A stretch of 64,000 bases of DNA from Clostridia bacterium (GTDB lineage: Bacteria > Bacillota > Clostridia > Christensenellales > Aristaeellaceae). This document shows positions 1-64,000 of this stretch, one piece after another. Numbering within the stretch: position 1 is the stretch's first letter; each line of letters opens with the position of its first letter. The notes beneath the pieces are model-generated. The model saw only the letters and a list, made by a program, of their open reading frames with translations, ran no database searches and was not told where the DNA came from. Made by a program: the position numbers and the translations under genes. The stretch covers positions 1-64,000 of the forward strand of contig JAFUGS010000093.1 in the NCBI GenBank assembly GCA_017469265.1, given 5' to 3'.

Positions 1-119
1 CTAATGTTTACGAAAAGGGGATCAAGGTATCTGATGAAGAATTGGAGGGTATCAATATATTGAGGAATGAGTTCTGTGGAAACTGGAATTACACAATATA
101 TCCGTCACAAAACGCATAA
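1..119 (+). mobile_element. 3' end of a transposase gene (ISAzo13-like), partial
   Basis: Reading frame 3 is open from the window edge to a TAA at 117-119 and gives 38 residues. They end with a D-E-E-L stretch followed by a tail containing F-C-G-N-W-N-Y-T-I. From memory of the family, a W-N-Y-T-I end after an I-K-(V/I)-S-D-E-E segment is typical of ISAzo13 (formerly Rhodopirellula-type) DDE transposases. The catalytic domain lies outside the window. The bases just after the stop, about 120-140, may be the right terminal inverted repeat, but the other end is not visible. The family name is an inference from a short tail. Confidence 0.55.
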
Positions 120-137
120 TTAATTTATCGACAGTTC

Positions 138-1544
138 CTAACCTCCGTTATACTCTGACTGATTCGGCCTGATGACATTGCCGGTATTAGTCAGGGTAGC
201 ATTTGTCCAATTCGTCAGGTTGGGACGCCGGGAATAAATAGTTCCATAATTGGTCCAGTTGACAAATCGATAACCGGACGTTGCCTCGGGATATACAAAC
301 CGGTTTGCGGAATTATGAACAGAGTTCAATCCATCGGTTAATTCGCTTCCTGAATTCTTTATTTCTCCCTTGGAATCCGTCAGATAGAGCGTACCCATGC
401 CGGATTTGTTCACCTTGTAAACATAGCCGGTCAGGTCATCATAGGAGGTGATGATCGCGTCCCTCACCCCGATCACAACCACCGTGCCATCCTCCATCAT
501 AACGGTCAGAACTTCCTCCGAGGTAAAGGGCGCAAGGCTTACAAGCTGCCAGCCGTTCTCTGTATTTTCAGGGCATACAAGGGTAGTGTCAGAGAAGGTG
601 ACGTCAGCGATTTCCGCCGCATCCAGGGAGATGACAAGGCGTGCGAATACTTCCGCCATGGTGATAACGCTCCCGCCGGTGATAGAGAAGGTCGCGCCAT
701 AGTAAACAAAATCCACCGTATAGGCCAGCGCGAAGGCAGAGAAGGATTCCGTTGTGAAGGTCAGGTGGACGATCTCGTTATCCTCGGTGTCCGCTTCCAC
801 GCTCAGTTCTTCTGCCGTGCCATCCGGCAGGATGTGGAACAGCCGGGCTTCCCGCAGGGTGGTTTGTCCTGTGGTACCGTTGATGACCGGTGCTTCCGGC
901 AAAACGATATTTGTTTCAAGGGTTACCGCCGCGGCGGATTCAACCTTCTCCCCGTCCGCCATCAGGGAGATGTCCATCCAGGCCAGCAGGGCCTCGTCTC
1001 CCGCCCGCTCCTGTACCAGCGCGCGCAGCTCTTCCGTGGGTTCATACGCCGCGAGCATCAGTTCCGTTCCTTCCGGAACCGGGGAAAAGGCGGCGAAAAC
1101 ACCGTTTTCGTTCTGGACCGTCTCTCCGGCGGGGATCATGGGTTTCGGATTGCGCAGCTGAATCCGCCTTGTGGTCCAGAAGGCGCTGATCTCCAGCGTC
1201 ACCTGGTCAAAATACCGCTCCGCGGTAATCAGCCAGTCATCGGAAAGCAGGCCGGGCTCTTCCCGCAGCGTGACCGCGGTCGGATCGCTGACGGAAAGCC
1301 GGATCGCCCACAGGGAACCTGTGGACAGATGCAGCTGCTGCATCAGCGCGGAAAGCCGGACAGACTTTTTCTCCCCGAAGGTATAGATCTTCTCTCCGCT
1401 GTCCGTGACGGAGTCCTCCAGGCTTCCGTCCACGCCCAGCCAGTCGCTGTAGACCGAGGCCGGATCCGCGTCGGCGGGAATCATGGTGAAAACCATCACC
1501 ATGACACAAAGGAATGATAATACCCTGTTCCATCTGTTCCTCAT
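138..1544 (-). CDS. Secreted surface-type protein, probably cut short at its C terminus
   Basis: A 468-residue exported protein of unknown function. The start is the ATG at 1542-1544, preceded by AGGGAG at 7 bases; a GTG two codons upstream is too close to that site. Residues 1-28 form a signal peptide (R-N-R-W, then a hydrophobic stretch ending near A-D-A). The rest is beta-rich, acidic and Thr/Val-rich with no catalytic motif, as in the N-terminal parts of large Clostridia adhesins. There is no LPXTG, no membrane anchor and no repeat array, so nothing holds it at the surface. Its stop is only 18 bases from the end of the transposase frame, so an insertion may have removed the original C terminus (inference). 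It lies downstream of another secreted protein on the same strand. Confidence 0.7.
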   Translation of the reverse strand: MRNRWNRVLSFLCVMVMVFTMIPADADPASVYSDWLGVDGSLEDSVTDSGEKIYTFGEKKSVRLSALMQQLHLSTGSLWAIRLSVSDPTAVTLREEPGLLSDDWLITAERYFDQVTLEISAFWTTRRIQLRNPKPMIPAGETVQNENGVFAAFSPVPEGTELMLAAYEPTEELRALVQERAGDEALLAWMDISLMADGEKVESAAAVTLETNIVLPEAPVINGTTGQTTLREARLFHILPDGTAEELSVEADTEDNEIVHLTFTTESFSAFALAYTVDFVYYGATFSITGGSVITMAEVFARLVISLDAAEIADVTFSDTTLVCPENTENGWQLVSLAPFTSEEVLTVMMEDGTVVVIGVRDAIITSYDDLTGYVYKVNKSGMGTLYLTDSKGEIKNSGSELTDGLNSVHNSANRFVYPEATSGYRFVNWTNYGTIYSRRPNLTNWTNATLTNTGNVIRPNQSEYNGG

Positions 1545-1609
1545 GAACACGCTCCCTACCGCGCAAAACCGCGGGCTGTTGGTCCTGTGAGCTTCCCAAA
1601 AGCAGGAAA

Positions 1610-1648
1610 ACGAGAGCAGCAGGAAAAACCCTGTTCTGCCCTCGCTCT
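1610..1648 (-). terminator. Probable intrinsic terminator after the acidic secreted protein
   Basis: On the minus strand an interrupted stem (GAG, GCAG, CAGG against CCTG, CTGC, CTC) starts just after the stop at 1651 and is followed by GTTTTC. The stem is imperfect and the T run is short, so readthrough into the next gene is possible. Confidence 0.45.
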
Positions 1649-1650
1649 AA

Positions 1651-3048
1651 TTATGTAACTGGTTCTTCGGCCGTCTCCGCCGGCGTTTCCGTCTCATCAA
1701 AGCGGACGACAACGCGCCACAGATAGTGGACGGTTTCCTCATCCACGGTGTAATGGAAATCCGCAGCGTCCGCGTCTTCCACATCCACGATGGTCTGTCC
1801 GCCATCGGGAGAATACTGCCACTGCAGCGTGTAAGGGCGATCCGCGCCTGTAACCTCGGCGTGAATCGTGGCTTCCATACCCGGGTAAATGGTCTCCAGA
1901 TCCTGCACGTTGGAGCTCAGTCGCACGGTCACCTGGGAAGCTTCGGCAGGCTCTGTCTCTTCAGCAGCTTCCGCATTTCCGTTTTCAGGCTGCGCCTCCT
2001 GGAGAGAATTCTGTGTTACGTCTTCTTCCCCGGGCGCGTCAGAATCGGCTTCCGGTGCCTGCTCCGCGTCCGCGGGATCCTCTTCGCCGGACAGCGGATC
2101 GGCTTCCTCCCCATCTTCTTCGTCTATTCCGATCTCCTCGATCTCCACGGAATCCTCATCCTGCTGTTCCGTTTCCTCGAGCTCCAGCTGGATCACCGGG
2201 GTGGAATGCTCCGTCGACTCCGTATCTTCCGCAGGCGCATAGCTTTCGGCATCGGAAACCGGCGGATTCTGCTCTTCATCCGCCCCCGGGAGATTCTCCG
2301 GCAGGGATTCCTGATCTCCCGGCTCTTCGGCGGCGGTTTCCTCCGATCCTTCCGTTTCCTCCGGCTTCCGGGAAACCATCCAGGTCAGATCGCCGGACTG
2401 CTCCTCCATCCGCGCGAAGGTGATCAGGTAGCTGCCCTTCAGCATGGTGACTTCCTCGTTCAGGGGCAGATAGCGTCCGTCCCGCGTTTCCGGCTCCCGC
2501 TCCCATACCTTTTCGCCGTCCAGGCTGCGGACGATGACCTTCGCGGCCATATCTTCCGTGGTCAGAAGGAAGGTGGCTTTCCGGCTGACCGTCCACTCCC
2601 AGGTGCGCTCCGGAACGGATCCGGACAGCTCGCACTTCTCCAGCTGGTCCAGCTTCAGTCTGCCTTCCGTCCGCGGGGCGTCCTCCTCCGGCTGTGCCGT
2701 TTCCGCTGTCGTGTTTTCCTGTTCGGCAGCGGACTGCTCCGTGGGCGTCTCCGTCAGCCCGGCGGTCGGCTGTGACGCCGGCTCCGCCGTCTTTTCCGCG
2801 GCAGGCTTTTCCGTCTGCTCGGGGGTCGGTTCAGCTGTGGGCGCCTCCGTCCGCTCCGGAGCATTTTCAGCCACGGGCGCTTCTGTCTGCTCAGCGGCCG
2901 GTTCAGCCGCAGGCTCCGTCTCCGGCGCTTCCACAGACTCCGTGAGGAGCTCCGTAACCTGCGTTTCCTCCACCGGTTCTTCCAGCTCCGCCAGCGCCAT
3001 GGCGCAGCATATACATAAAGCCAGAATCAAAGCGATAATCTTCTTCAT
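1651..3048 (-). CDS. Secreted acidic Glu/Ala/Pro/Thr-rich protein with Ig-like end
   Basis: A 465-residue exported protein with no recognised function. The start is the ATG at 3046-3048 after GAGAGG; an in-frame ATG 26 codons upstream lacks a ribosome site. Residues 1-20 are a signal peptide (M-K-K-I-I-A-L-I-L-A-L). Residues 20-135 are a low-complexity linker made of T-E-x-P-x-A-E type repeats. About 100 residues (roughly 135-235, including W-E-W-T-V-S-R-K) look like a beta-sandwich. A second very acidic linker follows, then a C-terminal Ig-like segment of about 70 residues containing Y-P-G-M-E and L-Q-W-Q-Y-S. The protein ends shortly after that domain. Such proteins are usually cell-surface stalks; no sortase motif is present. 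Confidence 0.75.
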   Translation of the reverse strand: MKKIIALILALCICCAMALAELEEPVEETQVTELLTESVEAPETEPAAEPAAEQTEAPVAENAPERTEAPTAEPTPEQTEKPAAEKTAEPASQPTAGLTETPTEQSAAEQENTTAETAQPEEDAPRTEGRLKLDQLEKCELSGSVPERTWEWTVSRKATFLLTTEDMAAKVIVRSLDGEKVWEREPETRDGRYLPLNEEVTMLKGSYLITFARMEEQSGDLTWMVSRKPEETEGSEETAAEEPGDQESLPENLPGADEEQNPPVSDAESYAPAEDTESTEHSTPVIQLELEETEQQDEDSVEIEEIGIDEEDGEEADPLSGEEDPADAEQAPEADSDAPGEEDVTQNSLQEAQPENGNAEAAEETEPAEASQVTVRLSSNVQDLETIYPGMEATIHAEVTGADRPYTLQWQYSPDGGQTIVDVEDADAADFHYTVDEETVHYLWRVVVRFDETETPAETAEEPVT

Positions 3049-3153
3049 GATGCCTCTCAACCCTTTCCATGTTCGGGGAGGTATGATCAGGATCGCATAC
3101 TGTGGCTGCTTCATCGTGGCCTGCATGCCTCATGTATACAAAATCACAAATAC

Positions 3154-3182
3154 TATATAGCATATTCTTAGCCGTTTTTCAA
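3154..3182 (-). promoter_or_regulatory. Promoter of the acidic secreted protein gene
   Basis: On the minus strand TTGAAA, 17 bases, TATATA. It is placed to give a leader of about 100 bases before the ATG at 3048. Confidence 0.6.
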
Positions 3183-3273
3183 CAAAAAAGTGCGATCGCG
3201 GCGGAGAAATACTTTTTGGGGAGCGTTTAGAAAGCGTTTGCGGGTTCCTTCGCGCGCCGTACCATTCCGGGTC

Positions 3274-3305
3274 AAAAAAAACCCGGCTTCCTTTCGGAAG
3301 CCGGG
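3274..3305 (-). terminator. Intrinsic terminator of the PFOR gene
   Basis: A 10-bp perfect stem (CCCGGCTTCC / GGAAGCCGGG) with a 4-base loop, followed on the minus strand by seven or more T. It sits 25 bases after the PFOR stop. Confidence 0.9.
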
Positions 3306-3329
3306 AAAATGGTTTTTCCTGAAAATGCC

Positions 3330-6300
3330 TTAATCCTGGGCGGCGAGCTTCTTGTAGCTCTCGCGGCGGACCTTGGCGTCCTCCTCCTGCTGCACGAAGA
3401 GCTTCGCGGCAGCATCCGGGAACTGCTGGGCCAGAGAGGTGTACCGGACCTCGCCCTTCAGGAATTCCTGATAATCGCCGGTGGGATCTTTGCTGTCGAC
3501 GGTCATCGGATGCTCCAGGGTCGGGTTGTAGCGGTACAGCTGCCAGTAGCCGCAGTCCACAGCCTTCTTGATTTCGGCCTGGCTCTTGCCCATGCCGCCC
3601 TTGGCCCGCAGGCCGTGGTTGATGCAGGGCGCGTAGGCGATGATCAGGGAAGGTCCGTCATAGGCTTCGGCTTCGATCATGGCCTTCAGCACCTGCTGCG
3701 GGTTGCTCATGGCAACCTGCGCCACGTACACATAGCCATAGCTCATGGCCATCATGCCCAGATCCTTCTTCTTGGTGCGCTTGCCGGCGGCGGCGAACTT
3801 CGCCACGGAGCCGGTGGGCGTCGCCTTGGAGGCCTGGCCGCCGGTGTTGGAGTACACTTCGGTGTCGAGCACCAGGATGTTGACATCCTGATTCTGCGCC
3901 AGCACGTGATCCACGCCGCCGTATCCGATGTCGTAGGCCCAGCCGTCGCCGCCGAAGATCCAGATGCTCTTCTTGGTCAGCAGGTCCTTGTTCTCCAGGA
4001 TGTACTTGCGGCGCGGGCAATCATCATGGCCTTCCTTGGCCTCCAGCAGGGCCACCAGCTTGTCGCCGGCCTTGCGGGAGCCGTCCGCGTTGTTCATGTT
4101 CTCCAGCCATTCCTTGCAGGCGGCGACGATGGCTTCGTCCTTGCCGACTTCGGTGACTTCCGTAATCACTTCCGCCAGCTTGGCGCGGCGCTGCTGGGTG
4201 GCCAGGTTCATGCCAAAGCCGAACTCCGCGTTGTCCTCGAACAGGGAGTTGGACCAGGCGGGGCCGAAGCCCTTCTCGTTGGTGGTGTAGGGGCAGGTCG
4301 GGGCGGAACCGCCATAGATGGAGGAGCAGCCCGTGGCGTTGGCAATGATCATCCGATCGCCGAACAGCTGGGTAACCAGCTTGACGTACGGGGTCTCGCC
4401 GCAGCCCGCGCAGGCGCCGGAGAACTCGAACAGGGGCTTCAGGGCCTGGCTGTTCTTCACGCTGGCCTTGTTGGTGATGCGGTCGGCCACTTCCGGCACG
4501 GTCATGGCGTACTCCCAGTTGGCCTCTTCCTTCCGCTGAGAATCCAGCGGCTTCATGATCAGGGCCTGCTTGCCTTCCTTGTCACGCAGCGGGCAGACGT
4601 CCGCGCAGTTGCCGCAGCCGGTGCAGTCCAGCGGGCTGACCTGCAGACGGTACTGCATGCCCTTGAACTCGGCGCCCGTGGCGGGCTTGGTCTCGAAGGA
4701 TTCGGGCTTCTCCGCGCCTTCCGCCACGTAGATGGGCCGGATGCAGGCGTGGGGGCAGACCATGGCGCAGTTGCCGCACTGGATACAGTTGGCAATCTGC
4801 CACTCGGGAACGAACACGGCGATGCCGCGCTTCTCAAACTTGGTGGTGCCGGTGGGCACGATGCCGCGGGGATCCAGCTTGCTGACGGGCAGCTTGTTGC
4901 CTTCCTGGGCCAGCACGGGCGCGATGAACTCATCGAAATATTCGTTGGTGCCGGGCACCTTGGCGGGCACGGCGCCTTCCGTGGTGGTGGCCCAGTCCGC
5001 GGGGATCTCCACTTCTTCCAGGCCGGTCAGGGCCGCGTCGATGGCCGCGAAGTTCATCTTCACGACATCCTCGCCCTTCTTGCCATAGGAAGCGACGACC
5101 TTTTCCTTCATGTACTTGTCGGCATCCTCGTAGGGGATGATGTTGGCCAGCTTGAAGAAGGCGGCCTGCATGGTGGTGTTGGTGCGTCCGCCCATGCCCA
5201 CCTTGCGGGCCAGGTCGATGGCGTTGATGATGTAGAACTTCGCGTGCTTCTTCGCCAGCTTGTTCTTCATGGCGGCGGGCAGGCGCTCGTTCAGCTCATC
5301 CTTGCTCCACTGGCAGTTCAGCAGGAAGATACCGCCTTCCCGCAGGGGGGTCACCATGTCATACATGGTCACATACGCCGGGTTGGAGCAGCTGATGAAG
5401 TCCGCGTGGTCAATCAGGTAGGGGCTCTGGATCGGCTTGTCGCCGAAGCGCAGATGGGACACGGTCAGGCCGCCGCTCTTCTTGGAATCATAGAAGAAAT
5501 AGGCCTGCGCGTACTTCTCGGTATGGTCGCCGATGATCTTGATGGAGTTCTTGTTGGCGCCGACGGTACCGTCAGAGCCCAGGCCGTAGAACATGCAGGC
5601 GCTGGTGCCGGCGGGGGCCGCCGCGAAGGTCTCGCCCAGCTTCAGGCTGGTGCCGGTCACATCGTCCTCGATGCCCACGGTGAAATGGTTCTTCATTTCG
5701 CCGTCCAGGTTGTCGAACACGGCCTTGACCATGGTGGGGGTGAATTCCTTGGAACCCAGGCCATAGCGGCCGCCCACCACCTTGATATCCGTGCGGCCGG
5801 CTTCGGTCAGCGCCGCGCAGACATCCAGATACAGAGGCTCGCCCAAGGAACCGGATTCCTTGGTCCGGTCCAGCACGGCGATCTTCTTCACGGTCTTCGG
5901 CAGCACCTTCATCAGGTACTCCACGCTGAAGGGACGATACAGGTGGCACTTCACCACGCCGACCTTTTCGCCGCTTTCCAGCATCTTGTTCACGGTCTCG
6001 TGCGCCACGTCGCAGCTGGAGCCCATGGAGATGATGACCTTCTCCGCGTCCGGAGCGCCTTCATACTGGAAGGGCTTGTACACGCGTCCGGTCAGCTTGG
6101 CCACTTCGTCCATGCATTCTTCCACGATGGCGGGCACCGCCAGGTAGAAGCGGTTGCCGGCTTCACGGCCCTGGAAGTAGATGTCGCTGTTCTGCGCGGT
6201 ACCGGCCTGATGCGGATGTTCCGGATTCAGGGCGCGTGCGCGGAACTCGGCGATCTTGTCCCACGGAACCAGGCTCTTGATTTCCTCGTAGCAGTTCTTG

Positions 6301-6860
6301 GTGTCGATGGCGTCGATCTTCTGGATCTCGTGGCTGGTGCGGAAGCCGTCGAAGAAGTGCAGGAAAGGCACGGAGCTCTTCAGGGTCGCCAGATGCGCCA
6401 CCAGGGCCATGTCATGAGCTTCCTGCACGGAGTTGGAGGCCAGCATGGCAAAGCCGGTCTGGCGGCAGGCCATGACGTCGCTGTGGTCACCGAAGATGTT
6501 CAGCGCGTGATACGCCAGGGCGCGGGCGCTGACATGGAAAACCGCGGGGGTCAGCTCGCCGCTGATCTTGTACATATTCGGGATCATCAGCAGCAGGCCC
6601 TGAGAGGCTGTGAAGGTGGTGGTCAGCGCGCCGGCGGACAGGGAGCCGTGCACGGCGCCGGCCGCGCCAGCTTCGGACTGCATTTCGGCGATCTTCACGG
6701 TCTGCCCGAACAGGTTCTTCCTGTCATGGGCGGCCCACTCATCCGCCACTTCCGCCATGGGGGAAGAAGGGGTGATCGGGTAGATGGCTGCCACATCGCT
6801 GAACGCATACGCGACATGGCTGACGGCGGTATTGCCGTCCACAGTGATCTTGATGGCCAT
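3330..6860 (-). CDS. nifJ: Pyruvate:ferredoxin (flavodoxin) oxidoreductase
   Basis: Oxidative decarboxylation of pyruvate to acetyl-CoA with transfer of electrons to ferredoxin; a central cytoplasmic enzyme of anaerobic fermenters. The product is 1176 residues, the usual length of single-chain homodimeric PFOR. The start at 6858-6860 follows a perfect AAGGAGG. Domains in order: N-terminal pyrimidine-binding domain with Y-P-I-T-P-S-S-P-M; transketolase-like and gamma domains; a two-cluster ferredoxin domain (C-I-Q-C-G-N-C and C-T-G-C-G-N-C); the proximal cluster motif C-A-G-C-G-E; and a C-terminal thiamine diphosphate domain with G-D-G-W-A-Y-D-I-G and [10 protein letters not shown]. It stands alone between its own promoter and terminator, so it is monocistronic. 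The promoter matches consensus perfectly, which suggests very high expression. Confidence 0.97.
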
Positions 6861-6960
6861 GGATGTACCTCCTTGGAAAAGATATAGAGTAACGAGCGGA
6901 AGCCCCGGTCCTCGCCCGCCGAAGGGCATGCGAAAAACACGGTTCTCTTCAAACATTGGT

Positions 6961-6989
6961 ATTATATGCGTTTTCAGTCCGCCTGTCAA
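6961..6989 (-). promoter_or_regulatory. Perfect consensus sigma-A promoter of nifJ
   Basis: On the minus strand TTGACA, 17 bases, TATAAT: an exact match in both boxes at ideal spacing. It predicts a start near 6954 and a leader of about 94 bases. Confidence 0.9.
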
Positions 6990-6991
6990 CG

Positions 6992-7016
6992 AAAAAAAGA
7001 GCCCCTTCCGGGGCTC
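6992..7016 (-). terminator. Intrinsic terminator of the VanY-like gene
   Basis: Stem GAGCCCC / GGGGCTC with loop TTCC, followed on the minus strand by seven T. It lies immediately upstream of the nifJ -35 box and insulates that promoter. Confidence 0.85.
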
Positions 7017-7047
7017 CTGAAAGGATCAGGGAACGGATTTCCGCGGC

Positions 7048-8190
7048 TCAGTACTCAAAAACCGTGATCACGCCGCCCATGTTGTCGAGGCTGGAAACAT
7101 AGCTCCGCGCCCGGCCGGTCACCTGGACGTCGAAGGACGCCGCCTCCCCCACATACTGGCGGTAGATCTCATACTTCAGCTGCCCGTCCTCGAAGAGGGC
7201 CACATGGGGATGCTCCTCCAGGTACTGGATGTATTCCTCCAGGCAGAAGTCCATATAATGCATCACCGCGGCGCTGCCCTTGCCGACGTAGCGGTACAGG
7301 TTCATCTGGCTGCTGATGCCGGTGACAAAGCTCTTGTCCGTGGACGTGGCCAGGGGCCAGCTGTTCAGCGGGAAGCGGAACACAAACCCGTACTTCCAGC
7401 AGTTCTCGTTCATCCAGATGCCCTGGCTGGAAGTGGAGTACTTCGTGTTGGTAATCTCCTTGTCGTTCCGGTCATACAGCTGGAGGCGGAAGGACAGGCC
7501 GGAGTTGTACTCGCTGGTGCCGGGATAGTTGACCTCCGCCTTCGCGGCCTCGATCAGCGCGTCCCCGGTGTATTTGGAGCTGAGCCTTTCCACCCGGTTC
7601 TGGAAGTAGGTGTTCTGCGTTTCCCAGGAGCGGTAGGCTTCCGGAACCATATAATGGCTCAGATCCTCCGCCGCCGCGTCGTCGATCGCCGCCTTCAGCG
7701 CGTCCGCCGCCACGGGGAAAAGGGAGACGCTGGCGTCCGCCACCTGCACGGCCCAGTTGAAGTAATTGCCCAGGCCCACCAGGGTGCTCTCGTCAAAATC
7801 CTCCGGCCGGGAGTGCCACTGATTCACCAGCAGCAGGCCGTTATTCATAATCTGGGAGCGGGACATGGTCACGGTGGAGGGGCTCTCCAGCGGGTAGTTG
7901 GTCAGATCCAGCAGATCCCAGCCCTCGCTCTTCTGCGCGGGCCAGGCCAGATTCGCGCCGCTGGCGGTTTCCTTTTCAAACTCCGCCATGGCCGCGGCGT
8001 ACTTCTCCCGCTCTTCCTCGTTATGGGCCTCCACCTGATTCTGCACGGTGGTCAGGGCGCTTTCCTTCCGGCTGGCGACCCAGTCCCCGGCGTAGAAGCA
8101 GGCCACCGCCGCCGCCGCAAACAGCACGGTCAGCACGATCACCACCGGTACTGCCTTGCTCTTCTTCCTCTTGCTCATTTTCCTCCGCAC
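7048..8190 (-). CDS. Membrane-anchored VanY/M15-fold protein lacking the zinc site
   Basis: Resembles VanY-type D,D-carboxypeptidases (peptidase M15B) that trim peptidoglycan stem peptides outside the cell, but is probably not catalytic. It has 380 residues from the GTG at 8190; an ATG at 8178 (M-S-K-R-K-K) is an equally good start. Residues about 13-34 form one membrane segment or signal anchor, followed by a charged helix and the M15-like domain. Family features are kept: S-E-x-x-x-G-L (226-232), N-E-N-C-W-K-Y-G-F-V-F-R-F-P (261-274) and Y-R-Y-V-G-K (299-304). The zinc-binding and catalytic residues are replaced: the family S-E-H-Q-T-G-L-A-F-D reads S-E-Y-N-S-G-L-S-F-R, and E-P-W-H reads Q-M-N-L. 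A structural or binding role is inferred. The AT-rich gap 8191-8284 separates it from argS. Confidence 0.75.
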   Translation of the reverse strand: MRRKMSKRKKSKAVPVVIVLTVLFAAAAVACFYAGDWVASRKESALTTVQNQVEAHNEEEREKYAAAMAEFEKETASGANLAWPAQKSEGWDLLDLTNYPLESPSTVTMSRSQIMNNGLLLVNQWHSRPEDFDESTLVGLGNYFNWAVQVADASVSLFPVAADALKAAIDDAAAEDLSHYMVPEAYRSWETQNTYFQNRVERLSSKYTGDALIEAAKAEVNYPGTSEYNSGLSFRLQLYDRNDKEITNTKYSTSSQGIWMNENCWKYGFVFRFPLNSWPLATSTDKSFVTGISSQMNLYRYVGKGSAAVMHYMDFCLEEYIQYLEEHPHVALFEDGQLKYEIYRQYVGEAASFDVQVTGRARSYVSSLDNMGGVITVFEY

Positions 8191-8284
8191 CTTCCTCCCT
8201 GTAAAACAGGAGAATATGATGTTAACATTTAATATTTCGTCACAAAATTTTAAAACTCCTGCTTTTCGAAAAAACTTTTCTGTT

Positions 8285-10066
8285 TTACATCCGTTCCGGC
8301 GCCTCGATGCCGATCAGCCACAGGCCGGTCCGGATAAGGCTGGCCGTGGCGGCGGTCAGCGCCACCTTGGCCGCCACCGCTTCCGGCTCGCCGTCCAGGA
8401 TCCGGTGCTCGTAATAATACTTGTTAAAAGCCTGGGCAATATCCGTCACGGCCCGGGTGATCATGGAGGGCTCGTACTTGTCCGCCGCTTCCTTCACCAC
8501 ATCCGGGAAACGGCTCATCAGCCGCAGCAGGTGCTGGGCCTCGTCGTTGGTCAGGGCGCGCCAGTCCGGAGAAGCGGAAACGCCTTCCGCCTTCCGCAGC
8601 ACGGAACGGCACCGGGCATGGGTGTACTGGACATAGGGGCCGGTTTCCCCGTCGAAATTCAGCGCCATCTCCCAGTTGATCTGGTACCGGGTGCGCGGAA
8701 CCCCGTCCTCATCCGTGTACTCTTCCTTGTCGCAGGGGTAGTCGATATCCTTGATCCGGTTGTTGCTCAGGGTGGTATACACCACCGCGCCCACGCCGAT
8801 CTGCCGGGCGATTTCCGCCTTGTTCTCCAGGTTGGGGGATTTTTCCTCAATAATGCCGGCGGCCTTGGCGATGGCCTCGTTCAGCAAATCGTCCAGGTAC
8901 ACGATAACCCCGTCCCGGGTGGAAAGGGCCTCTCCTCCCAGGCTGACCATGCCGAAGGCCACGTGCACGCAGTCCTTTGCCCAGGGACAGCCCATTTTTT
9001 CCAGCACCCGGAAAACCTGGCGGAAATGGAGATCCTGCTGATAGGCCACCACATACAGGCATTTGTCGAAATGATAGGTGTCCTGCCGGTACTTCGCCGC
9101 CGCCAGATCCCGCGTCGCGTAAAGCGTCGCCCCGTCCTTTTTCAGGATCAGGCAGGGGGGCATTTTGTCCTCGCTCAGATCCACCACCCAGGCGCCCTCG
9201 CTCTGAGTCAGCAGGTTCTTCGCCCGCAGCTCGTCAATGACGGGCTGCATCTTGTCGTTATAGAAGCTTTCCCCGGCGTAGCTGTCAAAATGCACGTCCA
9301 GGATGTCATAAACCCGCATGGCGTCCTTCAGCGTCACGTCCTTGAACCAGTGGAAAATCTCCAGCGCTTCCGGATCCCCGTCCTCGATTTTCTTGAACCA
9401 GGCGCGGCCCTCGTCCTCCAGCGTCGGATCCTTTTTGGCTTCCACGCCGAAGCGGACGTAGAGCCGGGTCATCTCGTCCACGCCGCCCTTTTCCACGGTT
9501 TCCCGGTCACCCCAGCGCTTATACGCGCAGATCATCTTGCCGAACTGGGTTCCCCAGTCCCCCAGATGATTGATACCCACGGTCCGGTAGCCCAGGAAAT
9601 CATAGATCCGCTTCAGGCTGTTGCCCAGCACCGTGGTGGAAAGGTGGCCAATGTGGAAGCGCTTGGCGATGTTGATGGAGGAATAATCCAGGCAGACCGT
9701 TTTCCCGGCGCCCATGTCAGAGGCGCCAAAGCGCTCCCCTTTTTCCATCAGCTCCGCCATGGTCTCCCGGGCAAAGTTCTCCCGGTTCAGGAAGAAGTTC
9801 ATATATCCGTTGACGGGCTGAACCGAAGCCGTTTCCGTGTGGGTCCAGCCGGCGCACAGCGCTTCCGCGATCTTCGGCGGCGCCATCCGCAGGCTCTTGG
9901 CCAGGCGGAAGCAGGGGAAGGCGTAATCCCCCATGGCCGGATCCGGCGGCACCGCCAGCAGGCTCCGCAGCTCCTCCGGCGCGGGAAGCCCTTCCGCTTC
10001 CGGCCAGAGCGCCTTCATGGCCGCGCTCGTCAGGTTTGCGATTCTCGTCTTCATGTCCATTCGCAT
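8285..10066 (-). CDS. argS: Arginyl-tRNA synthetase
   Basis: Charges tRNA-Arg with arginine in the cytoplasm (class I synthetase). At 593 residues it is slightly longer than the typical 550-580. The N-terminal Add1 domain covers about residues 1-110. The class I signature H-I-G-H is at 138-141 in the family context N-I-A-K-R-F-H-I-G-H, and G-E-A-L-S-T-R lies where ArgS carries its substitute for KMSKS. The C-terminal anticodon-binding domain ends in the conserved helical tail, finishing P-E-R-M. The start at 10066 has AAAGGA at 6 bases; two further ATG codons lie within five codons. It is divergent from the deacetylase gene, and the two promoters share an inverted repeat. No T-box sequence was seen upstream. 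Confidence 0.96.
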   Translation of the reverse strand: MRMDMKTRIANLTSAAMKALWPEAEGLPAPEELRSLLAVPPDPAMGDYAFPCFRLAKSLRMAPPKIAEALCAGWTHTETASVQPVNGYMNFFLNRENFARETMAELMEKGERFGASDMGAGKTVCLDYSSINIAKRFHIGHLSTTVLGNSLKRIYDFLGYRTVGINHLGDWGTQFGKMICAYKRWGDRETVEKGGVDEMTRLYVRFGVEAKKDPTLEDEGRAWFKKIEDGDPEALEIFHWFKDVTLKDAMRVYDILDVHFDSYAGESFYNDKMQPVIDELRAKNLLTQSEGAWVVDLSEDKMPPCLILKKDGATLYATRDLAAAKYRQDTYHFDKCLYVVAYQQDLHFRQVFRVLEKMGCPWAKDCVHVAFGMVSLGGEALSTRDGVIVYLDDLLNEAIAKAAGIIEEKSPNLENKAEIARQIGVGAVVYTTLSNNRIKDIDYPCDKEEYTDEDGVPRTRYQINWEMALNFDGETGPYVQYTHARCRSVLRKAEGVSASPDWRALTNDEAQHLLRLMSRFPDVVKEAADKYEPSMITRAVTDIAQAFNKYYYEHRILDGEPEAVAAKVALTAATASLIRTGLWLIGIEAPERM

Positions 10067-10095
10067 CGTCGTTCCTTTCAGGATTTCTGGCAGCT

Positions 10096-10125
10096 ATTCT
10101 ATCATATCCCGGTGAAAAAAGGCAA
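10096..10125 (-). promoter_or_regulatory. Promoter of argS
   Basis: On the minus strand TTGCCT, 18 bases, TAGAAT. The -35 box lies inside the left arm of the inverted repeat at 10118-10141. Confidence 0.6.
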
Positions 10126-10141
10126 CAGGGCTGTTGCCTTT
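10118..10141. promoter_or_regulatory. Inverted repeat holding both divergent -35 boxes
   Basis: Perfect 10-base arms AAAGGCAACA and TGTTGCCTTT around GGGC. Each arm contains a TTGCCT -35 box, one for argS (minus) and one for the deacetylase (plus). On the minus strand six T follow, so it could also act as a terminator for antisense transcripts. Operator, terminator or chance palindrome cannot be separated by sight. Confidence 0.55.
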
Positions 10142-10162
10142 CAGGGGCGGAATCCTTATAAT
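10134..10162 (+). promoter_or_regulatory. Promoter of the polysaccharide deacetylase gene
   Basis: TTGCCT, 17 bases, TATAAT on the plus strand. The -35 box lies in the right arm of the inverted repeat at 10118-10141. Confidence 0.65.
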
Positions 10163-10218
10163 GATGCTGCTCTTTTCCACGCAGAAAAGAACAGTCGCGA
10201 TGAAAGAAGGCCTGCCCT

Positions 10219-10956
10219 GTGAAACGTTTTCTTGCTGTGTTCATGCTCCTGCTCCTCCTGCTCCCCCAGGCTCTGGCCGGGGGCGCGGAGGATCCGCTGG
10301 CCGCCTTCGCCCTCCGGCACGGGTCAAGGGAGGAAAAGCGCGTGGCCATCACGGTGGATGACTTCTTCGACCTGGGCTGGGCGTGGAAAATCCGGGATCT
10401 GCTGCATGAGCAGGGCGTACCGGGGACGTTCTTCCCCTGCGGGTTCACCATTAAGGAAGAGGACGGCCCGGAATGGCAGCTGGCCATCGATTACGGCATC
10501 GAGATCGGCTCCCACAACTGGGGGCATTACAAAATGGGGCGCTCCGGCGTCTGGAGCATCCTGTCCTCCCTGGGGCGGACACAGCAGGCGCTGGATCAGG
10601 CGCTGGGCTATCATTATCAAATCAACAGTTTCCGCCCGCCGGAGGGGAACATGACCGACGAGAAGGGGAATAACGAGGTCTTCTGCCACGCGGTGAAGCG
10701 CTTCGGTTATCAGCATGTGGTGCTGTGGGATGTCAGCCAGACGGATCCCCAGCTCGCCCTGCGGAAGGTTCAGAACGGCAGCATTCTGCTCTTTCATTCC
10801 CGGAAAAAGGACTATGCCTGCCTGACCGAGCTGATTCCCGCCCTGATGGATCAGGGATACGAGCTGGTCACGGTCAGCACGCTGCTGGGCTTCGGGCCCA
10901 ATGAAATCTCCCCGGAGCCCTATGTATACCGGAAGGAAGACTACGCCGCGCCGTAA
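10219..10956 (+). CDS. Secreted polysaccharide deacetylase (NodB / CE4 family)
   Basis: Metal-dependent removal of N- or O-acetyl groups from a cell-wall or other polysaccharide outside the membrane. It has 245 residues with a GTG start after GAAAGAAGG. Residues 1-20 are a signal peptide ending A-L-A-G. NodB motifs are in order: T-V-D-D-F (D46, D47), S-H-N-W-G-H (metal His 98 and 102), R-P-P-E-G (138-142), L-W-D-V, and a terminal L-L-F-H. The third residue of motif 1 is Phe and motif 4 is loose, so activity is likely but not certain. It is similar in size to PdaA-type deacetylases, but the sporulation link is not shown. It has its own promoter, divergent from argS. Confidence 0.88.
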   Translation: MKRFLAVFMLLLLLLPQALAGGAEDPLAAFALRHGSREEKRVAITVDDFFDLGWAWKIRDLLHEQGVPGTFFPCGFTIKEEDGPEWQLAIDYGIEIGSHNWGHYKMGRSGVWSILSSLGRTQQALDQALGYHYQINSFRPPEGNMTDEKGNNEVFCHAVKRFGYQHVVLWDVSQTDPQLALRKVQNGSILLFHSRKKDYACLTELIPALMDQGYELVTVSTLLGFGPNEISPEPYVYRKEDYAAP

Positions 10957-11022
10957 GGCGACCGCCTTTCGCGGGGAAAGCCGGCCGCGGGCGGGGTTCA
11001 CGGCCCGCCCGCAATTCACCCG

Positions 11023-11051
11023 TTGACACCGTTCCCTCCCCCTGATAAAAT
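11023..11051 (+). promoter_or_regulatory. Promoter of the SH3-domain protein gene
   Basis: TTGACA, 17 bases, TAAAAT; a near-perfect sigma-A promoter about 55 bases upstream of the GTG start. Confidence 0.85.
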
Positions 11052-11106
11052 AGAGACAGCGAAAAGAGAATGGTTTCCGCCCCGGCGAAGCAAAGGAGTG
11101 ATTTGT

Positions 11107-11748
11107 GTGTACAGGCGTTTTGGAGCTTTTCTGCTGCTGATCATCTGCTGTCTTCTGGCCGTGTCCCCCGCCCTGGCCGCCGGGGAGATGCAGCAGGGCA
11201 GCATGTACGTAAACACGGCCAACGGCAAGGCCCTGCGCTTCCGCTCCAGCAAGAGCACCAGCGCGGATAATGTCCTGACGGAGATCCCCTACGGCACGAA
11301 GGTCTACGTCCTCAGCTGGGACAGCACCTGGGCCCGCATCCGGTACAACAGCGCGGTGGGTTATGTGGTCAAAAAGCATCTTTCCATCGGCCGGCCGGAA
11401 GCTTACGCCGAGGTAACCGCCCAGCGCGAGGCGGAAAAGGCGGAAAAGCAGAAGCTGCAGGAGCTGCGGCAGGCCAACGCCAAGCTGGATCAGTCCCGGG
11501 TCAAAAAGGTCGCCGCCTATGATGTCACCGTGGTCACCGGCGTCCGGGAGCTGAAGGCCAAGATGTACCAGAAGGCGAACCTGACCGCCACGGTCACCGC
11601 GGAATATGAGGAAGGCTTCCCCCTGGTCATTCAGGCGCAGAACAAGAGCTGGGCCCAGGTTTATGACGGCGCCGCCGATACCACCGGCTACATGCTGCTG
11701 GAGGATCTGGTGATCGATATCGTCGAGGACGAGCTGCTGGAGGACTGA
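11107..11748 (+). CDS. Secreted protein with two SH3-like domains
   Basis: A 213-residue exported protein, probably a cell-wall binder; no catalytic domain is visible. The start is the GTG at 11107, 8 bases after AAAGGAG. The upstream ATG at 11023 lies in the -35 box of the promoter and cannot be used. Residues 1-24 form a signal peptide (ends A-L-A-A-G). A bacterial SH3_3 domain covers about 30-95 (L-R-F-R-S-S ... V-G-Y-V-V-K-K-H-L). A charged linker helix follows at 98-135 (R-E-A-E-K-A-E-K-Q-K), then a second, weaker SH3-like domain at 138-205 ending G-Y-M-L-L-E-D-L-V. It may deliver or target wall proteins in trans. Confidence 0.85.
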   Translation: MYRRFGAFLLLIICCLLAVSPALAAGEMQQGSMYVNTANGKALRFRSSKSTSADNVLTEIPYGTKVYVLSWDSTWARIRYNSAVGYVVKKHLSIGRPEAYAEVTAQREAEKAEKQKLQELRQANAKLDQSRVKKVAAYDVTVVTGVRELKAKMYQKANLTATVTAEYEEGFPLVIQAQNKSWAQVYDGAADTTGYMLLEDLVIDIVEDELLED

Positions 11749-11758
11749 AAAACAAAAC

Positions 11759-11790
11759 CCCTTCCACCGACTGTGGAAGGGAGTTTTATT
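11759..11790. terminator. Bidirectional terminator between the SH3 gene and rpsT
   Basis: Stem CCCTTCCAC / GTGGAAGGG with a 5-base loop. It is followed by AGTTTTATTTT on the plus strand and by GTTTTG on the minus strand, and lies between convergent genes. Confidence 0.85.
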
Positions 11791-11805
11791 TTCGATCGCG
11801 AGGGC

Positions 11806-12072
11806 TCACACCGCGGCAGCCTTGGTCAGCTGCTTCGCCAGGCGGGCCTTTTTGCGATTGGCGGCATTCTTATGCATAACGCCTTTGGCCGCAGCCTTAT
11901 CGATCGCGCCAACGGTAGCGGACAGCTGCGCCTGTGCGTTCTGAGGATCAGCGGCAACGGCGGCATCGAACTTCTTGATGGAAGTCCGCACTCCGCTCTT
12001 GACCATACGGTTCCGCAGATTCTTCTTCTCGCTGACCTTCACGCGCTTCTTGGCGGACTGGATATTCGGCAA
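11806..12072 (-). CDS. rpsT: 30S ribosomal protein S20
   Basis: A primary 16S rRNA-binding protein of the small subunit. It has 88 residues, normal for the family, beginning M-P-N-I-Q-S-A-K-K-R-V and rich in Lys/Arg and Ala, with the signature H-K-N-A-A-N-R-K-K-A-R-L near the end. The start is a TTG (CAA at 12070-12072 on the plus strand) 9 bases after GGGAGG. A UUG start is also used by E. coli rpsT, so this may be a conserved translational control feature. It is monocistronic with its own promoter and terminator. Confidence 0.97.
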   Translation of the reverse strand: MPNIQSAKKRVKVSEKKNLRNRMVKSGVRTSIKKFDAAVAADPQNAQAQLSATVGAIDKAAAKGVMHKNAANRKKARLAKQLTKAAAV

Positions 12073-12120
12073 CGTAATTCACCTCCCATTAGGAATCCGG
12101 TGCAAAAATCACCGACGTTT

Positions 12121-12149
12121 ATAGTATCACGCTTCCGGTCGAATTGCAA
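12121..12149 (-). promoter_or_regulatory. Promoter of rpsT
   Basis: On the minus strand TTGCAA, 17 bases, TACTAT, about 50 bases upstream of the TTG start. Confidence 0.7.
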
Positions 12150-12246
12150 GCGCTTTTTTCACGTTTTTTCAAATTTTCCCCCTTTTCTCCCCGGCCCGTA
12201 TCGTTTATAATAAAACAATGTCAGGAAGGAAAAGGAGGGCACGGGA

Positions 12247-13458
12247 TTGGCCAAAGAGCGGATCGGGATTCTCGGAGGCACCTTTGACCCCATGCACGAG
12301 GGGCATCTGCAGATGGCGGTCAGCGCGCTTGACCATTGCCGGCTGGATCGGCTGCTGGTGATTCCCGCGGCGGATGACGCGTACAAGCCCTGCATCGTGG
12401 GGCGGGAGGACCGGTGGAAGATGGTGGTCACCGCCTGCACCCAGGATCAGCGTCTCATCCCCTCCCGGCTGGAAATGGACCGGGAAGGCACCGCCTATAC
12501 GGTGGATACCCTCCTGGCCCTGAAGATGGAGCGTCCCAAGGCCTCCCTGTTTTACCTGCTGGGGGCGGACGGCGTCATGAAGCTCCAGCGCTGGCACCGC
12601 CTGGAGGACGTGCTTCCCCTGTGCACCTTCCTGGTCTGCCCTCGGGTGGGGAACGTGCCGCTGGACGTCTTTCACGCCGAGCTGACGCGGCTGCGGGCTT
12701 TGGGCGGGCGTTTCTCCATGATCCGGATGCCGCCGCTGCCCTATTCCTCCACGGAGCTGCGGGCGCAGCTGGCCGCCGGCCTGGCGACGCCCGGGCTGTA
12801 TTCCCCCGTGCGGGAGTATATCGCCCTGAAGGGGCTCTACGGCATGGCGCCCCACATGGACCGGGCGGAGGAATGGATCGAGAAGCTCTTTGCCGCCCTG
12901 AATCCCCGCCGCTTTGCCCACTCCCTGTCCGTGGCCAATTACGCCCGGCGGCTGGCCCGGATTCACGGCATCGATCAGCGCCAGGCCGAGGAAGCCGGCC
13001 TCCTGCATGACTGCGCCAAATGCATGCCCCTGAAGGAAATGCAGCGCATCGCCATTGAGCACTCCCTCACCAATGACCCCACCATCCTGTCCAGCAACGC
13101 GCTGATGCACTCCCTGGTCGGCGCCTGGGTCGCCCGGAACACCTACGGCATGGCGGATCCGGAGGTGCTGGAAGCCATCGCCTATCACAACACCGGCCAC
13201 GCCGGCATGTCCCGCCTGGCCATGTGCGTCTGCCTCGCCGACTCCATTGAGCCCACCCGGGCCAGCTATCCCCTGCTGGAGCAGGTTCGGGTGCTGTCCG
13301 AGCTTTCCCTGGAGCGGGCGCTGCTCATGAGCCTGGAAGGCACGGCGGATTACGTCCGCCAGCGGGGCAAGTACCTGCATCCCCGCACCCAGGAAACCAT
13401 CGCCTGGCTGAAAACCCTGCCGGAGGTCCGGAATCAGAAAAAGGAAACCCGCTCCTGA
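12247..13458 (+). CDS. nadD: NadD-YqeK fusion: nicotinate-nucleotide adenylyltransferase plus HD hydrolase
   Basis: One 403-residue chain carrying two activities that are separate proteins in Bacillus. Residues 1-200 are NadD (nicotinate mononucleotide + ATP to deamido-NAD), with G-G-T-F-D-P-M-H-E-G-H at 10-20 and S-S-T-E-L-R near 170. Residues about 208-400 are a YqeK-type HD domain (symmetrical Ap4A hydrolase in characterised members), with H-S-L-S-V-A-N, L-L-H-D-C-A-K, H-S-L-V-G-A and A-Y-H-N-T-G-H plus L-A-D-S-I-E-P. The start is a TTG 7 bases after AGGAGGG. A TATAAT at 12206-12211 probably serves as the -10 box, with a poor -35. It is followed by rsfS at 48 bases, the classic nadD-yqeK-rsfS order. 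Confidence 0.95.
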   Translation: MAKERIGILGGTFDPMHEGHLQMAVSALDHCRLDRLLVIPAADDAYKPCIVGREDRWKMVVTACTQDQRLIPSRLEMDREGTAYTVDTLLALKMERPKASLFYLLGADGVMKLQRWHRLEDVLPLCTFLVCPRVGNVPLDVFHAELTRLRALGGRFSMIRMPPLPYSSTELRAQLAAGLATPGLYSPVREYIALKGLYGMAPHMDRAEEWIEKLFAALNPRRFAHSLSVANYARRLARIHGIDQRQAEEAGLLHDCAKCMPLKEMQRIAIEHSLTNDPTILSSNALMHSLVGAWVARNTYGMADPEVLEAIAYHNTGHAGMSRLAMCVCLADSIEPTRASYPLLEQVRVLSELSLERALLMSLEGTADYVRQRGKYLHPRTQETIAWLKTLPEVRNQKKETRS

Positions 13459-13506
13459 GCCCCGGCTCGGGCGGATCGTGAAAGAAAAAGAGAAAGGAAG
13501 AAATCC

Positions 13507-13872
13507 ATGCAAGATCAGGAAATCGTTCTGCAGCTGGCCCAGACCCTTTACGACCACAAGGCCGGGGAAATCGCCGCCCTGAAGGTGGGGCACCTGACCG
13601 TGATCTGCGACTACATGATCATCGCCTCCGGCCGCACCGCCGCCCAGGTCAGCGCCCTGGCGGAGGATGTGGACGAGCTGATGGCAAAGGCCGGCTTCCC
13701 GCTCCGCCGGAATGAAGGCGTCCGGGAGGGACGCTGGGTGGTGCTGGATTACGGCTTCATCCTCGTGCATCTTTTCCACCGGGATGAGCGGGCCTTCTAC
13801 AATCTGGACCGGCTCTGGAACGATGGCACCAACGCCCTGGCCCTGCCCTTTGACCAGACGGTGCCGGACTGA
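13507..13872 (+). CDS. rsfS: Ribosomal silencing factor RsfS (Iojap/YbeB)
   Basis: Binds uL14 on the 50S subunit and blocks subunit joining when nutrients are scarce. It has 121 residues, normal length, with the family core C-D-Y-M-I-I-A-S-G-R-T-A-A-Q-V, G-R-W-V-V-L-D-Y-G and V-H-L-F-H. The ATG follows AAAGGAAG at 7 bases. It is the second gene of the nadD-yqeK operon, ended by the strong hairpin at 13888-13921. Confidence 0.95.
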   Translation: MQDQEIVLQLAQTLYDHKAGEIAALKVGHLTVICDYMIIASGRTAAQVSALAEDVDELMAKAGFPLRRNEGVREGRWVVLDYGFILVHLFHRDERAFYNLDRLWNDGTNALALPFDQTVPD

Positions 13873-13887
13873 TTTTTTCCACATGAT

Positions 13888-13921
13888 GAAAACCGCCGCG
13901 CGGATCCGCGCGGCGGTTTTC
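13888..13921. terminator. Bidirectional terminator between rsfS and coaBC
   Basis: A 15-bp perfect stem (GAAAACCGCCGCGCG and its complement) with loop GATC between convergent genes. A runs and T runs flank it on both sides, serving both directions. Confidence 0.9.
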
Positions 13922-13928
13922 AGTTTCT

Positions 13929-15128
13929 TTATTTTCTGATCCCCATGACCTTATCCAGAATATCCTCCGCCAGGGCGCGCTTGCTCTGCAGCGGGCGCTC
14001 GTCGATGCCCTCCTCCGTGATCAGGGCGGCGATATTTGTATCCACGCCAAAGCCGGCCCCCGGCTTTGTGACATCGTTGGCCACGATCAGGTCCAGATGC
14101 TTCTTCCGCAGCTTGCCTTTCGCGTGCTCCAGCAGATGATCCGTCTCCGCGGCGAAGCCCACCAGGGTCTGCCCTTCCCGCTTCATCAGGCCCACCGCCC
14201 GGGCCACGTCCGGCGTCTCCGTCAGCCGCAGCACCAGCTCCTGGCCGTCCTGCTTCTTGATCTTCGTCCCCAGCACGTCCACGGGGCGGTAATCCGCCGG
14301 GGCGGCCGCCTGAATGATCACGTCCTGCAGGGGCGCCTCGATCTTCATGGCCTCCAGCAGATCCTGGGTGGATTCCACCTCCACCAGCCGGATGCCGTGG
14401 GGAACCGCCGCGGTGGTAAACGCCTTGACCACGGTTACCTCCGCCCCCCGGTCCCTGGCGGCTTCCGCCAGGGCGAAGCCCATCTTCCCGCTGCTGTCGT
14501 TGGTCAGGAAGCGCACCGGATCCAGCCGCTCGCGGGTGGCGCCGGCGGTCACCAGGACCTTCAGCCCCTCCATGGAGACCCGGGGCTTCAGGATTTCCTC
14601 CATGGCGGCCACGATCTCCTCGGGCTCGCTCATGCGCCCGTCGCCGCTGTCCCCGCAGGCCAGCAGCCCGTTGCCCGGGCCGACAAAGCGCACGCCCCGC
14701 TCCCGCAGCACGCGGACATTCTCCCGGGTCGCTTCCGCGGTCCACATCCCCGTGTTCATGGCCGGGGCCACCAGCACCGGCGCCTTCGTCGCCAGCACGG
14801 TGGTGGACAGCATGTCATCCGCGATGCCGTGGGCCATCTTGGCCAGGATGTTCGCCGTGGCCGGGGCGATGACAAACAGCTCCGCCTTCTTCGCCAGGGC
14901 CACGTGTTCCACGTTCCAGTATTCCGGAGCCTGGAAGGTGTCCACCGCCACCTGATTGCTGCTCAGGGTCTGAAAGGTCAGCGGGGCCACGAATTCCGTC
15001 GCGTTCCTGGTCATGATGACGCTGACCCTGGCCCCCAGATGCCGCAAACGGGAGACCAGCTCCGCGCTTTTATACGCGGCGATGCCTCCCGTTACGCCCA
15101 GCACAATTTCCCTGCCGGTCCAGTTCAT
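13929..15128 (-). CDS. coaBC: Phosphopantothenoylcysteine decarboxylase / phosphopantothenate-cysteine ligase
   Basis: A bifunctional coenzyme A synthesis enzyme that joins 4'-phosphopantothenate to cysteine and decarboxylates the product. It has 399 residues, the standard length. The N-terminal flavin-dependent CoaC part (about 1-190) shows V-T-G-G-I-A-A-Y-K-S-A, A-P-A-M-N-T-G-M-W and the active-site L-A-C-G-D-S-G-D-G-R-M. The CoaB part (about 190-399) begins with L-V-T-A-G-A-T-R-E-R-L-D-P-V-R-F and contains S-S-G-K-M-G. It follows rpoZ with a 3-base gap and its ribosome site sits inside the rpoZ end. It is the last gene of the long minus-strand run that begins at 21666. Confidence 0.96.
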   Translation of the reverse strand: MNWTGREIVLGVTGGIAAYKSAELVSRLRHLGARVSVIMTRNATEFVAPLTFQTLSSNQVAVDTFQAPEYWNVEHVALAKKAELFVIAPATANILAKMAHGIADDMLSTTVLATKAPVLVAPAMNTGMWTAEATRENVRVLRERGVRFVGPGNGLLACGDSGDGRMSEPEEIVAAMEEILKPRVSMEGLKVLVTAGATRERLDPVRFLTNDSSGKMGFALAEAARDRGAEVTVVKAFTTAAVPHGIRLVEVESTQDLLEAMKIEAPLQDVIIQAAAPADYRPVDVLGTKIKKQDGQELVLRLTETPDVARAVGLMKREGQTLVGFAAETDHLLEHAKGKLRKKHLDLIVANDVTKPGAGFGVDTNIAALITEEGIDERPLQSKRALAEDILDKVMGIRK

Positions 15129-15131
15129 GGC

Positions 15132-15341
15132 TTACTCCTCTTCCGCGGGCATGTCATAGCTCAGCAGCCCGCGGTTGATTTCCTCCACCGCTACCTTCAG
15201 GGGCTTCATCCCCTCCGCGCTGATCATGGGCTGCGCGCCGCTGACCACTTCACGGGCCCGTTTGCTGGCTTCCACCACCAGGGTGTAGCGGCTGTCGGCA
15301 TGGTTCAGAAGCTCCAGTACGCTGGGATCTACAATGGACAT
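15132..15341 (-). CDS. rpoZ: RNA polymerase omega subunit
   Basis: A small RNA polymerase assembly subunit of 69 residues. The omega core D-S-R-Y-T-L-V-V-E-A-S-K-R-A-R-E is at 16-31, followed by P-L-K-V-A-V-E-E-I near 46-54. It has a good AGGAGG ribosome site. It lies in the conserved Firmicutes order yicC-remA-gmk-rpoZ-coaBC, which supports the call for such a short protein. Confidence 0.95.
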   Translation of the reverse strand: MSIVDPSVLELLNHADSRYTLVVEASKRAREVVSGAQPMISAEGMKPLKVAVEEINRGLLSYDMPAEEE

Positions 15342-15372
15342 GATTCTTTCTCCTCCTGTGTGTTCTTCGGGT

Positions 15373-15975
15373 TCATTCCCCGATCTGCGGGAAAAAACGG
15401 ACGGAATTCTGTTTCTCCGCCCTGACCACCGCCTGCAGCTGGGAAAAGGCCAGATCCAGATCGTCGTTGACGATCAGGTACCGGTACCGGTCCATCTGGG
15501 CGATCTCCCAGCGGGCGTTGTTCAGCCGGCGCTCAATTTCTTCCGGCTGCTCCGTGTTCCGGGTGTGCAGCCTGACCTTCAGCTCGCTGTAGCTGGGGGG
15601 CAGGATAAACACGCTGACGCATTGGGGCTCCTTCTCCATCACGGCGCGGGCACCCTGCGGGTCAATATCCAGCAGTACGTTCTGCCCCCGGTTCATCCGC
15701 TCGTATACCTCGCTTTTCAGCGTGCCGTACCGGTGGCCGTGGACGCTGGCGTGCTCCAGGAACGCGTCCCGCTCCAGCAGTTTATCATATTCCGCCTCGG
15801 AAATAAAGTGGTAATGGACATCTTCAATTTCGTTTTTCCTTCTGCCCCGGGTGGTCACGCTGACCGAAAAGCAGAAGCTGGGATCCTTGTTCAGCAGCCG
15901 CTCCACCAGCGTCCCCTTGCCCGCGCCGGAGGGACCGGAGATGACCAGCAGCATTCCCTTCCTGGTTTCCTTCAT
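15373..15975 (-). CDS. gmk: Guanylate kinase
   Basis: Phosphorylates GMP to GDP with ATP. It has 200 residues, the usual length. The P-loop G-P-S-G-A-G-K-G-T is at about 14-22, the GMP-binding segment includes S-V-T-T-R-G-R-R-K and the E-I-E-D-V-H-Y-H-F region, and D-I-D-P-Q-G-A is in mid-protein. It overlaps the end of remA by 4 bases (ATGA-type coupling) and precedes rpoZ by 31 bases. Confidence 0.97.
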   Translation of the reverse strand: MKETRKGMLLVISGPSGAGKGTLVERLLNKDPSFCFSVSVTTRGRRKNEIEDVHYHFISEAEYDKLLERDAFLEHASVHGHRYGTLKSEVYERMNRGQNVLLDIDPQGARAVMEKEPQCVSVFILPPSYSELKVRLHTRNTEQPEEIERRLNNARWEIAQMDRYRYLIVNDDLDLAFSQLQAVVRAEKQNSVRFFPQIGE

Positions 15976-16226
15976 GCCTGCTCCGTCTCCTTTCGACCGT
16001 TCATTCTCCCGGCGATGGTTTCGGGCATCAGGGCGCTGAGCACCACATGCTCCGAATCCATCATCAGCGCGGCCTTAGTCTTGTGGCCGCAGGTGGCGTC
16101 AATGATGTGCCCCCGGTCCCGGGCATCCTGAATCATCCGGCGGATCGGCGCGGCCTCCGGGGAAACCACCGCCACCACCCGGTCCGCCGCCACCATGTTG
16201 CCGTATCCGATATTCACCAGCTGCAT
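15972..16226 (-). CDS. remA: RemA-type regulator (DUF370, extracellular matrix regulatory protein)
   Basis: An 84-residue DNA-binding protein related to RemA/YlzA of Bacillus subtilis, which activates biofilm matrix and osmoprotection genes as an oligomer. The core I-G-Y-G-N-M-V-A-A-D-R-V, P-I-R-R-M-I-Q-D-A-R and the central D-A-T-C-G-H-K-T-K-A are visible. The gene is 3 bases downstream of yicC and overlaps gmk, exactly as in many Firmicutes. The function in this organism is inferred from the family. Confidence 0.92.
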   Translation of the reverse strand: MQLVNIGYGNMVAADRVVAVVSPEAAPIRRMIQDARDRGHIIDATCGHKTKAALMMDSEHVVLSALMPETIAGRMNGRKETEQA

Positions 16227-16229
16227 GCC

Positions 16230-17102
16230 TTACTCCACATTCTGAATCTGTTCCCGCATCTTCTCGATTTCGCTTTTCAGATCCACGACCTGCTGCGCGA
16301 TTCGGGCGTCCGAGGCCTTGGAGCCGATGGTGTTCGCTTCCCGGTTCATCTCCTGAATCAGGAAGTCCATCTTCTTTCCAATGTCCCCTTCCGTGTCCAG
16401 GTAACGGTTCATCTGGCTGATATGGCTGGCCAGCCGGGACAGCTCCTCGTCGATGGCGCACCGGTCCGCCATCAGCGCTACCTCCTGCGCCAGCCGCTGG
16501 GGATCCACACCGGACGCGCCCATCTGCTCCAGCCGGCTTTCCAGCCGGGCCCGGTAGTCCGACACGACGGCGGGGGCCCGCTCCAGGATGCCCTCCCGCA
16601 GGGCGGATGCCGCGTCCAGATGCGCTTTCAAATCCTCCCGCAGGTGCGCGCCCTCCCGGGCCCGCGCCTCGTTCAGCTGTTCCAGCGCCGTGTCCAGCGC
16701 TTCCCCGCAGAGCGTCAGCACCAGCTCCGCGTCCATCTCCCGCTCCGCCAGGGTCACGACGCCCTCCAGGCTCATCAGGTCCCGCACGTCCAGGTGTTTC
16801 TTTTTGCCGGTGGCCTCGGCAATCTCCCGGGCCGCCCGGGCGTAGGCTTCCGCCAGGGCCAGATCCGTCTGCACCTCCCGGGCGCCGCCGCCGGTGTTCT
16901 GGACGTTCAGGAACACCTCCACATGTCCCCGCTTCAGCGCCCCGGCGATTTTCTCCCGTGTCAGCGGCTCCAGAAAAGCCAGGTTCCGCGGCAGCCGGAG
17001 ATTCACGTCCAGAAAGCGGTGGTTCACGGTTTTCAGCTCCGCCGTGACCTCCCAATCCTCCCGGGCCGCTTTTCCGATCCCGACGCCCGTCATGCTCTGC
17101 AA
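16230..17102 (-). CDS. yicC: YicC-family endoribonuclease
   Basis: A member of the YicC/RmuD-type endoribonucleases, reported in model bacteria to take part in small-RNA or mRNA decay. It has 290 residues from the TTG at 17102, 9 bases after AAGGAG, giving an N terminus M-Q-S-M-T-G-V-G that matches the family M-I-R-S-M-T-G-F-G. Longer upstream starts would run into the preceding gene. Typical segments: K-T-V-N-H-R-F-L-D-V, L-R-L-P-R-N-L, R-G-H-V-E-V-F-L, and a C-terminal E-M-N-R-E-A-N-T-I-G-S-K-A. It is first of the conserved yicC-remA-gmk-rpoZ-coaBC block, 37 bases after the PHP gene. Confidence 0.93.
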   Translation of the reverse strand: MQSMTGVGIGKAAREDWEVTAELKTVNHRFLDVNLRLPRNLAFLEPLTREKIAGALKRGHVEVFLNVQNTGGGAREVQTDLALAEAYARAAREIAEATGKKKHLDVRDLMSLEGVVTLAEREMDAELVLTLCGEALDTALEQLNEARAREGAHLREDLKAHLDAASALREGILERAPAVVSDYRARLESRLEQMGASGVDPQRLAQEVALMADRCAIDEELSRLASHISQMNRYLDTEGDIGKKMDFLIQEMNREANTIGSKASDARIAQQVVDLKSEIEKMREQIQNVE

Positions 17103-17139
17103 GCGCAACCACTCCTTCCGTTTGTAATCCTGTATTTTA

Positions 17140-17829
17140 TCACTTTCCGCTGACGGCGTCAAACAGCCCTCCCAGGGAGAAACGGTCCACCGGCAGGTCA
17201 TTGACCGCCTCCAGAATATCCCCCAGATGATGGGCGTCCGACGACCAGAGCCTGCGCTTTCCGACGATCAGCTTCTCGTTCACCGGCAGCTCCGGGCGCA
17301 CCTCCACCACTGGGAAATCCACATCCTCCGGGAAAAGCCCCAGGTTCACCAGCAGCCCGTGTCCCCGGTTGATATGGGCCGGCACCGCGGCGCCGCCGTG
17401 CTCCCGGATGATCCGCGCGCACTCCTGCAGGCTCAGATCCGTCGCCCCGATCAGCAGCCGGTCCTCGATGGCCTGCACCTCGTCGTCCGTATTCATTACC
17501 AGCTGATTGCCGAAAAAGTCCGGCTTGTTCTTCATGGGGGGCAGATGGCTGGAGAAGATTTCCCCCACCTCCACCGCCGTTTCCACCTCCCTGAAGTACC
17601 CCAGCAGGTGCACCTCTTCCTTCGTGGTGATCTCCATCCCCGGCAGCAGGATCAGCCCGTAATAGTCCGCAGCTTCCTTTACGTAGGGCAGGTTCCGCGC
17701 CGTGTTGTGATCCGTCACGGCGATGGCTTCCAGGCCCTTGATATGCGCCATGCCGCAGATATTGGCCGGCGTCATGTCATCGTCCGCGCAGGGGGACAGG
17801 CAGCTGTGCATGTGCAGATCCACCAGCAT
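17140..17829 (-). CDS. PHP-domain phosphoesterase
   Basis: A 229-residue cytoplasmic metal-dependent phosphoesterase of the PHP superfamily; the substrate is unknown. The start is the ATG at 17829 after GGGAGGG. Motifs: D-L-H-M-H-S at 4-9, a conserved D-H-N (in V-T-D-H-N-T-A), G-M-E-I-T-T (E metal ligand), P-A-H-I-N-R, and S-S-D-A-H-H-L-G near the end. These supply the expected His/Asp/Glu metal ligands. It follows the DRTGG-like gene by 4 bases. PHP proteins are reported beside group D [FeFe]-hydrogenase genes, so a role in that signalling module is plausible (inference). Confidence 0.85.
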   Translation of the reverse strand: MLVDLHMHSCLSPCADDDMTPANICGMAHIKGLEAIAVTDHNTARNLPYVKEAADYYGLILLPGMEITTKEEVHLLGYFREVETAVEVGEIFSSHLPPMKNKPDFFGNQLVMNTDDEVQAIEDRLLIGATDLSLQECARIIREHGGAAVPAHINRGHGLLVNLGLFPEDVDFPVVEVRPELPVNEKLIVGKRRLWSSDAHHLGDILEAVNDLPVDRFSLGGLFDAVSGK

Positions 17830-17833
17830 GGAA

Positions 17834-18187
17834 TCAGCCCTCCCGGGGCGTCCCCGGCAGCCCGGCCTCCGCCATGAGCGCGCACAGCTCATAGGCGGTC
17901 TTCCCGCTCTGCAGGACGCAGATGCCTTCCTCCCGCGCCTTCTCCAGGGTGGCCTCCTCCATCTCGATGTCCTCCGGGATAATGACCGCCGCCATCTCCA
18001 TCAGGCTGGCCACCGCGATGACGTTCATATGGGTCTGCACGGTGATCCAGGCCATGCCCGCCTTGCCGTGGGCCATGACCCAGCTCAGCAGGTCGCAGGT
18101 GTATCCGCAGGTGACCTCCGTCTCCCGGCTCGCTTCCGGCGTCATGTCCTTCGCGCCGGTCAGTTCAATCAGTTCCCGAATGTTCAT
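17834..18187 (-). CDS. DRTGG-type small protein (copy 2)
   Basis: A 117-residue soluble protein related to the DRTGG domain, which occurs in phosphotransacetylase and serine-kinase-like regulators and may bind nucleotides. Visible features: M-N-I-R-E-L-I-E-L-T-G at the start, a core C-G-Y-T-C-D-L-L-S-W-V-M, a hydrophobic strand V-I-I-P-E-D, and E-E-G-I-C-V-L-Q-S near the end. It aligns by eye with the protein at 19997-20365 along its length, ending in G-L-P-G, so the two are paralogues. It sits between HydS (47-base gap) and PHP (4-base gap). Confidence 0.75.
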   Translation of the reverse strand: MNIRELIELTGAKDMTPEASRETEVTCGYTCDLLSWVMAHGKAGMAWITVQTHMNVIAVASLMEMAAVIIPEDIEMEEATLEKAREEGICVLQSGKTAYELCALMAEAGLPGTPREG

Positions 18188-18234
18188 GGCTTATCGCTCC
18201 TTTTCGTTTTTTCCCGCGCCGCCCGCGGCGCTTT

Positions 18235-19545
18235 TTACTCCCGCGTGGTCTTGGCCAGGTCCACCATCTGCTGGGCCATGACCTTCAGGTGATCCTTCAT
18301 CCGGTGAATGCAGTCCATTTCCCGGGCCTTTCCCTGGACGATGTCCTCCGCGAAGGTCCTGCAGGTGGGGCTGCCGCAGCTGCCGCAGTCGTACCCCGGC
18401 AGCGTCGCGTAGATTTCCTCAATCCGCTCCATCTTCCGCATGGCTTCCACCAGGTCGTCGTCCAGCTTCATGGCGGAGTTGGGCTGGATCCGCCGGCTGT
18501 CGTACAGGCTGTACTTGGTCATCATCCCGTTGTCCACGTTCAGGTCCGCGTCCCGGATGTCCACCAGGCGGCGGATCCAGTTCCGGGCCACGTAGGTGTT
18601 CTCAAAGTTCAGCGGCCCGCCCACGCATCCGCCGTTGCAGGCCGCGCCTTCAAAGAACTCCAGCCCGTTCAGCCGGTTGTCCTCAATCTCCTCCAGCACC
18701 TTGATGCAGTTGGCGATGCCGTCCACCGCCATGCTCTCCGTGGGGCACACCGCGTCGCATTCGCCGCCGCTGCGGGCCCAGCCCACGCCGAAGTCCGACG
18801 AGGTTTTCAGCGCCTCATCCGTCGGCGCCTTCCGGATCAGGGCGCTCAGCGGGCCGTAGATCTCCATGACGCTGATGGCGCCGTCCACCGCGCTCTTCTC
18901 ATGCCCGATGGGATTCCGGATGGCCGTCACCTTGGCCGGGCAGGGCGTCAGGAAAAAGCAGCCGATGTCCCGCTCATCCACCTGGTGCTTCCGGGCGAAT
19001 TCCTTCTTGGCGATCATGGCCGCCACCTCCATGGGCTGACGGATGTCCACGATGTGGTCGATCAGGTCCGGAAAGCGGACCTGGATCAGCCGCACAATGG
19101 CCGGACAGGCGGAGGAAATGACCGGCCGGGGCAGATCCGGCTTCTTCAGCCGTTCCCGGATGGCCCGGCTTACCACGTCCGCCCCCCGCGCCACCTCAAA
19201 CACGTCGTCAAAGCCCAGCTCCTTCAGCGCGGAAAGCAGCTGGCTGATGTTCTCCAGATTCTTGAACTGCCCGTACAGGCTCGGGGCGGGCAGCGCGATC
19301 TTATACTTCCAGCCCTCAATGACGCTCAGCGGATCGGTCACCGCCACCTTCGCGTGATAATCGCAGACCCGGATGCATTCCCCGCAGTCGATGCAGCGCT
19401 CGTCGATGATGTGGGCGCTGCCGCCCCGGACCCGGATGGCTTCCGTCGGGCACCGTTTCAGGCAGTTGGTGCAGGCGCGGCATTTATCCTTTTCCAGCCG
19501 CACCGAGTGAAATCGTTTCGTCTCTTCCATCTTCCGTTCCCCCAA
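18235..19545 (-). CDS. Group D-like (HydS-type) [FeFe]-hydrogenase, putatively sensory
   Basis: Iron-sulfur protein carrying a complete H-cluster site in the form found in sensory-type hydrogenases. Numbering is from the TTG at 19545; an ATG at 19530 is also plausible. Residues 20-65 hold two ferredoxin-type clusters (C-R-A-C-T-N-C and C-I-D-C-G-E-C). The H-cluster motifs are L1 S-S-A-C-P (143-147), L2 T-P-C-P-A-K (C201) and L3 E-G-A-A-C-N-G-G-C (C302, C306). All four cluster-ligand Cys are present, but the Cys used for proton transfer in catalytic enzymes is Ala145, as reported for group D enzymes. The C terminus has an extra C-x2-C-x4-C-x16-C cluster motif (C386, C389, C394, C411). Its neighbours are an ATPase, DRTGG and PHP genes. 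The HydEFG maturation genes are not in the window. Confidence 0.88.
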   Translation of the reverse strand: MGERKMEETKRFHSVRLEKDKCRACTNCLKRCPTEAIRVRGGSAHIIDERCIDCGECIRVCDYHAKVAVTDPLSVIEGWKYKIALPAPSLYGQFKNLENISQLLSALKELGFDDVFEVARGADVVSRAIRERLKKPDLPRPVISSACPAIVRLIQVRFPDLIDHIVDIRQPMEVAAMIAKKEFARKHQVDERDIGCFFLTPCPAKVTAIRNPIGHEKSAVDGAISVMEIYGPLSALIRKAPTDEALKTSSDFGVGWARSGGECDAVCPTESMAVDGIANCIKVLEEIEDNRLNGLEFFEGAACNGGCVGGPLNFENTYVARNWIRRLVDIRDADLNVDNGMMTKYSLYDSRRIQPNSAMKLDDDLVEAMRKMERIEEIYATLPGYDCGSCGSPTCRTFAEDIVQGKAREMDCIHRMKDHLKVMAQQMVDLAKTTRE

Positions 19546-19564
19546 AGGCTCGCGCCCCTTTCCC

Positions 19565-19993
19565 TCAGGCCTTCAGCGCGAAACTCATGGTGATGGTCGT
19601 TCCGACCCCCACCTCGCTCTGGATATCAAAGTCCGTGGCGTTCCTTTTCATGTTCGGCAGGCCCATGCCGGCGCCGAAGCCAAGGGTTCTGGCTTCCTCG
19701 TTGGCGGTGGAATACCCTTCGGTCATGGCCTTCTCAATGTCCGGAATCCCCGGCCCCACATCCTGCGAGATCAGCGTCACCTTGTCCGGCTCCACCTGCA
19801 GGGTCAGCGTTCCGCCCAGGGAGTGGATCACCAGGTTCAGCTCCACCTCGTAGCAGGCCACGCTCACGTGCCGCAGCACTTCCGCGCTGACGCCCAGCTG
19901 CTTCAGGGTCCGCTTGATGGTGGTGGACGCCTCGCCTGCCGTTTCGTACGCCCCGGCTTCCACGGGGAATTTCTTTTCCATCAGCACTGCCAT
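19565..19993 (-). CDS. RsbW/RsbT-like GHKL ATP-binding protein
   Basis: A 142-residue single-domain histidine-kinase-like ATPase of the anti-sigma-factor/serine-kinase type. The N box is C-Y-E-V-E-L-N-L-V-I-H, the G1 box D-V-G-P-G-I-P-D, and the G2-like box T-L-G-F-G-A-G-M-G-L. Such proteins phosphorylate a Ser on an anti-anti-sigma partner or bind a sigma factor; no STAS partner or alternative sigma gene lies nearby. It is between the DRTGG-like gene (3-base gap) and HydS (19 bases), an arrangement known near group D hydrogenases. Confidence 0.85.
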   Translation of the reverse strand: MAVLMEKKFPVEAGAYETAGEASTTIKRTLKQLGVSAEVLRHVSVACYEVELNLVIHSLGGTLTLQVEPDKVTLISQDVGPGIPDIEKAMTEGYSTANEEARTLGFGAGMGLPNMKRNATDFDIQSEVGVGTTITMSFALKA

Positions 19994-19996
19994 GGC

Positions 19997-20365
19997 TTAC
20001 GCTCCTTCCGCGCCGGCGCGCTTTTTCGTCCCAGGCAGACCGTGCACATACAGCTCGCCGCAGGCGGTGTAGGTGGTCATCTTCGTGCTCAGCACGGTGA
20101 TGCCGCATTCCTCCGCCTCCTCCAGGATTTCCTCGCTGGGCAGCTTTCCCCGGGAAAACACGATGCAGGTAATGTCCAGCATCTCGCTGGTCCGCACCAC
20201 GTGCGGATTAATCAGCCCCGTGATCAGGACCGTCTTGTCCTTGACAAAGGCCAGCACGTCGCTCATCAGGTCGGATCCGCAGGCCGTATCCACCGGCTCC
20301 TCCATCCGCTCCCCCCCGATCAGCACATCCGCTTCCAGAATTCTCTTGACATCGGCGATGGTCAT
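19997..20365 (-). CDS. DRTGG-type small protein (copy 1)
   Basis: A 122-residue soluble protein related to the DRTGG family. The start is the ATG at 20365 after GGAGAG; an upstream in-frame ATG at 20398 has no ribosome site. It begins M-T-I-A-D-V-K-R-I-L-E, contains A-C-G-S-D-L-M-S-D-V-L-A and V-L-I-T-G-L, and ends L-P-G-T-K-K. It shares its layout with the 117-residue protein at 17834. It follows the DUF6062 gene by about 70 bases and is first of the hydrogenase-linked module. Confidence 0.75.
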   Translation of the reverse strand: MTIADVKRILEADVLIGGERMEEPVDTACGSDLMSDVLAFVKDKTVLITGLINPHVVRTSEMLDITCIVFSRGKLPSEEILEEAEECGITVLSTKMTTYTACGELYVHGLPGTKKRAGAEGA

Positions 20366-20437
20366 TTTCGACTCTCCTCTCGTTTCCTGGCAGGCCATTT
20401 CCGCGCTTCAACCCGGGTTTTCCTCGGGAACCGCCGC

Positions 20438-21211
20438 TTATTCGTTGGGTTCCCTGCCCACGCACCAGCCCCGGGTCTTGTTCACCGTCCGCTCCACCGC
20501 GTCCCGGCTGTTTTTCCAGTCTTCCTTTTCAAACCGGTAATCGAATTTCTTGATGAACCAGGAAATATCCTCCTGAATCCGGTCCAGGTTTTCCTTCTCC
20601 ATGGCTGCCAGCGCCTGCACGAATTCGCCCAGCTCCTTCCCGCTCAGCTCCTCCGCCGCCACGGCCAGCAGCTGCCCCGTATGGGGCATGCACAGCCCCT
20701 TTCCCGCCAGAAAACGCTTCCGGAATTCCCCGTCGCTCCTGTACAGGTGGAAAAAGGTGTGCAGATACCGCAGCATGTTCTCCGCGATGGTGTCGCACAT
20801 GACGCAGGTCCCGGCCATGGCCTGGATCTTCTCCGCCTCCTGGCGGACGGTCTCCTTCGCGGCCTTGCTTTTCCCGTTCAGCTTATCGCTCAGGCCGGCG
20901 TTTTTCAGCTGTTCCCCGGCTCTGTTCAGCGCCTGCCAGCTTTTTTCCAGCCGCTCCCGGTTTTCAATCATGTGGCTGTCCAGCATCAGGGCGTGACCCA
21001 GCCGGTTGCTCATGCCGAAGAGCATGCCGTGATGCTTCCGGCAGAACCCCTTTTCATTGACCCGGATCCGCACATCCGGCTCCATCACGGAGGCGCCGAG
21101 ATACCTTTCCGCCTCCCCCAGCTCCGTCCGCCGCTCCAGGGCGCAGAGCAGGCATTCTCCGTCCTTCTTCGCCGCGTCCCAGATGGGGATCGTGTCAATA
21201 TGATACCTCAT
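20438..21211 (-). CDS. DUF6062-like cysteine-motif protein
   Basis: A 257-residue soluble protein of unknown function, recognised as the DUF6062 type by its N terminus M-R-Y-H-I-D-T-I-P-I-W-D. Four paired motifs could bind metal: E-C-L-L-C-A-L, F-C-R-K-H-H, T-C-V-M-C-D and L-C-M-P-H-T. They are symmetrical (C-x2-C then C-x2-H, twice), suggesting an internal duplication. It overlaps the preceding deaminase gene by 4 bases, so the two are translationally coupled. Confidence 0.75.
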   Translation of the reverse strand: MRYHIDTIPIWDAAKKDGECLLCALERRTELGEAERYLGASVMEPDVRIRVNEKGFCRKHHGMLFGMSNRLGHALMLDSHMIENRERLEKSWQALNRAGEQLKNAGLSDKLNGKSKAAKETVRQEAEKIQAMAGTCVMCDTIAENMLRYLHTFFHLYRSDGEFRKRFLAGKGLCMPHTGQLLAVAAEELSGKELGEFVQALAAMEKENLDRIQEDISWFIKKFDYRFEKEDWKNSRDAVERTVNKTRGWCVGREPNE

Positions 21212-21666
21212 GTCAGCTCTCCCTCGTATTTCTCCAGCTGTACACCGGCCTCATCAAACAGCTCCAGCGTGAAGGGATCCGGATAGCCCTCGCGGTATAC
21301 CACCCGCCGGATGCCGCTGTTGATGATCATCTTGCAGCACATGCTGCAGGGCTGATGGGTGCAGTACAGGGTGGCCCCGTCGATGGACACCCCCAGCTTC
21401 GCCGCCTGCACGATCGCGTTCTGCTCCGCGTGTACCGCGTAGCAGGTTTCCATCCGCGTCCCGCTGGCGATGCCCAGCTTGTCCCGGAGGCACTCCCCCT
21501 TCTCCCTGCAGGTCCGGATCCCGGCCGGGGCGCCGTTGTATCCCGTGGTCATGATCCTTTTGTCCCGCACGATGACGCAGCCGATACTCCGCCCCTTCCT
21601 GTAGCAGCTGGACCACTCCGCGATGGTATAGGTCATTTTCATAAACCGCTGATCCCACTTATCCAT
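21208..21666 (-). CDS. dCMP deaminase / ComEB-type deaminase
   Basis: A zinc-dependent cytidine/deoxycytidylate deaminase of 152 residues that converts dCMP to dUMP for thymidylate synthesis. The zinc site is H-A-E-Q-N-A-I plus P-C-S-M-C-C-K, and the substrate side includes T-T-G-Y-N-G-A-P. The length and the R-T-C-R-E-K-G-E-C insert match dCMP deaminase rather than cytidine deaminase. It is the first gene of the minus-strand run; the ribosome site is weak (GAAAGGCGGG) and no clear promoter was found in the 200 bases upstream. Confidence 0.9.
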   Translation of the reverse strand: MDKWDQRFMKMTYTIAEWSSCYRKGRSIGCVIVRDKRIMTTGYNGAPAGIRTCREKGECLRDKLGIASGTRMETCYAVHAEQNAIVQAAKLGVSIDGATLYCTHQPCSMCCKMIINSGIRRVVYREGYPDPFTLELFDEAGVQLEKYEGELT

Positions 21667-21779
21667 CCGTCCGCACCCGCCTTTCCCGCGCGTCTTCCTT
21701 TTATGCTGTATCCTTGTCTATTTCGACTTCCGCGTCTTTTTTTCCTTCTTTATCCCGGCATCTCTTTCCCGCCGGATGA

Positions 21780-21808
21780 TTGTCTTTTTTCACGCGCCGT
21801 GGTACAAT
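21780..21808 (+). promoter_or_regulatory. Promoter of the DUF4867 gene
   Basis: TTGTCT, 17 bases, TACAAT, about 60 bases before the ATG at 21871. Confidence 0.65.
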
Positions 21809-21870
21809 AGGCCCAGCATTCCGGTTCTGCCGAACCGCCGAATATGAAAACGAAAGGAGCCACCTGTTTC

Positions 21871-22500
21871 ATGCGCATTGAATCCATCTATGATCCTTCC
21901 TTCAAATCCTACGGCAAAGTCCTGGAGGGCTATGACCCGGCGGAGCTGCTCACCGCCATGAAGGCGATTCCCCTGCCCGACGCCGGCACCGCCTACAGCC
22001 CCGCCATCGACTCCCTGGAAGCCTGCGATGCCATTTTCGAAGCTTTCCGCGACCGGGCTTACGGCGGCATGCCCATCCAGCTGGGCATGTGCTGGGGCCA
22101 CAACACGAAGCTGAACTGCCTGGAGTACCATCGGGACAGCGAAGTCAACCTCGGCACGACGGACTTTGTGCTCCTCCTGGCCAAACAGGATGAAATTGTG
22201 GACGGCGTCCTGGATACCGCGAAGGTCAGGGCCTTCCGTGTTCCCACCGGCGTCCCCGTGGAGGTCTACGCCACCACCCTGCATTACGCCCCTTGCCACG
22301 TGGACGCGGCGGAGGGCTTCCGGGTGGCCGTGGTGCTGCCCCGCGGCACGAACACCGGCAAGCCGGATTTTGCCCCCGTTTCGGAGGAGGACCGCTGGAT
22401 GACCGCCCGGAACAAATGGCTCCTGGCCCATCCCGACGCGGACGAGGCGAAAGCCGGCGCCCACATCGGTCTCTCCGGGGAAAACATTGACATCGCCTGA
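21871..22500 (+). CDS. DUF4867 family protein
   Basis: A 209-residue soluble protein. The start is the ATG at 21871 after GAAAGGAG; an upstream ATG at 21844 has no ribosome site. It is recognised as DUF4867 from M-R-I-E-S-I-Y-D-P-S-F-K-S-Y-G-K and the W-G-H-N-T-K-L-N-C-L-E-Y-H-R-D-S-E core. The spaced His/Glu residues (L-E-Y-H and H-Y-A-P-C-H) fit a cupin-like metal site, and the family may be a sugar or uronate isomerase relative, but this is inference. It is monocistronic. Confidence 0.75.
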   Translation: MRIESIYDPSFKSYGKVLEGYDPAELLTAMKAIPLPDAGTAYSPAIDSLEACDAIFEAFRDRAYGGMPIQLGMCWGHNTKLNCLEYHRDSEVNLGTTDFVLLLAKQDEIVDGVLDTAKVRAFRVPTGVPVEVYATTLHYAPCHVDAAEGFRVAVVLPRGTNTGKPDFAPVSEEDRWMTARNKWLLAHPDADEAKAGAHIGLSGENIDIA

Positions 22501-22509
22501 TTTCCCCAC

Positions 22510-22560
22510 GCGCGCGAAAAGGCCGCCCTTCTTGTGAAAGAGGGCGGCCTTTTCGCGCGC
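22510..22560. terminator. Bidirectional terminator between the DUF4867 and CapA-like genes
   Basis: A very strong hairpin of about 19 bp (GCGCGCGAAAAGGCCGCCCT pairing with its complement) with a short A-rich loop, between convergent genes. The T tract lies within the stem in both directions. Confidence 0.85.
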
Positions 22561-22573
22561 GGTCACGGCCCTG

Positions 22574-23683
22574 TTAACGCCAGTCCAGCGGATACTCCGC
22601 CACGGCGTATTCCAGCTTTTTGCCGTTGGCCCGCAGGGTTGTCAGCACCGAGTCAATATTGGCCCCGGTCGTGTAGGGAGTCGGGATAAAATCGTTCCGG
22701 TTGGTCCGGGAGGAAATGCGGATGGGAATAATCCGGAATCCCCGGGAGGTACAGATGCCGTCCTTCACCCGGAAGCGGATCTGGAACACGAAGGAGCTCA
22801 TGTCGCTGGGCTTGGAGTTGCCGGAAAAGCAGAAATTTCCCAGGGAGTAGCAGATATACACGCCGTTATAGCACTCGATCGGGTTCATCCGGTGGGAGTG
22901 ATGTCCCACCACCAGGTCCGCCCCCGCGTCCACCGCCAGGCGGCCCATCCGGATCTGGTTGTTCGTCGGCGCGTAGTCCAGCTCGTTGCCCCAGTGGAAG
23001 GAGACGATCACCAGCGGGTATCTCGCCTTCGCGTCGGCGATGTCCGCCGGCACCTTGTCCCACAGCTGGTCGTACCGGTCGATGCACAGATAGGAGAGCA
23101 TGGCGATCTGGATGCCCTTGACCTCGAAGACGCCCAGATGCTCGGAGTTGGACCATACGATGCCCGCCTCCTCCAGATGCTGCTGGGTCTCCTCGTACGC
23201 CTCCTGGCCGTGGTCCATGATATGGTTGTTCTCCAGGGACACGGCTTCAATCCCGTTGTCGGACAGCATGCTGACATAGGAGGGCGGCGCGCTGAAAAGG
23301 AACTGGTTTTCCTTCTTGTTGGCGGGCACGTAGGTGGAATCTGTCAGGGTGCCCTCGAAGTTCACCAGCGTCAGATCGTCCTCCAGGAAAAGATCCCGCA
23401 TGTTCTGCATGGTGAAGTTGATATCCCCGCCCTGGGCCTTCAGCTCATCCTCGAAAATGTTTTTCTTTTTCCGGCTGTCCCCGCCGATGGTGAAATCCCC
23501 GGTGCAGGTGATCGTCAGGATGGCGGATCCGTCCGTATCCAGGATTTCCTTTTTCTCCGTGACGACTTCCTCAATCACGTCCTCAATCAGCAGGTCATCC
23601 TCTTCCTCCTCCGCCCATCCGGCGCCGGTCAGCGCCGGAATCGTCAGCATCAGCGAAAGCAGCAGCAGACATCCTTTCCTCAT
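22574..23683 (-). CDS. Secreted CapA-family (PGA-synthesis type) metallophosphatase fold protein
   Basis: A 369-residue exported protein with the CapA/calcineurin-like fold found in poly-gamma-glutamate synthesis proteins; the true substrate is unknown. The start is the ATG at 23683 after GGGAGGAA, followed by a signal peptide (M-R-K-G-C-L-L-L-L-S-L) ending near G-W-A-E and an acidic linker. Motifs: C-T-G-D-F-T-I-G-G, N-F-E-G-T-L-T, E-N-N-H-I-M-D-H-G, S-F-H-W-G-N-E and V-G-H-H-S-H-R, then C-Y-S-L-G-N-F-C-F. No CapB/CapC genes are near, so capsule synthesis is not implied. It follows the aminotransferase gene by 32 bases. Confidence 0.85.
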   Translation of the reverse strand: MRKGCLLLLSLMLTIPALTGAGWAEEEEDDLLIEDVIEEVVTEKKEILDTDGSAILTITCTGDFTIGGDSRKKKNIFEDELKAQGGDINFTMQNMRDLFLEDDLTLVNFEGTLTDSTYVPANKKENQFLFSAPPSYVSMLSDNGIEAVSLENNHIMDHGQEAYEETQQHLEEAGIVWSNSEHLGVFEVKGIQIAMLSYLCIDRYDQLWDKVPADIADAKARYPLVIVSFHWGNELDYAPTNNQIRMGRLAVDAGADLVVGHHSHRMNPIECYNGVYICYSLGNFCFSGNSKPSDMSSFVFQIRFRVKDGICTSRGFRIIPIRISSRTNRNDFIPTPYTTGANIDSVLTTLRANGKKLEYAVAEYPLDWR

Positions 23684-23715
23684 GGGTTTCCGTTCCTCCC
23701 TGGTATGCTCACGGC

Positions 23716-24900
23716 TTAAACGCCGCATTGCTTCACAAAGTCCGCGATCCGGTCCAGCGCGACGGTCAGCTTGTCCACCGCCGTGGCGTAGCAGCAGCGG
23801 ATATTCCCCTCACCGCAGGCGCCGAAGGCATTGCCCGGCACGGCGGCCACACGCTTCTCCCGCAGCAGCCGGCCGCAGAATTCCTCGCTGGACAGCCCCG
23901 TCGCGCGGATGGAGGGAAAAACGTAGAAGGCGCCGTAAGGTTCGAAGCAGTCCAGCCCCATGGACCGGAAGCTTTCCACCATCAGCCGCCTGCGCCGGTC
24001 ATAGCTTTCCCGCATGGTCAGCACGTCTTCATAGCCGTTTTCCCGGCCCCGGCGCAGGGCCTCTTCCGCGGCCACCTGCCCCATGCGGGGGGCGCACATG
24101 ATGCCGTACTGGTGGATCTTGTTCATGACATCCAGAATATCCTTCGCGCCGCAGGCATAGCCCACCCGCCATCCGGTCATGGCAAACGCCTTGGAAAAAC
24201 CGTTGATGGTAATGGTCCGCGGGTACATGCCGGGGATGGACGCGAAGGAGGTATGCGTCTTTCCGTCGTAAACCAGTTCGGAATAGATCTCGTCAGAAAT
24301 GACCATCAGGTCATGCTCCGCCACGACGGGCGCGATGGCTTCCAGGTCCGCCTTCTCCATGATGCCCCCCGTTGGGTTGTTCGGGTAGGGCAGAATCAGG
24401 AGCTTCGTCCGCTCCGTCACCGCGGCGGCCAGGTGCTCCGGCTTCAGCCGGAAATCATCCGCCTGCAGCGTGGTTACGGGAATCGGCGTACCGCCTGCGA
24501 AAATGACGCTGGGCGCGTAGGAAACATAGCTGGGCTCCGGCACCAGCACCTCATCCCCCGGCCGCACCATGGCCCGCAGGGCCAGGTCGATGGCCTCGCT
24601 GGCGCCGACGGTCACGAGAATCTCCGTCTCCGGGCTGTACGCGATGCCGTAGCGGCCCTCCAGGTACAGGGCGATCTCCCTCCGCAGGGACAGGATGCCC
24701 CGGTTCGGGGTGTACTGGGTTTCCCCGTCCACCAGGGAGTTGATGGCCGCGTTCCGGATGGGATAGGGCGTCTTGAAATCAGGCTCGCCCACCCCCAGGG
24801 AAATGGTGTCCTTCATGGTGGAGGCCAGGTCAAAGAAGCGCCGGATCCCGCTGGGGGGCACGGCCGCGATGTCGGGGTTTAAAAACCGGTCGTAGGTCAC
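23716..24900 (-). CDS. Class I/II aminotransferase (PatA/aspartate-type)
   Basis: A PLP-dependent aminotransferase of 394 residues. The PLP lysine lies in N-G-F-S-K-A-F-A-M-T-G-W-R-V-G-Y; N-N-P-T-G-G binds the cofactor; I-S-D-E-I-Y-S carries the pyridine-nitrogen Asp. The fold and length fit the aspartate or N-acetyl-diaminopimelate (PatA) type; substrate cannot be assigned by eye. The start is a GTG (24898-24900) overlapping the TGA of the Lrp gene. The Lrp-aminotransferase pair is common in Clostridia, and the regulator probably controls both genes. Confidence 0.93.
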   Translation of the reverse strand: MTYDRFLNPDIAAVPPSGIRRFFDLASTMKDTISLGVGEPDFKTPYPIRNAAINSLVDGETQYTPNRGILSLRREIALYLEGRYGIAYSPETEILVTVGASEAIDLALRAMVRPGDEVLVPEPSYVSYAPSVIFAGGTPIPVTTLQADDFRLKPEHLAAAVTERTKLLILPYPNNPTGGIMEKADLEAIAPVVAEHDLMVISDEIYSELVYDGKTHTSFASIPGMYPRTITINGFSKAFAMTGWRVGYACGAKDILDVMNKIHQYGIMCAPRMGQVAAEEALRRGRENGYEDVLTMRESYDRRRRLMVESFRSMGLDCFEPYGAFYVFPSIRATGLSSEEFCGRLLREKRVAAVPGNAFGACGEGNIRCCYATAVDKLTVALDRIADFVKQCGV

Positions 24901-25388
24901 GGGGAAATCACCAGCCGGTTGTCCGACTCCCCGCCTTCAAAGACGACGCCTTCCTCCTTATACCGTTTCAGCACAAAGCTGGTGGCTGTCCCGGTGACCA
25001 GCTCCAGGGTACTCAGCTTGGCCGAAACGAACGAGGCCAGCTCCTGCAGGGTCCGGGCTTCCACCAGCACCAGCAGGTCGTAGGATCCGGACATCAGGTA
25101 TACGCTCTTCACCTCATCAAACCGGTAAATCCGCGCGGCCACGGCGTCAAAGCCCATGTCCCGCTGGGGCGTGACCCTGACCTCGATCATGGCCTCCACC
25201 CGTTCCCTGTCCGTCAGGTCCCAGTTGATCACCGGGGCGTACCGCAGGATGACCCGCTGTTTTTCCAGCCTGTCAATGGTCTCCGCCACTTCTTCCAGGG
25301 AAGCGCCGGTCATCACGGCCAGCTTTTCCAGCGGCAGCCGGCAGTCCTCCTTCAGCAGGTCCAGCAGAGAAGATTCCAGTTTCGTCAT
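24897..25388 (-). CDS. Lrp/AsnC-family transcription regulator
   Basis: A 163-residue amino-acid-responsive regulator. Residues 1-55 form an Lrp winged helix-turn-helix (L-L-K-E-D-C-R-L-P-L-E-K-L-A-V-M-T-G-A-S). Residues 65-150 form the RAM ligand-binding domain (V-E-A-M-I-E-V-R-V, G-S-Y-D-L-L-V-L-V-E-A). The ATG lies 8 bases after AAGGAAGGG. It overlaps the aminotransferase start by 2 bases, so they are coupled, and probably senses an amino acid related to that enzyme (inference). Confidence 0.92.
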   Translation of the reverse strand: MTKLESSLLDLLKEDCRLPLEKLAVMTGASLEEVAETIDRLEKQRVILRYAPVINWDLTDRERVEAMIEVRVTPQRDMGFDAVAARIYRFDEVKSVYLMSGSYDLLVLVEARTLQELASFVSAKLSTLELVTGTATSFVLKRYKEEGVVFEGGESDNRLVISP

Positions 25389-25428
25389 CCGTTCATCCCT
25401 TCCTTCATTTCAAAACATTTCAAGGCTT

Positions 25429-25457
25429 ATTTTACATCAGATGCATCCCCCGCGCAA
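25429..25457 (-). promoter_or_regulatory. Promoter of the Lrp-aminotransferase operon
   Basis: On the minus strand TTGCGC, 17 bases, TAAAAT. The spacer contains the palindrome GATGCATC. Confidence 0.6.
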
Positions 25458-25495
25458 GTTTCCCGAAACTGATTCCGTTTTTTTTCGGATTGCAC

Positions 25496-25524
25496 TGTAC
25501 AGAAGGCGGAAAATGTGGTTTAAT
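25496..25524 (+). promoter_or_regulatory. Promoter of uxaC
   Basis: TGTACA, 17 bases, TTTAAT, with a TG two bases before the -10 box. The -35 box is weak. The predicted start near 25531 lies just ahead of the cre-like site. Confidence 0.5.
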
Positions 25525-25533
25525 ATCTGTGCG

Positions 25534-25547
25534 TGTAAGCGTTTTCA
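25534..25547 (+). promoter_or_regulatory. cre-like operator (CcpA or LacI-family) in the uxaC leader
   Basis: TGTAAGCGTTTTCA fits the catabolite-responsive element consensus TGNAARCGNWWWCA at every position. It lies a few bases after the predicted transcription start, where a bound repressor would block uxaC. A local uronate repressor of the LacI family is an alternative to CcpA. Confidence 0.75.
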
Positions 25548-25600
25548 CGGCAGGGTTTTCCGCCGGAAGGCGCAATTGGAGAAAGGAAGGACGAAATCCC

Positions 25601-27013
25601 ATGAAAGCTTTTCTGGACAAGGATTTTCTGCTGAACACCGAAACGGCGAAGGTGCTCTTCCACGAAGCGGCGGAAAGCTGCCCCATCATTGACTACCACT
25701 GCCATCTGAGCCCCCGGGAGATCTATGAGGACATCCGGTATGAAAACATCACCCAGGTCTGGCTGGGGGGCGATCATTACAAGTGGCGCCTCATGCGCAG
25801 CGCCGGCGTGCCGGAGAAGTATATCACCGGCGACGCCCCGGACTATGAGAAGTTCGAGAAATACGCCGAGGTGCTGGGCAAGGCCATCGGCAATCCCCTG
25901 TATCACTGGAGCCATCTGGAACTGCGCCGGTTTTTCGGCTATGACGGCATCCTGAACAAGGCCACCGCGCCGGAGGTCTGGAAGATCGCCAACGAGAAGC
26001 TGCAGAGCGAGGGATACACCAGCCGCGGCCTGATCCGCATGAGCAACGTGGATACCATCTGCACCACCGACGATCCGGTGGACAACCTGGAATGGCATGA
26101 GAAAATGGCCGCGGACAAGTCTTTTGAGGTCACGGTGCTGCCCGCCTGGCGCCCGGACAAGGCCATGAACCTGGAAAAGGAAACCTATCTGGATTACCTG
26201 GCCCAGCTGGAGCAGGCCGCCGGCATGAAGATCGCCTCCTTCGCGGATCTGAAGCAGGCCCTGCACGCGCGGCTGGATTTCTTCGCCGCCCACGGCTGCA
26301 CCCTCAGCGACCACGCCCTGAACTACGTCATGTACGCCCCCGCGGAGGAAGCGGAAGTGGAGCGCGTTTTCAAGGCCCGGCTGCAGGGCGTCCTGCCCAA
26401 CGCCGGGGAGGAAGCCGTCTTTAAGTTCGCCTTCATGTCCGCCATGGCGAAGGAGTACACGGAGCGGAACTGGGTCATGCAGCTGCATTACGGCTGCCGC
26501 CGGGACAATAACCCCATCATGTTCCGGAAGATGGGCCCCGATACTGGTTTCGACTGCGTGGACAACTCCGCCCCCTCCACCCAGACCGCCGCGTTCCTGG
26601 GCTGTCTGGAGGACAAGGGCCAGCTGCCGAAGACGATCCTCTACTCCCTGAACACCAACGACAACGCCGCCATCGATACCATCCTGGGCTGCTTCCAGAA
26701 TGACACGGCCGTGGGCCGCATCCAGCACGGCTCCGCCTGGTGGTTCAACGATCACTTCGACGGCATGAGCGAGCAGCTGAAGTCCCTGGCCAGCCTGGGC
26801 TACCTGGCCGGCTTCGTGGGCATGCTGACCGACAGCCGCAGCTTCCTGAGCTATCCCCGCCATGAGTACTTCCGCCGCATTCTTTGCCGCATCTTCGGCG
26901 AGTGGGTGGAGGAAGGCTTCTATCCCGAGGATCTGGACACCCTGAAGGAAATCGTCCGGGATATCAGCTACTTCAACGCGAAGCGCTACTTCAACTTCCA
27001 GCATAAAGGCTGA
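25601..27013 (+). CDS. uxaC: Glucuronate / galacturonate isomerase
   Basis: Isomerises D-glucuronate to D-fructuronate (or galacturonate to tagaturonate), the first step in hexuronate use from pectin or xylan side chains. It has 470 residues, typical length, starting M-K-A-F-L-D-K-D-F-L-L after AAGGAAGG. Family motifs include the metal site D-Y-H-C-H-L-S-P near 28-35, T-C-T-T-D-D-P-V type (I-C-T-T-D-D-P-V), L-H-Y-G-C-R-R-D-N-N and S-W-W-F-N-D. It is monocistronic here; no UxuA/UxaB/KdgK gene lies nearby. A cre-like site in the leader predicts sugar repression. Confidence 0.96.
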   Translation: MKAFLDKDFLLNTETAKVLFHEAAESCPIIDYHCHLSPREIYEDIRYENITQVWLGGDHYKWRLMRSAGVPEKYITGDAPDYEKFEKYAEVLGKAIGNPLYHWSHLELRRFFGYDGILNKATAPEVWKIANEKLQSEGYTSRGLIRMSNVDTICTTDDPVDNLEWHEKMAADKSFEVTVLPAWRPDKAMNLEKETYLDYLAQLEQAAGMKIASFADLKQALHARLDFFAAHGCTLSDHALNYVMYAPAEEAEVERVFKARLQGVLPNAGEEAVFKFAFMSAMAKEYTERNWVMQLHYGCRRDNNPIMFRKMGPDTGFDCVDNSAPSTQTAAFLGCLEDKGQLPKTILYSLNTNDNAAIDTILGCFQNDTAVGRIQHGSAWWFNDHFDGMSEQLKSLASLGYLAGFVGMLTDSRSFLSYPRHEYFRRILCRIFGEWVEEGFYPEDLDTLKEIVRDISYFNAKRYFNFQHKG

Positions 27014-27050
27014 TTTTCCCGGCAGCGGGCATGAAATTTTTTCTTCCCCC

Positions 27051-27079
27051 TGTACAAAATGGGAAAGATATGCTATACT
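27051..27079 (+). promoter_or_regulatory. Promoter of the zinc-ribbon protein gene
   Basis: TGTACA, 17 bases, TATACT. The start is predicted near 27086, which gives an unusually long leader of about 130 bases. Confidence 0.7.
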
Positions 27080-27134
27080 TTTCCGCGAACCCCAACCCTG
27101 GTCAGCTGGACACGCTTCCCTCATGGTTGTTCTC

Positions 27135-27187
27135 TTGACGCCATTGTAAGGAAAAAGCACAGTATCATCACCAATGGCGCGGGTCAA
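27135..27187 (+). promoter_or_regulatory. Stem-loop in the zinc-ribbon gene leader
   Basis: TTGACGCCATTG (27135-27146) can pair with CAATGGCG plus GTCAA (27172-27187, CGG bulge), leaving a 25-base loop. It ends 28 bases before the ATG. No T run follows it and no known riboswitch class was recognised, so its role is unproven. Confidence 0.35.
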
Positions 27188-27215
27188 CAATCATCATTAT
27201 GGGAGGTTTCTTACC

Positions 27216-27506
27216 ATGTACGAGGACAAGACTCTGGTCTGCCGTGACTGCGGCAACGAATTCGTTTTCTCCGCCAGCGAGCAGGCGTTCTTCGCCGAAA
27301 AGGGCTTCCAGAACGAGCCCAGCCGCTGCCCCGCCTGCCGTGCCGCCCGCCGCGCTCAGAACGGCGGCAATGGTCCCCGGCAGATGTATGAAGTGATCTG
27401 CGACGGCTGCGGCCGCACCACCCAGGTGCCCTTCCAGCCCCGCGGCGATCGCCCCGTGTACTGCCGTGAGTGCTTCGACGCCCAGCGTCAGAACGCCCGG
27501 TATTAA
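27216..27506 (+). CDS. Small zinc-ribbon protein with two Cys-pair units
   Basis: A 96-residue soluble protein. The start is the ATG at 27216, 9 bases after GGGAGG. The N-terminal unit (V-C-R-D-C-G ... R-C-P-A-C-R) matches the 'probable zinc-ribbon' family. The C-terminal unit (I-C-D-G-C-G-R ... Y-C-R-E-C-F) matches the C-x2-C-x17-C-x2-C family. A basic linker (A-A-R-R-A-Q-N-G-G-N) joins them. Proteins of this type are abundant in Clostridia and have been suggested to be cold-shock-like or ribosome-associated; the function is unknown. It is monocistronic with a strong promoter and terminator. Confidence 0.85.
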   Translation: MYEDKTLVCRDCGNEFVFSASEQAFFAEKGFQNEPSRCPACRAARRAQNGGNGPRQMYEVICDGCGRTTQVPFQPRGDRPVYCRECFDAQRQNARY

Positions 27507-27522
27507 TCCCGGTACTTTCCCG

Positions 27523-27548
27523 GCGCCCCTTTCGGGGCGCTTTTTTTT
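27523..27548 (+). terminator. Intrinsic terminator of the zinc-ribbon gene
   Basis: Stem GCGCCCC / GGGGCGC with loop TTTC followed by eight T. Confidence 0.92.
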
Positions 27549-27566
27549 ATTTATTTTTTCGCGCGC

Positions 27567-27595
27567 AAAAAAGGGGCCGGAATCTCCGGTCCCTC
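27567..27595 (-). terminator. Intrinsic terminator of ABC importer operon 1
   Basis: On the minus strand a stem GGGACCGGA / TCCGGCCCC (one A-C mismatch) with loop GAT, followed by TTTTTT. Confidence 0.75.
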
Positions 27596-27654
27596 TTTGC
27601 TGTCCGCCGAAACGCGCCTCCGGCTGATCCATCCGGGAGCGAAAGGACGTCGGC

Positions 27655-29424
27655 TTATTTCGTCACGCTGGCCTGGGCCTGCTGCGCCTCCCAGCACTTG
27701 GCCGCCTCGGCTTCGCACCAGGCGACGCACTCGTCGTAACCGTATCCCTTGCACTGGCGGATCATCATCTGCACCAGGCCGTCAAAGGCCTGATCCGTCG
27801 GCGCGTAGATCGCCTGCCAGCTGAACTTCTTGATGGCTTCCTTGATCTGATCCCGCTTGGTGGACAGGGTGCCTTCCATCTTGGCCGGCGCGTAGGTTCC
27901 CTTATCCAGCATGACCTTGTAGGGATGCTTTTCCAGATACTGCTGGGTGGAAGGGGCGCCGGCCCAGTCCACCCAGGCCTGCTGGATGGGCGTCAGGTCC
28001 GCCGCCAGGACGCTGACCCATCCTTCCTTGTCCAGCGTCTCCTGAACCCCGCTGTCCGGATTCTGCTGGCTGGAGGTGAGGGTCGTGTTGTTGATCTGCA
28101 GCGCGCCGTCGTTATAGGTGCCGTTCTGGGGATAGGCCGTCCCGGTCCGGGGGCCGGTCAGCACCGTGCCGCTCATATCCTGGCTCGGATCCTTGCTGGT
28201 CTTCTGCCCCAGCTCCGTGAAATACAGCCCGCCGTTTTCGTCATAGTCCCAGGTCAGCCCTTTGGGGCCGTACCACATGGTCAGGGATCCCTCCGGCGTG
28301 GCCAGGTAATCGATCACCGCCAGGCACAGCTCCGGATACTCCGCGTCCGCGCCGATGGTCCAGATCCGGTTCCCGCCCGTCAGGCTCAGCCCGTAGGAAA
28401 TGGGCGTGGCCTCCTCCGGCAGCATGGTATACATGTACTTTCCGGCTTCCAGGTGCTCCCGGGTGTTGAAGATGGCGGAACCGGCGTAGTTGAAGATGCT
28501 CCAGAAGGTACCGCCGGCCTTCACCTTCTCCCCCATCAGGTCATAGGTCTGGGTCATGGAGTTCGGGTCCAGCAGCCCCGCCTGATACAGCTTGTTGAAG
28601 AATTTCAGGCACTGCAGGTACAGCCCGTCCTCCTGCAGCGATCCCTGGAAGGCGCCTGTCTCCGTGCTGATCAGCCCCATCTCGAACTCATCCCATCCGA
28701 AGTAGGCCGTCGCCAGAGCCTTTACGTACATGACCATGTCCCCGTCCCAGTCCGGCCAGAGGGAGACGGCGTAGGTCTCGTTGCCCTTCTCGTCCGTGGG
28801 GCAGATCTCCTTCATCGCCTTGAACAGCTCGATCAGCCCGTCCAGATCCTTCACTTCCGGAAAGCCCAGCTGCTGATACAGATCCCACCGCACGTCCCAG
28901 GTATAGAAGAAGTTCTCGTGGCTGCCGCTTTTCAGCGCCACGTTATGGCCGAAGCCATGGATTTTGCCGTCGCTGTTCTTGGCCCGGTTCGCCTCCAGCG
29001 GCATCTGGTAGTTTTCCCAGATGTAAGGGGCGAATTCCTGGCACAGGTCATCCTCTTCCCAGTCAAACAGCAGCCCCTGTTCCACCGCGGCCTGGTATTT
29101 GTCCCCATCGGAGCCCCAGACCACGATGTCCCCCAGGTTGCCGCTTTCCATCCGGGTGGCGTAGGTGCCGTCGGATTCCGGAATGATGTTGATCTTCACG
29201 TTGAATTTGTCCAGCAGCAGATCCGCGCTCCAGTGCCCCTGCAGTCCGCTGTAGTTGGCCAGCTGGCTGTACACGTTCAGGACAATGGGTTCGCCGTCAT
29301 AGACGCCGATCTCCGCCAGCTTCCCGTAGATTTCGTCCTGTCCCTCCGCCGCGGCCCAGCCCGGCCCGAGGCAAACGCTCATCACCAGGGTCAGCGCCAG
29401 CAGCCATGCTCCCATCCGTTTCAT
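27655..29424 (-). CDS. Extracellular solute-binding protein, ABC importer 1
   Basis: Captures a carbohydrate (probably an oligosaccharide) and hands it to the permease pair encoded just upstream. It has 589 residues, which is long and typical of the YtcQ/LplA group that partners LplB permeases. The start is the ATG at 29424 after AAAGGAGG. The signal peptide M-K-R-M-G-A-W-L-L-A-L-T-L ends near W-A-A-A-E with no lipobox Cys. The mature protein has the usual N-terminal lobe (I-V-L-N-V-Y-S-Q) and many surface Trp/Tyr. It is the third gene after two permeases. No ATPase gene is in the operon. Confidence 0.92.
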   Translation of the reverse strand: MKRMGAWLLALTLVMSVCLGPGWAAAEGQDEIYGKLAEIGVYDGEPIVLNVYSQLANYSGLQGHWSADLLLDKFNVKINIIPESDGTYATRMESGNLGDIVVWGSDGDKYQAAVEQGLLFDWEEDDLCQEFAPYIWENYQMPLEANRAKNSDGKIHGFGHNVALKSGSHENFFYTWDVRWDLYQQLGFPEVKDLDGLIELFKAMKEICPTDEKGNETYAVSLWPDWDGDMVMYVKALATAYFGWDEFEMGLISTETGAFQGSLQEDGLYLQCLKFFNKLYQAGLLDPNSMTQTYDLMGEKVKAGGTFWSIFNYAGSAIFNTREHLEAGKYMYTMLPEEATPISYGLSLTGGNRIWTIGADAEYPELCLAVIDYLATPEGSLTMWYGPKGLTWDYDENGGLYFTELGQKTSKDPSQDMSGTVLTGPRTGTAYPQNGTYNDGALQINNTTLTSSQQNPDSGVQETLDKEGWVSVLAADLTPIQQAWVDWAGAPSTQQYLEKHPYKVMLDKGTYAPAKMEGTLSTKRDQIKEAIKKFSWQAIYAPTDQAFDGLVQMMIRQCKGYGYDECVAWCEAEAAKCWEAQQAQASVTK

Positions 29425-29496
29425 CTCTGTGTCCTCCTTTTCGTTTTCGAGGCGGAACCATGCCGGCCGCCTCACCCTGTGGTATTCCGTCCTGGT

Positions 29497-30453
29497 TTAA
29501 CCCTTCACCGCGCCCAACATGATGCCCTTCACGAAGTACCGCTGCATGAAGGGGTACACCAGCAGGATCGGGATGATGCTGACCATGGACACCGTGTAGC
29601 GGATAACCCGCTGGTTCAGCAGCCCCTGCGCGGCCTGCTCGCTGATCTGCCCGCCCTGGCTCATCATTGCCCCCAGGTTGCTGGAGGAATTCAGATAGAT
29701 GTACAGCCTGTGCTGCAGGGTGTACAGATCCGGCCGGTTATTCATCAGCAGCAGCGAATCCTGGAAGGAGTTCCAGTTGCCCACCGCGCCGAAGATGGCG
29801 ATGGTCGCCAGGATCGGCACGCTGAGGGGCAGAATGATCTTCGCCCAGACCCGGCTGGTGGTCGCGCCGTCGATGACCGCGCTCTCCTCCAGGGAGGCGG
29901 GGATGCTCTCGATGTAGGTTTTCACCAGGATGATGTTATAGGGCGCCACCATTCCCGGAATGATGTAGGCCAGGAAATTGTCCGTCAGCCCCATCATCAG
30001 CATGTTCATGTACCAGGGCACCAGCCCCGCGTTAAAATACATCGTGATCACCAGAAACCGGTACCAGAAGGACCGCTTCCACATTTTCTGCTTGGTCACC
30101 AGGTATCCGGCCCAGGCGCTGGTCAGCACCATCAGCGCGGTGCCGAGAATCGTCCGGGCCACGGTCACCATGATGCTGGAGCCCAGATCCTGGACATTCT
30201 GCAGCGCGATGTAATTGCTGATCTGAATGCCGAAAACTCCGTTCCCCGACGCGTTCTTCAGCATGGGATAAAAGTTCACGTATCCGCTGGTCACCAGGTC
30301 GTTGTCGGAAATGGTATTGATCAGCAGATAGTAGAAGGGAAAAACGCAGATCAGCGTGAACAGGCTGAAAAAGAGAATGATGGCGATGTCGAACACCCGG
30401 TCGCCCACCGTCCGGTGAATGTGGGTTTTCGGACTTGTTTCCCTTTTGCGCAT
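29497..30453 (-). CDS. ABC sugar permease, MalG/YtcP-type, importer 1
   Basis: An inner-membrane permease subunit of 318 residues with six predicted membrane segments. The start is the ATG at 30453, 8 bases after GGGGAGG; the GTG at 30462 abuts that site. The EAA loop, which docks the ATPase, reads I-P-A-S-L-E-E-S-A-V-I-D-G-A near mid-protein. The C-terminal Y-F-V-K-G-I-M-L-G-A-V-K-G is standard for the family. It lies 15 bases after the partner permease and 72 bases before the binding-protein gene. Confidence 0.93.
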   Translation of the reverse strand: MRKRETSPKTHIHRTVGDRVFDIAIILFFSLFTLICVFPFYYLLINTISDNDLVTSGYVNFYPMLKNASGNGVFGIQISNYIALQNVQDLGSSIMVTVARTILGTALMVLTSAWAGYLVTKQKMWKRSFWYRFLVITMYFNAGLVPWYMNMLMMGLTDNFLAYIIPGMVAPYNIILVKTYIESIPASLEESAVIDGATTSRVWAKIILPLSVPILATIAIFGAVGNWNSFQDSLLLMNNRPDLYTLQHRLYIYLNSSSNLGAMMSQGGQISEQAAQGLLNQRVIRYTVSMVSIIPILLVYPFMQRYFVKGIMLGAVKG

Positions 30454-30468
30454 GGCGTTCACCTCCCC

Positions 30469-31959
30469 TTATATGATGCTTTCGCCGCGAATGGTTTTGG
30501 AAATCCCGTTCGCGAGGAAAAGCAGGGTAATGCCCACCAGGGACTTGGAAACGCCGACCACCGTGGACAGGCTGATCTGCTGGCTCTTTCCGATGCCGAT
30601 GTTGTATACGTACAGATCCAGCACCTCGATGACGTCCTTGTTCACCGCGTTGGAGAAAACCAGGTACTGCTCCATGCCGTTGGACAGAATCCCAGCGATG
30701 CTCATCAGCAGCATCACCATGTAGGTGGGCATCAGCCCGGGGATGGTGATGTGCCAGATGCAGCGGAAGCGGTTCGCCCCGTCCACCCGGGCCGCCTCGT
30801 ACAGCTGCTGATCAATGCCCGCGATGCCCGCGATGTAAATGATCGCGCTCCATCCCACGCCCTTCCAGGTTCCCCACAGCAGCATCTTCAGCCATGTGTG
30901 GTCCGCGCTCTGCAGATAGTTCGTGTTCGCGCCGGTCTGATGCAGCACATTGGTCAGGAAGCTGTTGATAAAGCCGTCCGTGGAAAAAATGCTCAGGGCG
31001 ATGGCGTACACCAGCACCCAGCTGATAAAGTTCGGGATGGTGGTAAAGGTCTGCACGAACCGCTGGAATTTCGTGCTCCGTACCTCCGCCAGCAGCACGG
31101 CGAAGGCGATGGGCAGCCAGCTGGTGGCGATTCCCAGCCCGCTCATGACCAGCGTGTTCCGCAGCACGCGGATCAGGTCCGCCGATGTGGCGGGATCCGT
31201 AAACAGGAAACGGAACCATTTCAGCCCCACGTAGTTCTCCGGCCCGATGCCGCCGCCCGGCGTGTAGTCAAACAGGGCATAGCGCCACCCCCAGATGGGC
31301 AGGTAGCAGAAAATGAACGCCAGCAGGATCACCGGCAGCATCATCAGGAACAGCCGGTATTTTTCCTCCATCTCCATCTTCATACCCCGCTCCGGCGTCC
31401 GTCCCGTAACCAGGAAGGCTGCCAGCGACGTGACCAGCAGAATGCCCGCCAGCACCCAGAAGGCGGTGTATCCGCCGGGCATCGCCAGCTCCAGCTTGTC
31501 CAGCTTGTCCACTTCCGCGCCATGGGCCGTCATCCGTTCAAAGCTGCGCCGAATCAGGAGCAGTCCCCCCGCCATCACCGGCGCGCCGGCCAGGGGCAGC
31601 GCCAGCCCGACCCGCCGCATCCGGTGGTTTCCCAGGCTCATGGCCGCGCCAGATGCACAGAGGATCACCCCCAGCATCACCACGACGCAGGCGATCATCA
31701 GGGCGGTAATCTCCCCGTCCTGGATCCACTGGGACCGCAGAATCCGCCCCATGCTGTTGGTCACGGTGTCCCGGCTGATGCCCGTGGTAAACAGACTGGC
31801 CGCCTGATTGATCTTTCCGCTGATCCGGCCCGGATTGGCCGGCGGAAAGAACATGGCCATCCCCGCGGTCAGCGCGGACACCCGGAACAGCCACAGCGGC
31901 AGCTGCTTTCCAGCGCGCGCCCGTTCCGCGGGCGCCTTTCCCCTTGTCGCTGCTTCCAC
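30469..31959 (-). CDS. ABC sugar permease, LplB-type, with extra N-terminal membrane domain, importer 1
   Basis: A 496-residue permease subunit; ordinary LplB proteins have about 300-320 residues. The GTG start lies 7 bases after AAAGGAGG. Residues about 1-190 contain roughly four extra hydrophobic segments (around 25-40, 85-108, 118-135, 160-185) with no match I recognise. Residues 200-496 are a complete LplB permease starting L-F-L-M-M-L-P-V-I-L-L, with the EAA motif Y-E-A-A-R-V-D-G-A and a C terminus N-G-I-S-K-T-I-R-G. The frame is continuous, so this is a fusion or extension and not two genes. It is first of the permease-permease-binding protein operon. Confidence 0.9.
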   Translation of the reverse strand: MEAATRGKAPAERARAGKQLPLWLFRVSALTAGMAMFFPPANPGRISGKINQAASLFTTGISRDTVTNSMGRILRSQWIQDGEITALMIACVVVMLGVILCASGAAMSLGNHRMRRVGLALPLAGAPVMAGGLLLIRRSFERMTAHGAEVDKLDKLELAMPGGYTAFWVLAGILLVTSLAAFLVTGRTPERGMKMEMEEKYRLFLMMLPVILLAFIFCYLPIWGWRYALFDYTPGGGIGPENYVGLKWFRFLFTDPATSADLIRVLRNTLVMSGLGIATSWLPIAFAVLLAEVRSTKFQRFVQTFTTIPNFISWVLVYAIALSIFSTDGFINSFLTNVLHQTGANTNYLQSADHTWLKMLLWGTWKGVGWSAIIYIAGIAGIDQQLYEAARVDGANRFRCIWHITIPGLMPTYMVMLLMSIAGILSNGMEQYLVFSNAVNKDVIEVLDLYVYNIGIGKSQQISLSTVVGVSKSLVGITLLFLANGISKTIRGESII

Positions 31960-32063
31960 CTCTGAACCTCCTTTATCTGAAAACGCTCGGAAGAAAAGGC
32001 CGTCCGGCCCGGTCCCCTTCCACCGGACTTTCCGTCTCTTTCTTCCGAACCTTTTCTTCTTTC

Positions 32064-32100
32064 AAAAACCGGGGAAGCGTCCGCCTGGACGCTTCCCCGG
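32064..32100 (-). terminator. Intrinsic terminator of the coiled-coil repeat protein gene
   Basis: A perfect 14-bp stem (CCGGGGAAGCGTCC and its complement) with a 4-base loop followed by TTTTT on the minus strand. No clear promoter was seen between it and the permease gene at 31959, so importer 1 may depend on readthrough or on a weak promoter. Confidence 0.88.
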
Positions 32101-32112
32101 AGTCATTCCTTC

Positions 32113-34353
32113 TCAGAAACCGGAGACCGTGAAGCTGATGCTGATGCTCTCCCCCGCGCCGGGCACCGTGTACCCGAAGGGCTCGGCGGACTGGTTATAG
32201 CTGTCCAGCACCACGATACGGGCATACTCGCCCTCCAGATCCACGGAGGTGAAATCCTGGGTGGCGGCGCCGCCGATCTTGGTCTTCACATTGTCCAGCG
32301 TCAGATAGCCGTCCTTGACCAGCTTGCTGGGAATATCCGTGGAAACAAACAGCAGGTTGAAGGCCTGGGTGGTGCCAAAGCCCATCTCCCCGGTGGTCAG
32401 GCTCACGGTGTATTCCCCGTCCGCCTTGATCTCCGCGTCCGCGAAGCTGCCGCCGTAATCCACGGCGTTGTTGTCGGTATCCCACCCGGTCAGCCGGTAG
32501 AAGAAGGGATTCGCCTCGTCATTCATGCCGTAGGCGTCGTTCCACGCGTTCCGGAAGACGTAGGTATCCTTGCCCTGCACGGCGATATAGGCATGGAAGC
32601 CCGCTTCCTTCAGGGCCTTCGCCTCATCCTCGCTCATGGCCTCCTCGGCGGGAGCCGCCGCGGGCTGCCCCTTGATGTAGCTGAAGGTCACCGTCACCTT
32701 GGTGACGCCGGTAAAGGCATCCTTGTTCACGATGATGGGAGAAGCGCCTTCCAGCCCTTCCTCGTTGCGCGCGTCGGCGGGCAGATTCGCCGCGTCGACC
32801 CATTCGTTGTACAGATTCTCCCGGGTCTCCTGGCCGTCATCCGCGTTGGTGTAGCCGATCCCGGTCAGCAGGTTCTCTTCCCCGTCGTTGACGGTCACCT
32901 TCGTCGCCTTGATGATGTATCCGGGGAAGGTCTTTTCGCCGTTCTTGATACCGATGGCGGTAAAGGCCAGTCCCTCCGCCGGCGTCGCGAATTCCAGACC
33001 CACGGTGTATTCACCGGCGCCGGTAATGGCCGCGCCGGTCACCTTCACGCTGCCGTCCTCGCTGTCCGCGGTGCCCCAGTTCTGCATCGCCCAGGCGCCG
33101 TCGGCGTACATGAGGTAGGCTGTCAGGGGCTGGAAGGTGAAGTCCACCTCCATGCTGCTCACGGAAGCGAAGGCTTCCTTATCCACGATCACGGGCGCCG
33201 CATCGGTCAGATCCTGATCCGCCCGGCGGGCATCCGCGGGCACGTCGGACACCCATTCGTTGTAAATGTTCATCCGGGTTTCCTTGCCGTCATCGGAGGA
33301 GGTGTATCCCTTCTTCAGTTCGACGGCTTCGCCGTTGATGCGGATCGCGGTAATTTCAATCGTGCCGCCCGGGAAGTCCTGCTCTCCCTTCTGGATGCCC
33401 AGGGCCGTAAAGGCCAGGCCTTCCGCCGGCGTCGCGAATTCCAGGCCCACCGTATAGGTTCCCGCGCCGTTCACCGCGGCCGGGGTCACCTTCACGCTGC
33501 CGTCCTCGCTGTCCGCGGTGCCCCAGTTCTGGACGGACCAGTCCGCGTTCGCGTACATGATATAGGCGTTGCTCTGGGCCGCAACCAGCGCGCGCTGCGT
33601 CTTCTCCAGCTGTCCCTGCAGGTCCGCGATCTGGCCTTCCAGCTCCGCCCGCGCGTTCTCAGCTTCTGTCTTCGCGGTTTCCAGCTCCGCCCTGGCGGTT
33701 TCCGCCGCCGTCAGAGCTTCCTGCGCCGTGGCCGTTTCCGCCTTGGCCGCGTCGATTTCCTTCTGCGCCGCCGCCTTGGCGTCCGTCACCTGCTTCTCCG
33801 TCTCCGTCCTGGCGGTTTCCGCCGCGGAGGCCGCGTCCGTCTGCAGCGCCGTCAGGGCTTCCTGCGCCGTGGCCGCTTCCGCCTTGGCCGCGTCAATTTC
33901 CTTCTGCGCCGCCGCCTTGGCGTCCGCCACCTGCTTCTCCGTTTCCGCCTTGGCCGCTTCCGCCGCGGCCGCCGCTTCCGTCTGCAGCGCCGTCAGGGCT
34001 TCCTGCGCCGTGGCCGCTTCCGCCTTGGCCGCGTCAATTTCCTTCTGCGCCGCCGCCTTGGCGTCCGCCACCTGCTTCTCCGTCTCCGCCTTGGCCGCTT
34101 CCGCCGCTTCCGCCAGCTTTGTCTCCAGCTCACCCTTCAGGGTTTCCACCTGGGCCGTCAGGCTTTCCACCTCGGCAGCCTTGGCTGCCGCGTCCGCCGC
34201 GGATTGCTCCAGCTCACCGGTTTTACCGGCCAGTTCCGCCTGCACGGTTTCGACCGTTTTCTGCAGGTTGCCCTTCTGTGTGCCAAACACACAGCTCAGG
34301 ATAATGGCGACAGCCGCCACGATCGCCAGCACGGGAGTCAATGCCTTTTTCAT
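32113..34353 (-). CDS. Exported coiled-coil protein with duplicated C-terminal domains
   Basis: A 746-residue protein of unknown function. Residues 1-25 are a signal peptide or anchor (A-I-V-A-A-V-A-I-I-L-S-C-V-F-G). Residues about 28-270 form a long Ala/Glu/Lys/Thr coiled coil built on three 47-residue repeats (each with T-E-K-Q-V-x-D-A-K-A-A-A-Q-K-E-I). Then come two closely similar domains of about 140 residues, each with N-W-G-T-A-D-S-E-D-G-S-V-K-V-T and G-L-E-F-A-T-P-A-E-G-L-A-F-T-A. A related but divergent third domain ends in I-S-F-T-V-S-G-F. The layout (stalk plus tandem beta domains) suggests a surface binder. The ATG follows AAGGAGG and the gene is monocistronic. Confidence 0.8.
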   Translation of the reverse strand: MKKALTPVLAIVAAVAIILSCVFGTQKGNLQKTVETVQAELAGKTGELEQSAADAAAKAAEVESLTAQVETLKGELETKLAEAAEAAKAETEKQVADAKAAAQKEIDAAKAEAATAQEALTALQTEAAAAAEAAKAETEKQVADAKAAAQKEIDAAKAEAATAQEALTALQTDAASAAETARTETEKQVTDAKAAAQKEIDAAKAETATAQEALTAAETARAELETAKTEAENARAELEGQIADLQGQLEKTQRALVAAQSNAYIMYANADWSVQNWGTADSEDGSVKVTPAAVNGAGTYTVGLEFATPAEGLAFTALGIQKGEQDFPGGTIEITAIRINGEAVELKKGYTSSDDGKETRMNIYNEWVSDVPADARRADQDLTDAAPVIVDKEAFASVSSMEVDFTFQPLTAYLMYADGAWAMQNWGTADSEDGSVKVTGAAITGAGEYTVGLEFATPAEGLAFTAIGIKNGEKTFPGYIIKATKVTVNDGEENLLTGIGYTNADDGQETRENLYNEWVDAANLPADARNEEGLEGASPIIVNKDAFTGVTKVTVTFSYIKGQPAAAPAEEAMSEDEAKALKEAGFHAYIAVQGKDTYVFRNAWNDAYGMNDEANPFFYRLTGWDTDNNAVDYGGSFADAEIKADGEYTVSLTTGEMGFGTTQAFNLLFVSTDIPSKLVKDGYLTLDNVKTKIGGAATQDFTSVDLEGEYARIVVLDSYNQSAEPFGYTVPGAGESISISFTVSGF
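33700..34122 (-). repeat. Three tandem 141-bp repeats in the coiled-coil coding region
   Basis: Units begin near 33700, 33841 and 33982 and each encodes 47 residues. The two upper units are almost identical in DNA, and the one starting near 33700 has drifted. Near-identity points to recent unequal crossing-over and possible length variation between strains. Confidence 0.85.
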
Positions 34354-34435
34354 AGTGTCCTCCTTGTTCTTTTTTCTTTTTTATCTGCCTCCGCTTCTCA
34401 GCGGGTAAGACCTGCTTTTCTGTTTCAATATTATG

Positions 34436-34464
34436 ATCCTATCCGATTCCGGTGCTTTTGTCAA
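34436..34464 (-). promoter_or_regulatory. Promoter of the coiled-coil repeat protein gene
   Basis: On the minus strand TTGACA, 17 bases, TAGGAT. It overlaps the region just downstream of the phosphohexomutase stop. Confidence 0.7.
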
Positions 34465-34540
34465 TCTTTTTTCCGGACGCGCCGCCATCCGGCGGCAGCG
34501 CCGCAGCTGTGGCTGCACGCCGGCGGAAAGCGCCCTTTCC

Positions 34541-36199
34541 TTATCCGCAGATCCCCCGCACAATCGGTTCCAGGGTCTTCAGCGCTTCCTGCGCGCCTTC
34601 CTGGCTCGTGCCTCTGCCAAAGAGATAGGCCTTCAGCTTTGGCTCGGTCCCCGAGGGACGGACAATAAACTTCTGCCCGTTCTCCAGCCGAAACTCCATC
34701 ACGTCGCTCCTGGGCAGGCCCGTCTCATCCCGCAGGTAGTCAATCCGGCGCGCCGTGTGCATGATTGGATCCGCGAAGGTGGCCAGGGGCTGGCGCAGCC
34801 CCTCCATGATCTGCGCCATCCGCTCCGCGCCGTCCTGTCCCTCGTACTGGAAGGTCAGGGTCTCCTGCGCGTAGTATCCGAATTCCTCCCGCAGCTCCGC
34901 CAGCCGGTCCAGCATGGTCTTGCCTTCCGCCTTCAGGTTGGCCGCCATCTCGCACAGCAGCAGCGCGGCGTTCACCGCGTCCTTGTCCCGCACAAAGGTA
35001 CCGGACAGATAGCCGTAGCTTTCCTCGAAGCCAAAGAGGAAACGGTCCGTCTGCCCCGCCTCATCCAGGAAATGCACCTGCTCACAGATGAATTTGAACC
35101 CGGTCAGCACGTTTCTCAGCTCAACGCCCCGCTTTTCACAAAGAGCCTCCGCCATATTGGTGGAAACAATGGTCTTCACGGCCACCGGCGGCAGGCCGTC
35201 CTTCCGCGCCTTCTCCCGCGTCAGATAGTCCAGCATCAGCACGCCCATGTCGTTCCCGCTGATCAGCTCCACCTCGTTCCCCACCCGGACACCCGCGCCC
35301 ATGCGGTCCGAATCCGGATCCGTGGCAAAGCAGAAATCCGCCCCGGTTTCCACGCATTTCCGGATGGCCAGGGTCATGGCCTCCCGGATTTCCGGATTCG
35401 GATACGGGCAGGTGGGAAAACGCCCGTCCGGCAGCTCCTGCTCGGCCACCACGTCCACCTGAATATTTCCCATCCGGCGCAGGATCTCCCGCACCGGCAC
35501 GTTCCCCGCCCCGTTCAGCGGGGAGTAAACCACATGCAGCGGCGTATCGCAGGGGTGCACCCGCAGGGTCAGGATGGCCTGATAGTACGCCTCGATCGTT
35601 TCCTCCGTGATATAGGAGATGGTTCCCTCCCGAAGGCCCTTTTCAAAATCCGGCAGCGCGTCCGCCAGCGCGGGCTGCTGTCCGATATAGCCGGTAATCC
35701 GGTCCGCCGTCTCCAGGGTGATCTGGCATCCGTCATCCCCGTAAACCTTGTATCCGTTGAATTTTGCCGGATTATGGCTGGCCGTGACCATGACGCCCGC
35801 GCTGCAGCGCAGGTGGCGGACCGCGAAGCTCAGCATCGGGGTGGGCTGCAGTTTGGGATACAGCCAGACCCGAACCCCCATCTCCGCCAGCGCCGCGGCG
35901 GTCAGCTCCACAACATCCCGGCTGTGGATCCGGCTGTCACAGCTCAGCGCGCAGGAAGGCTCCGCGTAGTTTTCCTTCAGATAGGTTCCCAGGCCCCTTG
36001 TCGCCCGGAGCACCGTGAAAACATTCATCCGGTTGCTCCCCGCGCCCAGCACGCCCCGGAGCCCGCCGGTCCCAAAAGCCAGCTCCCGGTAAAAGCTGTC
36101 ATTCTTTCCGGCCTCATCCATGTTCCGAAGGTTCTGCAGCAGTTCCTCCGGCATGGCCGGGCAGGACAGCCAGGCCTGGTATTGCTGTTCCACGTTCAT
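34541..36199 (-). CDS. Phospho-sugar mutase (phosphoglucomutase/phosphomannomutase type)
   Basis: Interconverts hexose 1- and 6-phosphates in the cytoplasm, linking glycogen breakdown to glycolysis. It has 552 residues from the ATG at 36199 (after GGAGGA), the size of the Firmicutes PgcA group. Active-site loops are in order: phosphoserine loop T-A-S-H-N-P, metal loop D-P-D-S-D-R, sugar loop G-F-E-E-S-Y-G and phosphate loop R-P-S-G-T-E-P-K. All are intact. It pairs in function with the glgP and malQ genes in this window but is in a separate transcription unit. Confidence 0.95.
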   Translation of the reverse strand: MNVEQQYQAWLSCPAMPEELLQNLRNMDEAGKNDSFYRELAFGTGGLRGVLGAGSNRMNVFTVLRATRGLGTYLKENYAEPSCALSCDSRIHSRDVVELTAAALAEMGVRVWLYPKLQPTPMLSFAVRHLRCSAGVMVTASHNPAKFNGYKVYGDDGCQITLETADRITGYIGQQPALADALPDFEKGLREGTISYITEETIEAYYQAILTLRVHPCDTPLHVVYSPLNGAGNVPVREILRRMGNIQVDVVAEQELPDGRFPTCPYPNPEIREAMTLAIRKCVETGADFCFATDPDSDRMGAGVRVGNEVELISGNDMGVLMLDYLTREKARKDGLPPVAVKTIVSTNMAEALCEKRGVELRNVLTGFKFICEQVHFLDEAGQTDRFLFGFEESYGYLSGTFVRDKDAVNAALLLCEMAANLKAEGKTMLDRLAELREEFGYYAQETLTFQYEGQDGAERMAQIMEGLRQPLATFADPIMHTARRIDYLRDETGLPRSDVMEFRLENGQKFIVRPSGTEPKLKAYLFGRGTSQEGAQEALKTLEPIVRGICG

Positions 36200-36265
36200 C
36201 GATGATTCCTCCTCCATATTGTATTCTGCATGGTGACAGATCCGTCAGGGAAAGCCCGCGAAAAG

Positions 36266-36286
36266 AAAAAAAGCGCGTCCCGCGCA
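36266..36286 (-). terminator. Intrinsic terminator of the 174-residue unknown gene
   Basis: On the minus strand a stem GCGCG / CGCGC with loop GGA, followed by TTTTTTT. Confidence 0.7.
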
Positions 36287-36309
36287 CTGAAATCCTCCGC
36301 CGCCGCGGT

Positions 36310-36834
36310 TTACACAACGCGCTGCGCGGCGGAGGTATGTACCTGATTTTTCCGGAAAGGATGAATCTGATCCGTCCAGGTGAACCCGTCCAGGGACAGG
36401 TTGATGCCGTATTCCACCATGACATTGCAGATGTCCTCAAACAGTACATACAGATGCCTGGCGAAGAAGCCGCCGGGGCTCCCGCAGGGCTCGCAGAGCA
36501 GCTCGTTCATCCCCCAGATGCGGATCGGGTCATACCCGTCGAAGGCCATGAAGGAAGCGAACGCGCTCTCCCCCGACCCCCGCAGATCGCAGGGCGTGGA
36601 GGGCAGCCAGCTGGAGGCGTTCCGCAGCAGCCCGTAAAAGCACTGCAGCACACGACCGGGCAGGGAGAAGCAAACCTCATCCAGGAACGCGCCCAGCGCG
36701 TCATAGGTAGAGAAGGAAAGAATCCCGTTTTCGTACAGCGTGACGCAGAAACCTCCGTCCACAGGCTGCGTGTCCCGGGCCAGCGGGCGGAATTTATACT
36801 GAAAAACAGGCTTGTGCCCATATCCGGCGATCAA
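36310..36834 (-). CDS. Unknown 174-residue protein
   Basis: Not recognised. The start is taken as the TTG at 36834, 9 bases after GAGAGGGGG. The upstream GTG at 36867 would lie ahead of the predicted transcription start. It is a soluble-looking alpha/beta protein with no signal peptide. Visible features are an aromatic-rich N terminus (G-Y-G-H-K-P-V-F-Q-Y-K-F-R-P-L), C-V-T-L-Y-E-N-G-I-L-S-F-S-T-Y, a mid region with Cys and Trp (G-M-N-E-L-L-C-E-P-C-G) and a basic C terminus. It has its own promoter and terminator, which supports it being a real gene. Confidence 0.65.
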   Translation of the reverse strand: MIAGYGHKPVFQYKFRPLARDTQPVDGGFCVTLYENGILSFSTYDALGAFLDEVCFSLPGRVLQCFYGLLRNASSWLPSTPCDLRGSGESAFASFMAFDGYDPIRIWGMNELLCEPCGSPGGFFARHLYVLFEDICNVMVEYGINLSLDGFTWTDQIHPFRKNQVHTSAAQRVV

Positions 36835-36870
36835 ACCATTCCGCCCCCTCTCATTTCTGATTCTCACGAA

Positions 36871-36899
36871 ATAATAGCTTAGATTGTGAATAACGTCAA
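36871..36899 (-). promoter_or_regulatory. Promoter of the 174-residue unknown gene
   Basis: On the minus strand TTGACG, 17 bases, TATTAT. The start is predicted near 36864, which excludes the GTG at 36867. Confidence 0.7.
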
Positions 36900-36958
36900 G
36901 GGCATAACACTACATGTTGTGGTCAAAAGTTTGAACTTTTTGTAACAATTGTAATAAA

Positions 36959-37001
36959 GAAAGAATCTCCCCGCATTCTTTGGTGGACAGGAGATTCTTT
37001 C
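36959..37001 (-). other. 12-bp inverted repeat, possible terminator
   Basis: Perfect arms GAAAGAATCTCC and GGAGATTCTTTC with a 19-base loop. On the minus strand it is followed by TTCTTTATT, so it may end the phosphonopyruvate decarboxylase transcript about 110 bases after the stop. The stretch 36900-37109 holds nothing else that I can see. Confidence 0.45.
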
Positions 37002-37109
37002 ATCCCATATTTTGATGATTTGTTTCCGGTTTATTACCGTTTTACGCCGCAAAACTGTTCTTTTTGTGTTTTTTTCTCTGTCTGTTTTTTCGGCTGACAG
37101 GAAAAGGGT

Positions 37110-38240
37110 TTATTTCCGCAGGAAGGCCATCAGCGCGTCCCGGTTTTCCACGGGCGTCGTGGTGGGCCGTCCCAGGTCGCTCCGGGCCCCGCAGGCGCAC
37201 CGGACCTCCAGCATCACCGGCCCGCGGGCCGCCCCGCAGGCGGTCAGCCGCGCTTCCAGCGTTTCCGGGCTGTCCGCCGACGCCGCCAGCGCGTATCCGG
37301 CCGCGCGGGCCAGCTCCGTCCAGTTCATTTTCCGGTCACAGACCGGCATGCCGCCCACGGTTTCATGCGCCGCGTTGTTGATGATCACATGGATCAGGTT
37401 TTCCGGCCGCCGTTCCGCCAGGATGGGCATGGCCCCCAGGTGCATCAGCGCCGCGCCGTCCCCGTCCAGGCACCATACTCTTCGCTCCGGGTGCTCCAGC
37501 GCGATCTTCAGCGCGATCATGGACGCGTGCCCCATGCTGCCCACGGTCAGAAAATCCCGCGCGTGACCCTGGCCCAGCTTCTCCCGGATTTCAAAAACCT
37601 CCCGGCTCAGCTTGCCCGTCGTGCACACGAAAACGTCCTTCTCCCCGCCGCCGCGCAGAATCCGTTCCACCGTCTCCTCCCGGGTCATCCGGTATCCATT
37701 GCCGTAATCGGGCTTTTCGTCCGTGACCAGGGCGCCTTTCCGCACCACCAGCGCGGCGCAGCGGTTTTCCGCCAGCGCGGCCCGCAGGGCGGAAAAATCC
37801 GCCTGGAATTCCGCCTCCGTCGTCTCCCGGCTCAGGACGCGGTACGGGATGCCCATCAGCTCCAGCTGGCCCAGGGTCATGGCGCCCTGCTTGACATGCT
37901 GGGGCTCATCCTTCACCCCCGGCTCCCCCCGCCAGCCGATCACCAGCAGGCAGGGAATCCCATATACCTCCGGATCCAGCAGCGAAGCCAGGGGATTTAC
38001 CGCGTTGCCCAGGCCGCTGTTCTGCATATAGCACAGGGCCGGCCGGCCCGTGGCCAGAAAATGGCCCGCGCACAGCGCCATGGCGCCGCCCTCGTTGTGC
38101 GCCACCAGATGCGCCGGATTTCCGGCGCCGTATCGGGCGTAAAGCTCGTCGCACAGGCCCTTCAGCTGGCTGTCCGGCACGCCGGTGAAAAAGTCAATGC
38201 CCGCCTCCGCGCAGGCGTCCAGCAGCATTTTCGCACGCAT
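37110..38240 (-). CDS. Phosphonopyruvate decarboxylase-type thiamine enzyme
   Basis: Decarboxylates 3-phosphonopyruvate to phosphonoacetaldehyde in phosphonate synthesis; sulfopyruvate decarboxylase is a close relative. It has 376 residues, typical length. The N-terminal pyrimidine domain carries the catalytic Glu in A-H-N-E-G-G-A-M-A-L. The C-terminal thiamine diphosphate motif runs G-D-G-A-A-L-M-H-L-G ... I-I-N-N, followed by A-H-E-T-V-G-G-M-P, which is typical of this enzyme. It starts at the ATG at 38240 after AAAGGA. Unusually there is no PEP mutase gene beside it; it stands alone. The substrate is therefore uncertain. Confidence 0.85.
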   Translation of the reverse strand: MRAKMLLDACAEAGIDFFTGVPDSQLKGLCDELYARYGAGNPAHLVAHNEGGAMALCAGHFLATGRPALCYMQNSGLGNAVNPLASLLDPEVYGIPCLLVIGWRGEPGVKDEPQHVKQGAMTLGQLELMGIPYRVLSRETTEAEFQADFSALRAALAENRCAALVVRKGALVTDEKPDYGNGYRMTREETVERILRGGGEKDVFVCTTGKLSREVFEIREKLGQGHARDFLTVGSMGHASMIALKIALEHPERRVWCLDGDGAALMHLGAMPILAERRPENLIHVIINNAAHETVGGMPVCDRKMNWTELARAAGYALAASADSPETLEARLTACGAARGPVMLEVRCACGARSDLGRPTTTPVENRDALMAFLRK

Positions 38241-38331
38241 GCATCCATCATCCTTTCCCGTTCGCGGCGGTCTCCGCCGGGTATGTCCCCGGAAGCGTCC
38301 GTCCCGCCGCCCGGAAGCTTCATACCGTCCT

Positions 38332-38360
38332 ATGGTATCACAGGTTTTTCACGGAAACAA
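38332..38360 (-). promoter_or_regulatory. Promoter of the phosphonopyruvate decarboxylase-type gene
   Basis: On the minus strand TTGTTT, 17 bases, TACCAT. Moderate match only. Confidence 0.45.
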
Positions 38361-38443
38361 TATGCCACCCCGCGGCAGGCAGGATTTTGGACCCTGTTTG
38401 TGGTATTATGAAAAGGAAAGCCGATAAGCAGGAGGGCAGCGGA

Positions 38444-39448
38444 ATGACCATTCGGGAAAGGACGGAAGCCAACGAGCAGCTGCTGCTCGCTCCCCAGGCC
38501 GCGAAGGCGGCGGAAAGCAGAGGCCGCGTCAGGCCGATCCCTCCCTGCGAAATCCGGACGGATTTTCAGCGGGACCGGGACCGGGTCATTCACTGCAAGG
38601 CCTTCCGGCGGCTTAAGTTTAAAACCCAGGTTTTTCTTTCCCCGGAAGGGGACCATTACCGCACCCGTCTGACCCACACCCTGGAGGTGGCCCAGGTCGC
38701 CCGGACCATCGCCCGGGCCCTGCGGCTGAATGAGGACCTGACCGAAGCCATCGCCCTCGGGCATGACCTGGGCCACACGCCCTACGGGCATATCGGGGAG
38801 CGGACGCTGAACGATCTGCTGCCCGGCGGCTTCCGGCACAACGAGCAGAGCCTGCGCGTGGTTGAACAGCTGGAAAACGATGGCGCCGGGCTGAATCTGA
38901 CCTGGGAGGTGCGGGACGGCATCCTGCATCATTCCGGCGCCGGTTTTCCCGCCACCCTGGAGGGGGAATGTGTCCGGAAGGCGGATCGGATCGCCTACCT
39001 GAATCATGATTTGGACGATGCCCTGCGGGCCGGGGTGCTGAAGGATTTCGAGCTGCCGGCGGACTGCCTGCGCGTGCTGGGAAGCACCCACAGCCGTCGG
39101 ATTGACACCATGATCCGGGATATTGTGGATCACAGCGAGGGGCAGCCCCATCTGGCCATGAGCTCCCAGGTGGAAAGCGCCATGGACGGCCTCCGGGAAT
39201 TCATGTTCGAGAAGGTGTACCGGGACGGCTGGCGGGATCCGGAGGAGCGGCGCTGCGATTACATTATCCGGGCGATGTTCAGCTATTTCTGCGACCATCC
39301 GGGGGAAATGCCGGAGGAATATATCATGATCACCTACCGGGACGGGCTGGAGCGCGGGGTCGCGGATTTTCTTTCCGGCATGACGGACCGCTATGCCACC
39401 CGGAAATTCAAAGAGCTGTTTGTCCCCTCTTCCTTCCAGGCTTTCTGA
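38444..39448 (+). CDS. dgt: dGTP triphosphohydrolase-like HD protein
   Basis: Hydrolyses dGTP (or other dNTPs) to the nucleoside and triphosphate, tuning the DNA precursor pool. It has 334 residues, the short form common in Firmicutes. The start is the ATG at 38444, 7 bases after AGGAGGG; upstream ATG codons lack a site. HD motifs: R-L-T-H-T-L-E-V-A-Q-V-A (first His), A-L-G-H-D-L-G-H-T-P-Y-G-H (His-Asp pair) and a third region I-A-Y-L-N-H-D-L-D-D-A with the last Asp. It is next to the dnaG-rpoD-trmK operon, as in many Firmicutes, but here it is convergent with it. Confidence 0.93.
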   Translation: MTIRERTEANEQLLLAPQAAKAAESRGRVRPIPPCEIRTDFQRDRDRVIHCKAFRRLKFKTQVFLSPEGDHYRTRLTHTLEVAQVARTIARALRLNEDLTEAIALGHDLGHTPYGHIGERTLNDLLPGGFRHNEQSLRVVEQLENDGAGLNLTWEVRDGILHHSGAGFPATLEGECVRKADRIAYLNHDLDDALRAGVLKDFELPADCLRVLGSTHSRRIDTMIRDIVDHSEGQPHLAMSSQVESAMDGLREFMFEKVYRDGWRDPEERRCDYIIRAMFSYFCDHPGEMPEEYIMITYRDGLERGVADFLSGMTDRYATRKFKELFVPSSFQAF

Positions 39449-39488
39449 GCCGGGAAGCGGTCCCGCGCGAAGCCGATGCCGGGGCATC

Positions 39489-39527
39489 AAAAAAGAGCCT
39501 GCCTTCCGTGACGGCATGGCTCTTTTT
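39489..39527. terminator. Bidirectional terminator between dgt and trmK
   Basis: Stem GAGCC-TGCC / GGCA-GGCTC, flanked by six A on the left and five T on the right, between convergent genes. Confidence 0.85.
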
Positions 39528-39535
39528 GATTTTCT

Positions 39536-40222
39536 TCAGTCCGCCCCCAGGGCCGCGAGCCGCTCCCGGTAGAAGGCCATATCTTCCTCCGTCCGGGATC
39601 GCAGCCCGTCATCGGGCAGCGTGGCGCCCCGCAGGCCCTCAGCCCTGCGCGCAAGCACGGCCAGCTGGTGCCGCAGGTATGCCGGTAGCGCCGGGCTGTC
39701 CGTTTCGAAAAGGGGCTTCCCGAGGCGGATCTCTCTTTCGGTCAGCCGCTCCGCCCCCGGCGCGGCCTTCAGCATCAGGTAAAACCGCCCGGCTGAGAAG
39801 CAGGGGGTTTCGCTGATCAGGCGGTATCCGATTCCCTGTACGGCCTCCCGCACCTCCGGCAGATCGGTATGGGCCGACAGGAGCAGGTTCGCGCCCCGCA
39901 GATGGTCCCTTCCCGCTTCCAGGATGGCGCGGATGGTCTTGCCGCCCATCCCCAGGACGGAGATCATTCCGCAGGCCTCGTCCACCGGCGCCAGGCCGTC
40001 CCCCTGCCGCAGCGAAACGGCATCCGTCAGCCCCGCCCGGATCAGGTTGTCCCTCGCGTTCTGAATCGCGCCGCCGCTGATGTCCGTCAGGATCATCCGG
40101 CGGCATTTTCCCGCCCGCAGCAGCGCGATGGGCAGGTGCGCGTGATCCGTCCCGATGTCCGCGGCCAGCCCGCAGGAATCGTACAGGGTAAAAGCCAGGC
40201 TCAGCCTTTCATCCAGCCGCAT
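39536..40222 (-). CDS. trmK: tRNA (adenine(22)-N1)-methyltransferase
   Basis: Methylates N1 of A22 in the D-loop of tRNAs using SAM. It has 228 residues, the family length. The Rossmann SAM motif is A-D-I-G-T-D-H-A-H-L-P near 21-31, followed by D-I-S-G-G-A-I-Q-N-A and M-I-S-V-L-G-M-G-G-K-T-I. The C-terminal part is a charged coiled region. It starts 1 base after the rpoD stop with a poor ribosome site of its own, so translation is probably coupled to rpoD. The rpoD-trmK order is standard in Firmicutes. Confidence 0.94.
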   Translation of the reverse strand: MRLDERLSLAFTLYDSCGLAADIGTDHAHLPIALLRAGKCRRMILTDISGGAIQNARDNLIRAGLTDAVSLRQGDGLAPVDEACGMISVLGMGGKTIRAILEAGRDHLRGANLLLSAHTDLPEVREAVQGIGYRLISETPCFSAGRFYLMLKAAPGAERLTEREIRLGKPLFETDSPALPAYLRHQLAVLARRAEGLRGATLPDDGLRSRTEEDMAFYRERLAALGAD

Positions 40223-40223
40223 C

Positions 40224-41390
40224 TCAGTCCAGATAGTCCCTCAGCTTCTTGCTGCGGGAGGGATGGCGGAGCTTGCGCAGGGCCTTGGCCTCAATCTGTC
40301 GGATGCGCTCCCGGGTAACATTGAACTCCTTGCCCACCTCCTCCAGCGTACGCTGGCGGCCGTCGTCCAGGCCAAAGCGCAGGCGGAGCACCTTCTCCTC
40401 CCGGGGGGTCAGGGTGTCCAGCACCTCCATCAGCTGCTCCTTCATCAGGGCGAAGGAAGCGGCTTCCGCCGGGGCCGGCGCGTCGTCGTCCGGAATAAAG
40501 TCCCCCAGATGGCTGTCCTCCTCCTCGCCGATGGGCGTCTCCAGGCTCACTGGCTCCTGGGCGATCTTGATGATTTCACGCACCTTGGCCTCGGAAATGT
40601 TCATTTCCTTGGCGATTTCCTCCGGGGTAGGCTCCCGGCCGTATTCCTGCAGCAGCTGGCGGGAAACGCGGATCAGCTTGTTGATGGTCTCCACCATGTG
40701 CACCGGGATGCGGATGGTCCTCGCCTGGTCCGCGATGGCCCGGGTAATGGCCTGACGGATCCACCAGGTGGCATAGGTGGAAAACTTGAAGCCCTTCCGG
40801 TAATCAAATTTCTCCACGGCCTTGATCAGCCCCAGGTTGCCCTCCTGAATCAGATCCAGAAACAGCATGCCGCGGCCCACATAGCGCTTTGCGATGGAAA
40901 CCACCAGGCGCAGATTGGCTTCCGCCAGCTGCTGCTTGGCGGACTCGTCCCCTTCCTCCAGGCGCTTGGCCAGCTCAATCTCCTGGTCCGCCGTCAGCAG
41001 GGGCACCTTGCCGATCTCCTTCAGGTACATCCGCACCGGATCGTCGATGGCGATGCCTTCCGGCACGGAAAGATCCAGCTGCTCCTCCATGGGGATTTCC
41101 TTTTCGCTGATGGCGGCGGCCTCCGCCGCGTTCTCGGCGGCCGTTTCCTCCGCGGAGGGAATGTCCGCCTCGTCATTGACGACGGAAATCCCATAGGCGT
41201 CCAGCGTCTCCAGGATTTTATCCAGCTGCTCCGGCTCCATCTCCTGCTCCGTCAGGCGGTCCATGATCTCCTTGGTGGTCAGCACGCCCTTCTTCTTCCC
41301 ATAGGCATAGAGCTCATCCAGCCTGCTGTTCTGCTTTGTTTCCGGCTTTTCCTGTGTCAAAGGTAATCTCTCCCTTTCTCTGGTCGGCAT
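40224..41390 (-). CDS. rpoD: Primary sigma factor RpoD (SigA)
   Basis: Housekeeping sigma-70 factor of 388 residues, the compact form of Firmicutes without the large non-conserved region. Region 1.1 is near residues 20-75, region 1.2 has [12 protein letters not shown], region 2 has [11 protein letters not shown] and [12 protein letters not shown], region 3 follows, and region 4.2 includes [12 protein letters not shown]. The ATG at 41390 has a weak site; a TTG at 41360 lies 9 bases after GGGAG and may be the true start. It is second in dnaG-rpoD-trmK. The TTGACA/TATAAT promoters in this window are its expected targets. Confidence 0.97.
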
Positions 41391-41396
41391 GTCCGT

Positions 41397-43250
41397 TCAT
41401 TCCATTTTTCGCAGCGCGTCACTTACCGACTGATACTCCGCCAGCAGGCCCAGCTGCTCCGCCTCATCGTTACAGTTCGTCAGTCGGGCCTCGATTTCCT
41501 TTAATTTTTTTTCATACCTGCCATGGCGGATACGGGCCACACAGTCGTGCGCCATGGCCATCAGCTCATCCGTGCTGCCGGCCGCGGGGGACAGCAGCAG
41601 CCGCGTCAGGCGGGAGCGGGATTCCCCGTCCGGCGCCCGATCCACCAGGGAGGAGGGTTTCTCCCCCCGTTTCAGATCCTGGTATATTAATTTCAACTCC
41701 GGATCCTCAAAGTCCTCTTCCTGCGCCAGATCTTCCGGCAGGCGGCCGGTGGCCAGGAGCCCCAGCAGCATTTCCTGCGCCCGGAGGACCTTCCATTCCG
41801 CCTCGGACAGCTTCTTCCGGCCGGCCCCGGCGGCTTCCCTGCCCTCCGTTTCCCCGGTGGGCACGACGCCCACGGCCTCCGCCGGATCCACCCGTCGGCG
41901 GGCCGGCGGCTTCGGCACGGCTCTGCCCAGCTTCTGCAGTTCCTCCGCCAGCTGGGCCTGCAGCACATCCCGGGAGAAACCGGTCTGAATCATGATTTCC
42001 TTCAGGTATCCTTCCCGCTCCACGGGTTCCAGCGGCGCCACGATGGCGACAGCCTGCCGGGCGAAGGATACTTTTCCCTCCTGTCCGGAAAGATCAAGGC
42101 TGTCCTTCAGCCTGCGGATCCGATAGGTTTCCGGCGTCACCGACTTCAGCTTCGCGAAGCCCTCCGGCCCGTCCCGGCGGATGAACTCGTCCGGATCCAG
42201 CCCGTCCGGGAAGTCCAGCACCCGCGCCGGCACCCCTTCCTCCTTCAGGATATCCAGCCCCCGCAGGATGGCGTGCTGTCCCGCCGCGTCCCCGTCATAG
42301 CTCAGGAATACCTGAGGCGCGTACCGCTTCAGCAGCCGGGCCTGCTCGTTGGTCAGGGCCGTGCCCAGCGTGGCGCACACGCCTTTGACGCCAAACTGGG
42401 TCAGGCTCACCACGTCCATGTATCCTTCCACCAGGATCACCCGATCCAGATGCCTTTCCTTCCGCAGCAGGTTGGCCGCGAAAACCCCTTTCCGCTTGTT
42501 GAACACGGGGGTGTCCGAGGTGTTCAGGTACTTGGGCTCCCCCTTCCCCAGGATGCGCCCGCCGAAGGCCAGCACATTGCCGTAGGCGTCAATAATGGGA
42601 AAGATCGCCCGGTTCCGGAACATGTCAAAGGCCCGGCGCGGCCTGGCGGGGGCATCCGCCGTGGCGGGAACCGCCTCCTTGATAACCGTCAGCCCGGCCA
42701 GCTGCAGCTCCTCCAGGGAGAAGCCCTTCTCCAGCAGGTGCTTCGTCAGCGTATCCCAGCCCTCCGGCGCAGCCCCCAGGCCAAACTTCCGGATGACGCC
42801 GTCGCTGAGCCCCCGCTTCCGCAGGTAGTCCAGGGAGGCGGCCCCGGCGGGCGTGAACAGGGTTTCATGGAAAAACCGGGCGGCTTCCCTGTTGGCGTTC
42901 AGCAGCCGCTCCCGCTGGGTGCGGCGGCGCTCGTAGTCCTCATCCTGAATCATCTGCGGCAGCGGCATATGCGCCCGCTCCGCCAGCTGCTCCACCGCTT
43001 CATTGAAGGTCAGGTGATCCATTTCCATGAGGAAGGTAATGACGTTTCCGCCGGCCTTGCAGCCAAAGCAGTAGTACAGCTGCGCTTCCTCGTCCACCGA
43101 GAAGGAGGCCGTCTTCTCCCCATGAAAGGGGCAAAGGCCCCACCAGCGGCGCCCGTTTTTCTTCAGCGCCACATAGCCGGACACCGTCTGCACCAGATCG
43201 CTGCGGCTGCGCAGCTCATCCAGCCAGGCGGACGGATACCGGGATGCCAT
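41397..43250 (-). CDS. dnaG: DNA primase
   Basis: Makes RNA primers at the replication fork. It has 617 residues from the ATG at 43250 (after GGGAGGTGAGG). The zinc-binding domain is at about 30-60 (C-P-F-H-G-E-K ... Y-Y-C-F-G-C-K-A-G-G). The catalytic TOPRIM core contains V-I-L-V-E-G-Y-M-D-V and S-Y-D-G-D-A-A-G. The C-terminal helicase-binding domain is preceded by a Pro/Arg linker (K-P-P-A-R-R-R-V). It is the first gene of the macromolecular synthesis operon dnaG-rpoD-trmK, and rpoD follows after 6 bases. Confidence 0.97.
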   Translation of the reverse strand: MASRYPSAWLDELRSRSDLVQTVSGYVALKKNGRRWWGLCPFHGEKTASFSVDEEAQLYYCFGCKAGGNVITFLMEMDHLTFNEAVEQLAERAHMPLPQMIQDEDYERRRTQRERLLNANREAARFFHETLFTPAGAASLDYLRKRGLSDGVIRKFGLGAAPEGWDTLTKHLLEKGFSLEELQLAGLTVIKEAVPATADAPARPRRAFDMFRNRAIFPIIDAYGNVLAFGGRILGKGEPKYLNTSDTPVFNKRKGVFAANLLRKERHLDRVILVEGYMDVVSLTQFGVKGVCATLGTALTNEQARLLKRYAPQVFLSYDGDAAGQHAILRGLDILKEEGVPARVLDFPDGLDPDEFIRRDGPEGFAKLKSVTPETYRIRRLKDSLDLSGQEGKVSFARQAVAIVAPLEPVEREGYLKEIMIQTGFSRDVLQAQLAEELQKLGRAVPKPPARRRVDPAEAVGVVPTGETEGREAAGAGRKKLSEAEWKVLRAQEMLLGLLATGRLPEDLAQEEDFEDPELKLIYQDLKRGEKPSSLVDRAPDGESRSRLTRLLLSPAAGSTDELMAMAHDCVARIRHGRYEKKLKEIEARLTNCNDEAEQLGLLAEYQSVSDALRKME

Positions 43251-43288
43251 CGGCCTCACCTCCCTCCCGCAAAAAAAGGAAAACCCTC

Positions 43289-43305
43289 TCACCCGGTCCG
43301 GGTGA
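43289..43305. promoter_or_regulatory. 17-bp palindrome upstream of dnaG
   Basis: TCACCCGGTCCGGGTGA has 8-base arms around one T and lies about 40 bases before the dnaG ATG, probably in its leader. It could be an operator or a weak stem followed by T-rich sequence (GGGTTTTCC on the minus strand). No matching copy was noticed elsewhere in the window. Confidence 0.4.
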
Positions 43306-43373
43306 AGGATGATGAATTCGGTATTTTTATTCGAGAAAAGGAGGGCAAATTCCTTTTTCCGGAGGAAAATAGA

Positions 43374-43405
43374 AAAGGGCGGCGCACCCGCCAGGGATGC
43401 GCCGC
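43374..43405 (-). terminator. Intrinsic terminator of the malQ-glgP transcript
   Basis: On the minus strand a stem GCGGCGCA / TGCGCCGC with an 11-base loop, followed by CCCTTTTCTATTTT, 17 bases after the glgP stop. Confidence 0.75.
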
Positions 43406-43421
43406 GCCGAACCGGGATCGG

Positions 43422-45761
43422 TTATACCCGCCAGATCTCCGCCGCGTATTGACGAATGGTCCGGTCGGAGGAGAATTTTCCGCTGGTGGCCACGTTCATG
43501 AGGCATTTCCGGGCGAAGCCCATGGGATCATGCCCCGCGTCGGAGATGGCCCGCAGCTTTGTTTCCAGGTAGGAGGGGAAATCCCGCAGCACGAAGTAAT
43601 GATCCGGCTTGTGCCAGCTGGCTCCCTTGAGAATCGCGTCATGCAGCTCCGCGAACGCGCCGTCCGGATCCGGGAATGTGCCGTCCACCAGGGTATCCAG
43701 CGCCCGGCGGATCACAGCGTCCTTTTCGTAAATCTCCCGCGGGTCGTAGCTGTCGCGGATGGCGTTCAGCTCCTCCACCGTGGCGCCAAAGATATAATTG
43801 TTCTCCCGCCCCGCTTCCTCGACGATTTCCACATTCGCGCCGTCGAAGGTGCCCAGCGTCACCGCGCCGTTCAGCATCAGCTTCATGTTGCCGGTGCCGG
43901 AGGCTTCGGTGCCCGCGGGGGAAATCTGCTCCGATATATCCGCGGCGGGAATGATCTTCTCCGCCCAGGAGCAGTTGTAGTTCTGGACGAAGACCACCTT
44001 CAGCCGCCCCGCGGTCTCGGGATCGCTGTTCACCTTTTCCGCGATCAGGTTGATCCAGTGGATCACCGCCTTGGCCCGGGCATATCCCGGGGCGGCCTTG
44101 GCGCCGAAAATAAAGGCCACCGGGGGCAGATCCCCCATTTTTCCCGCCTTGAGCCCCTGATAAACCGCCAGGATGGACAGGGCGTTCATGAACTGCCGCT
44201 TGTATTCATGCAGCCGCTTCACCTGGACGTCAAAAACCATCTCCGGGCTCAGGGTGACCCCTTCCTTCCGGGCGATTTCTGCCGCCAGCTGTTCCTTCTT
44301 GACCCGCTTGACCGCCTGGAACTCCCGGCACAGCGCCTCGTCGATCTCCGGAATCAGCGCCCGCAGCCGGGTCAGATCCGTCTCAAAGCCCCCGCCGATC
44401 CGGCGCCGAATCAGCCCACACAGCTCCGGATTGCACAGCCCCAGCCACCGCCGCTGGGTAATGCCGTTGGTCTTGTTCTGGAACCGGTCCGGATACAGCT
44501 CATACCACCGGGCGAACAGGTCATCCTTCAGAATCTGGGAATGCAGCTCCGCCACGCCGTTCACCGCGTGGGTGGCGTATACGGCCAGCTGCGCCATATG
44601 CACCCGGCGCCCCTCGATGATGCACCGGTCCGGCAGCACCGGTTTCCCGGCCGCCGCCATTTCCCGGCGGAAACGGGCGTCAATGCGCCGGATGATGCTC
44701 ACGATCTCCGGGCACACGGAGCTGAGCAGGCTCAGATCCCATTTTTCCAGCGCCTCCTGCATCACGGTGTGATTCGTATAGGCAAAGGTATCCCGGGCCA
44801 GGGCAAAAGCGGTCTCAAAGTCCACGCCCCGGTTTTCCAGCAGCCGGATCAGTTCCGGAATGGCCATGACGGGATGCGTGTCATTCAGCTGGGCCGCCGT
44901 CTCTCCGGCGAAGTGGCTGTAATCCTGCCCATGCCGTTTTTCATACCCCCGCAGCAGGTCCTGCATGGAGGCGGAAACCAGCACGTACTGCTGCTTCACC
45001 CGCAGCTGTTTCCCGGCCCTTTTGGAATCGTTGGGGTACAGGAATTTGACAATGTCCTCCGCCTCGTTCTTGCCCGCGCAGGCCTTCGCGTACCGCTGCT
45101 CGTTGAACAGGGGAAAATCGATCTCATGCAGGCTTTCCGTCTGCCAGAGGCGCAGGGTTCCCACATTCTTCATTCCATAGCCCACCACCGGCATATCATA
45201 GGGCACCGCCAGCACATCCCCGGTCTTCATGGGCACCACCACAGCTTCCTCCAGCCGGCGGATGGACCAGGGATCCCCCATTCGGGACCAGTCGTCCGGT
45301 TCCTCGGTCTGCCGCCCGTCCACAAATTTCTGCCGGAACAGCCCGTAGCGGAACCGCAGTCCGTATCCTGTCAGGGGTACATCGCAGGTCACCGCGCTGT
45401 CCAGGAAGCAGGCCGCCAGCCTTCCCAGCCCTCCGTTGCCGAAGGCGTCATCCTCAATGTCCTCCAGCAGGGCCAGATCCACGCCTTTCTCCGCCAGCAG
45501 CGCACGAACCTCCGTCAGCATGCCCATGCAGTACAGGTTGTTGTAGATCAGCCGGCCCACCAGGTACTCCATGGACAGGTAGAAGGCCTGCCGCTTCGGG
45601 AAGCGCTCCGCTTCCTTCCGGTGCCACAGGGGCGCCAGGGCGGTCATGCAGGCCGCGGACAGCGCGTTGTGCAGCTCCGCCGCCGTCGCTTCCTTCAGGG
45701 TCCTGTGGCTCTGGGTCATCAGGTTCTGCTCCGCCGCCTGAATCAGTTCCTTCGCGTTCAT
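43422..45761 (-). CDS. glgP: Glycogen/maltodextrin phosphorylase
   Basis: Releases glucose 1-phosphate from alpha-1,4-glucans using phosphate and PLP. It has 779 residues, close to the family norm. The PLP lysine is in S-G-T-G-N-M-K-L-M-L-N-G-A, followed by G-T-F-D-G-A-N-V-E-I. The N terminus has L-S-M-E-Y-L-V-G-R and the G-N-G-G-L-G-R-L-A-A-C phosphate/glucan segment. The ATG follows AAAGGAG. It is 16 bases after malQ, forming a glucan-degrading pair; the phospho-sugar mutase at 34541 would use its product. Confidence 0.97.
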   Translation of the reverse strand: MNAKELIQAAEQNLMTQSHRTLKEATAAELHNALSAACMTALAPLWHRKEAERFPKRQAFYLSMEYLVGRLIYNNLYCMGMLTEVRALLAEKGVDLALLEDIEDDAFGNGGLGRLAACFLDSAVTCDVPLTGYGLRFRYGLFRQKFVDGRQTEEPDDWSRMGDPWSIRRLEEAVVVPMKTGDVLAVPYDMPVVGYGMKNVGTLRLWQTESLHEIDFPLFNEQRYAKACAGKNEAEDIVKFLYPNDSKRAGKQLRVKQQYVLVSASMQDLLRGYEKRHGQDYSHFAGETAAQLNDTHPVMAIPELIRLLENRGVDFETAFALARDTFAYTNHTVMQEALEKWDLSLLSSVCPEIVSIIRRIDARFRREMAAAGKPVLPDRCIIEGRRVHMAQLAVYATHAVNGVAELHSQILKDDLFARWYELYPDRFQNKTNGITQRRWLGLCNPELCGLIRRRIGGGFETDLTRLRALIPEIDEALCREFQAVKRVKKEQLAAEIARKEGVTLSPEMVFDVQVKRLHEYKRQFMNALSILAVYQGLKAGKMGDLPPVAFIFGAKAAPGYARAKAVIHWINLIAEKVNSDPETAGRLKVVFVQNYNCSWAEKIIPAADISEQISPAGTEASGTGNMKLMLNGAVTLGTFDGANVEIVEEAGRENNYIFGATVEELNAIRDSYDPREIYEKDAVIRRALDTLVDGTFPDPDGAFAELHDAILKGASWHKPDHYFVLRDFPSYLETKLRAISDAGHDPMGFARKCLMNVATSGKFSSDRTIRQYAAEIWRV

Positions 45762-45777
45762 AAATTGCTCCTTTCCT

Positions 45778-47259
45778 TTACCGTACCGGAATCCGTCCCG
45801 TTTCCCTGTTCAGTTCCTTCAGCCTTTTTGCGGTTTCCGGCGTTGCGGCCCCCGGCAGCATGCGCCAGGCCCAGTTGCCCCCGACGGTGCCGGGCAGATT
45901 CATCCGCGCGTCGCCCCCGAGGCCGAGAATATCCTGCATGGGGGCAACCGCCGTGTCCGCCCGGGAGCGGAAAACGCTGCGGACAAATGCCTCCGGCGCC
46001 TCCTCCAGGCGGTCGAATCCCAGCGTCTTTTTCGCCAGGGCCAGGGCCTTCGGGCCCGCTTTTTCCGCCCAGCCCAGGACGGTGTCATTGTCATGGGTCC
46101 CGGTGTACAGCACCGTGTTTTTCCCTTCGTTTCCGGGAAAATGCGGATTGGTCTCATCCCCGTCAAAGCCGTAGCAGAGCACCTTCATTCCCGGGTACCC
46201 GGTGTAGTCCATCAGGGCCAGCACCTGGTCGTTGACCTCCCCCAGATCCTCCGCCACGACGCGCATTCCGGGCACCCTGTCCCGCAGCGTTTCGAAAAGC
46301 GGAATGCCCGGGCCGTCCTCCCACCGGCCGTTCCGGGCGTTCGGCGCGCCGTAGGGAATCGCGTAATAGTGCCCGAAGCCGATGAAATGGTCAATCCGCA
46401 CCAGGTCGTACAGCTCCGCCATGCGTCGCATCCGGTCCACCCACCAGAAGTATCCCTTCTTCTTCAGGTAATCCCACCGGTACAGGGGGTTCCCCCACAT
46501 CTGGCCGTCCTCGGAGAAATAATCCGGCGGCACCCCCGCCACCCGCTTCGGAACGCGGTTCCGGTCCAGCTGGAACACCTTCGGATGGGTCCAGGTGTCG
46601 GCGGAGTCCTCCGCCACATAGATGGGCATATCCCCCAGAAGCATGATCCCCCGCTCGTTGCAGTATGCTTTCAGTGCCATCCACTGCCGCTGAAAGAGCA
46701 TCTGGGTGAAAAGATGGTATTCCACTTCCCCCGCCAGCTGCCGCCGGTATTTCCGCCGGGCCAGCCACCGCCGGTTCCGGATTCCCCGGTCCGTCCACTG
46801 GCTCCACATCCGCCCGCCGAAGTGATCCTTGACCGCGGAAAACAGCGCGTAATCCTCCGCCCAGGGCTGCTCCCGACGAAAGGCTTCCGTTTCCGCCCGC
46901 ATCCGTTCCCCGCTCTGCAGGAAAGCCCTGCGCAGCAGGGGCAGCTTGCCGGCCCGCGCCGCGTCGTAGTCCACCCGTGACGGATCCTCCGGGCTGTACA
47001 GCTCGCTGTCGTCATAATCCAGCAGCCCATCCCGCCGCAGCTGGGGAAGGGAAATCAGCAGCGGATTCCCCGCGAAGGCGGATGGGGACTGATAGGGGCT
47101 TTCCCCATAGCCCGTGGGCCCCACCGGCAGCACCTGCCAGATGGTCATCCCCGCCGCCTGTAAAAAGTCCGCGAAGGCCCGGGCTTCATCGCCCAGATCC
47201 CCGATGCCCCCCGGCGAGGGCAGGCTGGTAATATGCAGCAGAACGCCTCCGGCTCTCAT
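45778..47259 (-). CDS. malQ: 4-alpha-glucanotransferase (amylomaltase, GH77)
   Basis: Transfers glucan segments between maltodextrins so that glgP can act. It has 493 residues, standard. Catalytic residues are visible: nucleophile in L-V-R-I-D-H-F-I-G-F, acid/base Glu in V-V-A-E-D-L-G, and the stabilising Asp in T-G-T-H-D-N-D-T. The N terminus S-L-P-S-P-G-G-I-G-D-L-G is typical. It follows the zinc-ribbon coiled-coil gene by 78 bases and precedes glgP by 16. Confidence 0.96.
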   Translation of the reverse strand: MRAGGVLLHITSLPSPGGIGDLGDEARAFADFLQAAGMTIWQVLPVGPTGYGESPYQSPSAFAGNPLLISLPQLRRDGLLDYDDSELYSPEDPSRVDYDAARAGKLPLLRRAFLQSGERMRAETEAFRREQPWAEDYALFSAVKDHFGGRMWSQWTDRGIRNRRWLARRKYRRQLAGEVEYHLFTQMLFQRQWMALKAYCNERGIMLLGDMPIYVAEDSADTWTHPKVFQLDRNRVPKRVAGVPPDYFSEDGQMWGNPLYRWDYLKKKGYFWWVDRMRRMAELYDLVRIDHFIGFGHYYAIPYGAPNARNGRWEDGPGIPLFETLRDRVPGMRVVAEDLGEVNDQVLALMDYTGYPGMKVLCYGFDGDETNPHFPGNEGKNTVLYTGTHDNDTVLGWAEKAGPKALALAKKTLGFDRLEEAPEAFVRSVFRSRADTAVAPMQDILGLGGDARMNLPGTVGGNWAWRMLPGAATPETAKRLKELNRETGRIPVR

Positions 47260-47337
47260 GTTTTCCTCACCCCTCCATGCACAAAGGCCTGCCCCTCCGG
47301 GAGGGCACGATGGGCTTTATGCGTTTGCCATGTTCCT

Positions 47338-48039
47338 TTATTGAATAATCATCCGCCCGCAGGTTTCGCACTCCACGAGCGTCCCGCTTTTGATCTTGCT
47401 GAGGGTCGCGCTGGGCAGGGAGGTGTTGCAGCCGGAGCACTGCCCGTACTGCAGCCTGGAAACCGGCGGCGTGGTATGCTTCTTAATGGACAGATATTCC
47501 ACCAGCAGCTCCGGATCCACCGTGTCCTCCAGGGATTTGACCCTCGCCCGCTGCTGATCCAGCTCCGCCTTCCTGGCCTTGCTCTCGTTTTCGTAATCCA
47601 CCTTCAGCTGATCGAAGCTCTGCTTCGCCTTGGCGGCTTCCACCCGCACGGCCCGCAGCTGCTTGTCGTAGTTGGCGGAGTCGCTGTTCATATGGTCCAG
47701 CTCTTTCTCGAAGGAGCGCAGCTGATCCCGGGCTTCGGACACGTCCTTCCGCAGGGTTTCCACCGCGTCCTCGTCTTCCGGATTCAGGCCCTCCATCCGA
47801 TCCTTCAGGCTTTCCATGCGCTCAACGGCCTTTTCCAGGGCCTGCTCCAGCACATCCTTCCGGTCCTCGATCTCGGTGATGCTGTCCTCAATCTGCTTAT
47901 ACTGTTTCTGGCGATCCATGATAAAATCCCGGGATTTCTCCAGCCGCTGGCGGGTAGGCGAGCGCCTGATCTCGTTGGCGATGGCATCCGCCTTGATATC
48001 CTCGGTCTGATACGCCCACAGCGCTTCGAACTTATCCAT
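47338..48039 (-). CDS. C4-type zinc-ribbon coiled-coil protein (zf-RING_7 / DUF164)
   Basis: A 233-residue protein: a long antiparallel-type coiled coil (about 10-180, rich in Glu/Lys/Arg with Q-K-Q-Y-K-Q-I-E-D) followed by a zinc ribbon, Y-G-Q-C-S-G-C-N ... C-E-T-C-G-R. Relatives occur widely, often beside the nif3-like gene as here, and have been linked to RNA or nucleotide processes without firm function. It has a good AGGAGG site and lies 34 bases after the nif3-like gene. Confidence 0.9.
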   Translation of the reverse strand: MDKFEALWAYQTEDIKADAIANEIRRSPTRQRLEKSRDFIMDRQKQYKQIEDSITEIEDRKDVLEQALEKAVERMESLKDRMEGLNPEDEDAVETLRKDVSEARDQLRSFEKELDHMNSDSANYDKQLRAVRVEAAKAKQSFDQLKVDYENESKARKAELDQQRARVKSLEDTVDPELLVEYLSIKKHTTPPVSRLQYGQCSGCNTSLPSATLSKIKSGTLVECETCGRMIIQ

Positions 48040-48072
48040 CGGTACCTCCTGTCCGGCAGGAAAAGATGGACA

Positions 48073-48855
48073 TCATTCCGCCTGCCCCGGAAGGCGGCCC
48101 ATGCCGTACGCGCCGGCCGCCGAATGATAGACGTCCAATTTGTATTGTACCCGATTCAAAGCGCTTTGTAAAGCATCCGCCAGGGCGAATATCCCCGGCT
48201 CCTCCGTGGCAAAATGGCCGCACTCGAAGCAGGGGATCCCCGCCTCCGCCATGGCCAGGGCGTGATGATGTTTGATTTCCCCGCTGAGGAAGGCCTCCGC
48301 TCCCAGGGCCCGGGCCGCTTCCCATTCGCCGGATCCCGCGCCGCTGCACAGGCCGATCCGGCAGACCTTCCTTGCCGGATCCCCCATGAGGCGGACGGTG
48401 GTGTTCAGCGCCGCGGCCAGGTATTCCTTCAGTTCCCCCGCGGCCATGGGCTCCGGCAGGCTGCCCACCCGCACGAAGCCTTCCCCTTCCACATCCAGCA
48501 GGGCGCAGCACTCCGCCAGGGCGTCATTGATGCCGCCGGGCGCCTGGTCGAGGCAGGTGTGGCTGGCGATGAGGCTGATGCCCTCCCGGATCAGGCGAAG
48601 GATCAGCCGGCCCTCAAAGGTATCTCCCGTAACCCGGCGAATGGGATCAAACATCAGCGGATGATGGGTCACGATCAGGTTCGCACCTTTCTCTACCGCT
48701 TCGTCAATCACGTCCATGGTCACATCCAGGGCGAAAAGAATCCCCTTTACCTCCGCGTCCCTTTCCCCCACCAGGAAACCGGAGTTATCAAAAGCCGCCT
48801 GGGTTGCAAAGGGCGCCACCGCGTCCAGCAGGTCATAGATGTTCTGTACGGTCAT
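48073..48855 (-). CDS. Nif3-like dinuclear metal-centre protein (YqfO type)
   Basis: A 260-residue protein of the Nif3/YqfO family, a hexameric ring with a two-metal site; suggested GTP cyclohydrolase I or hydrolase-like roles are not settled. The start is taken as the ATG at 48855, 9 bases after AAGGAG. Metal ligands: T-H-H-P-L-M-F-D, S-H-T-C-L-D, and a C-terminal H-F-A-T-E-E. The usual CutA-like insert of the longest members is absent, giving the short form. It lies between queT (38 bases) and the zinc-ribbon gene. Confidence 0.93.
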   Translation of the reverse strand: MTVQNIYDLLDAVAPFATQAAFDNSGFLVGERDAEVKGILFALDVTMDVIDEAVEKGANLIVTHHPLMFDPIRRVTGDTFEGRLILRLIREGISLIASHTCLDQAPGGINDALAECCALLDVEGEGFVRVGSLPEPMAAGELKEYLAAALNTTVRLMGDPARKVCRIGLCSGAGSGEWEAARALGAEAFLSGEIKHHHALAMAEAGIPCFECGHFATEEPGIFALADALQSALNRVQYKLDVYHSAAGAYGMGRLPGQAE

Positions 48856-48892
48856 GTCCATCCGCTCCTTTCGCCAGGTAGGTTCCATGCTT

Positions 48893-49420
48893 TTATCCCA
48901 GCTGAGGCGCCTTCATGGCCCGCTCCGCCGCTTTATAGACCAGGATGCCCAGCACACAGCAGCTGATCATCTCGCCGATGAAAATCTGGATGGCCAGGGG
49001 AATAAACAGCCCGCCGGGCAGTCCGGACAGCCAGGGCAGCACGCCCTCCTGCCCCACGCCGTACACCTTCATCAGCACAATGGGCACGATGATCGTATTG
49101 CTCAGCACCGGGGGAATCCAGCTCAGATTGGGTTTGTTCTTCATCAACCGGGTGCCGACGGCGCCGATCAGCGTCGCCAGGGAGCCGAACACCACGTCCC
49201 ACGGCGCGCACCCTGTCAGCAGATTCGCCAGCACGCATCCGATGGTCAGCCCCGGCACCGCTGACGGCAGCAGCACAGGCAGCAGCGTCAGCGATTCGGA
49301 GATGCGGACCTGGATCGCGCCGGACGCCAGCCCGAAGGCCTGCGCCACATAGGTCAGCACAACGTACAGCGCGGCGATCACGCCGCCCATGGCAATTTCC
49401 CTGGTTTGGTTTCTGTTCAT
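48893..49420 (-). CDS. queT: QueT-type ECF transporter substrate-binding subunit (queuosine precursor)
   Basis: A 175-residue integral membrane S-component that takes up a queuosine precursor with the shared ECF module, whose genes are not in the window. The start is the ATG at 49420, 9 bases after AAAGGAG. Five to six hydrophobic segments are visible, and family features include A-M-G-G-V-I-A-A-L-Y-V-V-L-T, V-R-I-S-E-S-L-T-L-L-P and G-C-A-P-W-D-V-V-F-G-S. The directly adjoining preQ1-I-like riboswitch supports the substrate. It is first of a run that continues into nif3-like, zinc-ribbon, malQ and glgP genes. Confidence 0.93.
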   Translation of the reverse strand: MNRNQTREIAMGGVIAALYVVLTYVAQAFGLASGAIQVRISESLTLLPVLLPSAVPGLTIGCVLANLLTGCAPWDVVFGSLATLIGAVGTRLMKNKPNLSWIPPVLSNTIIVPIVLMKVYGVGQEGVLPWLSGLPGGLFIPLAIQIFIGEMISCCVLGILVYKAAERAMKAPQLG

Positions 49421-49430
49421 CTTTCTTTTC

Positions 49431-49472
49431 TCCTTTAGTTTTGTTTTAGGTGAGGAAGGTCTCGAACTCACC
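49431..49472 (-). promoter_or_regulatory. preQ1-I riboswitch in the queT leader
   Basis: On the minus strand: GGTGAG, a 12-base loop TTCGAGACCTTC, CTCACC (perfect 6-bp P1), then an A-rich tail TAAAACAAAACTAAAGGAG that contains the ribosome site. Aligned with the Bacillus queC element, the loop keeps TTC-N-AG and the C that pairs with preQ1, at the same spacing. The tail A-C-T-A can form the P2 pseudoknot through a G-C and an A-U pair. The mode would be translational. The loop is not a perfect consensus, so a covariance-model check is wanted. Confidence 0.72.
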
Positions 49473-49491
49473 GCGCCTCAGGCGCCGGGAA

Positions 49492-49520
49492 AGTATACCT
49501 GGTTTTCCGCTTTCGCGCAA
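49492..49520 (-). promoter_or_regulatory. Promoter of the queT operon
   Basis: On the minus strand TTGCGC, 17 bases, TATACT. The start is predicted near 49485, a few bases before the riboswitch stem. Confidence 0.7.
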
Positions 49521-49623
49521 CCGGAAAGCAGAAAGAAAAGAGGACAATATCCCGGACTGGTCTTCAATTTGATCAGAATGCTAAAGTCGAAAGCCTATCA
49601 TTCATCTATTTCCGTGAGTAATC

Positions 49624-49653
49624 AAAAAAGGGAGGGAGATTGCTCTCCCTCCC
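49624..49653 (-). terminator. Intrinsic terminator of ABC importer operon 2
   Basis: Stem GGGAGGGAGA / TCTCCCTCCC with a 4-base loop, followed by TTTTTT on the minus strand. It lies 39 bases after the binding-protein stop. Confidence 0.88.
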
Positions 49654-49691
49654 CTGAAGACATGAATCCTTCTCAGAGAAAACTGATCAGA

Positions 49692-51158
49692 TTACTGAGC
49701 CTTCCAGGCATTGTACTGATTCTGGAACTCAACCAGGACATCCTGATAGCCGGCAGCATCCAGAGCGGCCTGATAATCAGCGATGTAGGCATCCACGCCA
49801 TCAGCGGGCACGCCGCCGTTCTCCAGCACGAAGCCGTACTGCTCGAACAGGCTCTGGCAGGCACTGTAAGCAGCTTCCACGGGGGTCTTGTCGAACCGGA
49901 AGCCAGCAGCTTCGGAGGTCTTGGCGCCGCCGTTGAAGTCGATGTACAGGTCAGCCTTGTTGTCGGGCTCGTTGTCCAGAGGAGTGACGATCGTCGCAGA
50001 GGCAGACTCCCACATGCTGTGGTTGTACTTGTCGCTGTGCTGGGTCACATGCTTGATGGTCTGGCCATCAGCCTGAGTGTACTCGAAGTCTTCGCCTTCG
50101 ATACCGAAGGTATACAGATCAGCCAGGGTGCTGTCGGTGTACAGCAGGCCCATGAAATCGATCGCGGCCTTCGCCTGCTCAGGAGTGCTGTTGGCGGTGA
50201 TGCAGTAGCAGGAGCCCAGAGCAGAGGTGCTGTGCGCATAACGCTCGGTGGCGGGCTGCATGACAACTTCCTGATTGTAGCGAGAGTTGGCTTCAGCATT
50301 CACGGGGATATCGGTCCACCAGGAGATGGCCCAATCCTTGGTCTGTGTGGTGGTATCGGTGGTAACCTTGGTTACATCATCTTCAGAGATGTAGCCCTTA
50401 TCCGCCCAGTCGCCCATCAGTTTGCAGAACTCAGCGTATTCAGGAGTCAGAATAGTGTCAACCACTTCATTGGAGGCGCGATCCACAGCGAAGAAGTTGG
50501 TGGTAGCGTCAGCAGTGAAGAAGTCAAACTTATCAATGTACCAGCGATAGAACATGGCGGTCTTCTGGGTCAGGAAGGGGTACTTCAGGCCATCGGCCTT
50601 CGCATCCGCCAGCATGGGCTCCAGATCAGCCAGGGTCTTCACCGCGGTGATGTCCCAGTTATGGGCATCAACCAGTTCCTTCCGGAACATGAAGTCATAG
50701 CCTTCCACGTTGTCTTTGTAGACCGGGATGAAGTAGTTCTTGCCGTTGTACTTGGTCGCTTCCCACTGACCTTCCGCCATGGAGGCATACAGGGCAGTGC
50801 CGGGCAGCAGCTCGGTGATGTCGTACACAGCATTCTTCGGAACAAGATCATTCGTGCCGATGACAGCTTCCCAGGAAGCAGTCCACAGCAGGTTGATCTC
50901 GTTGTTGGCCAGGGCCAGGTTGACCTTGTCGCCATACTCGCCGGAACCAATGTCAGTCAGATTGATCTTGACATTGATCTTGTCAGCGATGTAAGCATTG
51001 ATGGCATCTTCGACCTTTTTCACCTGAGCGGAGTCAGGGGTGGCCAGGTTGAAGGTGCAGCGGGTCAGGTTGATGGTGACAGGCTCTTCCGCGGAAGCAA
51101 AAGAAGCCAGACCAAGAACCAGGCACACAGCCAACATCAGGGAAACAAGTTTCTTCAT
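49692..51158 (-). CDS. Extracellular solute-binding protein, ABC importer 2
   Basis: A carbohydrate-binding protein of 488 residues, likely the DUF3502/LipO-like group by its C terminus (V-L-V-E-F-Q-N-Q-Y-N-A-W). The start at 51158 follows AAGGAGG. The signal peptide M-K-K-L-V-S-L-M-L-A-V-C-L-V-L-G ends at S-F-A-S-A-E; the only Cys is inside the hydrophobic core, not at a lipobox. It is rich in surface aromatics. It follows two permease genes; codon choice is lower in GC than in the chromosomal core genes. Confidence 0.92.
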   Translation of the reverse strand: MKKLVSLMLAVCLVLGLASFASAEEPVTINLTRCTFNLATPDSAQVKKVEDAINAYIADKINVKINLTDIGSGEYGDKVNLALANNEINLLWTASWEAVIGTNDLVPKNAVYDITELLPGTALYASMAEGQWEATKYNGKNYFIPVYKDNVEGYDFMFRKELVDAHNWDITAVKTLADLEPMLADAKADGLKYPFLTQKTAMFYRWYIDKFDFFTADATTNFFAVDRASNEVVDTILTPEYAEFCKLMGDWADKGYISEDDVTKVTTDTTTQTKDWAISWWTDIPVNAEANSRYNQEVVMQPATERYAHSTSALGSCYCITANSTPEQAKAAIDFMGLLYTDSTLADLYTFGIEGEDFEYTQADGQTIKHVTQHSDKYNHSMWESASATIVTPLDNEPDNKADLYIDFNGGAKTSEAAGFRFDKTPVEAAYSACQSLFEQYGFVLENGGVPADGVDAYIADYQAALDAAGYQDVLVEFQNQYNAWKAQ

Positions 51159-51240
51159 GGATGGGTTCCTCCTTGAAAAAATATTATTTCAAAGCATCTC
51201 ACGCAGGAGATGCCTGAAATCGTAGTGTGCTGTTCTGTTA

Positions 51241-52155
51241 TTATCCCTTCACAGAGCCAACCGTCAAGCCTTTGACAAAGTACTTCTGGAAGAAGGGGTA
51301 CACAATCATGATAGGACCGATAACCACAACCACGGTAGCCATTGTTGCGGAATACTGCGGTATGGTGCCACCCATTGCCGCACGCGCACTGGCAGGCACG
51401 TTGGAGTTGTTCAGCAGGAATTCAATGCTCTTCTGAATATTGATCAGCAGCAGCTGCAACGGCTTTTTATTGTCACTTGTAATATACAGCAAAGCGTTCT
51501 GCCAGTCATTCCAATATGCGGTAGCCATCATGAAACCTACAGCTGCCAGGCTGGGCTTCATCAGAGGAAGCGTAATCTGGAAGAAAGTCCTATAATCGCC
51601 GGCGCCATCAATGGTGGCAGCTTCCATTAGCTCATAAGGAATAGAGTTTGCAATATACGTCCGCAGGATAATACAGTTCATCGTTGTGACGCACAGCGGA
51701 AGAATCAGCAGAAGCAAACTATCTTTTAGTCCATAGGTACCGGTAAAAATCAAATATCCAGAAAGCTGGCCGCCGTTAAACAGCATCGGAATCAGCAGAA
51801 AAATAGACAGGAATTTACTCAGTTTAAAGTCATGGCGGCTGATGGAGTAGGCATACATGCTCATCATCATCAGGCCAAGGAATGTACCTGCAACCGTAAC
51901 AAAAATCGTCACGCCATAGGACGTTAGCAACTTGTTGCCATAGCGAAGCACAGAATCAAAGCCATAGGTGGACCACTTGCCTGGCAGGAAGGAAAAACCG
52001 TTCTGTGTAATCCAGGTTTCATCCGCGAAAGCGGAAACAAAAACCAGGATTACAGGCGCAAAGCAGAATACCGTAAAAAGCAGGATGCACAGCGCCAAGA
52101 CGATCTGCCCGGGGCCGATCTTCCGGCTGCTTGTAACACTATATTTTTTAGCCAT
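51241..52155 (-). CDS. ABC sugar permease, MalG/YtcP-type, importer 2
   Basis: A membrane permease subunit of 304 residues with six predicted helices. The EAA loop is P-Y-E-L-M-E-A-A-T-I-D-G-A-G, and the C terminus Y-F-V-K-G-L-T-V-G-S-V-K-G is standard. The ATG follows GGGAGAG. It lies 23 bases after the partner permease. This gene and its partner are visibly lower in GC and use more A/T-ending codons than neighbours such as glgP or dnaG, which may reflect acquisition. Confidence 0.93.
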   Translation of the reverse strand: MAKKYSVTSSRKIGPGQIVLALCILLFTVFCFAPVILVFVSAFADETWITQNGFSFLPGKWSTYGFDSVLRYGNKLLTSYGVTIFVTVAGTFLGLMMMSMYAYSISRHDFKLSKFLSIFLLIPMLFNGGQLSGYLIFTGTYGLKDSLLLLILPLCVTTMNCIILRTYIANSIPYELMEAATIDGAGDYRTFFQITLPLMKPSLAAVGFMMATAYWNDWQNALLYITSDNKKPLQLLLINIQKSIEFLLNNSNVPASARAAMGGTIPQYSATMATVVVVIGPIMIVYPFFQKYFVKGLTVGSVKG

Positions 52156-52178
52156 CTTCTCTCTCTCCCTTCCTCAGA

Positions 52179-53084
52179 TCAGAACAGCGCGCCATCGGGC
52201 TCGATGCGGCGAACCAGCCAGTTGGCAAACAGCATAAGAAGCAGGCCAACCACGGATTGGAAGAAGGAAGTAGCGGCTGTAAAGCCGAAATTGCTATTCC
52301 GGAAAATTTGGTTAAGCACATAGGAGTCAATAACCTGCGTGGTGGGATAAAGAATACCACTGTTCCTGGTAACCTGATAGAACAGACCAGTATCGGAGCG
52401 CATGATGTTGCCAACCGAAAGCAACAGCATAACAGTAATCATCGGAATCAGGGATGGAATCGTAATATGAACAATCTGCTGCCATTTATTCGCACCATCG
52501 ATATCCGCCGCCTCATATAGGGAGGTATCAATACCGCTCAAAACAGACATATAAAGCACTGAACCATAGCCTGTATCCTTCCAAATCTTTACAATCAGCA
52601 GTATCCATGGCCAATATCCGGCCTTAGAGTAAAAACGGATGCTTGTTCCAAGTGCATGGTTGATCAGGCCTGTGTCGGATGCGATGAATGCATAGACGAT
52701 GAATTGCACAGCCGCGTAGGAGATGAATACGGGGATGATCATCAGAGTCTGGGTCGTCTTGGCGAAGCGTTTCAGCGCCAACTGGTCAATTGCGATAGCC
52801 AGTGCTACATTCAGCAACGTTCCGACCGCTGTAAACAGCAGATAGTACAGAACAGTGTTCTTCGTCATATTGATGAATGTATCTTTTGATTGGATAAGGA
52901 ATTTGAAATTATCCAGGCCCACCCATGGACTTGCAAAAATGCCCTTTGAATAGTCAAAGGACTTGAACGCAAGCACCAGGCCTGCCATAGGAACATACAT
53001 AATAAAGAAAAGAACCAGAAATGCTGGTAACGCCAGCACCACATGTGCGCGATGCTTCCATGTATTCTGAAGAAACTCTTTCAA
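52179..53084 (-). CDS. ABC sugar permease, LplB-type, importer 2
   Basis: A permease subunit of about 301 residues. The start is taken as the TTG at 53084, 8 bases after GGGAGGGG; a longer frame to 53135 has no suitable site. Six membrane segments begin V-V-L-A-L-P-A-F-L-V-L-F-F. The EAA motif is S-L-Y-E-A-A-D-I-D-G-A-N. It ends L-V-R-R-I-E-P-D-G-A-L-F. It is first of the importer 2 operon, driven by the promoter at 53176-53204. Confidence 0.92.
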   Translation of the reverse strand: MKEFLQNTWKHRAHVVLALPAFLVLFFIMYVPMAGLVLAFKSFDYSKGIFASPWVGLDNFKFLIQSKDTFINMTKNTVLYYLLFTAVGTLLNVALAIAIDQLALKRFAKTTQTLMIIPVFISYAAVQFIVYAFIASDTGLINHALGTSIRFYSKAGYWPWILLIVKIWKDTGYGSVLYMSVLSGIDTSLYEAADIDGANKWQQIVHITIPSLIPMITVMLLLSVGNIMRSDTGLFYQVTRNSGILYPTTQVIDSYVLNQIFRNSNFGFTAATSFFQSVVGLLLMLFANWLVRRIEPDGALF

Positions 53085-53175
53085 CAGATCATCCCCTCCC
53101 GACTTTTTCTCTTTCGAAGGAAAACAGGAGCACAAGAAAAAGGCCCTCCCATTTCTCCTCTTCTAAACAGATGAC

Positions 53176-53204
53176 AGTATATCGCAACTCTTAAGAAAAG
53201 GCAA
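53176..53204 (-). promoter_or_regulatory. Promoter of ABC importer operon 2
   Basis: On the minus strand TTGCCT, 17 bases, TATACT, about 90 bases upstream of the TTG start at 53084. Confidence 0.65.
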
Positions 53205-53225
53205 GAAAAAAGAATAAAAAAATGA

Positions 53226-53250
53226 GGAGAAAAAACGAGGTTTTTTCTCC
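53226..53250 (-). terminator. Hairpin upstream of importer 2, terminator-like
   Basis: Perfect arms GGAGAAAAAA / TTTTTTCTCC around a 5-base loop. The region 53251-53449 between it and the next terminator is AT- and T-rich and contains no gene I can support. Confidence 0.55.
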
Positions 53251-53449
53251 CATGCAGATTCGCATTTTTTGCGCTCAGGGCTGCAGCGGAACGACGGGCC
53301 AGGGGTACTCCACGGTGAGGATATCGTCCACGATCGTATGTTGGCAAAGGCATCGCTGTAAAAACAAAGGAAAAACACAAACAAAAGTGAAAGGGCCGAC
53401 TGAGATCTCCTCTTTTCCATAAAGCATGAGCGCATCATCCTTTCAGTAG

Positions 53450-53477
53450 AAAATCGGGAGCTCCGCAGGAGCTCCCG
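53450..53477 (-). terminator. Intrinsic terminator of ABC importer operon 3
   Basis: Stem CGGGAGCTCC / GGAGCTCCCG with loop GCA, followed by ATTTTC on the minus strand, 18 bases after the permease stop. Confidence 0.75.
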
Positions 53478-53494
53478 TCAGATAGCTGAACAGC

Positions 53495-54379
53495 TTATCC
53501 TTTTACCGCACCAGCGATAAAACTGTCCTGAATGCGCTTGCTCAGGAAGATATACACGATGATCGTCGGCAGCGTTGCGATACTCAGCGCCGCGCCGATG
53601 GGGCCCCAGCGTGTCGTATACTGGCCGAACAGCTGCTGCACCCCGACGGGCAGCGTCCTGTACTTGCCGGCGCTGACAAAAATCGTCGCGAAGAGCAGTT
53701 CATTCCAGCATTGCAGGAACGTATAGATTCCAACCGTCGCCACCGCGGGCATCATCAGCGGGAATATCACCCGGCAGAAGATCCCCCATACGCCGCAGCC
53801 ATCCAGGAAGGCCGCTTCATCCAGATCATACGGGATATCGCCCATGAACCCGATGCTGATCAGGATTCCCATGGACAGCGCGAAGGCCGCATAAGGGAAA
53901 ATCAGAGCTGCATAGGTGTTCAGGAGTTTCATCCGGGAAAGAATCACGTATACCGGTACGATGGCCGCGTGAATCGGAATCGTCAGGCCGAGCATGAAGA
54001 ACTTGTTCATCATCTTTCGGCCTTTCCAGACAAGCCTCGTCAGCGCATAGGTCGCCATAAAGGATGCGACCAGCGTGATCAGGATGACCAGCACAGCCAC
54101 CACCAGGCTGTTGAGGAAATACTGGCCCATGTTCCCGGTGTTCATGGCTTCTGAATAGTTGGACCATTCCCATTGCTTCGGCAGCCCCACGCGGTTCGGC
54201 TCTACACGTACGCGTTCCCCAGTGACTTCATCCACGTAGGAATGACCAAGAATCTCGTCGTTGGTCTTCAGTGAGAAGGTCAGCATCCAGTACAGCGGGA
54301 AAAGATTGATCACAACCAGAATGATCAGCAGCAGGTGAACAATGACATTGGAAAACTTGAATTTTCTTACTTCGTTCAT
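53495..54379 (-). CDS. ABC sugar permease, MalG-type, importer 3
   Basis: A 294-residue membrane permease subunit. The start is the ATG at 54379, whose ATGA overlaps the stop of the preceding permease. The EAA loop is P-Y-D-L-D-E-A-A-F-L-D-G-C-G near the middle, and the C terminus is S-F-I-A-G-A-V-K-G. A periplasm-side loop after the first helix (H-S-Y-V-D-E-V-T-G-E-R-V) is longer than usual. It is last in the order binding protein, MalF-type, MalG-type. Confidence 0.93.
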   Translation of the reverse strand: MNEVRKFKFSNVIVHLLLIILVVINLFPLYWMLTFSLKTNDEILGHSYVDEVTGERVRVEPNRVGLPKQWEWSNYSEAMNTGNMGQYFLNSLVVAVLVILITLVASFMATYALTRLVWKGRKMMNKFFMLGLTIPIHAAIVPVYVILSRMKLLNTYAALIFPYAAFALSMGILISIGFMGDIPYDLDEAAFLDGCGVWGIFCRVIFPLMMPAVATVGIYTFLQCWNELLFATIFVSAGKYRTLPVGVQQLFGQYTTRWGPIGAALSIATLPTIIVYIFLSKRIQDSFIAGAVKG

Positions 54380-55353
54380 GCCACTTTCTCCCCCCTGTCC
54401 CTGAAAGCCAGGCTGATCAGCAGCGCGAAAATAAAGCACAGAATAATCAGCACCACAGCGATAGCGCTCCCCAGGCCGTAACTGTTATGCAGGAAAAGCA
54501 GCTTGTACATCAGCGTACTGGGCAGTTCCGCCTTGGTCGTATCCTTCATCAGCGCGTATACCAGATCGAAGGATTTCAGCGATCCCGTAACCGCGAAGAT
54601 GACACTGACCCTCAGAATTGGCTTGATATACGGAATGATAATGTGGCGGTTCACCTGTCCCTCCGTGCAGCCGTCCAGCTGAGCGGCTTCCATCAGCTCC
54701 ATCGGGACGCCCTTGATGCCCGCATACATCAGCAGCATATGATATCCGATATACTGCCATAGGATGGGAACAAAAGCCGCGATCAGCGCCGTTTCCCGGA
54801 ATCCGGTCCACTGACCGGTAAACGGAAGCTTGGAAGACTTGATCCCGCTGGAAATCGCGGGGAACAGCCACTTGTCAATTCCAAGCGATCGCAGCAGCGC
54901 GTTCAGCAGACCGCCTTCTCCCGGATCATAGATATTCATCCACAGACGGCCGATAATGACCGTGGAAATCAGCACAGGCATAAAAAAGATGGACAGATAG
55001 GCCCGCTCTCCCCTGATCCCCTTGCTCAGCTTGAGCGCGATGATCAGGGCAATCGGCAGCTGGATGAACACGGAAAGCGCGGCCAGCGCCAGCGCATTTC
55101 CCAAAGCGTTCCCCATGTATTTGTCGTTGACAAACAGCTTCCCGGTATTCGGGTTTGTCAGCATGCTGCTGAACAGGGTTTTGTAGTTATCCAGGCCCAC
55201 AAATTTCATATCCGCGCCGGAGATGGAATTAAAATCGCAGAAGCTGTAGATGAGGGACATGATGATCGGAGCGATCAGGATGCCGATGAACAGGATCAGC
55301 GCCGGCAGCAGGAAAAGAAAAATGTTCAGCCGATAGCCGAAAGTTCTTTTCAT
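54376..55353 (-). CDS. ABC sugar permease, MalF/UgpA-type, importer 3
   Basis: A 325-residue permease subunit with six predicted helices, beginning L-F-L-L-P-A-L-I-L-F-I. The EAA loop is P-M-E-L-M-E-A-A-Q-L-D-G-C. The ATG follows AAAGGA. It is separated from its binding-protein gene by a hairpin (55373-55422) that could keep permease expression below that of the binding protein, and is coupled to the downstream permease by a 4-base overlap. Confidence 0.93.
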   Translation of the reverse strand: MKRTFGYRLNIFLFLLPALILFIGILIAPIIMSLIYSFCDFNSISGADMKFVGLDNYKTLFSSMLTNPNTGKLFVNDKYMGNALGNALALAALSVFIQLPIALIIALKLSKGIRGERAYLSIFFMPVLISTVIIGRLWMNIYDPGEGGLLNALLRSLGIDKWLFPAISSGIKSSKLPFTGQWTGFRETALIAAFVPILWQYIGYHMLLMYAGIKGVPMELMEAAQLDGCTEGQVNRHIIIPYIKPILRVSVIFAVTGSLKSFDLVYALMKDTTKAELPSTLMYKLLFLHNSYGLGSAIAVVLIILCFIFALLISLAFRDRGEKVA

Positions 55354-55372
55354 CTTTCTGAATCCTTTTCAA

Positions 55373-55422
55373 TAAAAGAGGGAGGCGGCCCTCTCAGGAA
55401 TGATCCTGACAGAGCCGTCTCC
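55373..55422 (-). terminator. Intra-operon terminator/attenuator after the importer 3 binding-protein gene
   Basis: On the minus strand a long interrupted stem (GGAG, CGGC, CT, TCAGGA against TCCTGA, AG, GCCG, CTCC) followed by CTCTTTTATT, located between two genes of one operon. Confidence 0.7.
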
Positions 55423-55451
55423 GTATGGATTGTTTCAGATCAGGACTGATC

Positions 55452-56696
55452 TTACTGCAGCTGGCTGGACAGGCCTTCAATGAAGCCGGCGCCGTCGATT
55501 TCGCAGCCATAAACCTTGGAAACATAGTCCAGATAGATGTTCGCGGGATCAGCGCTCATGGCGGTGTCGCCGAACAGCACCATGCCGTCCGCGGCAGCGA
55601 CCATCGCGGCGACCTCAGACACCAAAGGCTTCACGTCAGCGGTGTCATAGTAGGGCGTCCAGGCAGGCAGTCCGGAACCGGCCAGATAGCCATAGTGGCA
55701 GATTTCCTTGCCCAGTTCGAAAGCGACCTTGGCAGCCAGCTCAGTGTCTTTGGCAGTGGCAGCGACAGCCAGGGAGTCAGACGGTCCGCCGATAACCTGC
55801 GCGTAGGTAGCCTTTTCGGCATCCAGCACGGGGAACATCGCCACTTTGAAGTTGCCTTCCGCGTCATTGATTTCGCCGCAGTTCCAGGAACCGTTCTGAT
55901 AGAAAGCGGTCTTGCCGGCGATGAAGTTGGCCTTCACCTGGTCATTGCCCAGCGCCAGGCCGTCGGGATCGAAGTAACCTTTGATGATCATTTCCTGGAA
56001 GGTGTCAACCGCCTTGGCGATCGCTTCGTCGTTCCAGGTGCCTTCGCCGGCGAAGATCTTGTTCAGAGATTCATAGCCGATGGTCTTCAGGATCATGGGC
56101 TCCAGATACTCGGTCACGCACCAGGTTTCAGAACCAGCGCAGCCGAAGGGGATGATGCCGGCGGCCACCAGGTCGTCGCAGCACTTGATCAGGTCATCAT
56201 AGGTCTCCGGGATCTTGTCCCAGCCGGCCTGCGCCAGCAGATCCATGTTCGCGAACAGCGCCACAATGTTCATGGTCAGCGGCACCGCATAATGATCCTT
56301 GTTTTCGCCGTAGGAAGCGTTCTGCATCATCACTTCGGGCAGCTCATCCTTGTAGGCCTGATAAGCATCGTTCAGGCAGAACACATTGCCCTGCGCAGCG
56401 AAGTCGCCGCAGAAAGCGCCGGCCCAGGTGAAGAAGATGTCCGGCAGCGTGCTCGGATCAGCCATGGCAGCCTTGATCTTGGTCTTGTAGGACTGATTCT
56501 CAAAAGCTTCCCACTCGATCTTCACGCCGAGGCTTTCCTCGACAGAAGCAATTGCCTTCTCATAGGCAGGACGGTTCGCATCGCTCTCCGTAGCGATACA
56601 CCACAGGGTCAGCGTGGGCTTCTCGGCTTCCGCGAAGGCAGAGGCCATGCCCAGCAGCATCATGGCTGCGAGCAGCAGAGCAACAAACTTCTTCAT
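55452..56696 (-). CDS. Extracellular solute-binding protein, ABC importer 3
   Basis: A sugar-binding protein of the MalE/UgpB fold, 414 residues. The start is the ATG at 56696 after AAGGAGG. The signal peptide M-K-K-F-V-A-L-L-L-A-A-M-M-L-L-G ends at A-S-A-F-A-E with no lipobox. The mature start P-T-L-T-L-W-C-I-A-T-E-S-D is typical of sugar-binding lobes, and F-Y-Q-N-G-S-W-N lies in the ligand cleft region. It is first of its operon, under the promoter at 56841-56869. Confidence 0.93.
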   Translation of the reverse strand: MKKFVALLLAAMMLLGMASAFAEAEKPTLTLWCIATESDANRPAYEKAIASVEESLGVKIEWEAFENQSYKTKIKAAMADPSTLPDIFFTWAGAFCGDFAAQGNVFCLNDAYQAYKDELPEVMMQNASYGENKDHYAVPLTMNIVALFANMDLLAQAGWDKIPETYDDLIKCCDDLVAAGIIPFGCAGSETWCVTEYLEPMILKTIGYESLNKIFAGEGTWNDEAIAKAVDTFQEMIIKGYFDPDGLALGNDQVKANFIAGKTAFYQNGSWNCGEINDAEGNFKVAMFPVLDAEKATYAQVIGGPSDSLAVAATAKDTELAAKVAFELGKEICHYGYLAGSGLPAWTPYYDTADVKPLVSEVAAMVAAADGMVLFGDTAMSADPANIYLDYVSKVYGCEIDGAGFIEGLSSQLQ

Positions 56697-56840
56697 AACA
56701 GTTTCCTCCTTTTTTGCGGTTTTACCGCATATTTCCAACAGCATCAAAGCTGCAGGGTACAAGAAACAATCCTGAACGGACAAGCTTTTTCAAGTCATGA
56801 AGCCCAATCAGGTCAACCTGGAATTTCTGTAACTGATTAA

Positions 56841-56869
56841 ATTATAGCGAAAGAACGCTGAAAATTCAA
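56841..56869 (-). promoter_or_regulatory. Promoter of ABC importer operon 3
   Basis: On the minus strand TTGAAT, 17 bases, TATAAT. Just upstream (about 56870-56895) is an imperfect inverted repeat GCGAAACA / TGTTTTGC that could be an operator. The leader 56697-56834 has nothing else recognisable. Confidence 0.75.
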
Positions 56870-56975
56870 CGCAAAACATGCGCTGTTTCGCTTAGATTTT
56901 GCTTTCTCATTCTTTGTTGTGATAATCTCCTTCCATGCCTCGCCATAATGTGTACCCTGTACGGCACCGCGCGGT

Positions 56976-57005
56976 CAAAAAGCGGACAGGAAATCCTGCC
57001 CGCTT
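56976..57005 (-). terminator. Intrinsic terminator of ABC importer operon 4
   Basis: On the minus strand a stem AAGCGGGCAGGA / TCCTGTCCGCTT (one mismatch) followed by TTTTTG, 17 bases after the permease stop. Confidence 0.8.
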
Positions 57006-57021
57006 TAGGAACAAAACGTGT

Positions 57022-57918
57022 TTACTTGATGGAACCTTCCACCATGCCTTTGATAATGTAGCGCTGCGCGAAGATGAAAAGGATGATGATGGGCAGCATG
57101 GCCAGCAGCGTGCTGGTCAGCAGCAGATCCCACTGCTTGATATAGGACCCGGCAAACATGCTGACCGCCAGGGGCAGCGTCTGAACCTGCCCGTTGGATC
57201 CCAGCACCAGCAGCGGCAGCAGATAGTCGTTCCAGATCCAGATGCCATTGAGGATCAGGACCGTCACCGCGGTGGGCTGCAGCAGGGGCAGCACAATCCG
57301 GAAAAAGATACCCGCCCTGGAGCATCCGTCGATATCCGCCGCTTCCTCCAGCTCCAGGGGAACCGTTTTGATGAAGCCGTGAAAGATGAAAACGCTCAGG
57401 GCCATGCCGAAGCCGAGATAGCAGAGCACGATGCCCGGATAGGTGCCGCTCAGGGTAATGCCGAAGAAATTCCCCAGCATCCGCAGCCACTGCACCAGGG
57501 GCAGCATGACCACCTGGAAGGGAATCACCATGGAAGCCACCAGGACCATAAAGATCATCGTGGACCACCAGGTTTTGTTCCGGACCAGCACCCAGGCGCA
57601 CATGGCGGAGGCGATGACGATCACCAGCAGGGAGAAAAAGGTGATCACCGTGCTGTCCCGGAACGCGCTCCAGTAGGAAAAGTTCGGATTGTTCAGCGTG
57701 TTGGTGATATTGGTCCCCATCTGTCCCCAGTTTGTGGGCAGGGATACGGGGGAGAAGGAGATTTCCACCGCCGTTTTGGCCGAGTTGATCACCACCAGGA
57801 TGAACGGCGCCATGAACAGCAGAAACAGCAGAAAAGCCAGGATGACCTTGATCCATTTTCCCGCGACGTGGCGGATATGCGATCCCTGGGTCCGGCTCTG
57901 AACGCCAGCAGCCTGCAT
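57022..57918 (-). CDS. ABC sugar permease, MalG-type, importer 4
   Basis: A 298-residue permease subunit. The start is the ATG at 57918, sharing one base with the TAA of the preceding gene (TAATG coupling). The N terminus is longer and basic (Q-S-R-T-Q-G-S-H-I-R-H), then six helices. The EAA loop is V-P-L-E-L-E-E-A-A-D-I-D-G-C, and the C terminus is I-I-K-G-M-V-E-G-S-I-K. It is last gene of importer 4. Confidence 0.94.
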   Translation of the reverse strand: MQAAGVQSRTQGSHIRHVAGKWIKVILAFLLFLLFMAPFILVVINSAKTAVEISFSPVSLPTNWGQMGTNITNTLNNPNFSYWSAFRDSTVITFFSLLVIVIASAMCAWVLVRNKTWWSTMIFMVLVASMVIPFQVVMLPLVQWLRMLGNFFGITLSGTYPGIVLCYLGFGMALSVFIFHGFIKTVPLELEEAADIDGCSRAGIFFRIVLPLLQPTAVTVLILNGIWIWNDYLLPLLVLGSNGQVQTLPLAVSMFAGSYIKQWDLLLTSTLLAMLPIIILFIFAQRYIIKGMVEGSIK

Positions 57919-58811
57919 TACATCTCCACCTCCCTCTTCTTGTTGATGGAAACCTGAACCAGGGAGATCACGACCAGCATAATGAAGAACATGATCGCCT
58001 TGGCCTGCCCCTGGCCCCACAGGTTTTTGGTGATGGCGGTGTTGTAGATGTTCAGCGCCAGCATCTCGCTGGTCTTGACCGCCTTGAGCATATACATGCC
58101 CGCGGGACCGCCCTGAGTCAGGGAAGTATTCAGGTCGAACATTTTAAAGGAATTCGTCAGGGTCAGGAAAATCGTGATCGTGAAGGAATTGGCCATCATG
58201 GGGATCAGGATTTTCCAGAGCCGCGTCCAGAAATTCGCGCCGTCGACGGAGGCGGCTTCCATCAGATTCTGGGGAATACCCTGAATCGCCGCGACATAGA
58301 TCATCATAATATACCCGGCGTACTGCCAGATATTCACGAAGCTCATGGCCCAGATCACGGTATCCTTGTTGCCGATCAGGGACTTTTCCAGAAACGCGAT
58401 GCCCAGATTCTTCCCCAGGTCCGTCAGTACATTGTTGAAAATGAACTGCCAGATATATCCCAGCACGATGCCGCCGATCAGGTTCGGCACAAAGAAGCCG
58501 GCGCGCAGTACGTTCTTTCCGGTAATATTGCTGGTCACCAGCAGGGAAAGGAAGAACGCCACCACATTCACCAGCACCACGTTGATCACCGTATATTCCA
58601 CCGTAATGAGGAAGGAATACAGAAACGCTGGCTCACTGAACATCGCCTTGTAATTATCAAACCCTACAAAGGTCAGCACGGAGCGAACGCCGTTGAAATC
58701 GGTCATGGAATAGTAGATTCCGAGGAAAAAGGGCACGATCATGACCAGGCTGAAAGACAGTACCGCCGGCGCCAGAAACAGGGCGTTTACGAGCCTGTGT
58801 CTTCTTCCCAT
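57918..58811 (-). CDS. ABC sugar permease, MalF/UgpA-type, importer 4
   Basis: A 297-residue permease subunit starting M-G-R-R-H-R-L-V-N-A-L-F-L-A-P-A-V after GGGAGG. The EAA loop is P-Q-N-L-M-E-A-A-S-V-D-G-A-N. It has six helices and a basic C terminus (N-K-K-R-E-V-E-M). It follows the binding-protein gene by 81 bases, with a terminator-like hairpin between, and is coupled to the next permease. Confidence 0.94.
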   Translation of the reverse strand: MGRRHRLVNALFLAPAVLSFSLVMIVPFFLGIYYSMTDFNGVRSVLTFVGFDNYKAMFSEPAFLYSFLITVEYTVINVVLVNVVAFFLSLLVTSNITGKNVLRAGFFVPNLIGGIVLGYIWQFIFNNVLTDLGKNLGIAFLEKSLIGNKDTVIWAMSFVNIWQYAGYIMMIYVAAIQGIPQNLMEAASVDGANFWTRLWKILIPMMANSFTITIFLTLTNSFKMFDLNTSLTQGGPAGMYMLKAVKTSEMLALNIYNTAITKNLWGQGQAKAIMFFIMLVVISLVQVSINKKREVEM

Positions 58812-58836
58812 CTTCGATAGCCTCCCTCAACAAAGT

Positions 58837-58865
58837 AAAAGGGAGAGCCGCCAGAAGCGACTCCC
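58837..58865 (-). terminator. Intra-operon terminator/attenuator after the importer 4 binding-protein gene
   Basis: On the minus strand GGGAG and CG pair with CG and CTCCC across a short loop, followed by TTTTACTTTG. It has the same placement as the hairpin in importer 3. Confidence 0.55.
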
Positions 58866-58892
58866 CCAGCAGATTTCATTTGTCCGGATCGG

Positions 58893-60161
58893 TTACTGCG
58901 CGGATTCCAGCAGGGCGGGAATCTGAGCGAACTCAGCTTCCACCATGTCCACGAACTGATCCACTGTGATCGCCTTCTGAGCCAGCAGCTCGAAGATCGG
59001 GCCCAGGTTGTTCTGGCCAAAGCCGTCGGGCATGTAGCCGAAGCCCCAGGAGTAAATGTCGCCGGCGGCGGCGGCCTTCATCACGTCCTTGGACAGATCG
59101 CCGGCGGGCTCCAGGGTCACGTTGGAGAACGCGGGCACCATGCCGGCCTTGTTCACCATGTAGTCCTGACCGGCTTCGGTGGCCACCATGTCCTCGAGGA
59201 ACTTGATCGCCTCGTCCTTGTTGGGGCTCTGGCTGTTCACCACGTACCAGGAGGGAGCGGACACCATCAGGCCGGTGATTTCCTGATCGTCGAACATGAC
59301 TTCGCCGATGAAGCCCATGGCGGGGATTTCCGTGCCGGCTTCCTTCATCGCGGCCAGGCTGGGATCAATCCAGTTGCCCTGGTGGCAGAACACGGTCTTG
59401 CCGGTGGCAAAAGCGTTCACGTTCTGGTCATAGTTGCCGTTCAGCAGGATTTCCTGATCGGAATAGGTGAACAGCAGATCCACAAAGTTGGCGTACGCGG
59501 TCAGCCGTTCCCGGTCGATTTTGCCTTCCCGCATCTGATCGATCACGGTCATGTCGCCATAGGGCAGACCGCAGGACAGATAGGCGGAGAAGTTCTGGTT
59601 GCCGGTCACCCAGGTCATGCCGCCGGCCACGGAGGTCGCCATGGACACCACCGCGTCGATGCCCAGCTCTTCCTTCATGCCGTCCAGCTTTTCGAAGGCG
59701 GCCCGCAGGGCGGAGGTGGTGGTCAGGGTCGCGGGATCAATGCCCGCCTTCTCCAGCAGGTCCTTGTTGTAGGCCAGGCCGAAGCCTTCCACCGCCACGG
59801 GGAAGCCGTAGGTCTTGCCGTCCACCACGAAGCCGACGGAAGTGTTCTTCGCGAACTCGGTGTCGGACAGATCAGCGATATAGTCCTTCCACACATTGTA
59901 GCCGCCCAGACCTTCGATCACGAAGATGTCGGGCATGTTGCCAGCCTGCAGCTCGGCCTTCACGGAGCCGGAATAGTCAGCGCCGCCGCCGACGGAATAG
60001 GCTTCCACGTTAAAGCCGGCGGTCTTGGAGTATTCCGCGGCGTACTCCTTCAGCGCCGCGTCGATTTCCACCTTCAGGTTGGAAACGCGGATGTCGGCAA
60101 AGGCCGCGGTCGCGGTCAGCGCCAGCGTCAGGGCAAGTACCAGGGCAACGAGTTTCTTCAT
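58893..60161 (-). CDS. Extracellular solute-binding protein, ABC importer 4
   Basis: A sugar-binding protein of 422 residues. The start is the ATG at 60161 after AAGGAGG. The signal peptide M-K-K-L-V-A-L-V-L-A-L-T-L ends at A-A-F-A-D with no lipobox. The mature protein has P-D-I-F-V-I-E-G-L-G-G-Y, C-H-Q-G-N-W-I-D-P and S-W-Y-V-V-N-S-Q in the lobes, as in MalE-fold proteins. It is first of its operon and divergent from the GH31 gene, which suggests xylose- or glucose-containing oligosaccharides as ligand (inference). Confidence 0.93.
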   Translation of the reverse strand: MKKLVALVLALTLALTATAAFADIRVSNLKVEIDAALKEYAAEYSKTAGFNVEAYSVGGGADYSGSVKAELQAGNMPDIFVIEGLGGYNVWKDYIADLSDTEFAKNTSVGFVVDGKTYGFPVAVEGFGLAYNKDLLEKAGIDPATLTTTSALRAAFEKLDGMKEELGIDAVVSMATSVAGGMTWVTGNQNFSAYLSCGLPYGDMTVIDQMREGKIDRERLTAYANFVDLLFTYSDQEILLNGNYDQNVNAFATGKTVFCHQGNWIDPSLAAMKEAGTEIPAMGFIGEVMFDDQEITGLMVSAPSWYVVNSQSPNKDEAIKFLEDMVATEAGQDYMVNKAGMVPAFSNVTLEPAGDLSKDVMKAAAAGDIYSWGFGYMPDGFGQNNLGPIFELLAQKAITVDQFVDMVEAEFAQIPALLESAQ

Positions 60162-60281
60162 AAGAATATCCTCCTTATCAGATTTCCACGGCATGGCCGT
60201 GTATTTAAAGCGGATTTCTCCGCCTCAAAGCAAACCCAAATGTCATAACCGGGCTGAATATCGGCTTCAATGAACAGCTTT

Positions 60282-60310
60282 ATTCTATGCAAAGCCCTTT
60301 TTTTTGTCAA
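60282..60310 (-). promoter_or_regulatory. Promoter of ABC importer operon 4
   Basis: On the minus strand TTGACA, 17 bases, TAGAAT; five of six at -10 and perfect at -35. Confidence 0.85.
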
Positions 60311-60317
60311 TATGTAT

Positions 60318-60346
60318 TTGAAAAAATAAATGCTCCGTGATAGACT
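60318..60346 (+). promoter_or_regulatory. Promoter of the GH31 gene
   Basis: TTGAAA, 17 bases, TAGACT on the plus strand. Its -35 box is only 7 bases from the -35 box of the divergent importer 4 promoter, so a single regulator could control both. A second option, TTGTCA with TAAATG, overlaps it. Confidence 0.55.
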
Positions 60347-60387
60347 ACTCAGGGAAAAAACCACTTTCATTTGATGGAGGAATTGCC

Positions 60388-62637
60388 ATGAAATTCACCA
60401 ATGGCTACTGGATGACCAAGCCGGAATACCGCACGCTTTTCGCCACGCAGTGCGTCCGGGCCTGGCGGGAGGAAAACGAGCTGGTGCTGCTGGCCGCCAC
60501 CAGACCGGTTTCCGGCCGCGGGGATGTGCTGAACAGCGGCACCCTGGAGGTGCGCTTCTCCTCCCCCCGCCGGAATATTATCCGGGTGCGGATTACGCAC
60601 TTTGCCGGCGCGGCGGACCGGGGTCCTTATTTCACCACCTTCCCGGAGGACAATACGCCCGAGATCGCCATCGCGGAGGATTCCGCTTCCCTGACCTCCG
60701 GGGACCTGACGGTCCGCGCGCTGCGGGCGGAGGGCCGCTGGCAGGTCGATTTTCTCGGGAAGGACGGAAAGGTTCTGACCTCCTCCGGTTACCATGGCAT
60801 GGCCCGGGCGCTGCGGGAGGAGGACGGCCCCGCCTCCCTGGAAAAGCACGGAAAAAGCTATATGATCGACTCCCTGGACCTTGCCGTCGGGGAAACGGTG
60901 TACGGCCTTGGGGAGCGCTTCGGCGCGTATGTGAAAAACGGCCAGTCCGTGGATATGTGGAACGCGGACGGCGGCACGGCCAGCGAGTATGCCTACAAGA
61001 ACAGTCCCTTCTACATGACCAACCGGGGATACGGGGTCTTCGTGGAGGACGCTTCCGACGTATCCTTCGAGGTGGCCTCGGAAAAGGTGGAGCGGGTTCA
61101 GTTCTCCCTGCCCGGGGAGCGCATGACCTATGACGTGATCTACGGCGGTTCCCCCAAGGAAACGGTCAGCCTGTACACCGCCCTGACCGGCCGGCCGGCC
61201 CTGCTTCCGGCCTGGAGCTTCGGCCTGTGGCTTTCCACCTCCTTTACCACCAATTATGACGAAACGACCGTCACCTCCTTTATCGACGGCATGGCTCAGC
61301 GGGATATTCCCCTCAGCGTCTTCCACTTCGACTGCTACTGGATGCAGGCGTACAACTGGTGCGACTTCGTCTGGGATCCGGCGGTCTTCCCGGATCCGGA
61401 GGGCATGCTGAAGCGGTACCATGACCGCGGGCTGAAGCTCTGCTGCTGGATCAACCCCTACGTGGCCCAGGCTTCTCCCCTCTTCGCGGAAGGCGCGGAG
61501 CACGGCTATTTCATCAAAACCACGGACGGCTCCATCTGGCAGACGGACATGTGGCAGGCCGGCATGGCCATCCTGGACGTAACCAATCCCGCCGCCCGGG
61601 ACTGGTACTGCGGGAAGATCAGGCATGTGCTGGATCAGGGCATCGACTGTCTGAAGACGGACTTCGGCGAGCGGATTCCCGTGCGGGATGTGGTGTACCA
61701 CGACGGCTCCGACCCCCTGCGGATGCATAATTACTATACGTTCCTCTATAATCAGATGATTTTCGATCTGCTGAAACAGGAAAAGGGCGAAGGAGAGGCC
61801 ATCCTCTTCGCCCGCAGCGCCACCGCCGGCGGCCAGCAATTCCCGGTTCACTGGGGCGGCGACAACAGCGCCTCCTATGTCTCCATGGCGGAAACGCTCC
61901 GGGCCGGTCTGAGCATGAGCCACAGCGGCTTTGGCTTCTGGAGCCACGATATCTCCGGCTTTGAGCAGACCGCCCCGGCGGATGTGTACAAGCGCTGGGC
62001 CGCCTTTGGCCTCCTTTCCAGCCACAGCCGGCTTCACGGCTCCACCAGCTACCGGGTGCCGTGGCTCTTTGATGAGGAGAGCGTGGACGTGGTCCGCCGG
62101 TTTACGAAGCTGAAATGCACCCTCATGCCCTACCTGTATCAGATGGCCGTGGAAGCCCATGAGCAGGGCGTGCCCATGATGCGGCCCATGATGATGGAAT
62201 TCCCCGGGGATCCCGCCTGCGACTATCTGGACCGGCAGTACATGATGGGCGACCGGCTGCTGGTGGCCCCCGTGTTCGATCCGGAAGGAAAGGTCACCTA
62301 TTACGTCCCCGATGGCGAATGGTACCATTTCTTCACCGGGGAAAAGATCACCGGCGGATGCTGGCGGACGGAAACCTGCGATTTCCTCTCCCTGCCGCTG
62401 CTGGTCCGGGGCGGAACGGTGCTGCCCGTCGGCGCCTGCGACACCCGCCCGGATTATGATTACGCCGACGGTGTGGAGCTGCGGGCCTATGGCCTGAAGG
62501 AGGGCCAGGCCTATACCCTGTCCATCCCCACGGTCAAGGGCGCGCCGTACGCCGACTATACTGTCACCCGCCAGGGAGACGCGCTGAAGGTGGACACCGG
62601 AGCCGACAAGCCCTTCAAAGCCGTGTCGATGGATTAA
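60388..62637 (+). CDS. yicI: Alpha-xylosidase / GH31 glycosidase (YicI type)
   Basis: Removes alpha-linked xylose (or glucose) from the non-reducing end of small oligosaccharides such as isoprimeverose, inside the cell. It has 749 residues with no signal peptide; the ATG lies 7 bases after GGAGG. The catalytic nucleophile is D425 in K-T-D-F-G-E-R-I-P, the same context as D416 of E. coli YicI. The acid/base is D492 in W-G-G-D-N-S. F-W-S-H-D-I-S-G-F-E follows as in YicI. It is divergent from importer 4, which probably brings in its substrate. Xyloside specificity rests on motif likeness. Confidence 0.93.
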   Translation: MKFTNGYWMTKPEYRTLFATQCVRAWREENELVLLAATRPVSGRGDVLNSGTLEVRFSSPRRNIIRVRITHFAGAADRGPYFTTFPEDNTPEIAIAEDSASLTSGDLTVRALRAEGRWQVDFLGKDGKVLTSSGYHGMARALREEDGPASLEKHGKSYMIDSLDLAVGETVYGLGERFGAYVKNGQSVDMWNADGGTASEYAYKNSPFYMTNRGYGVFVEDASDVSFEVASEKVERVQFSLPGERMTYDVIYGGSPKETVSLYTALTGRPALLPAWSFGLWLSTSFTTNYDETTVTSFIDGMAQRDIPLSVFHFDCYWMQAYNWCDFVWDPAVFPDPEGMLKRYHDRGLKLCCWINPYVAQASPLFAEGAEHGYFIKTTDGSIWQTDMWQAGMAILDVTNPAARDWYCGKIRHVLDQGIDCLKTDFGERIPVRDVVYHDGSDPLRMHNYYTFLYNQMIFDLLKQEKGEGEAILFARSATAGGQQFPVHWGGDNSASYVSMAETLRAGLSMSHSGFGFWSHDISGFEQTAPADVYKRWAAFGLLSSHSRLHGSTSYRVPWLFDEESVDVVRRFTKLKCTLMPYLYQMAVEAHEQGVPMMRPMMMEFPGDPACDYLDRQYMMGDRLLVAPVFDPEGKVTYYVPDGEWYHFFTGEKITGGCWRTETCDFLSLPLLVRGGTVLPVGACDTRPDYDYADGVELRAYGLKEGQAYTLSIPTVKGAPYADYTVTRQGDALKVDTGADKPFKAVSMD

Positions 62638-62700
62638 GGCACATCCATCGCCTTCCGGCGCGGGACATCCCGCAATAAGCCGTCCCTGTTACGGCGCAAA

Positions 62701-62733
62701 AAACAGAGCCGCGGATCATCCGCGGCTCTTGCT
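62701..62733. terminator. Bidirectional terminator after the GH31 gene
   Basis: An 11-bp perfect stem AGAGCCGCGGA / TCCGCGGCTCT with a 3-base loop, flanked by A-rich sequence on the left and TGCTTTTT on the right, between convergent genes. Confidence 0.85.
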
Positions 62734-62766
62734 TTTTGCGTTTTTTCTTCTTTCCGGGTCAGCCCT

Positions 62767-63795
62767 TCAGGGCGTATACCCCTCCACCAGCGTGGAAGTG
62801 CCGATGGCCAGGAATTCCGGCTCCTTCCGGGCGTATCCCTTGGAGCTGCTGGCGGAGCCGACCTTGCAGATCTGTTTCCCCACGAAGAGGATGCAGGATG
62901 TTTCGCCCCCGTCCAGGTTGAAGGCCGTCGTGCAGCCCCTGTCCCGCAGCTTCTCCGCGATGTGGGTCAGATTGCAGCCCTTGCTCTGCTTGTGCCTTCC
63001 CTCCGCCATGAAGGCGATATAATGTCCGGGTTCGATCATCCCGATGGCGGTTCTCGGCGCCCGGTAGGTGTCAAATTTCGGCAGATGCGGGTTGAATGTC
63101 CCGTCCCGGATCAGCCAGGGGCCGAAAGCGAGCACATCCACCGCCCCTTTGGCCTGATACTCCTCCGCGGTGAGCTCCTTACTGTCGTGCACTTCCATAT
63201 TGCCGTCCGGGTAAATAGCCAGGGTGTCCAGGTTCGGGAAGGAGGTGTTGCCGCTCTTTTTCGTCTCAGAGCTCATGATCTCCCCGCCCCGCAGCAGGAT
63301 CCCCACCTTGTACCGCTCCTTGGGATAATGCGTGTTGTTCCACCGGTTGCTGGCGTAATCTCCGTTGATCGCCAGCACGGCCCCGTTCTTCGCGCACACC
63401 TTCACCGGCCAGTCCGCGCTGCTGAAATGTTTCCCCGGTTCGTTGGTCACAAAGCCGAAGGTTTCCTTCCGGCTCCAGACCTCCGCCTCGTACCAGATCA
63501 GCTTCACCGGATCCTTTTCGTCTTTCCGCAGGATCTCCACTTTCAGCGTCCCGCTGCAGTACCGCCAGATGCCGTTCTCCGCGTCCTCGTAGACAAATTC
63601 ACCGCTGTCCAGGAATCCGGCGTCATTCAGCGCGGGCCAGGCCCCGGCGTCCGCTCCGGCCGCCGGTACCTCCGCGCCGGCCGGGTCGGCCGCTTCCGCC
63701 TTGCAGCATCCCGCCGTTACGGCCCCGCTGCCCAGCAGCAGTGTCGCCAGGAATCCCGCCAGCGTTTTTCTGCCTCTGTCTTGCCATCCGGGCAT
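62767..63795 (-). CDS. Exported phosphodiester glycosidase (NAGPA-domain) protein
   Basis: A 342-residue exported protein with the NAGPA/phosphodiester glycosidase domain, whose human relative uncovers mannose 6-phosphate; bacterial members probably act on surface glycans or wall polymers. The ATG at 63795 follows AAAAGGAG. An N-terminal hydrophobic stretch ends G-A-V-T-A-G-C-C-K, a possible but atypical lipobox. Domain motifs: A-I-N-G-D-Y-A, Y-R-A-P-R-T-A-I-G-M, and F-N-L-D-G-G-E-T-S near the end, all conserved. It lies 24 bases after the CotH-like gene, so the two are co-transcribed. Confidence 0.88.
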   Translation of the reverse strand: MPGWQDRGRKTLAGFLATLLLGSGAVTAGCCKAEAADPAGAEVPAAGADAGAWPALNDAGFLDSGEFVYEDAENGIWRYCSGTLKVEILRKDEKDPVKLIWYEAEVWSRKETFGFVTNEPGKHFSSADWPVKVCAKNGAVLAINGDYASNRWNNTHYPKERYKVGILLRGGEIMSSETKKSGNTSFPNLDTLAIYPDGNMEVHDSKELTAEEYQAKGAVDVLAFGPWLIRDGTFNPHLPKFDTYRAPRTAIGMIEPGHYIAFMAEGRHKQSKGCNLTHIAEKLRDRGCTTAFNLDGGETSCILFVGKQICKVGSASSSKGYARKEPEFLAIGTSTLVEGYTP

Positions 63796-63819
63796 GCCTG
63801 TTCTTCTCCTTTTCGGTCC

Positions 63820-64000
63820 TTATTTCGCGTCCGTCAGCCAGCCGGCGGTCAGCGCGTCCGTCCGGACCGCGATCCAGTTTTTCAGATATGCGTCGGCGTC
63901 CGCAAAGGTGCGCCCGCTTTCGTCCGTCACATCCGGAATAGCCCTGGCGTTCCACCGGGTGAAGTTCATCTCCGCGGATTCCCGGATCGCCGCCTGATAG
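63820..64000 (-). CDS. C-terminal end of a CotH-like protein, partial
   Basis: An open minus-strand frame enters from the window edge and stops at TAA 63820-63822, giving about 59 residues. The tail contains S-A-E-M-N-F-T-R-W followed by A-Y-L-K-N-W-I-A-V-R-T-D-A-L. This fits the end of CotH kinase-family proteins, where a M-N-F-x-R-W segment precedes a final helix L-x-x-W-x-x-x-R-x-x-W-L. The call rests on this short tail only. It is upstream of and probably co-transcribed with the phosphodiester glycosidase gene. Confidence 0.5.
   Translation of the reverse strand, partial: YQAAIRESAEMNFTRWNARAIPDVTDESGRTFADADAYLKNWIAVRTDALTAGWLTDAK

Follow-up and report, generated by a model that had tools for sequence, protein, structure and literature searches.

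A conserved group D HydS module in a Clostridia genome without recognisable HydE, HydF or HydG

What does a sensory-type [FeFe]-hydrogenase read, and to which partners may it report, in a genome without recognisable maturases for its H-cluster? The locus raising this question lies on the minus strand at 17140-20365 of the window (the whole stretch of DNA analysed, 64,000 nt), where five genes follow each other in the order DRTGG1, SpoIIAB-like ATPase, HydS, DRTGG2 and PHP phosphoesterase. The intergenic gaps, counted from DRTGG1 towards PHP, are 3, 34, 47 and 4 bases; all five genes of the original prediction are present and packed, as it had claimed, within 50 bases of each other. Scanning the window for Rfam families and tRNAs gave no matches. 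The features are as follows.

19997..20365, minus strand: DRTGG1, DRTGG-domain protein of 122 aa, first gene of the module (Pfam DRTGG over cut-off)
19565..19993, minus strand: SpoIIAB/RsbW-like GHKL ATPase of 142 aa, putative protein serine kinase (Pfam HATPase_c)
18235..19530, minus strand: HydS, group D [FeFe]-hydrogenase, 431 aa from ATG (Pfam and Cys invariance)
19108..19110, minus strand: codon of Ala141, at the site of the group A proton-relay Cys (sequence)
18307..18402, minus strand: C-terminal [4Fe-4S] motif of HydS, Cx2Cx4Cx16C (Pfam FeS and Cys pattern)
17834..18187, minus strand: DRTGG2, 117 aa, paralogue of DRTGG1 (hhalign and Pfam matches of family members)
17140..17829, minus strand: PHP-family phosphoesterase of 229 aa (Pfam PHP over cut-off)

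The class proposed for HydS, group D with all H-cluster cysteines, is borne out. The protein matches Pfam Fe_hyd_lg_C (125.5 bits) and FeS (51.1 bits), both over cut-off, and carries a pair of [4Fe-4S] motifs at its N-terminus together with the four Cys of the H-cluster; these four and the eight F-cluster Cys are invariant in 128/128 HydS sequences. The extra C-terminal cluster motif that had been claimed is likewise present, with C382, C385, C390 and C407 as its cysteines. An Ala does replace the relay Cys, but its number was given as 145, while it is Ala141 from the ATG start or Ala146 from the in-frame TTG at 19545; among the relatives this position is Ala in 113/128 and Cys in none of the 128. 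The position equivalent to M353 is T195, in line with the Ser/Thr of group D, and no Pfam match to a PAS domain was found in HydS. Mapped by motif, E257, E294, S254 and D270 are the counterparts of E252-E289-S249-D265 (Tam numbering), the proton path of group D.

The partners are of the signalling type that had been predicted around HydS. The ATPase matches Pfam HATPase_c over cut-off (37.1 bits), its best NCBIfam model is spIIAB and its best PDB match SpoIIAB (1til, E 1.1e-5). Its conserved residues are E49, E51, N53, D78, G80, G82 and G105-N114, and the N-box Glu/Asn and the glycine boxes are kept in nearly all of 212 ATPase sequences. DRTGG1 scores 36.7 bits against Pfam DRTGG (cut-off 25.2), with D32, S35 and K74 at 99-100% in 209 non-de-duplicated sequences, while DRTGG2 at 16.5 bits is the sole protein of the module below the cut-off; 19 of 27 aligned DRTGG2 members nevertheless match the same model at E <= 0.01. 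As judged from the alignment of the DRTGG2 profile with DRTGG1 (hhalign probability 99.4%) and these family matches, the two are paralogues, and D32, S35 and T49 are common to both. The PHP protein is over the Pfam PHP cut-off (29.6 bits), and its predicted metal residues are intact, with D4, H6, H8, D40, H41, E66, H74, H152, D198 and H200 at 97-100% in 194 non-de-duplicated sequences.

Conservation of this gene set around HydS in relatives, on which the original prediction had been made to depend, is clear. All five genes occur together in 117/128 HydS genomes, with the complete set in 74/79 maturase-negative and 43/49 maturase-positive genomes; at least one partner is missing from the stretch read in the other 11, of which 3 end at a contig edge. 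A second sample of 80 named loci has all five together in 67, of which 63 follow the canonical order, 1 adds an extra ATPase to it and 3 have DRTGG1 and the ATPase swapped. Chance falls far short of explaining such an arrangement. Both in Thermoanaerobacter wiegelii and in Acetivibrio mesophilus, the module is followed directly by HydC, a second ATPase, a short ORF, HydB and HydA (names assigned by eye), and in two genomes of the host's genus (G377 and G456) HydA lies about 5 kb downstream of it, whereas in the host HydA is on contig C18 and the module on C98. Adjacency to HydABC is usual among group D HydS loci but not obligatory. Other recurrent flanks are small clade-specific groups, while HydC-like and ATPase-like neighbours (by eye) are found in both maturase classes.

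In the original prediction the genes looked like a complete signal path from hydrogen or redox state, with a lack of HydEFG in the genome named as a finding that would refute it. In the host assembly searched (103 contigs, 91.75% complete) no HydE, no HydG and no HydF was found over cut-off, and a complete path from hydrogen is, in the form first given, not supported. The gap extends through the host's order, in which 98 of 248 genomes carry HydS and 73 of these 98 have none of the three maturases over cut-off. The 73 have a median completeness of 95% (64 are at least 90% complete), and about 5 negatives would be expected from incompleteness if the three maturases were at one locus. A BATS-domain protein was found in 0/25 maturase-negative genomes tested and in 14/14 positive controls. 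A minimum of 10 to 13 changes in maturase status fall on the HydS tree, and one deep clade holds 33 maturase-negative members and 1 positive. The contig number and completeness of the host assembly would fit hydE, hydF and hydG genes that exist but are absent from the assemblies or too divergent for calling, as would a genome with HydF only (G478) and three with a HydE-like match below cut-off (G379, G384 and G500). We consider such an oversight improbable, in view of the completeness of most negative genomes and of the other maturase-negative member of the host's genus (G360, 97% complete), which also is without all three; moreover, a divergent HydE scoring about 280 bits turned up elsewhere, which indicates that moderately divergent copies are detectable.

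The catalytic hydrogenase of the same genomes was also considered. Its loss from maturase-negative genomes is rejected, since HydA-type genes occur in 220 of the 248 genomes of the order and at least 182 of these 220 have no maturase over cut-off. In 68/68 maturase-negative genomes HydA keeps C299, E279, E282, R286, S319, K358 and M497, and 12/13 catalytic sites are conserved against a background of 62% (P = 0.013). Loss of the H-cluster from the host HydA, as its TSCSP motif might suggest, was rejected as well; the same motif occurs in Acetobacterium woodii HydA1 and in 22/22 maturase-positive genomes, so that its Ser is normal for the type. The host genome has in addition a separate hydrogenase-like gene of PAS type (by eye) on contig C36.

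Intact H-cluster cysteines and proton paths without recognisable maturases imply either a source of the di-iron subsite other than HydEFG or a HydS that is an iron-sulfur redox sensor. Assembly of the cubane is independent of HydEFG, and the cubane and F-cluster cysteines are all invariant where maturases are absent, which is what would be expected if maturase-negative HydS carried [4Fe-4S] clusters alone and reported the redox state of ferredoxin and not H2. The same is suggested by drift near the di-iron site in the deep maturase-negative clade, where position 202 changes from T to F/Y, 296 from L to N and Lys200 is found in 28/33; overall Lys200 is lost in 8/79 maturase-negative and 3/49 maturase-positive HydS. 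This drift is, however, mostly within one clade and may be phylogeny, and HydA of the same genomes keeps its full proton path. Maturase-negative HydS itself retains E257 in 75/79, E294 in 79/79 and D270 in 76/79, and the counterpart of E257 in TamHydS is required for H2 oxidation (PMC10407848; this and the papers below are cited from extracts). Taken together, we consider a HydS limited to iron-sulfur clusters less likely than not.

The retained proton path of HydS speaks instead for working H-clusters in both HydS and HydA, their di-iron subsite made by other enzymes or taken up from neighbours, and HydS would then be a true H2 sensor. The excess of negatives over those expected from incompleteness, the absence of the BATS-domain protein, the invariant HydA active site and the repeated changes of status along the tree, with its one nearly uniform deep clade, are consistent with such maturation independent of HydEFG. 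Against it, the enrichment of conserved catalytic sites in HydA is mild, and the neighbourhood of the module, where recurrent gene clusters were judged by eye, offered no candidate for a replacement gene; we think it somewhat unlikely. Its widest form extends to the entire order, whose members are mostly uncultured gut Clostridia: with no recognisable HydE, HydF or HydG, they would equip both HydS and HydABC with working H-clusters, either through another maturation route or by scavenging the di-iron cofactor. We regard this as unlikely. For H2 to be the input of the host HydS, the di-iron subsite would in any case have to be supplied by something other than recognisable HydE, HydF and HydG.

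With either input, we read the module as an operon for signalling by group D HydS in Clostridia, and from it we infer a path of which each step, the phosphorylated residue and the target are set out here. HydS would sense the reduction state of the cell, through H2 at the H-cluster where this is made or through reduced ferredoxin at the [4Fe-4S] clusters, and its conformational change would be relayed to the SpoIIAB-like ATPase. The ATPase may then phosphorylate either DRTGG protein or the two together, with Ser35 as the likeliest acceptor, a guess from its conservation in both, and PHP could take the phosphate off or cleave a nucleotide that the DRTGG pair binds as ligand. The target of this switch would be the bifurcating HydABC. 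The five-gene conservation, the intact ATPase and PHP residues, the DRTGG paralogy and the order in which the module stands next to HydABC argue for a signalling unit; the host HydABC on another contig, the 11/128 genomes without at least one partner and the maturases not found in the host argue against it. Overall, a redox-reading HydS that acts through the ATPase on a DRTGG pair/PHP switch tuning HydABC is a proposal from sequence that could well hold and could equally fail.

The locus is of a known kind, that of Thermoanaerobacter HydS, and less novel than was originally thought; TamHydS, a relay site occupied by Ala and the C-terminal cluster have already been published (PMC8163306, PMC10407848, PMC13104023). 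With TamHydS (Thermoanaerobacter mathranii, group D, M2e) the present HydS shares the domain order, the relay Ala, Ser/Thr at M353, the Cx2Cx4Cx16C motif, the lack of PAS, the group D proton path and an adjoining ATPase, with T. wiegelii taken as a near relative (PMC8163306, PMC10407848). It differs in that the host is without recognisable HydEFG and has HydABC elsewhere in the genome, whereas TamHydS is reported beside HydABC. The neighbours that the extracts of the three papers name are limited to the ATPase and a gene called 'AraC', and do not include the DRTGG and PHP partners. In the extracts of the 2026 paper, H2 alters the secondary structure of TamHydS, the C-terminal cluster does not serve as its redox relay, and group D signal transmission is an open question whose interaction partners are to be identified (PMC13104023); the four conserved partners are concrete candidates for it. 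In the open-licence PMC papers searched, no description of a DRTGG-ATPase-HydS-DRTGG-PHP set or of a maturase-less HydS was found. TmHydS of Thermotoga maritima (group C) has a similar sensory-type H-domain, C-terminal [4Fe-4S] cluster and relay Ala (PMC10407848, PMC13104023), but in group C a PAS domain is fused to the protein. The ATPase resembles the anti-sigma serine kinases SpoIIAB/RsbW in being a GHKL ATPase whose N-box has the Glu and the Asn, although it reaches only 52.4 bits against the spIIAB cut-off of 135 and has no STAS or sigma partner within the module. The DRTGG proteins are similar to the DRTGG domains of CBS-pyrophosphatase and HPr kinase (Pfam DRTGG and Hpr_kinase_N matches; PDB 3l31/3l2b, E 2e-4), but are stand-alone and paired, without a kinase or pyrophosphatase domain. 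An [FeFe]-hydrogenase gene without the full HydE/F/G set is also described, in the extract at hand, for Entamoeba, Mastigamoeba and Rhodospirillum rubrum (PMC4967309), whereas here it concerns 73/98 HydS genomes of one bacterial order, in which the active-site residues of HydS and HydA are kept. The maturase gap bears both on HydEFG as the sole route to the H-cluster and on H2 production by these rumen and gut bacteria.

The five genes lie where the original prediction had placed them, on the minus strand and with almost no gaps.

17140-20365, minus strand: module of DRTGG1, a SpoIIAB-like ATPase, HydS (group D [FeFe]-hydrogenase), DRTGG2 and a PHP phosphoesterase (the canonical order)
20438-21211: DUF6062 protein, directly upstream of the module

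Four of the five products are supported by Pfam over cut-off (DRTGG1, ATPase, HydS and PHP), DRTGG2 being the exception below cut-off; it is clearly paralogous to DRTGG1, and of 27 aligned DRTGG2 members 19 match Pfam DRTGG at E ≤ 0.01. HydS, numbered from its ATG, has two N-terminal ferredoxin motifs, the H-cluster ligands C142, C197, C298 and C302, and Ala141 at the position of the group A relay Cys; its C-terminus carries a Cx2Cx4Cx16C motif. Genomes from several further families of the order likewise have a DUF6062 match near the module, frequently encoded on the other strand.

HydS is present (E ≤ 1e-60) in 138 of 291 genomes of the class and in 98 of 248 genomes of the order. The gene and its flanks were examined in 128 distinct genomes. 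The order contributed 94 of its 98 (G400, G412, G432 and G465 were excluded as fragments or contig ends) and the class outside it 34 of 134; of these 34, 26 came from the 30 best class matches and 8 were chosen for HydG absence, and their maturase status was judged by HydG alone. The expected conservation of the gene set around HydS was borne out, as all five genes occur together in 117 of the 128. Among 80 named loci, 67 hold the full set, 63 of them in canonical order, and 6 of the other 13 lie at contig edges; the closest named records, at 93% HydS identity, are Clostridia assemblies from rumen and omasum. Directly after the module, Thermoanaerobacter wiegelii and Acetivibrio mesophilus have the order HydC, ATPase, short ORF, HydB, HydA (names assigned by eye). 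Downstream of the module, loci L287 (9008-9553) and L291 (9134-9700) each show, by eye, an additional small ATPase-like ORF between a HydC-like gene and the next short ORF. The module is a real, conserved signalling operon of a known kind.

The H-cluster maturases, whose absence the original prediction had named as evidence that would refute it, were not found in the window's genome: neither HydG nor HydE had a match at E ≤ 0.001, and no HydF match exceeded the cut-off, the weaker ones covering only about 120 to 180 positions at the start of the model. In the 248 genomes of the order HydG occurs in 36, HydF in 40 and HydE over cut-off in 38 (44 with weak matches included). At least one maturase over cut-off accompanies HydS in 25 of the 98 HydS genomes, all three in 19 and none in 73, with a weak HydE-like match in three of the latter (G379, G384, G500). 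Median completeness among these 73 is 95% (64 at 90% or more), and incompleteness would account for about 5 negatives against the 73 seen, assuming the three genes at a single locus. The BATS domain, a part of HydG, was found in 14 of 14 positive controls and in none of 25 maturase-negative genomes tested, nor in G478, which has HydF only. In the window's own family, two of 16 HydS genomes have all three maturases (G377 and G456, of the same genus; adjacent genes in G456) and one HydF only. On a quick HydS tree of 94 order genomes, maturase status switches at least 13 times, 10 of them forced by starred branches, and a deep clade holds 33 negatives and one positive. After hydG-hydE-hydF in G456 (L135, 11555-11896) follows a 113-residue reading frame which we take to resemble a TM1266-type hydrogenase regulator. 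The known H-cluster builders are mostly not found in the host genome and its order. For this genome the hydrogen-sensing interpretation is unproven, and the absence of maturases is the more surprising finding.

The four H-cluster and eight F-cluster Cys are unchanged in all 128 aligned HydS (49 positive, 79 negative). The TamHydS proton path (PMC10407848) comprises E252 and E289 by mutation and S249 and D265 by model, corresponding to E257, E294, S254 and D270 here. E257 is retained in 47/49 positives and 75/79 negatives, E294 in 128/128, D270 in 48/49 and 76/79, and Ser or Thr at 254 in 43/49 and 70/79; the 70 negatives from the order keep E257 in 68 and E294 and D270 in all. These sites are not exceptional by themselves, because 56 of 90 HydS columns conserved in positives (62%) are conserved in negatives anyway. 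Near the di-iron site the deep negative clade differs, with F or Y instead of T202 in 22/33 and N at 296 in 27/33, and retains Lys200 in 28/33; R147 to E, in 21/33, co-occurs with the changes at 202 and 296.

The window's genome also encodes, over NCBIfam cut-offs, one group A6 HydA, on a different contig from the module, and two group B1 hydrogenases, besides a PAS-type hydrogenase-like gene below cut-off (PAS domain by eye). The latter three retain the H-cluster Cys.

G000:C36, L002 1006-2679, and L003, L004: further [FeFe]-hydrogenase-like genes

HydA-type genes occur in 220 of 248 order genomes, at least 182 of them without an over-cut-off maturase. In 90 order sequences (30 returned as loci, 60 hand-picked across families; 22 positive, 68 negative), E279, E282, R286, C299, S319, S323, P324, P354, K358, M497, P231 and F417 are identical in 68/68 negatives and M353 is retained in 65/68. 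Twelve of 13 such sites are kept, compared with 71 of 115 background columns of the H-domain (P = 0.013), a hint, short of proof, that HydA active sites may be preferentially retained in negatives. HydA (G000:C18:3494-5239, P0001) and its order relatives have Ser at the CpI ligand Cys300 position (TSCSP; 87/90), as does A. woodii HydA1.

Among the partner proteins (194-212 sequences per family, not de-duplicated), the ATPase is closest to SpoIIAB with its GHKL kinase residues intact, the PHP protein keeps its metal residues, and D32, S35 and T49 are common to both DRTGG proteins. From these residues we infer a putative kinase-phosphatase switch, in which ATPase and PHP would act on the DRTGG pair.

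In our literature search (open-licence PMC papers) no paper describing the full five-gene set or a maturase-less HydS was found, and the words maturase, maturation, HydE and HydG are absent from the main text of a 2025 gut hydrogenase paper (PMC12578642). Group D HydS, the Ala relay position, the C-terminal cluster and the adjacent ATPase are already published (PMC8163306, PMC13104023, PMC10407848), and [FeFe]-hydrogenases without maturases have been noted in some eukaryotes and in Rhodospirillum rubrum (PMC4967309).
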